Shown: positions 1 to 31,982 of the stretch, in pieces | How the letters are laid out: each line of letters begins with the position of its first letter | Numbering within the stretch: the stretch's first letter is position 1 | Virus record (IMG/VR): IMGVR_UViG_3300031977_000676 | Location: 1-31,982 of that record | Direction: 5' to 3' (one strand) | Length of the DNA stretch: 31,982 bases | DNA from: a virus | Translations under genes and position numbers: made by a program | The notes under the pieces: model-generated | The model's database searches: none | What the model saw: the letters and a program-made list of their open reading frames with translations, nothing else | What the model was told of the DNA's origin: nothing

Positions 1-154
1 AATCTTGAGGAAATTCCTCAGATACAGTTGCAACTGCAAGAATGTTTTTCATATTAGAGATTGTCTGAAGTGTATTACCACTTGAAACCTTTATCCCTTG
101 GTTTATTGTTGAGAAATTTTTAAAGATATCTCTCGTATCATTACTTATTTTCAT
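1..154 (-). CDS. 45: gp45-like DNA polymerase sliding clamp, N-terminal part (cut by window edge)
   Basis: Translating the minus strand from the ATG at 154 gives an open frame to the window edge beginning MKISNDTRDIFKNFSTINQG. This closely follows the start of the T4 gp45 clamp (MKLSKDTTALLKNFATINSG). The clamp is the trimeric processivity factor of the replisome and, in T4, the mobile activator of late transcription together with gp33 and gp55. Only about 51 codons are visible. The ATG overlaps the stop of the upstream gene (TGATG) and a strong AAGGAGG lies about ten bases upstream, which supports this start. The identification rests on N-terminal similarity recalled from T4; the remaining three quarters of the protein lie outside the window. 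Confidence 0.85.
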   Translation of the reverse strand, partial: MKISNDTRDIFKNFSTINQGIKVSSGNTLQTISNMKNILAVATVSEEFPQD

Positions 155-468
155 CACTTGTTAGCCTCCTTATTTGCTTTGTCGTGAACATGTAGCATGA
201 AAAGTGCATAGTGTAATACTTTAAGTATATCTGCACGATTCTTCCCATCTTTTTTTCCGTATCTTTGGGCATACTTTAGTATATTCCCGATACAAAATCC
301 TTCACCATGACCACTGTCAATTATAAATTCAGTGGACTGGTATTTGTTTAAACTATAATGTTGGTCATAGGTTTTATCAATATACTGAGAGAACTCCTTT
401 AAGAGTTCTCCCTCGTTATATTTGTAGTCTATCTTCTTAGACTTGTTAAATAAACCCATACTAGTCAT
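154..468 (-). CDS. DUF3310-like small phage protein
   Basis: 104 residues from the ATG at 468. A longer frame reaches 510 but would overlap the upstream gene by 50 bases. The 468 start gives an 8-base overlap and a second ATG lies at 459. The centre (FCIGNILKYAQRYGKKDGK, then a Leu/Ala-rich helix with HYALFMLHVH) matches the pattern of the DUF3310 family: a Gly-Asn-x-x-Lys-Tyr helix followed by a Lys/Gly turn and a second helix. That family is widespread in phages and is sometimes annotated as nucleotide-kinase-like; its biochemical role is not established. The gene sits between the AAA ATPase gene and the sliding clamp and is probably cotranscribed with both. Confidence 0.7.
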   Translation of the reverse strand: MTSMGLFNKSKKIDYKYNEGELLKEFSQYIDKTYDQHYSLNKYQSTEFIIDSGHGEGFCIGNILKYAQRYGKKDGKNRADILKVLHYALFMLHVHDKANKEANK

Positions 469-1711
469 TATACTCTGAAGACCCAGTTTCGTCAACTGGG
501 TTTTCTGCATTCAAGTCTACTCCAGCATCAATCTTGGAGTAGAGGTCGAGGATACTATTTCTAGTCTCTTCGTCAAATCTTGAAATACACATTGTTATTG
601 ACTTCAATTTGTCATTGAACATTCTGTATGCATTCACAATGTGAACCAGTCTTCTAGTAGTGATAACATCATCAATCGCACCTTCATAGTAGGTTTTTCT
701 GATTATGTCTGCCCAATCTACTAGTTTGACACAAAACTCTTCGTCAACTTCACCAGTTAACTCCATTTCTTTTTTAAGAATAGACCTTTCAGTTGTCACT
801 GGTGGGTATTCTTGTTGCATTGTGATTGCAAACCTTTCCAACATGGCTTCATTCATGATTTGAGTTCCTATGAACTTTCCATCATCAGAACCTTGTCCTT
901 TAGTGTTTGCAGTTGCAAGTATTGTGAAACCTTCTTTAGGTGAAACCCACTCACCAGTTTTCTTGATTAGGTATCCTTTACCTTCAAGAACTGATTGTAG
1001 ACACATAAGTTTGTTAGAACCTAAGTCAACTTCGTCAAGAAGTAACACGGCACCTTTTCTCATAGCTTTGATAACAGGGCCTTCTCTGAAGACGACATTA
1101 CCATTGACTAAAGTGTGACCACCCATTAGGTCGTCCTCATCAGTCTCGATTGTAATGTTAACTCTGAAGAGTTCTCTCTTCAATTGAGCACAAGTTTGTT
1201 CAATCATTAATGTTTTACCATTACCACTCAAACCAGTAACAAATACTGGAAAGAAGATTTTAGACTTGATTATGTTCTTGACATCTTTGAAGTGTCCAAA
1301 AGGAACATAGTTAGACATTTTCTCGGGAATGATTTTTACATTATCATTTATATTAACAGACTCAGTTGCAGCTGCAACAGGCATGTTTTGTGGAGCAACT
1401 GGTGGTGCAACTGCAACCACTTGAGGTGCTGACGTTACAGGAGGAACTACTGCAGATTCAGAATATCCACCGTTGTATCCACCGATAACTTGGGTAAGAT
1501 TAAAGACACCATTGTCTCTAAAATTGTACCTAGAAGATTTCACCCAATACGGGAATGTCCCAGTATTGTCAATTTCTTCTTTAGTAAAAACCGATTGATT
1601 CGGATACTTAGATTGCAATGCATCTAAGAATTCCTTCCTATCGGGTGTATAGTGAAACGGTTTTCCCATCACGTCAATCGATTCACTTCTATCGTAACTT
1701 CTTTTATCCAT
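461..1711 (-). CDS. cobS: CobS/MoxR-like AAA+ ATPase
   Basis: 416 residues. An N-terminal segment (about 15-75) looks like a small helical domain, followed by a Pro/Ala/Val-rich linker (about 88-116) and an AAA+ core. Visible motifs are Walker A GLSGNGKT (160-167), Walker B VLLLDEVD (222-229), a sensor-like ATANT (266-270) and an Arg-finger-like ERF (292-294). This is the MoxR/CobS clade, which is commonly annotated as cobaltochelatase subunit CobS in marine T4-like phages. CobS normally works with a VWA partner (CobT) and the large CobN subunit. A VWA partner is encoded at 2242-4605, but no CobN is present here, so a general remodelling ATPase role is as likely as cobalamin synthesis. The start is supported by AAGGAGA and by a consensus promoter at 1759-1788. 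Confidence 0.85.
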   Translation of the reverse strand: MDKRSYDRSESIDVMGKPFHYTPDRKEFLDALQSKYPNQSVFTKEEIDNTGTFPYWVKSSRYNFRDNGVFNLTQVIGGYNGGYSESAVVPPVTSAPQVVAVAPPVAPQNMPVAAATESVNINDNVKIIPEKMSNYVPFGHFKDVKNIIKSKIFFPVFVTGLSGNGKTLMIEQTCAQLKRELFRVNITIETDEDDLMGGHTLVNGNVVFREGPVIKAMRKGAVLLLDEVDLGSNKLMCLQSVLEGKGYLIKKTGEWVSPKEGFTILATANTKGQGSDDGKFIGTQIMNEAMLERFAITMQQEYPPVTTERSILKKEMELTGEVDEEFCVKLVDWADIIRKTYYEGAIDDVITTRRLVHIVNAYRMFNDKLKSITMCISRFDEETRNSILDLYSKIDAGVDLNAENPVDETGSSEYND

Positions 1712-1758
1712 ATAGTCTCCTTGGTTTTAAGTTATTAGTTAATTTTCTCATCTTGTAT

Positions 1759-1788
1759 AGTATACTAAAAAGTGAGACCCATTGTCAA
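1759..1788 (-). promoter_or_regulatory. Early-type sigma70 promoter for the AAA ATPase gene
   Basis: On the minus strand TTGACA (1788-1783) is followed by an 18-base spacer and TATACT (1764-1759). The -10 hexamer sits inside the perfect palindrome TAGTATACTA. Transcription would begin near 1752, giving a leader of about 40 bases with AAGGAGA before the ATG at 1711. It is almost the same sequence as the promoters at 4612-4641 and 4978-5007. Confidence 0.85.
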
Positions 1789-1796
1789 GTAGTTTA

Positions 1797-2042
1797 TCAC
1801 TTAATTGACTCAAATCTTGTTCCCATTTTTAGTTGTTGTTTTTCATTCAGTTCACCACCATTGTTGACCCAAATTCTAAAGGCAAAACACTCCTTCTCTT
1901 CACTTGCACACTCATTAACTAGTGGACAATTATATCTGACACAAGGCGAAGGCCCCACGTCCATAACTGCATCTGCAAATTTACTGTAATCCGTTTGGTG
2001 TGAAATGTAATATGCTTCGTCTACTCTTAAAGGGTCTCTCAT
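1797..2042 (-). CDS. Small four-cysteine protein, unknown function
   Basis: 81 residues with a compact cysteine cluster in the middle: CVRYNC, then CASEEKEC (spacings C-x4-C-x5-C-x6-C). Four cysteines this close suggest a zinc ribbon or an Fe-S site, although the spacing fits no family I recognise. The ATG at 2042 overlaps the stop of the 67-residue gene in an ATGA junction, so the two are translationally coupled. The gene lies between the VWA protein and the AAA ATPase genes and ends just before the ATPase gene's promoter. Function is not known. Confidence 0.7.
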   Translation of the reverse strand: MRDPLRVDEAYYISHQTDYSKFADAVMDVGPSPCVRYNCPLVNECASEEKECFAFRIWVNNGGELNEKQQLKMGTRFESIK

Positions 2043-2242
2043 TGTGTCTTCTCCATTATTGTTTTAAGTGTATACCTGTTATCCAGTAGTGTCACTTCAA
2101 AAGTGTCTTGGATATAATCGTGTTCCACGATATAAGGTGCTTCTTCTTTTCTCGATTGCAGTATCATTATCCTATTGGTTAAATCCCTGTAATCGTCTCT
2201 GCTTAAAATGAACGTTTCATTCATCATGTATTTTGCTTCCAT
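2039..2242 (-). CDS. Small hypothetical protein
   Basis: 67 residues, no recognised family. The ATG at 2242 shares its first base with the upstream gene's stop (TAATG), and the gene's own stop overlaps the next start (ATGA). It is therefore the middle link of a coupled chain VWA protein - 67 aa - 81 aa. Two more Met codons at residues 6 and 7 are alternative starts. The predicted content is a short beta/alpha mixture with RDDYRDLTNRIMILQ as its clearest helix. No membrane segment or signal peptide is visible. Confidence 0.6.
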   Translation of the reverse strand: MEAKYMMNETFILSRDDYRDLTNRIMILQSRKEEAPYIVEHDYIQDTFEVTLLDNRYTLKTIMEKTQ

Positions 2243-4605
2243 TATGCAATCTCCTTTATAAATTCGTTAGTCAAGAACCTTGAAGTGGTTTTTGATTTTT
2301 GGTTTCTTTTGAAGGCAGCCATTACCCTCACTTTTTTGGCATCAATAAACTCGTCTCCAAGTTCATCAGAACCTTCAGTGTTCATGTTCTTTGCATAAGT
2401 GATAAACAGTTTGTTATATCCTCTACACTTGAACACTTTACCTTCTTTTCTGATTTCTCTCCAAACCTCGTCATGACAGTAAGACCTTGAATCTTCTACA
2501 AATCCTAGAATGTTGTACAAGTCTCCTTTTTTACCTAGAACAAAGTATCCAGTAACAATCACACCACAAGTCTCTGATATCCATTCTAGAATGTTCTGAG
2601 TTGTTTCAAAACCTTCCCTTGAATAGTAATCACTCTTTTGTTTAAGTGGGAACACTTTGTTTGAATATGGGTCAATTAAGTCTCTAGACCTTGAAGTTCT
2701 CCATGCACCGTCACCGATAAATTCTTCTTGTTCTGCAATGTCTTTTCTCTCTTCTTCAGTCGCTCTTAAGAAGTCTGCAGAATGTGAAAACCCATCAGTG
2801 ATTATAGTCAAGATTGATTTCTCAACTTGATATCTTGCATTGAACTCAGGCAATAGAGTTCTAAGTGCAACAAGTGTTTGGTCAAGTGGAGTTCCACCGA
2901 GTCTATAGTTTTGAGGTCTGAAGTTAGTTTCTAAATCCCAGTAAGCACCGTCACTCTCAATTCCACCATACTCACCGAAGAACTCATTGTAAGAAACAAT
3001 AGCTTTCTCATAGTTTCTCCATGAAATTTTTTGAGAGAAGTAGTTTGCATACATGCAACCAACATAAGTCATCATTTCTTTGAATTGTCTGTTACTCATT
3101 TCATTAGAGAAGATTTCAATAAGTCTTCCGTCATGTCTCTGATATCCATATTCGTCTGTCTCACCACTAGCATATCCATCAGAGAAAAGATACACTCTGT
3201 AAGGAATGTTTGTTTTTCTACAGAACTCTGCAAGTATTATTGATTGTTCTAAAAGGTCTACAACCTCATCAGCAATTGAACCACTCCAATCAAGAAGAAC
3301 ATTCAATCCGTGGTTTTCACCCTCGGGAAGATACATAGCTCTTTTGAAAATGTCATCAACAATTTGATATTTTGCAAGTCTATTCATATCTAACTTACCA
3401 GTTTTACCACTGAAAGCTTTCTTAGAAACTTTTGCAGTTTGTTTCATCTCAAATTCTTTTGCCATATGAGCAATAATTTTTTTGTTCTTTTGTTCTAGTT
3501 TCTTTGCAGTATAGACACCTCTTCCATAATTCTTTTCAAGTTTCTCTGCAGTGTAGTAACTAGAATCAGAAACATATTCTTTCCAGTCTTTAAGAACTTG
3601 TTTGAAAGGAATCACAACGTCATGCATATCATTTTCTGCAAACACTTTTCTTAGATTGATTGTAGATTTGATTGTGTTCTCATCTGAAAGAAATTGGTTT
3701 TCACCGTTATGTGCAGCGTGTTCAGTGATTGATTCCCTTGCACCGTCTTGGTTGTCATGGAATCCTTGTCCACCTTCTTTACCACCAGTAGACTTAACTT
3801 GATTGTCTGATTCGTCAATGTCTTCTTCTTGTTCAGCATTTTCCTCTTCAGTCTCACCAGTATCAGTGTTTAACTCGGGAAGTGAATCCTCTTCTGCATC
3901 GTCTTCGTCTGAATCTCCACCGTCTGAAGATTCTTTAGATTCATTCTCAAATTCTTCTATTTCTGATTCGTCTCCGTCTTCGTCTTCTTCTTCGTCACCA
4001 ATGTCAAACATTTGAGGAACTAACATTTCGTCATCTTCAGTTCTTGTCTCATTCTCTTTAGACCACTCATAGATTGCAGTTGCACATTCAACAACGTCTT
4101 CCCAAGTCTTACATGCTTCTGACATATCTAAGAAACCTTGTTCAACTGTATTGAATTGAAGACCAAGTCTTGAACCGACTTTAGTTTGTAAATTAATTTT
4201 GTCAATCAATGAAAGTGTTGAAAGGTCTCTACCTTTTAACTGGAAAAAATCCATTTCCATTAACTCATTGTATGCAGTGTAGAATGATTTCCTTAATCCT
4301 TGGAATTTGTTTTTGATTGCTTTCTCAATCCTAACGTCTTCAACAACATTAAGATATCCTTTAAGTGTTCTATTCATTTCTAATGCAGAGTGAAGACCCT
4401 CGTAAGGTGTATTCAATGCATGTCCAACTTCATGTCCCATGAATAGGTCATAAAGTTCTGCAGAAATATCTTCTTTAAAGATAGGACAAGCAAGTATCCT
4501 ATTCTTTACATCAAAATATGCAGTGTCAATTTTCTTGTGAACAATGGTAATGTTCTCAGTAGCCATTAGTTTAGCAAGTATGTCTTTTTCGTTTCTTTTT
4601 GTCAT
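2242..4605 (-). CDS. cobT: CobT-like VWA protein with an N-terminal HExxH metalloprotease-like domain
   Basis: 787 residues. The N-terminal domain has HEVGH (58-62) followed about 27 residues later by NVVEDVRIE (86-94), the layout of a zinc metallopeptidase site with a downstream acidic ligand. A very acidic low-complexity linker follows (about 202-267). The C-terminal half is a von Willebrand A domain with an intact MIDAS motif DWSGS (439-443) and later GGTPLDQTL and ITDGFSHS. CobT proteins carry acidic linkers and C-terminal VWA domains and partner with CobS-type ATPases, and the ATPase is encoded just downstream. The HExxH motif means the product may act on proteins rather than in cobalt insertion. 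No ribosome binding site is visible; the ATG is six bases from the -10 box of the promoter at 4612-4641, which predicts a leaderless message. Confidence 0.85.
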   Translation of the reverse strand: MTKRNEKDILAKLMATENITIVHKKIDTAYFDVKNRILACPIFKEDISAELYDLFMGHEVGHALNTPYEGLHSALEMNRTLKGYLNVVEDVRIEKAIKNKFQGLRKSFYTAYNELMEMDFFQLKGRDLSTLSLIDKINLQTKVGSRLGLQFNTVEQGFLDMSEACKTWEDVVECATAIYEWSKENETRTEDDEMLVPQMFDIGDEEEDEDGDESEIEEFENESKESSDGGDSDEDDAEEDSLPELNTDTGETEEENAEQEEDIDESDNQVKSTGGKEGGQGFHDNQDGARESITEHAAHNGENQFLSDENTIKSTINLRKVFAENDMHDVVIPFKQVLKDWKEYVSDSSYYTAEKLEKNYGRGVYTAKKLEQKNKKIIAHMAKEFEMKQTAKVSKKAFSGKTGKLDMNRLAKYQIVDDIFKRAMYLPEGENHGLNVLLDWSGSIADEVVDLLEQSIILAEFCRKTNIPYRVYLFSDGYASGETDEYGYQRHDGRLIEIFSNEMSNRQFKEMMTYVGCMYANYFSQKISWRNYEKAIVSYNEFFGEYGGIESDGAYWDLETNFRPQNYRLGGTPLDQTLVALRTLLPEFNARYQVEKSILTIITDGFSHSADFLRATEEERKDIAEQEEFIGDGAWRTSRSRDLIDPYSNKVFPLKQKSDYYSREGFETTQNILEWISETCGVIVTGYFVLGKKGDLYNILGFVEDSRSYCHDEVWREIRKEGKVFKCRGYNKLFITYAKNMNTEGSDELGDEFIDAKKVRVMAAFKRNQKSKTTSRFLTNEFIKEIA

Positions 4606-4611
4606 GTTTAT

Positions 4612-4641
4612 AGTATACTAAAAAGTGAAGGTCATTGTCAA
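4612..4641 (-). promoter_or_regulatory. Early-type sigma70 promoter, six bases from the VWA-protein ATG
   Basis: Minus-strand TTGACA (4641-4636), an 18-base spacer and TATACT (4617-4612) within TAGTATACTA. Only ATAAAC separates the -10 box from the ATG at 4605, so the first transcribed base should be at or next to the start codon. The spacer shares the TCACTTTTT core with the two sister promoters. Confidence 0.85.
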
Positions 4642-4644
4642 GTT

Positions 4645-4950
4645 TTATTGTGATTTAATTGCATCTCTAATTTCAGCTGCAAATTGCCAACCATTTAAAT
4701 CACCACCACATTCGATACCAAACTCTGTTGAATCGATAACTAATTTGTAGTATTTTGAACCACTGATTAACTCTAATTTTTGAGGGGGGTCTAGTGACAT
4801 ATCCATTTTGTGGGTAATCCAATATTTTTGATATTGGTTTTTGACTGGAGTTGTTCTCCAACCTAATCCATGGAAATAGTTTAAGATTTTTGAGGGGTCG
4901 AGTGTTCCTTCTTTACCTTTAGGAACTCGTAATATTGGGTTAAATGTCAT
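4645..4950 (-). CDS. Hypothetical early protein
   Basis: 101 residues from the ATG at 4950. A longer open frame reaches 5007, but that start would lie in the -35 box of the promoter at 4978-5007. The 4950 ATG has a strong AAGGAGA just upstream, so it is preferred. The product looks like a small soluble alpha/beta protein (FNPILRVPKGKEG near the N-terminus, a CGGDLNGWQFAAEIRDAI helix at the C-terminus). I recognise no family. It is the first gene of the left-hand early block and has its own promoter. Confidence 0.65.
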   Translation of the reverse strand: MTFNPILRVPKGKEGTLDPSKILNYFHGLGWRTTPVKNQYQKYWITHKMDMSLDPPQKLELISGSKYYKLVIDSTEFGIECGGDLNGWQFAAEIRDAIKSQ

Positions 4951-4977
4951 AATTCTCCTTTTTTCTTTTACTCTATT

Positions 4978-5007
4978 AGTATACGAAAAAGTGAGGGTCA
5001 TTGTCAA
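4978..5007 (-). promoter_or_regulatory. Early-type sigma70 promoter for the 101-residue gene
   Basis: Minus-strand TTGACA (5007-5002), an 18-base spacer and TATACT (4983-4978). Transcription should start near 4971, leaving a leader of about 20 bases that carries AAGGAGA before the ATG at 4950. It differs from its two sisters at only a few spacer and flank positions. Confidence 0.85.
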
Positions 5008-5025
5008 CCCTTGAGAAGAATTATT

Positions 5026-5676
5026 TTATGAGGAATCTCTTAAAGAATGGTGGTTTAAATCGAGGTTTTTTGTTCTTTCGTCTGTAATTATACGGTTCTT
5101 ATCACTACTATACCATTGTGATATAGTGTACCTAGCACCTCTTCTGACGGGGTATACACCGTGTTCTAGGTCTATTCCTCTGAATGCTATGCCTGTACCC
5201 CTTATAGGAGTCATTATTTGACCTGCTGGCCCTTCATTTGGGAAGTAAGTTTCACCACCTTTATAGGATTCATGACCATTTATATAGAGAATTACAGTCC
5301 ATTCTCTACTTGTTTCGTCTATAAGTCCTTCTCTTATATCAACGTCTGATACTGAGTCATTATGTGGTGTTTGAACACCACCGATAGGCCATTCATTTAT
5401 TGCACACATTTCGGGATACACTCTTAAACCCGAGTGTTTATATATTTCTGAAATAACGTCAAATGCTAATCTGTTAAAGATATCTCGAATCCATTGGGTG
5501 TGGATATGCAATATGTTTATTGCAGTGTAATCCGACCCGTCTCCTATGGTTTTAAGATGCTCGTGAGTCTTGAACCACTGAATCAGTTCCTTCGACTCCT
5601 GTTCCGTTATCAGATTCGGAAGAATCAGCACGTTCTCGTTCTTGTATAGCTCTGGCGAATGCAATTCTTGTTTCAT
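5026..5676 (-). CDS. 2OG-Fe(II) dioxygenase
   Basis: 216 residues from the ATG at 5676 (a TTG six bases further upstream is less likely). The double-stranded beta-helix iron site is visible: H105 and D107 in TPHNDS, the distal H172 in DLEHGVYPV and the 2-oxoglutarate-binding R182 in RRGARYTISQW. These residues are typical of the prolyl-4-hydroxylase-like superfamily; the substrate cannot be told. The first 41 codons or so lie inside the 3' end of the deformylase gene in another frame, an overlap of 125 bases. The N-terminal sequence encoded there (NVLILPNLITEQESKELIQW) is what this family normally has, so the overlap looks genuine. It is the last gene of the late unit that begins at 7491. Confidence 0.85.
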   Translation of the reverse strand: MKQELHSPELYKNENVLILPNLITEQESKELIQWFKTHEHLKTIGDGSDYTAINILHIHTQWIRDIFNRLAFDVISEIYKHSGLRVYPEMCAINEWPIGGVQTPHNDSVSDVDIREGLIDETSREWTVILYINGHESYKGGETYFPNEGPAGQIMTPIRGTGIAFRGIDLEHGVYPVRRGARYTISQWYSSDKNRIITDERTKNLDLNHHSLRDSS

Positions 5677-6178
5677 AATCAATTCTCTTTTTTCTCTCTT
5701 TAGGTCTTGCTTTTAAAGCACGTTCCAGTTTGAGTCTAGATGCACGTTGTAGGAATAGTATTCCATTTAAATGGTCACATTCATGTTGAACACACCTTGC
5801 ACCTAAACCAGTTAAGTGTATTACGTGTTCTTCACCTTGTGCATCTTGATATTTAAGTTCTATCTCTTTTGACCTTTTTATCATTAGATAAAGGTCGGGA
5901 AAAGATAAACAACCCTCTTTCATTAATTCTGTTTCTTGAGATACTTTAGTAATCTCGGGATTGAAAAATGCTTTAGTTCCACTGTCTGCAGTTCTCATTA
6001 CAAAAACTCTGTAGTTTAATCCAACTTGATTTGCAGATAAACCTATCCCACCATATTGTTCCATTGCAGCTGCAAGGTTGAATTCTATCTCTTCGGGGTC
6101 TTCGGGTGGTTTATCAAAGTCAAATTCGGGTGGTGGTGTGCGTAAGACCTTTGAGGCCTCTTCTATCAATTCTAACAT
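5552..6178 (-). CDS. def: Peptide deformylase
   Basis: 208 residues with all three deformylase motifs: GIGLSANQVG (44-53), EGCLS (88-92, metal ligand C90) and QHECDHLNG (131-139, ligands H132 and H136, catalytic E133). It would remove the formyl group from nascent proteins. Phage deformylases are well known in marine T4-like viruses and are thought to help processing of virus or organelle-like proteins. The catalytic domain ends near residue 160; a charged helix and a Ser/Asp/Gly-rich tail of about 45 residues follow, and most of this tail is encoded by DNA that also codes for the oxygenase N-terminus. The ATG overlaps the preceding stop (TAATG). Confidence 0.93.
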   Translation of the reverse strand: MLELIEEASKVLRTPPPEFDFDKPPEDPEEIEFNLAAAMEQYGGIGLSANQVGLNYRVFVMRTADSGTKAFFNPEITKVSQETELMKEGCLSFPDLYLMIKRSKEIELKYQDAQGEEHVIHLTGLGARCVQHECDHLNGILFLQRASRLKLERALKARPKERKKRIDYETRIAFARAIQERERADSSESDNGTGVEGTDSVVQDSRAS

Positions 6179-7485
6179 TATTTAAAGTTCACCTCAGTTT
6201 TTACTTTCACGTCTACATCTAATTCAAAAACTTTCATAGCTTCTGATACAGATTCATTTATTAACTTTTTAGCACTTTCTGCTAACTCTGTAATTTTATT
6301 TATAAACCAATTCCACAATGCAGTTAGTTTACCTTTTATCCAGTTCCATATGTCTTTGAGTTTGTCTACGAATTTGTTCTCTGAGATTACACCTTCATTT
6401 AATTGATTTTTTACTTGTTCTACTTGTTCATTTGCAGATTTTTTAAGTTCACCATGTTTGTCTAATAGTGCATCTGCTGATACTCTAATTGCTTGATAGA
6501 AATTATAACCTGCTTTTTTATTGTCTTTTTTATAAGAGTTGGATTTTAAATCTGCACGCATGGACATTTTCTTTGCAGTTGCAGAGGCAAACTTTCTATC
6601 AATCTTTAGTTGTTTGATTCTATCCATTCTGTAATCCCAAACCACCATATGTGTTGCAATACCACTAGTGTCACCACTTCCTTGTTTCATTGCATTACCA
6701 CCAAACTTTTCAAAACCAGTCATAGCTTCATATGCGAATGCACCACCGACTTCGGGATTATTAAATGCCTTTGAAAATAATTTATTGATATCACCTTTTA
6801 ATTTTTCTTGTTTTTCAACAATCTTTTTAGCTTCTGCATTACCACTTTCGATTGCTTGTTCGGGTGTCATTTTTTTAAGATTACCAGCATTAACTTCTGC
6901 ACCAACTGTTCTAGTGTTGTCTACAAAAACGTCTACTGCATCTACTAATTGATTCTTTAAGTCTTCACTTGTTTTGACCATTTGTAATGCAGATAATACA
7001 GTTGCTTTAGCTTCTGCTTTTTTACCCGACATTAGTTGTGCTTTCGGGCCTTTGACTGAAGAAGGATAACCACCAATAATTATATCTGCCTTTGAAGTGT
7101 CAATACCTTTACCAGTGGTTTCTTTCCAAAATGAACTTAGTCCTTTTTTACTTTGACCAGCACCTGCGTCATGTTTACCACTTGGGAGTTTTGCATTACA
7201 TACTTGTGCGAAATCATAAAGAATATCCATTTTCTCTTCTGTTGATTTTACTTTATGTGTTGCAAATAATTTATTTGGTGTTTTAAGGAAACCAGTGACA
7301 TACTCGTCTTTGGTCATTTTCTCTATGAACTTGTCCTTTGGTAATTTTGCATTTTGAAGACATGCAACTATAACACCTTCGAACTTCGTTGAGGCGTCTG
7401 TTCCCTCACTAAGTGTAGGTGTATACTTAGGTAATTCTAGTTTGACTCCCTCTATTGGATTAGTGACTTCTGAGAATGATTTCAT
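6178..7485 (-). CDS. Late 435-residue protein, possible nuclease-like core with a Trp-rich amphipathic tail
   Basis: I place the start at the ATG at 7485 (MKSFSEVTNPIEG), not at the longer frame opening at 7599, because the late promoter TATAAATA lies five bases upstream and the longer start would be inside gp46. Residues E36 (KFEGVIV), D134 (KADIIIGG) and S143-V144-K145, followed by KAQLMSGKKAE, resemble the spacing of a PD-(D/E)xK nuclease fold. This is a guess from pattern only. The C-terminal part (about 371-415) is a long amphipathic helix rich in Trp (DIWNWIKGKLTALWNWF), which could bind membrane or a virion partner. Late expression suggests a virion or lysis-stage protein. Confidence 0.75.
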   Translation of the reverse strand: MKSFSEVTNPIEGVKLELPKYTPTLSEGTDASTKFEGVIVACLQNAKLPKDKFIEKMTKDEYVTGFLKTPNKLFATHKVKSTEEKMDILYDFAQVCNAKLPSGKHDAGAGQSKKGLSSFWKETTGKGIDTSKADIIIGGYPSSVKGPKAQLMSGKKAEAKATVLSALQMVKTSEDLKNQLVDAVDVFVDNTRTVGAEVNAGNLKKMTPEQAIESGNAEAKKIVEKQEKLKGDINKLFSKAFNNPEVGGAFAYEAMTGFEKFGGNAMKQGSGDTSGIATHMVVWDYRMDRIKQLKIDRKFASATAKKMSMRADLKSNSYKKDNKKAGYNFYQAIRVSADALLDKHGELKKSANEQVEQVKNQLNEGVISENKFVDKLKDIWNWIKGKLTALWNWFINKITELAESAKKLINESVSEAMKVFELDVDVKVKTEVNFK

Positions 7486-7490
7486 ATTAC

Positions 7491-7498
7491 TATTTATA
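7491..7498 (-). promoter_or_regulatory. T4-type late promoter, five bases from the ATG
   Basis: The minus strand reads TATAAATA at 7498-7491, directly after the gp46 stop codon (7501-7499), then GTAAT and the ATG at 7485. In T4 late promoters initiation falls about six bases past this box, which here is the ATG itself, so a leaderless message is predicted. It would drive the 435-residue protein, deformylase and oxygenase. Confidence 0.8.
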
Positions 7499-9214
7499 TT
7501 ATTCTGCAATTCTCGAGAAGTTTTTGTATTTCTCAAACCTAATAACGTCATTAAATTTATCATATAATGTTTCTCCTTTATGAGATATGATAAACGCATT
7601 TGTCTTTTCCGTCAAGGTGTTTAGTAGTTTTAAGAAATCGTCTGTTCCTTGTGAGTCTAATGAAGAATCGAAAACTTCGTCTAATATCAATAGGTTAGTG
7701 TTAACTGAGTTCTTCATTCTTGCAACACTTCTCCATGTGAATAGTAGTGCAAGGTCGATTCTCATTTTCTCCCCTTGTGAGAAGTTATCGTATTTGAATA
7801 CGTCTCTGAATCTTGATTTGATTGTTTCTTCGAACTTTTCATTCAATTCAAAACCAACATAGAATTCTAATTGTGCAAGATACTTGTTAATCAGCTTGTT
7901 CATAATAGGAACATACTGTTTGATAATCTTTTGTCTTACACCTTGGTCTCTGAGTAACACTTGTGCAATTTCATAGTAGTGTTGTTGGTCAACTAATGAT
8001 TCTTTCTTTGCATGTAGAATATCTAGTTTGTCTTCACTATCACTGATTCTTTCTTGCACGTCACCATTACCAGTTCCTTCTTGTTTGAGTTCTGCAATCA
8101 TTTTCTGCATTTTTTGAATGAACTTTTGATTAGATACAACCTCTGTTTGCAAGATACCAATCTCTTTTTGAATTGTGGTTATTTCGTCTTGGATTCCGTT
8201 GATTTCTTGGATTCGGGTATTAAGGTCTTCGACTTGTAAATCGAGTTGTGACACCGCCTCCTTGATTTCTGCGACCTTATTCTGTTTTTCCTCAATGTGT
8301 TTCTTCTTGTGTTCATCGTCTAGACCCTGTTTGCATGTGGGACAATCGTCATTGTTCTCATAGAATTCAATGTCTTTAATTGCTTTTCTTCGAGCGTCCT
8401 CAAGTCTAGCTTCCATGTCAACTGTTTGTTTGAGTTTATCCTCTTTAGTATCTTTATCTGAGATGGTGGATTTTTTCTCCACCACATTTTCCGTCTTTTC
8501 ATCTATGTCCCCTAAAAGTTTGTTAATATTCTCTTGAGTTTCCTCAACGGTATTTTCATATTTTAGGATTTTCGATTCACGATTTTCACGAAGTGCATTA
8601 AGTTGTTCATTTAGTCCGTTAATTCTTTCTTCAAGTAAGTCGATTTCATGATTATTCTCTCTAACCTCAACAGTATGATTAGAAATCTTTTTCTTAAGGA
8701 TATCTCCCATAGTAGAAAAGATTGATATATCCAAAAGGTCTTCCACAAGTTTACGTCTATCTGCAGCCTTTAATTGCATGAAAGGAGTAAAGTTTGCTGA
8801 CCCGAGGATTGCAACTTGAGTAAAGGAACGATAACTCATTTTGAGTATGTTCTTTTCTAAGTGTTCTTGGTAGTCTCTGACTGTTGCATCTTGATTGACG
8901 AACACGTCATTAACATAGAGTTCGAATTTGTTTGGTTTTGCACCTCTAATAACTTTGTATTGTTTCTTACCAATAGAGAACTCAACCTCAACTAAAAGGT
9001 TTCCTCCATTAACAGAATTGATTAGAAGTTCTTTCTTAAGATTTCTGAACCCCTTTCCATAGAGTCCAAAACAAAGTGCATCTAATAATGTAGATTTACC
9101 AGCACCGTTATCACCTAAGATTAGTGTCGTTTGGTGTTTGTCTAGTTGTATTTCTGTAAATTTGTTTCCACTGGATAGTAAGTTTTTGTATCTTACTTTC
9201 TTAAAATTTATCAT
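7499..9214 (-). CDS. 46: gp46 recombination endonuclease subunit (SbcC/Rad50-like)
   Basis: 571 residues, near the T4 length of 560. Walker A GDNGAGKST (34-42), a long coiled-coil region interrupted by a zinc-hook CPTC (291-294), the ABC signature FSQGEKMR (478-485) and Walker B LLILDE (508-513) are all present in Rad50 order. With gp47 it forms the Mre11/Rad50-type nuclease that resects DNA ends for recombination-dependent replication and helps degrade host DNA. The start overlaps the gp47 stop (ATGA), so the two subunits are translationally coupled. Its stop codon abuts the late promoter at 7491. Confidence 0.95.
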   Translation of the reverse strand: MINFKKVRYKNLLSSGNKFTEIQLDKHQTTLILGDNGAGKSTLLDALCFGLYGKGFRNLKKELLINSVNGGNLLVEVEFSIGKKQYKVIRGAKPNKFELYVNDVFVNQDATVRDYQEHLEKNILKMSYRSFTQVAILGSANFTPFMQLKAADRRKLVEDLLDISIFSTMGDILKKKISNHTVEVRENNHEIDLLEERINGLNEQLNALRENRESKILKYENTVEETQENINKLLGDIDEKTENVVEKKSTISDKDTKEDKLKQTVDMEARLEDARRKAIKDIEFYENNDDCPTCKQGLDDEHKKKHIEEKQNKVAEIKEAVSQLDLQVEDLNTRIQEINGIQDEITTIQKEIGILQTEVVSNQKFIQKMQKMIAELKQEGTGNGDVQERISDSEDKLDILHAKKESLVDQQHYYEIAQVLLRDQGVRQKIIKQYVPIMNKLINKYLAQLEFYVGFELNEKFEETIKSRFRDVFKYDNFSQGEKMRIDLALLFTWRSVARMKNSVNTNLLILDEVFDSSLDSQGTDDFLKLLNTLTEKTNAFIISHKGETLYDKFNDVIRFEKYKNFSRIAE

Positions 9215-10278
9215 AGATAGTTATGTTCGTCCAAAGCTTCATTATATAATGACGACATAAGTTCTGCAAGGGGTTTCTTCTTCCCTTGTATTTCCAACCC
9301 GTCAATATAGTTGTTTAATATAGTTAAAGTGTCTTCGATATCTTCTATATCATCGTCACCATAGAAATCCATATGTTTGTTGTCGTCTACAACTGCAACG
9401 TGTATTGGATTACTTGCATGTAGTTTATCTAAGAATGTATCAAACCAATAAGGATTGTCTTTATTTACTACTATTACTTTTACAAATTTGTTTGTAAATT
9501 TAGAATAATCTATGTTAGATATTGTTTCAAAAGTTTCTTTTGTATCGTCATAGAATGATTTCTCAAACATGGTGATTGGATTTAAAACTGGAGTAAGTTC
9601 TTGGGTCTCGGTATCAAATATATGAAAGTATTTGTTATCTCCATAATCTGACCAAGTAAATTGCATTTGAGACCCAAGATATCTGATATTTGCAAATTCA
9701 GATTTTTGGTGGAAATGACCACTCAAAACTGTTTCAAATCTTTTTACATAAGAATGGTCTAGTCCGTGTTGACACGTCATGCCTGGCATCATTAATGCAC
9801 CTTCAAATTCAAAGTGTCCCATACACCAACTTGCATTTGCAGTCTTTAAGAAATCAACAGCGTCTGCATAGTTTTCGGGATTAATCCATGGAGATAATGC
9901 AATGTTAAATCCGTCATACTCTTTGACTTCATGTTCTTGAATGACATTTACATTTTTTTGATTGTATAATAACAACTCGGGTGAGTTTACTTCATTGGTG
10001 TTCTTATAATAAGTATCATGATTACCTAGAATTAAATCCATAGTAATACCACGTTCAGTCATTGGGTCAATGAAGTGTTTGATATTTGCTTTCATGGAAG
10101 CAAAATTTATGTATTTTCTTCTGTCGAAGTAGTCCCCTAAGTGTATTATGTGTTTAATGTTATGTTCGTCCATATATGGGAAGAACACTTCATTATAAAA
10201 TCTTCCTTGGTAATTTGACATTTCTATCATATCACCTCGGACACCACAATGGGTATCATTCAGTAATGCTATTTTCAT
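9211..10278 (-). CDS. 47: gp47 recombination endonuclease subunit (SbcD/Mre11-like)
   Basis: 355 residues. Metallophosphoesterase motifs in order are NDTH (7-10), GDYFDRR (48-54), GNHD (85-88), GHFEF (154-158) and SGHFH (186-190), giving a complete two-metal site. It is the nuclease partner of gp46. The ATG overlaps the gp55 stop (ATGA) and its own stop overlaps the gp46 start (ATGA), forming the coupled chain 55-47-46 that matches the T4 order. Confidence 0.95.
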   Translation of the reverse strand: MKIALLNDTHCGVRGDMIEMSNYQGRFYNEVFFPYMDEHNIKHIIHLGDYFDRRKYINFASMKANIKHFIDPMTERGITMDLILGNHDTYYKNTNEVNSPELLLYNQKNVNVIQEHEVKEYDGFNIALSPWINPENYADAVDFLKTANASWCMGHFEFEGALMMPGMTCQHGLDHSYVKRFETVLSGHFHQKSEFANIRYLGSQMQFTWSDYGDNKYFHIFDTETQELTPVLNPITMFEKSFYDDTKETFETISNIDYSKFTNKFVKVIVVNKDNPYWFDTFLDKLHASNPIHVAVVDDNKHMDFYGDDDIEDIEDTLTILNNYIDGLEIQGKKKPLAELMSSLYNEALDEHNYL

Positions 10279-10832
10279 TCAGTAAATTTTTCTAAGTTTG
10301 TTGTTTTTTTAACTTTTTTGGTTCTAGATTTACGAGGTTCGTATTCAACACGATTCATGTTTTCTTGCATCCATTCCACATTAGTATTAGTAAGGGTTGG
10401 GTCGTGTTGTCCGTCAATAGTATCGAATGCACTTGTTATCATTCCAGCAGCGTCCGTGGCCTGTTGTTTAATGAAGACCTGTTTTTTCTCCTTTTGGATT
10501 CTTCTGAGGAATGCATAGTAACAAATTTGTGTTATGTATGCAAATGCGTTAGTTGATTTTTCGGGGTTAAAGTTTCCGATATACTGAATACAATTTTCAA
10601 TTGCATCACATATCATTTCATCTCTATATGTGTAGTTGATAAAATTAGGACGAGTCGATAATCGAGTCGCAATCTTATAGATACATTCACCAATGTATTC
10701 TGTCATTTGAGGTTTAGACTTACCTTTCTCTTCTGCAAGTTTACATGCAATGTTAAACTCGGAGACTGCAGCTGTAAACTCTTTGTTGTTTACATAATGC
10801 TCTGCCTTTTTAGGGTCTTTTTTAGTAGTCAT
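10275..10832 (-). CDS. 55: gp55-like late-transcription sigma factor
   Basis: 185 residues from the ATG at 10832, the same length as T4 gp55. The upstream TTG at 10850 would place the -10 promoter box inside the coding region, so it is rejected. The N-terminal YVNNKEF and the central block (YIGNFNPEKSTNAFAYITQI, then FLRRIQKEKKQ) match T4 gp55 in order and character. gp55 directs host RNA polymerase to TATAAATA late promoters, and seven such boxes are present in this window. No ribosome binding site is seen; the -10 box at 10844-10839 is six bases from the ATG, predicting a leaderless message. The protein heads the 55-47-46 unit. Confidence 0.9.
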   Translation of the reverse strand: MTTKKDPKKAEHYVNNKEFTAAVSEFNIACKLAEEKGKSKPQMTEYIGECIYKIATRLSTRPNFINYTYRDEMICDAIENCIQYIGNFNPEKSTNAFAYITQICYYAFLRRIQKEKKQVFIKQQATDAAGMITSAFDTIDGQHDPTLTNTNVEWMQENMNRVEYEPRKSRTKKVKKTTNLEKFTE

Positions 10833-10838
10833 GAATCT

Positions 10839-10867
10839 ATTATACACCAATTCTCTTATTTTGTAAG
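10839..10867 (-). promoter_or_regulatory. Sigma70-type promoter for gene 55
   Basis: Minus-strand CTTACA (10867-10862) matches four of six -35 bases, followed by a 17-base spacer and a perfect TATAAT (10844-10839). AGATTC then leads straight to the ATG at 10832. The -35 and spacer overlap the inverted repeat at 10853-10869. Confidence 0.7.
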
Positions 10868-10869
10868 AG
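10853..10869. repeat. Inverted repeat over the gene 55 promoter, possible operator
   Basis: CTCTTA and TAAGAG form a perfect six-base dyad separated by five bases (17 bases in all). It covers the -35 box and part of the spacer of the gene 55 promoter. It is not followed by a T-run close to the stem in the minus direction, so it fits a protein-binding site better than a terminator. The binding protein, if any, is unknown. The rest of the gap up to 10966 shows nothing else I can support. Confidence 0.45.
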
Positions 10870-10966
10870 GGTTTTTAAGTATTTATTTTTTTGAATTATT
10901 TGAAGAAACCCACTAGACAACTGGGAAATCTATGATAAAATAAATATGTTGCCGCGGTGGAATATA

Positions 10967-11104
10967 CTAATAAGAGATGATATCTTTAATCCTACTCTTT
11001 GCAAACGATTGTATCTCCACTGCACGACTCATTTTATCAATCTCACCAACGGCAAGATAAAACATGCATAATCCCAATGTTGTACCTATTATATAGTGTT
11101 TCAT
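10967..11104 (-). CDS. 45-residue mini membrane protein
   Basis: Too short for routine calling but linked to its neighbour by an ATGA overlap: ATG at 11104-11102 and the upstream gene's TGA at 11103-11101. The product begins MKHYIIGTTLGLCMFYLAVG, a short hydrophobic stretch that could span or enter the membrane, followed by a charged amphipathic tail (EIDKMSRAVEIQSFAKSRIK). It is the last gene of the cytochrome cassette. No family is recognised. The overlap and the membrane character shared with the rest of the cassette are the reasons to believe it. Confidence 0.6.
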   Translation of the reverse strand: MKHYIIGTTLGLCMFYLAVGEIDKMSRAVEIQSFAKSRIKDIISY

Positions 11105-11280
11105 ATCTTACCCAATCCTAGATTGATTAGCCAAAAGGACAACAACATAAAACCGAAAACGAGGACTTGCACGACTGACATTACTGCAACTTGTTTCATA
11201 GGGTGAACCTCGACAATTCTTTCAATCCAAGATTCACTGGGTGATAAGTTTACGATTTGTAAGAGTTTTTCCTCTTTCAC
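11101..11280 (-). CDS. 59-residue mini membrane protein (GTG start)
   Basis: GTG at 11280 overlaps the cytochrome stop in a GTGA junction; the product ends at the TGA at 11101. A short charged N-terminus (KEEKLLQIVNLSPSESWIER) is followed by a transmembrane segment at about 33-57 (VMSVVQVLVFGFMLLSFWL). An internal ATG at residue 28 is an alternative start that would leave mostly the membrane segment. Its position directly after the cytochrome, in perfect coupling with both neighbours, suggests a subunit or anchor of the same complex. No family recognised. Confidence 0.65.
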   Translation of the reverse strand: MKEEKLLQIVNLSPSESWIERIVEVHPMKQVAVMSVVQVLVFGFMLLSFWLINLGLGKI

Positions 11281-11720
11281 TTCAACTCAATCTCAATGAA
11301 TTTACCAATCATATTGATATCTTCATCACTCAACATACCAGCTTGTGCCCACATAGTAGAAGACATATTACCAACTGTTTCTCTGTTTTTATATGCATTG
11401 AGTTTATTTACAATGTAATCTGAACTTTGACCAGCAAGTTTAGGGAAGACTCCCATACCTTGACCTTCTGCACCGTGACAAGCTGCACAACCACTCCATA
11501 GACCTCTAATAGAAGAGAATTCGTCTGCATTTGCAAGTTCTTGTTTTCTCTGTTCAATCTCTGAAGCAGTTCCAAATTGTTCAACATAGTCAACATAACA
11601 CTGACCCGTGCAACTATGTCCTCCAGTTCCACCTGTATATTCTAAATTTGGATATATCTTAAATCCAAAAAACACACCTATTGCAAGTGTGCATAGTAAT
11701 GCTTGTCCTAGTTCTCTCAT
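11277..11720 (-). CDS. Membrane-anchored c-type cytochrome
   Basis: 147 residues. An N-terminal hydrophobic segment (about 6-23, QALLCTLAIGVFFGFKIYP) serves as an uncleaved anchor or signal peptide, so the rest should be periplasmic. A single heme-c site CAACH (78-82) is followed by GAEGQGMGVFPKLAGQ and a C-terminal helix (LSDEDINMIGKFIE), the layout of a class I cytochrome c. M119 or M123 is the likely axial ligand. An unusual HSCTGQC (35-41, Cys37 and Cys41) lies between anchor and heme domain and could be a disulfide or metal site. It would depend on host heme attachment machinery. The ATG is coupled to the upstream 30-residue gene (TAATG). A role in diverting or sustaining host respiratory electron flow is inference. 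Confidence 0.88.
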   Translation of the reverse strand: MRELGQALLCTLAIGVFFGFKIYPNLEYTGGTGGHSCTGQCYVDYVEQFGTASEIEQRKQELANADEFSSIRGLWSGCAACHGAEGQGMGVFPKLAGQSSDYIVNKLNAYKNRETVGNMSSTMWAQAGMLSDEDINMIGKFIEIELK

Positions 11721-11812
11721 TATGATATTCCTGTAATTGATATAACGGACACCATGAAGATACCTACTAATGTAGTTATCTCCAAAGTATCTCTAAGTTT
11801 TTCGAAGTTCAT
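11720..11812 (-). CDS. 30-residue mini membrane protein
   Basis: ATG at 11812 overlaps the 58-residue gene's stop (ATGA), and the TAA overlaps the cytochrome ATG (TAATG). The product is a short charged head (MNFEKLRDTLE) and one hydrophobic helix (TTLVGIFMVSVISITGIS). Being coupled on both sides argues that it is translated; if not, it may simply be a coupling leader for the cytochrome. Single-helix subunits of this size occur in respiratory complexes, but no homology is claimed. Confidence 0.55.
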   Translation of the reverse strand: MNFEKLRDTLEITTLVGIFMVSVISITGIS

Positions 11813-11985
11813 ACTATATTCCACATACTGAAATACATCACTATGAAGGGTAGTAAGAAGGGAAGAGTCATAAGCACTAGAAATTCGATAGTGTCAACCA
11901 GTTTTCGTTTTGTTGGACGAATGATATGATTAACTTCTCTAGCTTTTCGTACCATGCTCTTCGCAAAAAAAGTTGCTGTGGTCAT
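11809..11985 (-). CDS. 58-residue mini membrane protein, first gene of the cytochrome cassette
   Basis: ATG at 11985 preceded by AGGAAA. The N-terminal half is strongly basic (KSMVRKAREVNHIIRPTKRK), followed by a Leu/Phe/Pro-rich transmembrane helix at about 34-57 (FLVLMTLPFLLPFIVMYFS). By the positive-inside rule the N-terminus should be cytoplasmic. It opens the five-gene chain and ends in an ATGA overlap with the 30-residue gene. A holin-like role is an alternative reading for a small basic membrane protein, but the company of a cytochrome favours a respiratory or membrane complex. No family recognised. Confidence 0.65.
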   Translation of the reverse strand: MTTATFFAKSMVRKAREVNHIIRPTKRKLVDTIEFLVLMTLPFLLPFIVMYFSMWNIV

Positions 11986-12037
11986 GGTTTTCCTAAAAGT
12001 TGTTATAAATATTTTGTATAAGTATATATAAGTCTAA

Positions 12038-12043
12038 ATTATA
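12038..12043 (-). promoter_or_regulatory. Candidate -10 box for the cytochrome cassette
   Basis: A perfect TATAAT on the minus strand at 12043-12038, about 53 bases before the ATG at 11985. The -35 region at optimal spacing (TTCTTT) is a poor match, so an activator or another recognition element would be needed. No TATAAATA late box points in the right direction in this gap. Confidence 0.4.
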
Positions 12044-12069
12044 CGCACTTATTTAGAAAAAAAGAAATC

Positions 12070-12558
12070 CTAATGAATCTTTTTTGGGTCGGTAGGTTTT
12101 ATAGCTTCTTCAAACTCACTCTCTACTAGTTCCTCATAGAACTCATCAAATAAATCTTCGTCTTTGACATTCTTAAGAATAGAGTCAACTGCCTTTTTCA
12201 TGTATTCTCTTGATACACCTTTCAAGTCATTGGTTAATGGAATGGAACCTGTCTCCACCATCTTCAACCAGTTTGCAGAAGCTTCGTCATAGAACGGAAT
12301 AAATTGAGAATTCATATTACTTCTATGTAAGACTTGGTCGAATGGAATTTTGACGATAGGGTCTTCACTCATAGGTGCATAAGGATAGAAGGTTGCAAGT
12401 GTTGAATTGATTGGTTGTTGAACCGATAAATGACATATCATAGGAAGTGTAACTTCGAGACCTTCTGTTGTGTCTCTAACCATTCCTACAAACTCTGTAC
12501 CAGTCTTGAGTTTGATAACTTCATATCTTTGTTTAAGTAAGTCGTTTGGTGTTGCCAT
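12070..12558 (-). CDS. Hypothetical protein, possibly Sm-like N-terminal barrel
   Basis: 162 residues. The first half (RYEVIKLKTGTEFVGMV and the beta-rich stretch that follows) reads like a small beta barrel of the Sm/LSm type, where a Gly-x-x-Phe/x-Gly strand pair is usual; this is a fold guess only. The C-terminal third is helical and acidic (KNVKDEDLFDEFYEELVESE). The ATG overlaps the UvsW stop (TAATG), so expression is tied to the helicase, and a possible internal late promoter lies at 12611-12618. If the fold guess is right, RNA binding would be the first activity to suspect. Confidence 0.7.
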   Translation of the reverse strand: MATPNDLLKQRYEVIKLKTGTEFVGMVRDTTEGLEVTLPMICHLSVQQPINSTLATFYPYAPMSEDPIVKIPFDQVLHRSNMNSQFIPFYDEASANWLKMVETGSIPLTNDLKGVSREYMKKAVDSILKNVKDEDLFDEFYEELVESEFEEAIKPTDPKKIH

Positions 12559-14003
12559 TAGTCTAAGTCAAATTGTTTTATTTCGTATGAAAAATTTTCC
12601 TCGTTGTAAATATTTATACGTTCCTTAAGGTGACCAAGTGTGAAATTATCACATTGCAAATCGTCTGCAATATCAAATAATCTCATTTCACTCTTACCTT
12701 CAGTTTTCCTTAGACCTCTACCAATAGATTGTAGATTCCTTATCCTTGACTTAGAAGGACTTGCAAAAACTACATTATCAATTTTCTTTATATTAACTCC
12801 AGTAGAAAAAGTTCCGTATGACGCTAGTATGACACTATCGTTAGATTTTTCTACCACCTCTCTGACTGTTTCTCTGTCTTCTGTATCTGTTCCACCATAG
12901 ACATAGTGTAAGTCCTTTACTCTTCCGTCTAACATAGGATATAAGACTTCACCATGTTTCTGTACATATTGGAACAACACTAAAGTATTACCTTTTAAAC
13001 TTGCAACTAAATTTGTTATGAATTTGTTTCTACTATCATTCGACACCAAGTAATCCATTTCTTCTTGGTATGTCAATTTTTTCATTTTAGTATGACGAAG
13101 TATGACACAATCTATCTTCAAATTTGCAATTGTACCTTCTTCCATTAACTCGTATGACGTTATGACTTTTTTTACAGGGCCGAACAAACCTTCAAGTTGT
13201 AACCTATGAACTTCTGACCCGTCCAGTGTTCCAGTCGTTCCAAAACGAACACTAGTGTGTTTCATTTTCTCTAAGATACCTTTTAGTGTTTGTGCTTTGA
13301 ATAAATGTGCTTCGTCCCCTATCACTACGTCAAATCCCTGTACAACTTCTTTAGGAGCTTTACTGAATGATTGCCATGTGGTGACCGTAATAGGTGCATC
13401 AAATACTTCTTGACCGTGATAGATTTTACAGATAGGTTCTTTGTATCCGTATTCTTTGAAATCTTTTGACATTTGTTCTACCAATGAGGTAGTGGGAACG
13501 ATAATAATAGTCTTACAATTAGGTAGAGACATTTCTCCTTCATACCACCTACACAACATATAAATGATTAAAGACTTTCCACTTGCAGTTGGTGAAAGTA
13601 ATAACTGTCTTCCGTATTGCACTGCAGTTTTGAATGCTTCTATTTGATAATCACGTGGTTGAAATGGAAGACCCAAGCCTGGGATTAGGTCGTCACCATT
13701 AATAAAGAAATCTACGTCTTCGTCTGTAATTGTTGTTTTGTCTCCGATTACTTCTTGTATACCACCAAACTCATAACCACGTTCTCTACAGAATTCGTCA
13801 ACGTATGGAAGTAATCCAATATAGATTTTATTTGTCTTCATTGAGAAGAGTCTGACTTTACCGTCCCAATACTTATTCTTATAAGAAGGCATAAATTTTG
13901 CGCCTGGGACTGTATAAGAAAAGAAGTCATATAAGTCTCTTGCAAGTCCATCATCACAATGAACTTTCATAAAGACATCATCTAATTTTTCTACTGTAAC
14001 CAT
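12558..14003 (-). CDS. uvsW: UvsW-like recombination helicase
   Basis: 481 residues, close to T4 UvsW. The N-terminal accessory domain (about 1-100, with KYWDGKVRLF) precedes an SF2 helicase core: RDYQ Q-like motif (117-120), Walker A SPTASGKS (137-144), DEAH (230-233), TGT (257-259) and motif VI SIGRGLR near residue 436. UvsW unwinds branched intermediates and R-loops and shifts T4 from origin-dependent to recombination-dependent replication. It is preceded by an oxygenase gene and UvsY, a common order in marine T4-like phages. A strong ribosome binding site is not seen. Confidence 0.93.
   Translation of the reverse strand: MVTVEKLDDVFMKVHCDDGLARDLYDFFSYTVPGAKFMPSYKNKYWDGKVRLFSMKTNKIYIGLLPYVDEFCRERGYEFGGIQEVIGDKTTITDEDVDFFINGDDLIPGLGLPFQPRDYQIEAFKTAVQYGRQLLLSPTASGKSLIIYMLCRWYEGEMSLPNCKTIIIVPTTSLVEQMSKDFKEYGYKEPICKIYHGQEVFDAPITVTTWQSFSKAPKEVVQGFDVVIGDEAHLFKAQTLKGILEKMKHTSVRFGTTGTLDGSEVHRLQLEGLFGPVKKVITSYELMEEGTIANLKIDCVILRHTKMKKLTYQEEMDYLVSNDSRNKFITNLVASLKGNTLVLFQYVQKHGEVLYPMLDGRVKDLHYVYGGTDTEDRETVREVVEKSNDSVILASYGTFSTGVNIKKIDNVVFASPSKSRIRNLQSIGRGLRKTEGKSEMRLFDIADDLQCDNFTLGHLKERINIYNEENFSYEIKQFDLD
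12611..12618 (-). promoter_or_regulatory. Possible late promoter inside the uvsW 3' end
   Basis: TATAAATA on the minus strand at 12618-12611, within uvsW codons for a Tyr/Asn/Ile-rich stretch. It would start transcription near 12605, about 47 bases before the 162-residue gene. Since it is inside a coding region of AT-rich sequence it may be chance. Confidence 0.3.
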
Positions 14004-14010
14004 AATGGTT

Positions 14011-14688
14011 TTACTTGAAAGGAGTACCTAACAACCACCCTACTAGTGATGTTCGAGCTCCTCGTGTGACTGGGGTGACTTGGTGGTGAACGTCTGAAGG
14101 GAATAATAAAATACTTCCTCTTGTTTTTGCACTAAAGGGTGCAGTTCTTTTCATTGCATCTATACCTACAGATTTGTCACCTTGTTTTATTCTATCAAAC
14201 ATACTATGTGGTTCTAACCATTCGAAATGACCACCTTCATATTCATCGGGGTCTGATAATTGAATGGTGCAACTTAACTTACGAATAAGGCCTTCTGTAC
14301 CATGTACCTGTCCAACATGACCCGAATCTGTATGCCATGTATAGAAATCACCTTTTGTATTAGGTTGTTCACTATATTGTGTAAATTGGAAATTTTCAAA
14401 ATGACTTAAATCCCAAGTCCATGCATTATCTCCTTGTGCGAATTGAACTCCTTGTGCAAGTTTATCATGAAATTCTTGTGGTAACATTTCATGTGTTAAC
14501 CATTTAACACTTGACCTTCTAATCTCATCATCAGCACGTCCTGATGCTTCTGCACTATCGGGGTCATTAGCTGCAAATCCAACTCTACCCTCTTCCCATT
14601 CTATTTTATTTGCACATGCGATTATAGAATCAACTTCTTGTGATGTAAAGAATGCCTCTGCAATCCAAACATAGTTTTGATATATCAT
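14011..14688 (-). CDS. 2OG-Fe(II) dioxygenase, PKHD-type
   Basis: 225 residues from the ATG at 14688 (MIYQNYVWIAEAF), which overlaps the UvsY stop (TAATG) and has AGGGT upstream; the longer frame to 14715 is less likely. The iron site is H119 and D121 (WHTDSGH) with the distal H202 and the 2OG-binding R212 in HHQVTPVTRGARTSLVGW. That C-terminal pattern is typical of the PKHD/PiuC-like hydroxylases found in cyanophages and other marine T4-like viruses. The substrate is unknown. It lies between uvsY and uvsW and is likely cotranscribed with them. Confidence 0.88.
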   Translation of the reverse strand: MIYQNYVWIAEAFFTSQEVDSIIACANKIEWEEGRVGFAANDPDSAEASGRADDEIRRSSVKWLTHEMLPQEFHDKLAQGVQFAQGDNAWTWDLSHFENFQFTQYSEQPNTKGDFYTWHTDSGHVGQVHGTEGLIRKLSCTIQLSDPDEYEGGHFEWLEPHSMFDRIKQGDKSVGIDAMKRTAPFSAKTRGSILLFPSDVHHQVTPVTRGARTSLVGWLLGTPFK

Positions 14689-15131
14689 TATGACCCTGCC
14701 ATGAATTTTCTCCAATCGATTGTATTCTTAATCGTTTGGTGTCTCCAAGTGATATTTTGCATACACTCTTTGAGATAATCTATCGTTACTTTTAAATACT
14801 CAATCTTTGCATTGAGTTCTTGTATATCTTTATCTGAGTTATAGAAGATTTGTAAATCAGTTTTCATAATTTTCAATCCGTCTAAAGGGTCGTCTGACCA
14901 ACCCAACTCTTTGATTTGTTCTTGAGACATTTTTCCGTTATACCACAACCACTTATCCTTTAGAAGTGTATCATATTTGTATTGGTATTGTTTCATAACA
15001 AGTATCTTACTGGATAGTAAGTCTTGGTATTTTGCATGGAGTTTAGGTATTTCTAAAGACGATTTATCTAGTTCGATATCGTCTATCTCACAATCCTTTT
15101 CCCACTGGCTCTTAATTTCATCTAATGTCAT
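14688..15131 (-). CDS. uvsY: UvsY recombination mediator
   Basis: 147 residues (T4 UvsY has 137). It is almost all helical, with the N-terminal MTLDEIKSQWEKD and the C-terminal WRKFMAGS corresponding to MRLEDLQEELKKD and MRAFEAGK of T4 UvsY. UvsY loads the UvsX recombinase onto gp32-coated single-stranded DNA. The start at 15131 follows an extended -10 box by eight bases, leaving hardly any leader. Synteny with uvsW two genes downstream supports the call. Confidence 0.85.
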   Translation of the reverse strand: MTLDEIKSQWEKDCEIDDIELDKSSLEIPKLHAKYQDLLSSKILVMKQYQYKYDTLLKDKWLWYNGKMSQEQIKELGWSDDPLDGLKIMKTDLQIFYNSDKDIQELNAKIEYLKVTIDYLKECMQNITWRHQTIKNTIDWRKFMAGS

Positions 15132-15139
15132 AATATACT

Positions 15140-15148
15140 ATTATACCA
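15140..15148 (-). promoter_or_regulatory. Extended -10 promoter for uvsY
   Basis: TGGTATAAT on the minus strand (15148-15140) is a TGn-extended -10 element. The -35 region is weak (TTCCTA at 17-base spacing), as expected for extended -10 or activator-dependent middle promoters, the class that serves uvsY in T4. The ATG at 15131 begins eight bases past the box, so the leader would be one or two bases. Confidence 0.55.
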
Positions 15149-15161
15149 CACTTATGGTATT

Positions 15162-15704
15162 TTAGGAAGTGGATTCTATGTCGTAATATGTAAATCTAAA
15201 TTCGACTGTAGCAACCACTGCCTCGGTCTCTGCACCACTCTGTAATTCTATACCACTAAGAGATATAGGAAATGCATCATGGAATCTAAAAAATTTATTT
15301 GGTATGTTTTTGTTAGTGTTAACCACTATTGTAATGTCTGAATATTGTGCAAGGTCGTTAGTAACGTTACTATACTCACCCGTTGCAGTCTTTTGTGTTC
15401 CAGTGAAGTTTGCATAATCAGTAGGGTCTGATACTGGAACGATTGCATTCATCCAATCATACATCTCTTTAAAGTTTGCAAGGTCTTCGTCTACTAAAAA
15501 TGATACACTTAGTGATTCGAATGACACTTTATCGCCTGGGAAAAATGCATCTAATCCCACACCAGCTGCACTGATTGTTTCAGTGAATGATAAGCCTGGG
15601 ATATTGACTGATTGAATATAGTATTCCACTGTTGGAACTTTATCAATCAGTAATCTAAAGTTATTCTTATTAAGAATAGACTTGTTAATTGCAGTTTCAG
15701 TCAA
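15162..15704 (-). CDS. gp19-like tail tube paralogue / tail completion protein (gene 3 position)
   Basis: 180 residues. NFRLLIDKVPTVEYYIQSVN, then IPGLSF, PGDKVSFESL and VSFLVDEDLANF is the strand pattern of tail-tube-type proteins of T4-like phages. It is clearly separate from the main tube protein gp19 at 21710. In related marine phages a gene in this place, between the capsid gene and uvsY, is often annotated gp3 (tail completion). I favour a tube-like end-capping or completion role. Its start overlaps the preceding 72-residue gene by eight bases. Confidence 0.65.
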   Translation of the reverse strand: MTETAINKSILNKNNFRLLIDKVPTVEYYIQSVNIPGLSFTETISAAGVGLDAFFPGDKVSFESLSVSFLVDEDLANFKEMYDWMNAIVPVSDPTDYANFTGTQKTATGEYSNVTNDLAQYSDITIVVNTNKNIPNKFFRFHDAFPISLSGIELQSGAETEAVVATVEFRFTYYDIESTS

Positions 15705-15915
15705 GTTTTAATACCCTTTTGTTTACTGAGGTGTCAAAGTAATCACCATCTCTATATTCTCTAGTGACGATTTCTTCACATAGATATCCGTCCTTTTCAT
15801 ATAGTGTAGTAATTTTTCTACTAATAATACCTTCGGTTGTTTCTTCACCTTGTGGGAATGCTTTAGTTGACCACGGCCCTTCTAAAACTTTCACTGTTCT
15901 TTCATAATCTGTCAT
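15697..15915 (-). CDS. Small hypothetical protein
   Basis: 72 residues, no recognised family. A beta-rich composition with charged turns (ISRKITTLYEKDGYLCEEIV) suggests one small sheet. It follows a late promoter at 15961 by about 45 bases, has an AGAAGAGA-type site upstream of the ATG at 15915 and overlaps the tail-tube paralogue by eight bases. Late expression with a tail gene hints at a role in tail assembly. Confidence 0.65.
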   Translation of the reverse strand: MTDYERTVKVLEGPWSTKAFPQGEETTEGIISRKITTLYEKDGYLCEEIVTREYRDGDYFDTSVNKRVLKLD

Positions 15916-15960
15916 AATTGTTCTCTTCTAAAGGGGGTGAATCATTCCACCCCACAATAC

Positions 15961-15968
15961 TATTTATA
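15961..15968 (-). promoter_or_regulatory. T4-type late promoter
   Basis: TATAAATA at 15968-15961 followed by GTATTG, just past the stop of the 71-residue gene. Initiation near 15955 gives a leader of about 40 bases before the ATG at 15915. It would drive the 72-residue gene and the gp19-like tail protein. Confidence 0.75.
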
Positions 15969-15969
15969 G

Positions 15970-16185
15970 TTACTTCTCGTTTACAAATTCGTTTAATTGT
16001 CTTGCAACTGAGATAACGTCTTCCGTTGACACAAATTGGTCACCGTAAGGTTTTCTATCATTCGGGAAGTTGTTATTGTGTTCAACAACTGCCTCGTTAT
16101 TACGATAGATATTACCTTCCAGTATACCTTGTGCTTGGTTTAGTAATTCGGCTCTGATTTCGAACCCTGATTTTCCGTTTGACAT
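15970..16185 (-). CDS. Small hypothetical protein downstream of capsid gene
   Basis: 71 residues with a helical N-terminus (GFEIRAELLNQAQGILEGNI) and C-terminus (TEDVISVARQLNEFVNEK). A very strong site, CAGGAGGAAATT, precedes the ATG at 16185. Its place after the gp23 terminator resembles small conserved genes of marine T4-like phages, but I cannot assign a function. No clear promoter was found in the gap 16186-16247; a weak CTAAATAA is the only late-box resemblance. Confidence 0.7.
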   Translation of the reverse strand: MSNGKSGFEIRAELLNQAQGILEGNIYRNNEAVVEHNNNFPNDRKPYGDQFVSTEDVISVARQLNEFVNEK

Positions 16186-16247
16186 AATTTCCTCCTGTGT
16201 GTATGTGTGTTTATGTCTGTAACTTAATGTTACCTATTATTTAGTGC

Positions 16248-16277
16248 ATAAAAAAAGGGGACTCGAAAGTCCCCTTT
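16248..16277 (-). terminator. Rho-independent terminator after gp23
   Basis: On the minus strand AAAGGGGACT pairs with AGTCCCCTTT around a TTCG loop, a ten-base perfect stem with a UUCG-type tetraloop, followed by a run of seven or more T. It begins 20 bases after the capsid stop codon and should end the structural-gene transcript. Confidence 0.92.
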
Positions 16278-16296
16278 AGTTCGAAATCTAATTCGA

Positions 16297-17592
16297 TTAC
16301 AGAATGTTTGATACTGCAAATTTTCTGTAGTATTGGTTTGTTCCTGCTGAAGCAAGTCCGTCTGCTGGTGTTGAACCAACGAAAGGATTAGATACCATTC
16401 CGTATCTTGTTTTGAAACCAATTTTTGGTTGGAATGTATTCTCACCAACTGCACGAACCATTTGTAATGGAACGTATGGGCAATAGAATAATCCAGCGTC
16501 ATAAGGATTTGAACCTCTGTAACCAACTGTTAAGTAGTCTGAAGACGCATATGGGTCAACGTATACTTTAACTCTTCCGTTTAATACACCAGCAAAAGTA
16601 TTACCTGTGTCGTCAACGTTTAAGTTGGTTGAAAGAGCAGGTGCGTAATCTAATACACCAGCCATTGATAGTGCTGAAGCAACATCAGAAGAACAAAGAA
16701 TAAAGTTTCCTTTTCCTCTTCTTGTTTCTTTAGCAATAACATTTGATTCTCTTTCGATTTGGAACAATAGTCCTTTGAACTTTTCTACAGACCATCTACC
16801 GTTAGCATCAACGTCCAAGTTGAAAGTACCAGCAACAGCTGTAGCAGCTGCACCTGTTTTCGCTTGGTTGTTAACACTTCTCACAACTTCCCTGTTTATT
16901 TCAGCAAGGATTTCTGATGATAGAATGTTTGCAAGTTCTGATTCTGCATCAAGACCGTGGATTGCTTTGAGGTCTTGTGCTAATTCTAATGAATATTCCG
17001 CTTTAAGTGCTCTTGACTTTGCTGTCACTGTAGCTTTCTCGATTGAGAATGCCATTTCAGCAAAATGGTTTCCAGCACCATCACCTAGTGATTCTGCTGA
17101 AGCTGTAGACATACCCGCAGAAGTCTGTGACGCATAAGAACCATTGAATGGGTCTCCTGAGTGGTCGCTTCCTACTGAAGTTGATGTTGTTTGAGCAGAT
17201 GCTGAGTAATCAGTTCTAGCTTCGTTATGTAAAGCTTCTGATGTATTCAGTCTATCAGCGTCAACGTCATCGTTATATCTTGCTTTCATAGCAAATATAA
17301 GTCCAGTTGGGCCGGTCATTGGTTGAACACCGCAAATGTCGTATGCAACGAGATTTGGCATGGCACGTCTTACTAATGAAATCAAGATTGGATCCCAGTT
17401 AGAAATACCTGTACCTGTGGAATTTAAAGGTGCTGCTTCTGCAAGAGTAGCTCTGTCTTCGTTTAGAGCTTTTTCTTGGTTTTCAAGGATAACAGCTGTG
17501 ACTGCACGTTTGTAGTTATCTTCGATTTTTGGTAAATCGGAGTGTTCTAGAATCGGCGACCACTTATCTTGTAAGTTTTCTGATAAAAACAT
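16297..17592 (-). CDS. 23: gp23 major capsid protein
   Basis: 431 residues, shorter than T4 gp23 (521) as is usual in marine relatives. The N-terminus (MFLSENLQDKWSPILEH) is a prohead targeting region, and TLAE at 49-52 followed by AAPLN matches the gp21 protease rule (hydrophobic-x-Glu), so maturation probably cuts after E52. ISNWDPILISLVRRAMPN is a strongly conserved capsid segment. AAAGGAGA precedes the ATG. The only GATC of the window lies in the codons of its WDP motif. The gene is closed by the terminator at 16248-16277. Confidence 0.95.
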   Translation of the reverse strand: MFLSENLQDKWSPILEHSDLPKIEDNYKRAVTAVILENQEKALNEDRATLAEAAPLNSTGTGISNWDPILISLVRRAMPNLVAYDICGVQPMTGPTGLIFAMKARYNDDVDADRLNTSEALHNEARTDYSASAQTTSTSVGSDHSGDPFNGSYASQTSAGMSTASAESLGDGAGNHFAEMAFSIEKATVTAKSRALKAEYSLELAQDLKAIHGLDAESELANILSSEILAEINREVVRSVNNQAKTGAAATAVAGTFNLDVDANGRWSVEKFKGLLFQIERESNVIAKETRRGKGNFILCSSDVASALSMAGVLDYAPALSTNLNVDDTGNTFAGVLNGRVKVYVDPYASSDYLTVGYRGSNPYDAGLFYCPYVPLQMVRAVGENTFQPKIGFKTRYGMVSNPFVGSTPADGLASAGTNQYYRKFAVSNIL

Positions 17593-17612
17593 TGTTTTTA
17601 TTCTCCTTTAAA

Positions 17613-18965
17613 TTAACCTAATGGTTTAAGTTTTGATAATGCCTCTGAATATCTAGCAATTGAAGGGTCTAAAACAGGTTCTTTATCTTCTGATATTTCA
17701 CCAGTTCCTTCTTCAATTATAGTGTCTTCAGAGATGGACTCACCTTCAACTGGGAAGTAAGCTTCTTTGATTTCTTGTACTTTCTCTTGAAAGTCTTCGA
17801 TATCTTTAAAGTCTACACCATTTGATAATGATTCCATTTTCTCTTTTTGTGATTCAGATAAGTCTTTGCAGGCTTCTCTTATCACGTTACTTCTCTTAAG
17901 TTGGTCGTTTTCTTCAACAATTTCCATGTTTTTAGACACTTCACTGTCAAGTTTTTCTTCCATCTCATCGAGACGATTTGCGAGTTCATCGATAACGTTA
18001 TACTTATCTTCAGGAACGTCAACATAGTGTTCTACGAACAATGTTTTTAATCCTTCGATAAAGTTTTCAGTCATCTCAGACCTCAAACCTCTTTCTATAG
18101 CAAGTTCGTTTTCTTTCGTCCACTCGTCTGCACAATAAGTAAGATACTTGTCAACTGCTTCCGCAAGGTCACCTTTAACTTTCTCTACTGAGGTTTTTAA
18201 TTCTTCTGAGTATTGAGACTCAAGTTGTTCTTTAATTTCTGTAACTTTTGATGTTACAGCTGCTTTGAAGATTGTTTTAGCTTTTTCTTGATTTTCTTCT
18301 GAAAGGTCAAGTGCTTCTGAGATTGCAGATAGGTCGTCTTCTACTTCTATCTCGACTAATGAAGATTCTAGAGCTGCAGAAGTTTCCTCGTCAACAGATT
18401 CTTCTTTGACTTCTTCTTCGTGTTCTTCTTCTTCTTCGTCTTCATACTTCTCAGCAAACTTAGCAACTTGTGCTTCGTCCATTGATTTAAGTGTTTCAAC
18501 GATTTTTCTAGCGACTTCTGCTTTTGTCAAGGTTTCGTCAACTTCGTCTTCTGATATTTCACCAAAAGTTTTTTGAAGTTCTTCTTTAGTCATTTCCTTC
18601 ATATTGTTGACGATAGCTTTAATGTTCTCCATTTTAGATGTTGTAGCAACATCTTTCTTAGAATCTTCTTCACCTTCTTTGATTTTTTCCATCTTTTCAG
18701 GTTTGTCTGCACCTTTCTTCTGAGCGTCACCTTCGTTAGAAGGAGCTTTCTCAGCAGCTTTTACTGATGCAACAGCTTTGTCAACAGGATTTTCTTCAGG
18801 TTTGACGACATCACCCTTTCCGCTTTCGATTTTCTCAGCGTCGGATGACCCTTGTTTTACTGGCTTCTTGTCACCATCTTCTGCTTTAGCGTTAGGCTGT
18901 TGACCTTCCTCTAATGCATCTACAGTTTCTTCAACTGTATCTAGGTTTGTTTCTAACTCTGCCAT
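17613..18965 (-). CDS. 22: gp22 prohead scaffold core protein
   Basis: 450 residues, far longer than T4 gp22 (269). Assigned by position between protease and capsid and by composition: very acidic, Lys/Glu-rich, low complexity N-terminus (about 1-110), acidic tract near 170-195, and long predicted coiled coils over the remainder. The scaffold is assembled inside the prohead and then cut up by gp21; several Leu/Ile-x-Glu sites are present. The ATG follows CAGGAGA and a late promoter at 18994-19001. Confidence 0.88.
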   Translation of the reverse strand: MAELETNLDTVEETVDALEEGQQPNAKAEDGDKKPVKQGSSDAEKIESGKGDVVKPEENPVDKAVASVKAAEKAPSNEGDAQKKGADKPEKMEKIKEGEEDSKKDVATTSKMENIKAIVNNMKEMTKEELQKTFGEISEDEVDETLTKAEVARKIVETLKSMDEAQVAKFAEKYEDEEEEEHEEEVKEESVDEETSAALESSLVEIEVEDDLSAISEALDLSEENQEKAKTIFKAAVTSKVTEIKEQLESQYSEELKTSVEKVKGDLAEAVDKYLTYCADEWTKENELAIERGLRSEMTENFIEGLKTLFVEHYVDVPEDKYNVIDELANRLDEMEEKLDSEVSKNMEIVEENDQLKRSNVIREACKDLSESQKEKMESLSNGVDFKDIEDFQEKVQEIKEAYFPVEGESISEDTIIEEGTGEISEDKEPVLDPSIARYSEALSKLKPLG

Positions 18966-18993
18966 GTTTTTCTCCTGTTTGAGTTTACTTTTT

Positions 18994-19001
18994 TATTTAT
19001 A
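18994..19001 (-). promoter_or_regulatory. T4-type late promoter for genes 22 and 23
   Basis: TATAAATA at 19001-18994, three bases past the gp21 stop codon, followed by AAAAAGTAAAC. Initiation near 18988 leaves a leader of about 23 bases with AGGAGA. The downstream AAGTAAAC-like stretch is shared with the gp18 late promoter. Confidence 0.75.
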
Positions 19002-19003
19002 TG

Positions 19004-19657
19004 TTAGAGACTCTCAACGAACCTCTTCCATTGTCTAATTGTGACTTCTTCCAACTTATTTGACTTCGCAGACCGTATTTCGTCCCGCATTTGGTCAAAT
19101 TGTCTTGCAGTAAGTAATCCGTTCTCATATACCCACTCTGTACCTTCCATAATTCCGTTAACGAAAGCTTCAGGTGCAGAAGGGTCTGCAACGATATCAC
19201 CTGCTGTTGCAAGTTGAAAGTCATCTTTTACATATTGAGCACCACCTTTCTGTTCTAGTGAACCAAGTCCACGAGATGATACTCCCAATTTAGCACCGTC
19301 ATCGATTAAATTTCTTACGATTTGACCGTTTGGTGTGCTTAAAATCTTTGCACGTCCCACATAATTGTTACCATCTTCTTCTAATTTGGTAATCATATGA
19401 GACACTTTGTCTAAATTGATAGTCGGCCCTTCGGGGTGTCCTAACTCACCGAATGCTCTATCCTTTTCAACGAATTCTTTTACGTAACGTTTTACTTCTT
19501 TCTGCATAACCTCTTTAGGATATACTCTTCCGTTACGGTTTTTAATTTCGGATTGCATAAAAATACCTTCAATAAAGTATTCTTTTTGTCCTTTTTCGTT
19601 CTCCTCTATAATTACTGGAGAAACACTGTAGTCATTAAACTCTGATATTAATTTCAT
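19004..19657 (-). CDS. 21: gp21 prohead core protease
   Basis: 217 residues (T4 gp21 has 212). The family motifs are intact: GELGHP with catalytic H74 and GVSSRGLGS (125-133) with the nucleophile Ser. It cuts the scaffold, gp23 and other head proteins after Leu/Ile-x-Glu during maturation. GAGGAAA lies upstream of the ATG, and the gene overlaps the end of the gp68-position gene by 23 bases. Confidence 0.94.
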   Translation of the reverse strand: MKLISEFNDYSVSPVIIEENEKGQKEYFIEGIFMQSEIKNRNGRVYPKEVMQKEVKRYVKEFVEKDRAFGELGHPEGPTINLDKVSHMITKLEEDGNNYVGRAKILSTPNGQIVRNLIDDGAKLGVSSRGLGSLEQKGGAQYVKDDFQLATAGDIVADPSAPEAFVNGIMEGTEWVYENGLLTARQFDQMRDEIRSAKSNKLEEVTIRQWKRFVESL

Positions 19658-19940
19658 TGAAAATTTCCTCTATGTCTATATTTTCTTCTTCTGACATTTG
19701 TTTTATGACACTCTTCATGGATTTCATTTCCGTCTCTGCAGATTTTAAATCCTTGTATGTTGCACCTCCGAAGTCCTGTCCATCTACGTATACATGAACT
19801 TTACCCCTATACTCGGTGTAAGTAATCTTAATATTCTTACCACCAATCTTTACAACATCAGATTTCAGTTCTTTGTGTCCACGAGGTAATTTAAACTTTG
19901 CCTCGTTTAACTCAACACTGATTTCTGCAAACGATTTCAT
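19635..19940 (-). CDS. 68: Prohead core protein, gene 68 position
   Basis: 101 residues between gp67 and gp21, exactly the T4 position of gene 68. I infer the function from position; direct similarity to T4 gp68 is not evident to me. The N-terminus MKSFAEISVELNEAKFKLP could be a head-targeting sequence like the MKSFSEV start of the 435-residue late protein. The middle is beta-rich (KIGGKNIKITYTEYRGKVHV) and the end helical and acidic. Its ATG overlaps the gp67 stop. Confidence 0.65.
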   Translation of the reverse strand: MKSFAEISVELNEAKFKLPRGHKELKSDVVKIGGKNIKITYTEYRGKVHVYVDGQDFGGATYKDLKSAETEMKSMKSVIKQMSEEENIDIEEIFNEINIRV

Positions 19941-20125
19941 TACTGAGCTTCACCTGTCGGTTCATCTTGAGATTTATCCATCCAATCTACTTGCATTTCG
20001 ACTCTTTTCATGTCGATTGCTTCTGCAGATTTTTGTTTGATTCCGTCAAAGACTTGGTCTTTTGCAGTATCTAACTTACCTGCTTCAATTGAATTGACTA
20101 TTTCTTTTGCAATTTCACTACTCAT
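19940..20125 (-). CDS. 67: gp67-like prohead core protein
   Basis: 61 residues, with EIVNSIEAGKLDTAKDQVFD resembling the helical start of T4 gp67 (a short helix-Gly/Asn-helix unit) and position right after the portal gene. T4 gp67 is a small internal core protein needed for correct head shape and is cleaved by gp21. The T4 protein has a long acidic tail that is mostly missing here. GGAGGATTTT precedes the ATG. Confidence 0.75.
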   Translation of the reverse strand: MSSEIAKEIVNSIEAGKLDTAKDQVFDGIKQKSAEAIDMKRVEMQVDWMDKSQDEPTGEAQ

Positions 20126-20128
20126 TTA

Positions 20129-21664
20129 TTAAAATCCTCCGAAGTCATCTTCGCCTTTTTCATCTGATTGTCCCTCTCCTTCTTTGGAGATTTGTTTATC
20201 AATTAATTTAATGTCTTCTTCCGTCTGTCTTAGAATGTATTTTCTAACATATTCTTTAGAAAAATACTCCCCAACATAGTCGGAAATATTTGAGAGAGTA
20301 TCTAATCTCTCTCTTATTATCTCTGCATCTTTCAACTCTGTAAAGTGGTTGTCCGTTGCAAAGTCGTACTGAAGAAAGTCTTTGATTTCATCAAATTCGT
20401 CTCCAGTTGTGATTTCCTTAAGAACTAATTGTGTCTTAAGAATATCTGTAAAAACTCTTGCAAACTTCTTCTGAAGTCTGTTTGTGAACTTATTAAATTT
20501 AAGTTCGTCTCTAGAAATTTCAGACGCACGACCCATATTGAATCCATTGTCTGCTTCCATTCTAGAGGCAGGAACATTTAGTGATTGATATAGTTTCTTC
20601 TTAAAGTATTCTATATCTGCAATATCATCTAAATTCTGTCCGCCTGGAAGTGTAGTAATCTCTGTTCCTCTACCACCTTCTCTTCTAGGTAACCAAAAAT
20701 CTTCCAACATACTCATATGTTTTCTATCGTCTTTGATTTCACCTGTATCTGCATTATAAACCAATTTGTTTTTGTATCGGTTCATAACGTCTGCAAGATA
20801 CTGTTCTGCCTTTGCTTTTGGAAGGTTACCTACGTCAATGTAGAATATCCTTCTTTCGGGAGCTCTTGATATCCTATAGATAACAAGTGCATCTTCCAAC
20901 ATTGCTAACTGATTTGCAGTCTTCAATGCTTTGTGCAGATACCCGATAACTACATTTTTAGTGTAGTCAAGTAAACCCGAAGTTGTATATGTTACAGCTT
21001 CAGGTGCAATTTTAACTGTCGTCCCTTCGGTCGCAGTAGATTTATCGAATCCTCTGTCGTTAAACATAAAGAATTCTTCAACCCTTTTAATTCTATCTAT
21101 CTTAGTCTTAGGGTCTTTTTCCTTTTCAATATTTCTAACCTTCTTAATTTTAATCGGGTCAATATTTCTTAGGTCTACTAATCCTAACTTAGGTCGTTTA
21201 CTATCAACAACCTTATGGAAGTATATCCTTCCATCTACGTACCATTTTCTGAATAATTCATGAGAGTTCTGATTGAACTTCATTAGAGATAAGATGTGAT
21301 TAAACTCTTCTTGTATCTTCGATTTGATACTGTCAGAGAGTTTTACATCTCTGAGGTCAAGGGTCACTATCTTATCTGATGTGTCAGAAGTGATACACTC
21401 ATTGACTATATCTTCGATTGCCGAATCACACTCGGGAACCAAAGAGGTTTCTCGGTATCTACGAATGAGTTCTGCCTCATTCTTGACACCACCTTCCATA
21501 TCGACATACGACCCATAGGCTGCACCCGATACGAAACCACTTTGTTGTTCAATGACGGGAGTCCCGTCATCGTCAACTGGTGGGACAAAGGACTTTTGAT
21601 TCTTGTCCTCTGTCGTTCTTAAATCGTCTTTCTTACGATTTATTTCAAAACCTAAAATTTCCAT
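20129..21664 (-). CDS. 20: gp20 portal vertex protein
   Basis: 511 residues (T4 gp20 has 524). Conserved segments include RISRAPERRIFYIDVGNLP (about 264-282) and the stretch WLPRREGGRGTEITTLPGGQ with NVPASRM after it, both hallmarks of T4-type portals. The portal forms the dodecameric DNA channel and nucleates prohead assembly. There is no ribosome binding site; the late box TATAAATA is five bases upstream of the ATG at 21664, predicting a leaderless message unless read-through from gp19 also contributes. Confidence 0.95.
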   Translation of the reverse strand: MEILGFEINRKKDDLRTTEDKNQKSFVPPVDDDGTPVIEQQSGFVSGAAYGSYVDMEGGVKNEAELIRRYRETSLVPECDSAIEDIVNECITSDTSDKIVTLDLRDVKLSDSIKSKIQEEFNHILSLMKFNQNSHELFRKWYVDGRIYFHKVVDSKRPKLGLVDLRNIDPIKIKKVRNIEKEKDPKTKIDRIKRVEEFFMFNDRGFDKSTATEGTTVKIAPEAVTYTTSGLLDYTKNVVIGYLHKALKTANQLAMLEDALVIYRISRAPERRIFYIDVGNLPKAKAEQYLADVMNRYKNKLVYNADTGEIKDDRKHMSMLEDFWLPRREGGRGTEITTLPGGQNLDDIADIEYFKKKLYQSLNVPASRMEADNGFNMGRASEISRDELKFNKFTNRLQKKFARVFTDILKTQLVLKEITTGDEFDEIKDFLQYDFATDNHFTELKDAEIIRERLDTLSNISDYVGEYFSKEYVRKYILRQTEEDIKLIDKQISKEGEGQSDEKGEDDFGGF

Positions 21665-21669
21665 ACTAA

Positions 21670-21677
21670 TATTTATA
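21670..21677 (-). promoter_or_regulatory. T4-type late promoter, five bases from the gp20 ATG
   Basis: TATAAATA at 21677-21670, then TTAGT and the ATG at 21664. The geometry is identical to the promoters at 7491 and 29279 and puts the expected first transcribed base on the ATG. Confidence 0.8.
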
Positions 21678-21709
21678 CCACATTATAGTGGTCTTTTTCA
21701 CGGTAAACG

Positions 21710-22207
21710 TTATTGAACTCTTTCCCAGTGAGAAAAAGTAAAGTCAACTGTAAATTCCTCAAGTGCATCAACTGTATCGTAAGATAGTTCGATTGCACCT
21801 ATATTTTTAGGGAACATGTTGAAAAACTCGTATCTCGCAAGGACAGAATCATCTTTGTTTAATTGTTCTACAAAGGCTCTAGAAATAAGATAGTCTGTAG
21901 AGGTTGAACCTTCTCCACTATCCATAGCTTGAATCTCTTCTTGCCATGCTTCTAGACCACTTCTTACTGAGAACTCAACATCGTTGATTACTGTAATCTG
22001 CCAATCTTCGAATGTTCTCTCACCAGCAAGTTTAAGATTGTGTCCTCTGAAAGGAACTACAACTTCTCCTAAAGTTCCTGCTGGGATATTAGCAGCTTTA
22101 CATAAGAACTCAATCTTATTACCAGCTCTTGGTATAAAAACTTTAAATCGGTTAGCACGTGGGCCTCCACCGATAAGTTGTGCTTTAAATTGGTCTATAG
22201 TTGCCAT
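21710..22207 (-). CDS. 19: gp19 tail tube protein
   Basis: 165 residues (T4 gp19 has 163), directly after the sheath gene as in T4. NRFKVFIPRAGNKIEFLCKA, then IPAGTLGEV, PFRGHNLKLAGERTFEDW and the C-terminal EFTVDFTFSHWERV follow the family pattern. It polymerises into the inner tube of the contractile tail. AAGGAGAAAT precedes the ATG at 22207. Confidence 0.93.
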   Translation of the reverse strand: MATIDQFKAQLIGGGPRANRFKVFIPRAGNKIEFLCKAANIPAGTLGEVVVPFRGHNLKLAGERTFEDWQITVINDVEFSVRSGLEAWQEEIQAMDSGEGSTSTDYLISRAFVEQLNKDDSVLARYEFFNMFPKNIGAIELSYDTVDALEEFTVDFTFSHWERVQ

Positions 22208-22217
22208 TTATTTCTCC

Positions 22218-24206
22218 TTAAACTGCACTGTAAATTTCTTCAAACTCGACACCACTTCTAGCAGCAACAAAGTTTAAAGTTATAAAATTAATACTTCTAG
22301 CAGGTTTCACAAAGATAGAACATACAAATTCATTTCTATCTATAACTGTATCAGTGTTGTTAGTTTCATCACATAATACTGAGAAGTCTACTAGACCTCG
22401 TCTGTTCTTAACGTCTCTTAGGAAAGGTTCTACAGCAGCACGGAACTGAGCTCTTGTGAATGCATCGTTGAATTCAAAGAGTTGTGATTTCGCTGCAACT
22501 GCGATTGCTTTTTCTAATACTATGAACAACCTTCTTACGTTGATTCTATCAAAGGCAGAAGGTGAAGTTAGTGCTGTTTTATCTCCAAATAATACTGTAC
22601 CTTGGCCTGGGAAGGTAACAATTGGATTAATCCTTGCACGATATAAGTCATCTCTAGATGATTGTGAAGGATTGAACGCAAGTTTAGTAATACCTAGGTA
22701 TTGACCTCTTGAGAAACCAGCAGGTGAAAACCATGGGTCTCTTAATAAGTCTGACCTTGCCATAATACCTGCTGTATGACCGTTAGAGGGCACGTAGCAG
22801 TATTTGTCGTTATATCTATCATATTGGTACACCCAACCACTGTCTAACACTGCATATGAGGAAGAAGTGACTGAAGCGTAGTCAGCAATAACGTTTGTTG
22901 ATTGTGTTGATTCACTTGATACACCAACTACTGATGCACGTCTAGGTGAACATATAACCATGCAGTCTTTTCTGTTTTCTGCAATTTGAATAATTTGGTT
23001 AACAATTGAATTGTGGTCTGCAAGAATGTCTTGTGAAACTCCTGAACCATTATCTGTTCTTGTTGAACCTACGATTAAGAATGACACGTCTACTGTTTCT
23101 GCATCACCGAAATGGTCTTGATATGCACCATATTTCTCACCAGCAGTAGGAACTCTTCCGTCTACTCCACCACCAAGTGATGAAATTATAACTGAAGAAG
23201 GTCTTCCAAAAGCTGTTGTAGCAGATTGTAAGTGTGTTCTTGTTTCATTTGCAGTTGTAAGTAGGTCTGTTGAATGACCTGACCAGTAAATGTAGTCTGA
23301 ACTTCTTGCAACTACGTTTTTGTAGTAGTTTGATTGTCCTTGACTGTCTTTACTATCTGATGCAAGTGATACGAAACCATAAGTTTCTAAAATTGTGTTT
23401 TTAATTCCTGAGAATTCTCCGTCTTCGTCTGAAACTACTATGTGAATTTCGTCAGCTGAACCACCAGCGGCAGTTGCAGTACCCGATGTAGCAGGTGCTT
23501 TATCGAATGAACTGTAGAATTCCCAATATCTATCTACGTTAGCACCTGAGGCAACTAATGCAGTTAGACCTGTTCCAGCAGGTTGACCGATTGCTTCAAC
23601 TACTATTGAAGTTCCATCGGGTTTTGAAGTTACTCTGTATTCAGTATTATGACCAGCAAACTTAACAATGTCTCTTACAAAGAAAACTGATGAATCAGTA
23701 ACCGAAATGGTTGTCTGTCCAACTGACTCTTGTGAAGAGGTTGTTGTTACTGCATCATTGAAATATGCGTCTGAAGACCCACATACTGATACTTTTAATG
23801 AGTTTCCTAAAGAACCTGCGTATTTTGCAGTCCAATTACCAACTGTTCCAGCTTGTGAACCGTCTTGGTAAGTATTGACATAATCGTCATTGTTCTTTAG
23901 TAATGCAGTCCCACTTGATGAGTTTGCATTGTTTAATTGAGATGTGTTGATTCTAACGACTCTAAGTGATGAACCATACTTTAGAAATGCTTCCGCTGAA
24001 TAGAAGTCCTCTGCTCCAGCGTCGGAATTAGCAGGTTGATAGAAATTATCAACTAAACCCTTTGAATCTGAAACTGTTACTACTTCACCAACAGGGCCCC
24101 ATTGGAAATGTCCAGCAAATGCACCTGTAGTCGATGAAACGGCTGGAACAACATTAGTCAGGTCTATCTCGGAGACCTGAACGCCTGGTGATACTTGAAA
24201 TGCCAT
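22218..24206 (-). CDS. 18: gp18 contractile tail sheath protein
   Basis: 662 residues, matching T4 gp18 (659). MAFQVSPGVQVSEIDLTNVV is the standard sheath N-terminus and the C-terminal part (NPIVTFPGQGTVLFGDKT, then RLFIVLEKAIA) is the conserved core. A variable insert at about 163-222 resembles beta-rich segments in gp14 and gp15. AGGAGT lies upstream of the ATG and a late promoter at 24246-24253. Confidence 0.95.
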   Translation of the reverse strand: MAFQVSPGVQVSEIDLTNVVPAVSSTTGAFAGHFQWGPVGEVVTVSDSKGLVDNFYQPANSDAGAEDFYSAEAFLKYGSSLRVVRINTSQLNNANSSSGTALLKNNDDYVNTYQDGSQAGTVGNWTAKYAGSLGNSLKVSVCGSSDAYFNDAVTTTSSQESVGQTTISVTDSSVFFVRDIVKFAGHNTEYRVTSKPDGTSIVVEAIGQPAGTGLTALVASGANVDRYWEFYSSFDKAPATSGTATAAGGSADEIHIVVSDEDGEFSGIKNTILETYGFVSLASDSKDSQGQSNYYKNVVARSSDYIYWSGHSTDLLTTANETRTHLQSATTAFGRPSSVIISSLGGGVDGRVPTAGEKYGAYQDHFGDAETVDVSFLIVGSTRTDNGSGVSQDILADHNSIVNQIIQIAENRKDCMVICSPRRASVVGVSSESTQSTNVIADYASVTSSSYAVLDSGWVYQYDRYNDKYCYVPSNGHTAGIMARSDLLRDPWFSPAGFSRGQYLGITKLAFNPSQSSRDDLYRARINPIVTFPGQGTVLFGDKTALTSPSAFDRINVRRLFIVLEKAIAVAAKSQLFEFNDAFTRAQFRAAVEPFLRDVKNRRGLVDFSVLCDETNNTDTVIDRNEFVCSIFVKPARSINFITLNFVAARSGVEFEEIYSAV

Positions 24207-24245
24207 ACTTTTACTCCTGTTAATGTAAAAAGTTGTTTACTGTTT

Positions 24246-24253
24246 TATTTATA
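24246..24253 (-). promoter_or_regulatory. T4-type late promoter for gp18 and gp19
   Basis: TATAAATA at 24253-24246, followed by AAACAGTAAAC, just after the gp17 stop. Initiation near 24240 gives a leader of about 34 bases with CAGGAGT. The AGTAAAC stretch recurs after the gp22 late promoter. Confidence 0.75.
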
Positions 24254-24272
24254 ACTTTAAATAACCCAACAA

Positions 24273-25874
24273 CTATAATTTAATTGGTATATCCATATTT
24301 TTATGATACCAACGGTCTCCTTCAGTGTCCACAAAGGTATCTGACTGGGTCTCCCCGTCAAATATACCAGCTGGTAGTAAATCATCTTCGATTAACCTTT
24401 GTTGTTCTGAATACAATAAATCTTTAACTTGTGTATCTGTTAAATGATAAAAGTATTCAGTCGTTACAAACCAACTGAATAACACCAAATTCATGACCAT
24501 ATCGTCATTATAACCTCTATCCGCTTCCCAACTGTTTCCCTTATGGACAAAAGTCATAAGTTCTGTAATCGTGTGTCTATCGTTAAGGATAAGTCTATTC
24601 TCTTCTAATAACTCTTTCAGTGTGGAACAACCGATACGTTTAATTTTACGGGACATAGTCACTCCTATGTCTTCCGCTTTTAATTGTCCTTGGACAAAAA
24701 CATTCGGATATTCTATGTCATAGTGCAATTGATTTGCTACTGTTCCACCCTCTGCATTATTTTCAATAATAACGATTGGTTCATTATAATGTTTAACATA
24801 CTTATTTATAATATCGGGGAAGAGAAGAGGACTTATCATATTATCTCTATAGCAACACACTTGTTTAAAGGGACTTGTAGTCACATCTATAATTGTAAAC
24901 GAAGAGAAGTCCATACCTCTACCCTTAGATACGTCTACCGTACAAACATATCTATGACCCTCTTTTGGTTTTTCATAGAGAAACAGATTGTCTTTATTCC
25001 AATCAGGTTCTAACGCTCTCATACCAAGTAGTGTATTAGAATTGATAAGTGTATTACCTGTTCCTAAGAAACTGTTACCATACTCTTGTTCAAATTGTGC
25101 TTCTGAAGTGTTTGCAATAGTTTCTTTCTTCCATTCCTCGTCTCTGCCTGGCACGTCATACCAGTTGATAAGAAAGGATTTATATTCCGATTGTTCGTGT
25201 ACTGCACTTTCATATATCTTGTGGAACATATTACCCACACCGTTTGCAGTTGAGGTAATAATAACCTTTGAGTCTTTACCTGATGTGACCACGGGATATG
25301 TTGCAGTATAGAATGTCTCTGCATCGTCTACGAATGCAAACTCGTCTAGATATAGTAAGTTAATTGATAGTCCACGAATTGAACTTGAAGAAGTTGCAGC
25401 TGCAACGACTTTACTATCATTTGCAAATTCTATTGACCCTTTGTTTAGAATCTTAACACCAGGCTGTAGGAAGAATGGAACAGACTCTAACATGGTTACG
25501 ATACGTGCAATCATTTCCCTTGCAATTGCACCTTTGTTAGCAAGAACTGCTACAGTGACTTCGGGTTTAAATAGTAAGAACCATAACAAATATGCACAAG
25601 AAGTAATTGATTTACCACTCTGTCTACTTGCAAGAACCACATTGAAACGGTTTTTATCATAGTGTTTGATTAGGTCTTCTTGATATCCACGAAGTGTAAA
25701 GGGAACCATACCCTCGTCCAGTGATATAATTTGTGTATAATTTTCTATAAAATGAGCAGGTTCTTCAGAACACTTTAAGTATTCTGCCATCTGTTTTTTA
25801 GTATACTGGGTTTCAATCCCAGCTCTTTTGATTAGATTATTACCTAGATAACCTTCATTTTTTGAATCAGTCAT
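24273..25874 (-). CDS. 17: gp17 terminase large subunit
   Basis: 533 residues. ATPase: Walker A SRQSGKS (83-89) and Walker B LLYLDE (173-178), then a coupling-like TSTANG. Nuclease: D314 in VDVSKGRG, E371 in IIENN and D457-D458 in RGYNDDMV, the three-acid RNase H-like site. It cuts the concatemer and drives DNA into the prohead through gp20. It overlaps the gp16 stop by eight bases, so both subunits are coupled. No intein or homing insert is seen. Confidence 0.95.
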   Translation of the reverse strand: MTDSKNEGYLGNNLIKRAGIETQYTKKQMAEYLKCSEEPAHFIENYTQIISLDEGMVPFTLRGYQEDLIKHYDKNRFNVVLASRQSGKSITSCAYLLWFLLFKPEVTVAVLANKGAIAREMIARIVTMLESVPFFLQPGVKILNKGSIEFANDSKVVAAATSSSSIRGLSINLLYLDEFAFVDDAETFYTATYPVVTSGKDSKVIITSTANGVGNMFHKIYESAVHEQSEYKSFLINWYDVPGRDEEWKKETIANTSEAQFEQEYGNSFLGTGNTLINSNTLLGMRALEPDWNKDNLFLYEKPKEGHRYVCTVDVSKGRGMDFSSFTIIDVTTSPFKQVCCYRDNMISPLLFPDIINKYVKHYNEPIVIIENNAEGGTVANQLHYDIEYPNVFVQGQLKAEDIGVTMSRKIKRIGCSTLKELLEENRLILNDRHTITELMTFVHKGNSWEADRGYNDDMVMNLVLFSWFVTTEYFYHLTDTQVKDLLYSEQQRLIEDDLLPAGIFDGETQSDTFVDTEGDRWYHKNMDIPIKL

Positions 25875-26274
25875 TTTTCTTTTCTTTCTTCAAAAACTTT
25901 TGCAGTTCTGAAGTAGAACCAACGTATAGGTGATTTTCAACTTTACCTATTCTTTGTTCGTCCTCTTTTTCTAAATCTTTAATTTTTTTCTGAACGTCTA
26001 GTAGTTTCTCTGCAGTATCGGCTACAGTCTTTATCAACTGTCCTGCGACTTCATATGCACGTGGGTGTTCGGTTTCTTTGGATAGTTCAAGTATTCCATC
26101 GATTGCATCTTGACCCCTCTCTACGAGGTTGTAGAGGTTCTCACGAGCATATCTATAGTCCGTTTCCATGTTCTCTGCTCTAGAGGGTAGTTTGACTACT
26201 GCAGTTTCTTTTTTGAGACTGGTGTTAATATCTAAGAGAGAATTTAACTTATCATCTATTGGTTCTTTTGTCAT
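25867..26274 (-). CDS. 16: gp16 terminase small subunit
   Basis: 135 residues (T4 gp16 has 164), nearly all helical with a central coiled coil (YRYARENLYNLVERGQDAID and YEVAGQLIKTVADTAEKLLD), the family's hallmark. It recognises DNA and regulates gp17 during packaging initiation. Position just upstream of gp17 and two bases after gp15 agrees with the T4 order 15-16-17. Confidence 0.87.
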   Translation of the reverse strand: MTKEPIDDKLNSLLDINTSLKKETAVVKLPSRAENMETDYRYARENLYNLVERGQDAIDGILELSKETEHPRAYEVAGQLIKTVADTAEKLLDVQKKIKDLEKEDEQRIGKVENHLYVGSTSELQKFLKKEKKND

Positions 26275-26276
26275 AT

Positions 26277-27314
26277 TTAATTGTCATTGGTTTCACTAAA
26301 GCTTTCTTTAGCACCGTCATCATAAAATGTCACTGTTTCTGCAACAACGAATGTATCTGTTGGGTCTACTGAACCTACAAATTTAAGTGTAGTGTTTGCA
26401 TCTATTGTAACTGCACTTGACACTACGATTGATAATTTATCACTTGCAATTGAAGATACTGTTGGATTGGTTGCATTTCCTGTTCCAAATACTTCGTCAT
26501 TTACACTTATCTTTGTATTTATTGCATTTGCAAAAGTGATTGTTGTGGAGTTTGACACTGCATTACATATCTCTGCAAACGCAGGTTCATAATGTTTAAC
26601 CTCTTTGACCAATCCACTTGAATTAATTTCTGAAGTTGTGAAACTTGCATTACCAGTGTTAATGTATTCTCTCTCAATAACACTCTTAATAATGTTTCCA
26701 GTGTAAACAGGGCCGAAGAAGTATAATTTCATAGTAAATTCTAGTGTGTATTCAATAACACGTCTTTCTTCAAATCCACCTTCATATGTGTCTTCCATTG
26801 CAACACTATTCAGTGTTATTGGAACGTCTCTAGTATCTGACATAGAGTCAATCATTTTCATTGTGACTGTATATTCGGGTTGAAAATATGGTAAAATTTG
26901 TTCTACAATCTGTAATGCATCATTCATATTCTTTGCAAGAATACTAAGTGTAAAGTTTAAATTGTATGGTGCTGGATTGTATTGATAAGAACGTTTTACA
27001 TTATCTGCATCTAATTCAGATTTTGAATGTCTTATTAATTTGTTTTGTTGTCTTGTGGGGTCATATTCAAAACCACCAAGTTCGAATGCAATTCTTGGTA
27101 ATGATATTGCACTTCTATTATTATCAGAAAGGTTTGGTTCTTCTTGTAGTCTTTCAAGGAACTTTTGTTTTGGGCCGTATGATATAGGAACTTTAACTAT
27201 ACTTAATACAGTTCCGTCTTCCTTTGTTTTCTTTAATGTAATATTATTAAACAGTGTTCCAAAGATAGACACGGCTCTCTTAATTGTTTCATTATAAAAA
27301 TGTGTTCCAAACAT
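26277..27314 (-). CDS. 15: gp15 proximal tail sheath stabiliser
   Basis: 345 residues, longer than T4 gp15 (272). The N-terminus GTHFYNETIKRAVSIFGTLF and VPISYGPKQKFLERL are typical of the family, which forms the ring that closes the tail at the neck. The extra length comes from a C-terminal beta-rich extension (about 253-315, with TTITFANAINTKISVNDEVF). The ATG is coupled to the gp14 stop (TAATG). Confidence 0.88.
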   Translation of the reverse strand: MFGTHFYNETIKRAVSIFGTLFNNITLKKTKEDGTVLSIVKVPISYGPKQKFLERLQEEPNLSDNNRSAISLPRIAFELGGFEYDPTRQQNKLIRHSKSELDADNVKRSYQYNPAPYNLNFTLSILAKNMNDALQIVEQILPYFQPEYTVTMKMIDSMSDTRDVPITLNSVAMEDTYEGGFEERRVIEYTLEFTMKLYFFGPVYTGNIIKSVIEREYINTGNASFTTSEINSSGLVKEVKHYEPAFAEICNAVSNSTTITFANAINTKISVNDEVFGTGNATNPTVSSIASDKLSIVVSSAVTIDANTTLKFVGSVDPTDTFVVAETVTFYDDGAKESFSETNDN

Positions 27315-28156
27315 TACGTAACCTCACCGAAAGGGTTCGTCTCTGAGAAGTCTAAGTAATTATCTGCTTTATCTTCGAAGTCTTTGTTTTGTGCAGAACC
27401 ATCGTTGTTCATATTCAATACGTCATTGATAGCTGCAATTGTATCTGATACACCCGAATCTACACCAACAAGTGTATCTCCAACTGTAAGTGTTGCAGAA
27501 TTATGTATAAGTGTGGTTGCATTACCTAATGAGGTCTGGACCTCACCAACCACAACTCCACCTTTAGTTACGTTCTCACCAATATTGTATGCTGTTGTAC
27601 CATTCATTGTCAATCCTAATGAATATGCTTGGTCTAGTTCTATTAAGTCTGCACCTGTACCAGTATCAAAATCTTCTCCACTATATTCAAATAGTTCACA
27701 CTGTAATTTAAATACAAATAGTTTTCCAACTTGATAGAATGGGTCTTCGTGTTCTACGAATTTGATTTCAAACATTGAACCACTAAGAGGGAAGTATATT
27801 AAGTCTCCTTCATTGGGTCTTAGTGATGTTGCAAGATTGGAGTCTAATGATATGAATCTCTCCCATGTTCTCAAAGAAAGAACAAAGGTAGCTTGGTCTC
27901 TTACTTGGACACCAAACTTAGACATGAGGTCTCCTTCTCCTTCGAAACCTTCAGTATTTTCTAAGTACATTTCAACTGAATATGCATCACCAAAAGTTGA
28001 TTGTACGTCTTCTCCTAGTATAGAATCCTCTTCTACAATCTCTCTTGGTAGATAATAAGTTTCATGACCATACATTCTAAGTGACTCAACAACCAAATCC
28101 TCATAAAGGTGTTGTTCAGTATTTACTGCATGGTTAAAAAATACATTTGTAGGCAT
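27314..28156 (-). CDS. 14: gp14 neck protein
   Basis: 280 residues (T4 gp14 has 256). EDLVVESLRMYGHETYYLPR near the N-terminus and a DPFYQVGKLFVFKLQCELFE block are typical. It forms part of the collar that seals the filled head and accepts the tail. An insert at about 192-243 is beta-rich like those of gp15 and gp18. The C-terminus FSETNPFGEV is a short conserved tail. It follows gp13 by four bases. Confidence 0.9.
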   Translation of the reverse strand: MPTNVFFNHAVNTEQHLYEDLVVESLRMYGHETYYLPREIVEEDSILGEDVQSTFGDAYSVEMYLENTEGFEGEGDLMSKFGVQVRDQATFVLSLRTWERFISLDSNLATSLRPNEGDLIYFPLSGSMFEIKFVEHEDPFYQVGKLFVFKLQCELFEYSGEDFDTGTGADLIELDQAYSLGLTMNGTTAYNIGENVTKGGVVVGEVQTSLGNATTLIHNSATLTVGDTLVGVDSGVSDTIAAINDVLNMNNDGSAQNKDFEDKADNYLDFSETNPFGEVT

Positions 28157-28160
28157 TCAA

Positions 28161-28976
28161 TTACCCCATCATATCCATGACTGGCATCTCAAAATTCAGT
28201 CGGGATTCTTCTTCTAATTTAGTTATCTCGTCTTGTGCTTCTTGTTTCATTGCAGAACCGTCAAGTGTTACCCCGCCTGGAAGTGCAATACCCGAAAACT
28301 TCGATAAGTTTTCACCCCACTGATACTTAACTAATGCAGTTGCATATTTTTTCAACCACATATCATTGTAGATATCAGTCATATCTGTTGGGTCTAATTT
28401 TCTATAACACTCAATAATGATATACTCACCAGCACTCAATTTACTTGCACTGTAGTCCATGTAGAGTCTGTTAGAGTGCATATTATATCTAATAGGTATC
28501 TGACCTACCAATATGTCGTTTAACATTGAAAGGTGTGATTGAACTTGTGAGTAATATAAAACACTCGTTGACGTTAAATCCCATAAATCATTTAATCTTA
28601 ATTGATACTGAATATCAAACATACTTGAAGTCTGACCCGAATTGAAAGGGAAAATATTGATTACACTTAACACATGCTCGGGTAGTGTAATGTAGTTTTG
28701 ACCTTCTCCATAAGTTTGACCTGAGATTGCTTGTGTTCCAGTTGTCGCTGCATTATGAGTTTCATTCGTTTTAAATGAATCAATCTCTGCCTGAGTGATT
28801 TGGTGTTTAAGATATGTTTTTATCGAACCATCGTAGTGATATTCACGGAAATACTGGAGTGCTTCGTCCATTCTATCGTCAAATTGGTCATCGTCCACGT
28901 TGATTTCTAGAACAGGAGCTCCAAGTTTTCTTTTTATATACTCTTTAAAGGTTGCTTTTGAATTTGGTTCTGCCAT
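28161..28976 (-). CDS. 13: gp13 neck protein
   Basis: 271 residues (T4 gp13 has 309). The N-terminal FKEYIKRKLGAPVLEINVDD and FDDRMDEALQYFREYHYDGS are typical of T4-like gp13, which docks to the portal and binds gp14. The start at 28976 has AGGAA and a late promoter 22 bases upstream, so this is the head of the 13-14-15-16-17 unit. Confidence 0.9.
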   Translation of the reverse strand: MAEPNSKATFKEYIKRKLGAPVLEINVDDDQFDDRMDEALQYFREYHYDGSIKTYLKHQITQAEIDSFKTNETHNAATTGTQAISGQTYGEGQNYITLPEHVLSVINIFPFNSGQTSSMFDIQYQLRLNDLWDLTSTSVLYYSQVQSHLSMLNDILVGQIPIRYNMHSNRLYMDYSASKLSAGEYIIIECYRKLDPTDMTDIYNDMWLKKYATALVKYQWGENLSKFSGIALPGGVTLDGSAMKQEAQDEITKLEEESRLNFEMPVMDMMG

Positions 28977-28998
28977 AGTAGTATTCCTGTTATACTAC

Positions 28999-29006
28999 TA
29001 TTTATA
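28999..29006 (-). promoter_or_regulatory. T4-type late promoter for gp13-gp17
   Basis: TATAAATA at 29006-28999 followed by GTAGTAT. Initiation near 28993 leaves a leader of about 17 bases carrying CAGGAA, so unlike the three tight promoters this gene has a normal leader. Confidence 0.78.
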
Positions 29007-29012
29007 ACGATT

Positions 29013-29273
29013 TTAATCTTGGAAATACGTTTTGTTTTGCAGTCTGTCTATCTTTGCATCTATATTGTTGATTGAGTCCAAAATTCTTTGAAAATCAGCT
29101 TCAATCTGTTCTCTTGTTGCATAATCTCTTGCAATTTCTTCACGTGTTTTATTGATTAAGATATCAATTCTTTTTTGTTCTGATAGAACATTTCTAACTA
29201 AGAAACCTATGGGTAGGATTACGACTGTCATAATGACATTCCACAAGATATAAGGTGATACTACTATTTCCAT
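29013..29273 (-). CDS. Small membrane protein with coiled-coil tail
   Basis: 86 residues. One transmembrane segment at about 8-28 (YILWNVIMTVVILPIGFLV) is followed by a long charged coiled coil (about 32-82, with REEIARDYATREQIEADF). Such a layout is seen in holin-associated, spanin-like and virion membrane proteins; no family is assigned. There is no ribosome binding site: a late box lies five bases from the ATG, so a leaderless message is expected. Late timing and membrane location make a lysis-stage role worth considering. Confidence 0.72.
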   Translation of the reverse strand: MEIVVSPYILWNVIMTVVILPIGFLVRNVLSEQKRIDILINKTREEIARDYATREQIEADFQRILDSINNIDAKIDRLQNKTYFQD

Positions 29274-29278
29274 ACCAG

Positions 29279-29286
29279 TATTTATG
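29279..29286 (-). promoter_or_regulatory. Late promoter variant, five bases from the ATG
   Basis: CATAAATA at 29286-29279 (one mismatch to TATAAATA), then CTGGT and the ATG at 29273. It repeats the five-base geometry of the promoters at 7491 and 21670. Confidence 0.65.
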
Positions 29287-29294
29287 AAAGTCGA

Positions 29295-30011
29295 TTAGTC
29301 GTTACTGTTTAATTGTGGAAATAAATGAACTAATTTCCCGTCTTCGTCTGTAGTAAAAGTAAGTTCATCGGGGTGATATCCTTTAGGATTCCCTAATCTA
29401 GCTTGTAGACCAGCAGTTAAGTAGGTGACATTCATATTGAAGGAAATACTATATCTATCTTTTTGAGTCATATTGGGTTCCACCATATGCATCAAACCAC
29501 TTGGAAATAGAAACAATGTACCAGTTGTTGGTGATACTTTAAAATTTGCTTGTTCTCTTGGTGAATGTGGAAAGTCTGATACCACTTTTGGGTCTTTATC
29601 AACTGCTATAAAGTCTCCTTCGTCTCCATCTGCATGGATATAGAACACACCACTATACCAACAACCATTGTGTAAGTGTGGAGCATTCCATGCTGTATTG
29701 TCGTTTATGTTTGCCCATGAATTACCCATTGTTAGTTGAACCTGTCCTCTATCAAGTCCATTCCAATCTAATAATTCAGTATCAAAAGTGTTTTTAATTA
29801 TCCTCATTATTTTTTGAAATGCTGGGTGACTTTCACAACCATCATTTGACTGCCAACCAGTGTATTGATTAGAAATACTTCTACCAACTGTGTCTTTCTT
29901 TCTCATTCCGTCCACAGCGTCTTTGAGAATTTTAATATAGTCTTCACTGATTGCACCTTCTTTTAAAAGGTCTCTTTCAATACAGACATATGGGAATAAT
30001 AATCTAATCAT
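29295..30011 (-). CDS. 2OG-Fe(II) oxygenase, TIGR02466-like
   Basis: 238 residues. PHLHNGCWYSGVFYIHADGD (111-130) with H112 and H114, then LFPSGLMHMVEPN with distal H175 and DRYSISFN with R187, follow the pattern of the TIGR02466 putative 2OG-Fe(II) oxygenases common in marine phages. The first iron ligand motif reads H-x-H rather than H-x-D, which is normal for this group as I recall it. The substrate is unknown. It overlaps the end of the DUF6065-like gene by eight bases. Confidence 0.85.
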   Translation of the reverse strand: MIRLLFPYVCIERDLLKEGAISEDYIKILKDAVDGMRKKDTVGRSISNQYTGWQSNDGCESHPAFQKIMRIIKNTFDTELLDWNGLDRGQVQLTMGNSWANINDNTAWNAPHLHNGCWYSGVFYIHADGDEGDFIAVDKDPKVVSDFPHSPREQANFKVSPTTGTLFLFPSGLMHMVEPNMTQKDRYSISFNMNVTYLTAGLQARLGNPKGYHPDELTFTTDEDGKLVHLFPQLNSND

Positions 30012-30900
30012 CTTTTAAGTTTAACTCCAATTGTATTTCGGGTGAATCCTCACTTACATGATAAGGACACTCGGGTGGTGGATTCTCTTGTTTATATAGT
30101 TTACCTTTATTAGAATGTAAATTACCACCACGATAACCACCAACTGTCATTTCATTTTTTCTATATTCATCAGAAGTTGCTGGGTCTCTTGAAAACTCGT
30201 CCATAGTTTTATTTTCACGGTTACTAGTAATATGACTTCTATTCTTTGTCCAATCATTAGACTTATACGTAAGGTATGTGGCTTGCCATTCTTCTCTTTT
30301 ATATGGTATAATTTGACAAAGAGGTGTTCCTTTTGGTATAACGAATGAATGTCCAACACGAGGATAGAATATTACTTGTGCATTATCATAGTTTGCATTA
30401 AACTTGTCTGTATCAATAATACCTTGCCATGTTGCAAAGAATTTATTTTGAAATAGAAATGGGTCTAGATATAAACAAGAATATCCAGGCGGTGTTGTAA
30501 TATTCCATGGATTTCTAAACTTAAATGCACCCCTTATTGGTGCTTCGTCATCAGGAATATATTGAAATGCATATCCCATTTGACCACTAGGGTGTGCTGG
30601 TGAAGGGTGTTCATAACCTTCACCAAATTCATGTGTTGACATATAAATTTCATCATCGTCATCTGAATCTGTAATACTACCATTCTTAACAATCATATCT
30701 CTGTTTGCAAGTAAATACCAACCACTTTTTAACCAATCGTCCATAGCTGGACATGCACGAATAGTTGTTATTAGATTTCCACGATTATATTCACTAAATT
30801 TCATCTGTTTCCACCAATCGGGTGAAACAGATTTTGCAAGAACGGGTTTTACATCTTTAAGTGTTTGTTCGTTATATGTGTTAAATTCTATCGTGGGCAT
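30004..30900 (-). CDS. DUF6065-like phage protein
   Basis: 298 residues. The core reads SPDWWKQMKF, then GWYLLANRDM, NPWNITTPPGYSCLYLDPF and SFVIPKGTPLCQIIPYKREEW, which I associate with DUF6065, a family of unknown function in marine phages. The late IPKGTPLCQIIPYKR segment resembles the barrel closing strand of dUTPase-like folds, but no nucleotide site is seen. GAGGAGT precedes the ATG at 30900. It sits between two oxygenase genes and overlaps both (13 and 8 bases), so the three are likely used together. Confidence 0.7.
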   Translation of the reverse strand: MPTIEFNTYNEQTLKDVKPVLAKSVSPDWWKQMKFSEYNRGNLITTIRACPAMDDWLKSGWYLLANRDMIVKNGSITDSDDDDEIYMSTHEFGEGYEHPSPAHPSGQMGYAFQYIPDDEAPIRGAFKFRNPWNITTPPGYSCLYLDPFLFQNKFFATWQGIIDTDKFNANYDNAQVIFYPRVGHSFVIPKGTPLCQIIPYKREEWQATYLTYKSNDWTKNRSHITSNRENKTMDEFSRDPATSDEYRKNEMTVGGYRGGNLHSNKGKLYKQENPPPECPYHVSEDSPEIQLELNLKDD

Positions 30901-31634
30901 TGTTTAAAAAACTCCTCATCTTCTACCAGTCTAATTTCATCGCCTCTAATAACTATGGACTTTCTGTCCATATAACGTGCCTCGGGTGTAGGTGCATCTG
31001 CACCATGTGGTATTCTTCCGTCAAATATTAACAATCTATTTGGTTTAAATTCTATTTCTGCAATTTGGTGATTCTTTATATGATTTGCACGACCATGTAA
31101 ACCCTGTTGCATTTCGTCATATATTCTCAAAGGGCCTCCCCAATGTTTCTCCCAAAACTTATTGGTATAATATAAAAACGATAGATTCCACTCATCTTCA
31201 TCTTCACAATCTGCATGTGTTGTTCCGTGTAAACCTTGTGTTTGTGAATTCAGTCCCATGTATTGAAATCTTTCCCACTTAAAACCAAAGTCTGTTTGTA
31301 ATTTTCTATCTAAATATCTTGCGACTGCTCTACAATCATATAACTCAGACCAAGAATCTTCGTGCATCTCTTTTGCAAAATTAGGATATTCATACTTCTT
31401 TCCACTCCGTCCAGCGTCAAAGAGTCCAACACCCCAAAACTGATGATGAGGTAATCCAGTAGGACTACCAGCATTCACTTGGTTTTGTTTAGACCATATT
31501 TGATTTCTAGAAAATGTATTATCAATCCAATGGTGTATTTGTACAGGTAACCAATTATCAACAATGTGAATGTCTTTAAGTGGGAATCCTATGTCTTGTA
31601 ACTTGAAGGACTCATCATGGTAAATGAGTTCCAT
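30888..31634 (-). CDS. 2OG-Fe(II) oxygenase
   Basis: 248 residues. H140 and D142 (GTTHADCEDEDEWN), GGPLRIYD, the distal H210 (FDGRIPHGADAP) and a following Arg (R220 or R224, ARYMDRKSIVIRG) make a complete iron and 2-oxoglutarate site of the prolyl-4-hydroxylase-like type. It is distinct in sequence from the other three oxygenases in the window. Substrate unknown. It overlaps the next gene by 13 bases. Confidence 0.85.
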   Translation of the reverse strand: MELIYHDESFKLQDIGFPLKDIHIVDNWLPVQIHHWIDNTFSRNQIWSKQNQVNAGSPTGLPHHQFWGVGLFDAGRSGKKYEYPNFAKEMHEDSWSELYDCRAVARYLDRKLQTDFGFKWERFQYMGLNSQTQGLHGTTHADCEDEDEWNLSFLYYTNKFWEKHWGGPLRIYDEMQQGLHGRANHIKNHQIAEIEFKPNRLLIFDGRIPHGADAPTPEARYMDRKSIVIRGDEIRLVEDEEFFKQCPR

Positions 31635-31637
31635 GCA

Positions 31638-31982
31638 TTAACCTGTTCTTGAATCGGGTGTTACCATTGGGTCGGGGAACGCTGCAAGATAATCGTCTAA
31701 TGGTTTTAAAGTATCTTCTCTTGTTTGCTGAATCTCATTTGCAACAGTTTCAAACACTGACCAAATTGCATCAAAATATTCTAATGTTCTTCTTGCATCT
31801 GCACGTCTAGGGTGATTAGACCCCTCTCTTCCAGCAATATTTGCATAATTTAAATCATACATACCGTATTGTTGTGCAGTGGAATTTGTATAATCAATTA
31901 CTACACTTTCAAGTCTATTGATAAATTGTTTATTTAAGTTATAACATAAAGGTGGTTCTGCATTATCAATATACAATTCGAT
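31638..31982 (-). CDS. Hypothetical protein, cut by window edge
   Basis: The frame stays open to the window end, so the true start is probably outside; the in-frame TTG at 31976 is not a convincing start. About 114 codons are visible, with a helical middle (DARRTLEYFDAIWSVFETVA) and the C-terminus YLAAFPDPMVTPDSRTG. No family is recognised. Its stop is three bases before the next gene, so it belongs to the oxygenase unit. Confidence 0.65.
   Translation of the reverse strand: MELYIDNAEPPLCYNLNKQFINRLESVVIDYTNSTAQQYGMYDLNYANIAGREGSNHPRRADARRTLEYFDAIWSVFETVANEIQQTREDTLKPLDDYLAAFPDPMVTPDSRTG

Follow-up and report, generated by a model that had tools for sequence, protein, structure and literature searches.

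A predicted single-haem cytochrome c gene, present or absent in a row of overlapping mini genes of T4-like phage contigs

Five overlapping reading frames in a slot between conserved T4-like genes

The window, by which we mean the whole stretch of DNA analysed, is a 31,982-base virus record with T4-like genes for the portal, tail sheath, major head protein and terminase, and likewise for the head scaffolding protein and the head maturation protease. Its head protein was nearest to that of the Methylophilales phage Melnitz (65.8%), followed by the Pelagibacter phages HTVC008M (65.4%) and Mosig (64.0%), and its tail sheath gave 51.1% with Mosig and 50.5% with HTVC008M. A peptide deformylase (phrog_2890) is encoded near the gp46 and gp47 genes, which fits the operon placement given in PMC7029224, where a peptide deformylase gene is described in the DNA-metabolism operon of all its pelagimyophages. 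Between the deformylase and gp46 lies a 473-residue frame (6178-7599) without a PHROG match at E 0.001. Two families were each matched by two separate window proteins, namely the tail tube family phrog_45 (15162-15704 and 21710-22207) and the 2OG-Fe(II) oxygenase phrog_61 (14011-14715 and 5026-5682), and the 5026-5682 protein also matched a DNA endonuclease family.

Table 1. Features of the slot and its surroundings, with window positions
Feature	Position	Strand	Basis
gp55-like late sigma factor, downstream edge of the slot	10275..10832	-	phrog_234, E 2e-58
ORF5, 45 aa, N-terminal predicted helix and polar tail	10967..11104	-	ATG start
ORF4, 59 aa, single predicted membrane helix	11101..11280	-	GTG start
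cytC, 147 aa, N-terminal hydrophobic anchor and class I cytochrome c domain, CAACH	11277..11720	-	ATG start
ORF2, 30 aa, single predicted membrane helix	11720..11812	-	ATG start
ORF1, 58 aa, basic N-terminal segment and one predicted membrane helix	11809..11985	-	ATG start
162-aa gene between the cassette and uvsW	12070..12558	-	phrog_471, E 0.0049
uvsW-like helicase, upstream side of the slot	12558..14003	-	phrog_16, E 2e-100
TATAAATA, T4-type late-promoter-like site upstream of the 162-aa gene and cassette	12611..12618	-	motif scan

Five frames on one strand fill a slot with gp55, gp47 and gp46 on one side and uvsW and uvsY on the other (Table 1). The original prediction had described a cytochrome c flanked by four mini genes (ORF1, ORF2, ORF4 and ORF5), all overlapping, and the sizes, coordinates and junctions agreed with that description. 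Read along the coding strand, the junctions are GTATGA, CATAATG, AAGTGAAAG and ATATGA, giving overlaps of 4, 1, 4 and 4 bases; ORF2 could alternatively be called as 34 residues from an upstream GTG. Each product contains one hydrophobic stretch, with 19-residue Kyte-Doolittle maxima from ORF1 to ORF5 of 2.15, 2.02, 1.77, 2.37 and 1.55.

Comparison with relatives revealed that in all five genes the differences were fewest at codon position 2 and most at position 3. The divergence per site at positions 1/2/3 was 0.213/0.137/0.282 for ORF1, 0.193/0.038/0.307 for ORF2, 0.164/0.136/0.288 for the cytochrome, 0.163/0.090/0.340 for ORF4 and 0.210/0.134/0.278 for ORF5. The median dN/dS, determined from pairs with pS of 0.1-0.6 that share history, was 0.49 for ORF1, 0.35 for ORF2, 0.27 for the cytochrome, 0.17 for ORF4 and 0.44 for ORF5; by this measure the constraint was strongest on ORF4 and weakest on ORF1 and ORF5. 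The codon-position constraint and the occurrence of the same five-gene order in 24 of 52 distinct cassettes on other contigs ruled out spurious frames, confirming that all five reading frames are real. Comparing synonymous with nonsynonymous change in the minis had been suggested as a check, and its outcome bears out the claim of four conserved small membrane proteins.

The uvsW-like helicase of the window gave 49-51% when compared with what lies at the uvsW places of P-HM1 and Mosig, and in both of these phages the gene at the position of the 162-residue gene is annotated 'methylamine utilization'. The corresponding slot holds one short annotated frame in Mosig and in Melnitz and none in P-HM1, and neither the cytochrome nor ORF4 was found in the whole genomes of these three phages. 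Upstream of the 162-residue gene and the cassette is a site of the sequence TATAAATA, which we take to be the T4-type late-promoter motif. Ten such sites were found in the window compared with 2.9 expected, a number reached in 0 of 100 shuffles. They span positions 6297-29006, nine on the minus strand and one on the plus strand, several of them just upstream of structural genes. Perhaps the four minis are expressed together with the 162-residue gene from this late-promoter-like site. Sigma-70-like sites were not enriched in the window (nine found and 11.7 expected), and a terminator-like site at 11692-11672 was taken as chance (one found and 1.2 expected).

The cytochrome protein and its occurrence

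The product of the third frame matched the Pfam family PF00034 at E 1e-8, with 36.8 bits against a cut-off of 21.3, and the family was likewise above its cut-off in all 18 cytochrome-positive records examined. A profile of 26 cytochrome sequences matched solved c552, c554 and c4 cytochromes, the best six at E 3e-18 to 6e-15, and aligned Met122 with a methionine of 1h1o, 8yts and 2zzs, which we take to be an axial ligand of the haem. This distal methionine of cytC sits in MSSTMWAQAGML. Residues Cys77, Cys80, His81 and Met122 are invariant in the 26 aligned sequences, and so are Cys36 and Cys40 of the N-terminal segment. Among 91 distinct copies (cytochromes of at least 135 residues from all fetched loci), CxxCH and the N-terminal CxxxC were present in every one, CAACHG in 90 and MxxxMW in 86. 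The five exceptions to MxxxMW, four with glutamine at the Met118 place and one with tyrosine for tryptophan, keep the second methionine, which points to Met122 as the ligand. Among the nearest relatives alone the motif count was 49/49, and the stricter methionine pattern failed only in the wider set of 91; proteins shorter than 140 residues were left out of one protein set. An AlphaFold2 model was all-helical with a mean pLDDT of 68, and in a Foldseek search with this model ranks 1-4 were small c-type cytochromes with a probability of 1.00 and weak E values (best 0.014). A hydrophobic stretch at residues 4-22 (Kyte-Doolittle 1.77) forms the putative anchor, and the soluble part after it is acidic, with a net charge of -7. 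Thus, judged by its sequence, the third frame is a single-haem class I cytochrome c with CAACH and an N-terminal anchor, as originally proposed. The N-terminal segment of ~50 residues with the invariant CxxxC had no family match above the cut-off.

Compared with known systems, the phage cytochrome has in common with the c4/c554/c552 group (solved as 1h1o, 1etp, 2zzs and 8yts) the CxxCH, the F-P-x-L-x-GQ region and a methionine seven residues before an LSDxDI stretch. However, it has a single CxxCH in its 147 residues, and c4 binds two haems, so it is not a c4; the anchor and the CxxxC segment are further additions with respect to c4. Cytochrome cy/CycM has one N-terminal helix and one haem domain, a layout suited to shuttling from bc1 to oxidase. 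The anchor and single haem domain of the phage protein resemble it in layout only, and the phage protein has its own linker with invariant cysteines.

Phages of photosynthetic cells carry electron-transport genes, and those of cyanobacteria have the electron carriers plastocyanin and ferredoxin as auxiliary genes. The present gene is similarly a single electron-carrier gene in T4-like marine phages, but its product is of a respiratory type, and the head and sheath proteins of the window are nearest to those of pelagi- and methylophages. A viral cbb3 oxidase (subunit I) has been claimed from viromes, according to PMC3474794; it too would be a respiratory chain protein in the marine viral fraction, but as an oxidase subunit from virome annotation. 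The relevant statement in PMC8115048 is that no cytochromes were observed in its phages, and in PMC11480375 a phage 5-aminolevulinate synthase is thought to support respiration. PMC7029224, PMC9004378 and PMC13079714 do not use the word cytochrome in their main text, and PMC3686209 gives a cytochrome as a gene of Prochlorococcus. No phage cytochrome c of this kind appeared among the literature matches listed, which comprised titles and abstract openings, mostly of open-access papers and none from bioRxiv.

Searches of IMG/VR detected 243 relatives of the cytochrome with the window protein as query and 483 with an alignment. Further scans with two other cytochromes as query gave 393 relatives each and widened the locus set. 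For the minis, 333 relatives of ORF4, 136 of ORF1 and 63 of ORF5 were obtained. These scans rely on conserved peptides of short length and do not pick up distant relatives, and the loci examined were the nearest only, that is, the best 80 of the 483 cytochrome, 333 ORF4 and 136 ORF1 relatives. Phages had been said to carry c-type cytochromes seldom, and among 50,697 named phage records the window cytochrome indeed had no tblastn match at E 0.01; ORF1 and ORF4 had none at E 10. The best PHROG match of the cytochrome was at E 0.064.

Among 84,980 species, scanned with one genome each, four contigs carried the cytochrome. Their ribonucleotide reductase (Pfam-checked in three, L082, L083 and L084) and glutaredoxin-like neighbours are as on viral contigs, and these matches were rejected as host genes and taken as binned phage. 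The four (L082, L083, L084 and L085) are phage-like contigs that had been assigned to MAGs of Sphingobacteriales, Synechococcus and Planctomycetaceae, two of them in one Synechococcus bin; of 59 genomes from the phylum of that bin, the MAG was the sole one to match at E 1e-10. Among plasmid records, 52 had a cellular relative, in no case covering 80% of the cytochrome, and the 15 listed showed 30-48% over residues 47-146 at most. Bacterial contamination as the source was rejected, as the neighbours are ribonucleotide reductase, glutaredoxin, uvsW, gp55 and the like.

Cytochrome and minis as separable units

The original prediction expected the same five-gene order in other marine viral contigs, and this held for part of them. 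Among the 52 distinct cassettes running from ORF1 to ORF5, which do not include the record of the window itself, 24 contained the cytochrome, all in the order ORF1-ORF2-cytochrome-ORF4-ORF5 (they were selected for having ORF1 and ORF5), and 28 did not. The latter had the orders ORF1-ORF2-ORF4-ORF5 (16 cassettes), ORF1-ORF2-ORF5 (six), ORF1-ORF4-ORF5 (four) and ORF1-ORF5 (two), and in some of them (for example L127 and L230) another small frame fills the gap. Overlapping starts and stops were found at most junctions of the compared loci. Conversely, 22 of 92 distinct cytochrome loci had all four minis and 41 had none at the threshold used, and the remainder had ORF4 upstream only (23), ORF1 and ORF2 (three) or ORF4 downstream only (three). 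These loci include the four MAG contigs, and without them 38 of 88 lacked any mini. Cassettes containing N, cytochromes shorter than 380 nt and loci with less than 700 bp of flank on a side were left out of the counts.

The clearest case was a pair of different contigs, L007 and L102, whose flanks of 866 and 790 bp were 99.2% identical and whose sole difference was a 443-base block, the cytochrome gene. The same presence or absence was seen between the window and L087 (91% over the aligned part) and between L006 and L151 (99%), with the alignment in more pieces. Thus the cytochrome is present or absent as one clean unit, and the slot between gp55-gp47-gp46 and uvsW-uvsY is variable, as had been claimed. 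Three contigs whose cassette lacks the cytochrome (123.8, 42.9 and 45.0 kb) had none elsewhere in the record.

The mini row is one of several genome places of the cytochrome. We labelled 85 loci by their neighbours, with gene names first assigned by eye and a Pfam check made on examples only (PF00268, PF01467, PF00462 and, at E 1e-16, the ferritin-like PF00210). The cytochrome lay in the mini row in 41 loci, eight of them with an 87-residue membrane protein downstream. In 33 loci it followed the gene for the ribonucleotide reductase small subunit (nrdB), with glutaredoxin downstream in all and ORF4 variable; in seven it followed a cytidylyltransferase-like gene, with a ferritin-like gene downstream in six. 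The other four were elsewhere or cut short. A second batch of loci added glutaredoxin upstream of the cytochrome (six distinct loci) and other neighbours. On a tree of 53 cytochromes, the five context labels need 10 changes, compared with a minimum of 4 and a shuffle mean of 24.9, showing that the gene has moved between places, though not freely. In L023, L043, L064 and L082, the space separating the cytochrome from the ribonucleotide reductase gene upstream of it encodes another one-helix protein, 54-55 residues long, that has a GTKG motif and a basic tail; one of these proteins had no Pfam match.

Exactly one cytochrome was present in each of the 39 positive virus records searched whole (11/11 and 28/28), and no second PF00034 protein was found in 18 cytochrome-positive records. 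It was absent from 11 records with minis or ORF4, which as virus records may be fragments, and from three isolates. Heme oxygenase, looked for as a companion gene, was absent from all 18 cytochrome records and from three others; only Mosig has it, which gives no support for a haem-handling set with the cytochrome.

None of the four minis had a Pfam or PHROG match at E 0.1, holin and antiholin families included. For ORF4, a profile matched no PDB sequence at E 1, and thirteen relatives had no PHROG match. ORF4 has conserved LQ..NLSP and HPMKQ motifs and an invariant glutamine (Gln38) in its helix. In 48 of 92 loci it is found no more than 700 bp from the cytochrome, on the downstream side in the mini row and on the upstream side at the nrdB place. 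No record yielded more than one copy; ORF4 was detected in 19 of 25 records at E 0.01 (three weak matches) and in 16 of 28 of a second set at E 0.001 (four weak matches). In most records having both ORF4 (E <1e-20) and the cytochrome the two are adjacent, with exceptions at 4.8 kb (G100), 1.4 kb (G103) and 0.6 kb (G101). ORF4 also stands without the cytochrome beside PhoH (L116), a curlin-repeat protein (L101), ribonucleotide reductase (L111) and other genes. The association is therefore loose, and fits a working link or shared permissive slots alike. On L101 (1259-2229) the ORF4-family gene directly precedes the curlin-repeat protein (PF07012), which by eye starts with an ORF2-like helix. On L123 (1122-1436) an ORF4 domain stands behind an N-terminal segment resembling, by eye, the 89-residue proteins of L305 and L306; by this resemblance the frame links the ORF4 and L305/L306 one-helix families.

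Possible roles of the cytochrome and the minis

It had been proposed that the five proteins together form a small electron-transfer complex in the membrane that alters host respiration. The fixed order in all 24 cytochrome-bearing cassettes, the mostly overlapping starts and stops and the nearness of ORF4 to the cytochrome in about half of the loci would suit such a complex. However, the 28 cassettes without the cytochrome, the 41 loci without minis, the L007/L102 pair, the three long contigs with a cytochrome-less cassette and the ORF4 genes in other company argue against an obligatory five-part assembly, and we consider the complex quite unlikely. Lack of conservation of the mini frames, with the cytochrome present alone, was to count against the proposal; the minis turned out to be conserved, and the cytochrome often occurs without them, as they do without it. 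The minis are thus conserved one-helix proteins forming a set separable from the cytochrome, perhaps serving takeover, exclusion or lysis. That they are a lysis or superinfection-exclusion set, with the cytochrome an unrelated passenger in the operon, is possible, if somewhat doubtful: a late-promoter-like site upstream and the conservation of four short one-helix proteins whether or not the cytochrome is present are consistent with it, but the minis match no holin or immunity protein in Pfam or PHROGs, no endolysin family was above its cut-off among the window proteins scanned (part of the window frames), and ORF4 is found alone in other loci. It is very unlikely that the mini row is a toolkit by which the phage docks onto the respiratory complexes of the host, ORF4 being the general docking subunit that turns up in various phages and loci and the cytochrome an optional electron outlet; if this were true, the phage would rewire the electron flow of streamlined marine bacteria and not just top it up.

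Two further readings concern the cytochrome itself. Its N-terminal CxxxC part might serve another redox task, and the protein could be a redox partner outside the main chain, acting in thiol, iron or peroxide chemistry through this region. The invariance of CxxxC in all 91 copies and the adjoining glutaredoxin gene in two places and ferritin-like gene in a third agree with this; yet glutaredoxin and ferritin-like proteins are cytoplasmic and the cytochrome is expected outside, and loci with ribonucleotide reductase, ORF4 and glutaredoxin exist without the cytochrome (L088 and L111), so that the adjacency of glutaredoxin may only mark a permissive slot. We regard this role as rather unlikely. 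Far less probable still is a docking decoy that blocks host respiration. Although the acidic soluble part and an N-terminal segment without known relatives could suit a decoy, it would need neither the haem motif, kept in 91/91 copies, nor the distal methionine place, which is kept as well.

The reading we favour, to which we give about an even chance, is that of a mobile auxiliary electron carrier from the host bc1 complex to the terminal oxidase, inserted in a separable mini row. Relatives of the c4/c554/c552 type serve as electron shuttles in respiration, and the putative shuttle role is drawn from the function of these solved relatives together with the anchor and the ligands, no partner having been found here. 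The cytochrome would be a moron of uncultured marine T4-like phages, a mobile auxiliary gene moving as a single unit, here inserted exactly at the ORF2/ORF4 overlap of a four-gene row that exists without it too. As expected for a moron, it was found in phage genomes, in the window together with head, portal, sheath and terminase genes, and varied in presence at a fixed place, as in the L007/L102 pair and the 24 cassettes with and 28 without it; a given lineage may have gained or lost it. Its product would face the periplasm as a membrane-anchored single-haem cytochrome c, loaded with haem and matured by the presumed host. By carrying electrons from bc1 to the terminal oxidase it would sustain respiration and the proton gradient while the infection proceeds, the probable benefit to the phage.

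At 30 to 59 codons, the conserved mini genes are short enough that gene callers may overlook them. The cytochrome has no solid PHROG match and none in the 50,697 named phage records, so that phage annotation based on these resources misses it. A natural control is available in the near-identical contigs that differ in having or lacking the cytochrome. If a cytochrome c proved widespread in phages of respiring ocean bacteria, it would count as genetic evidence that these phages manage host respiration.
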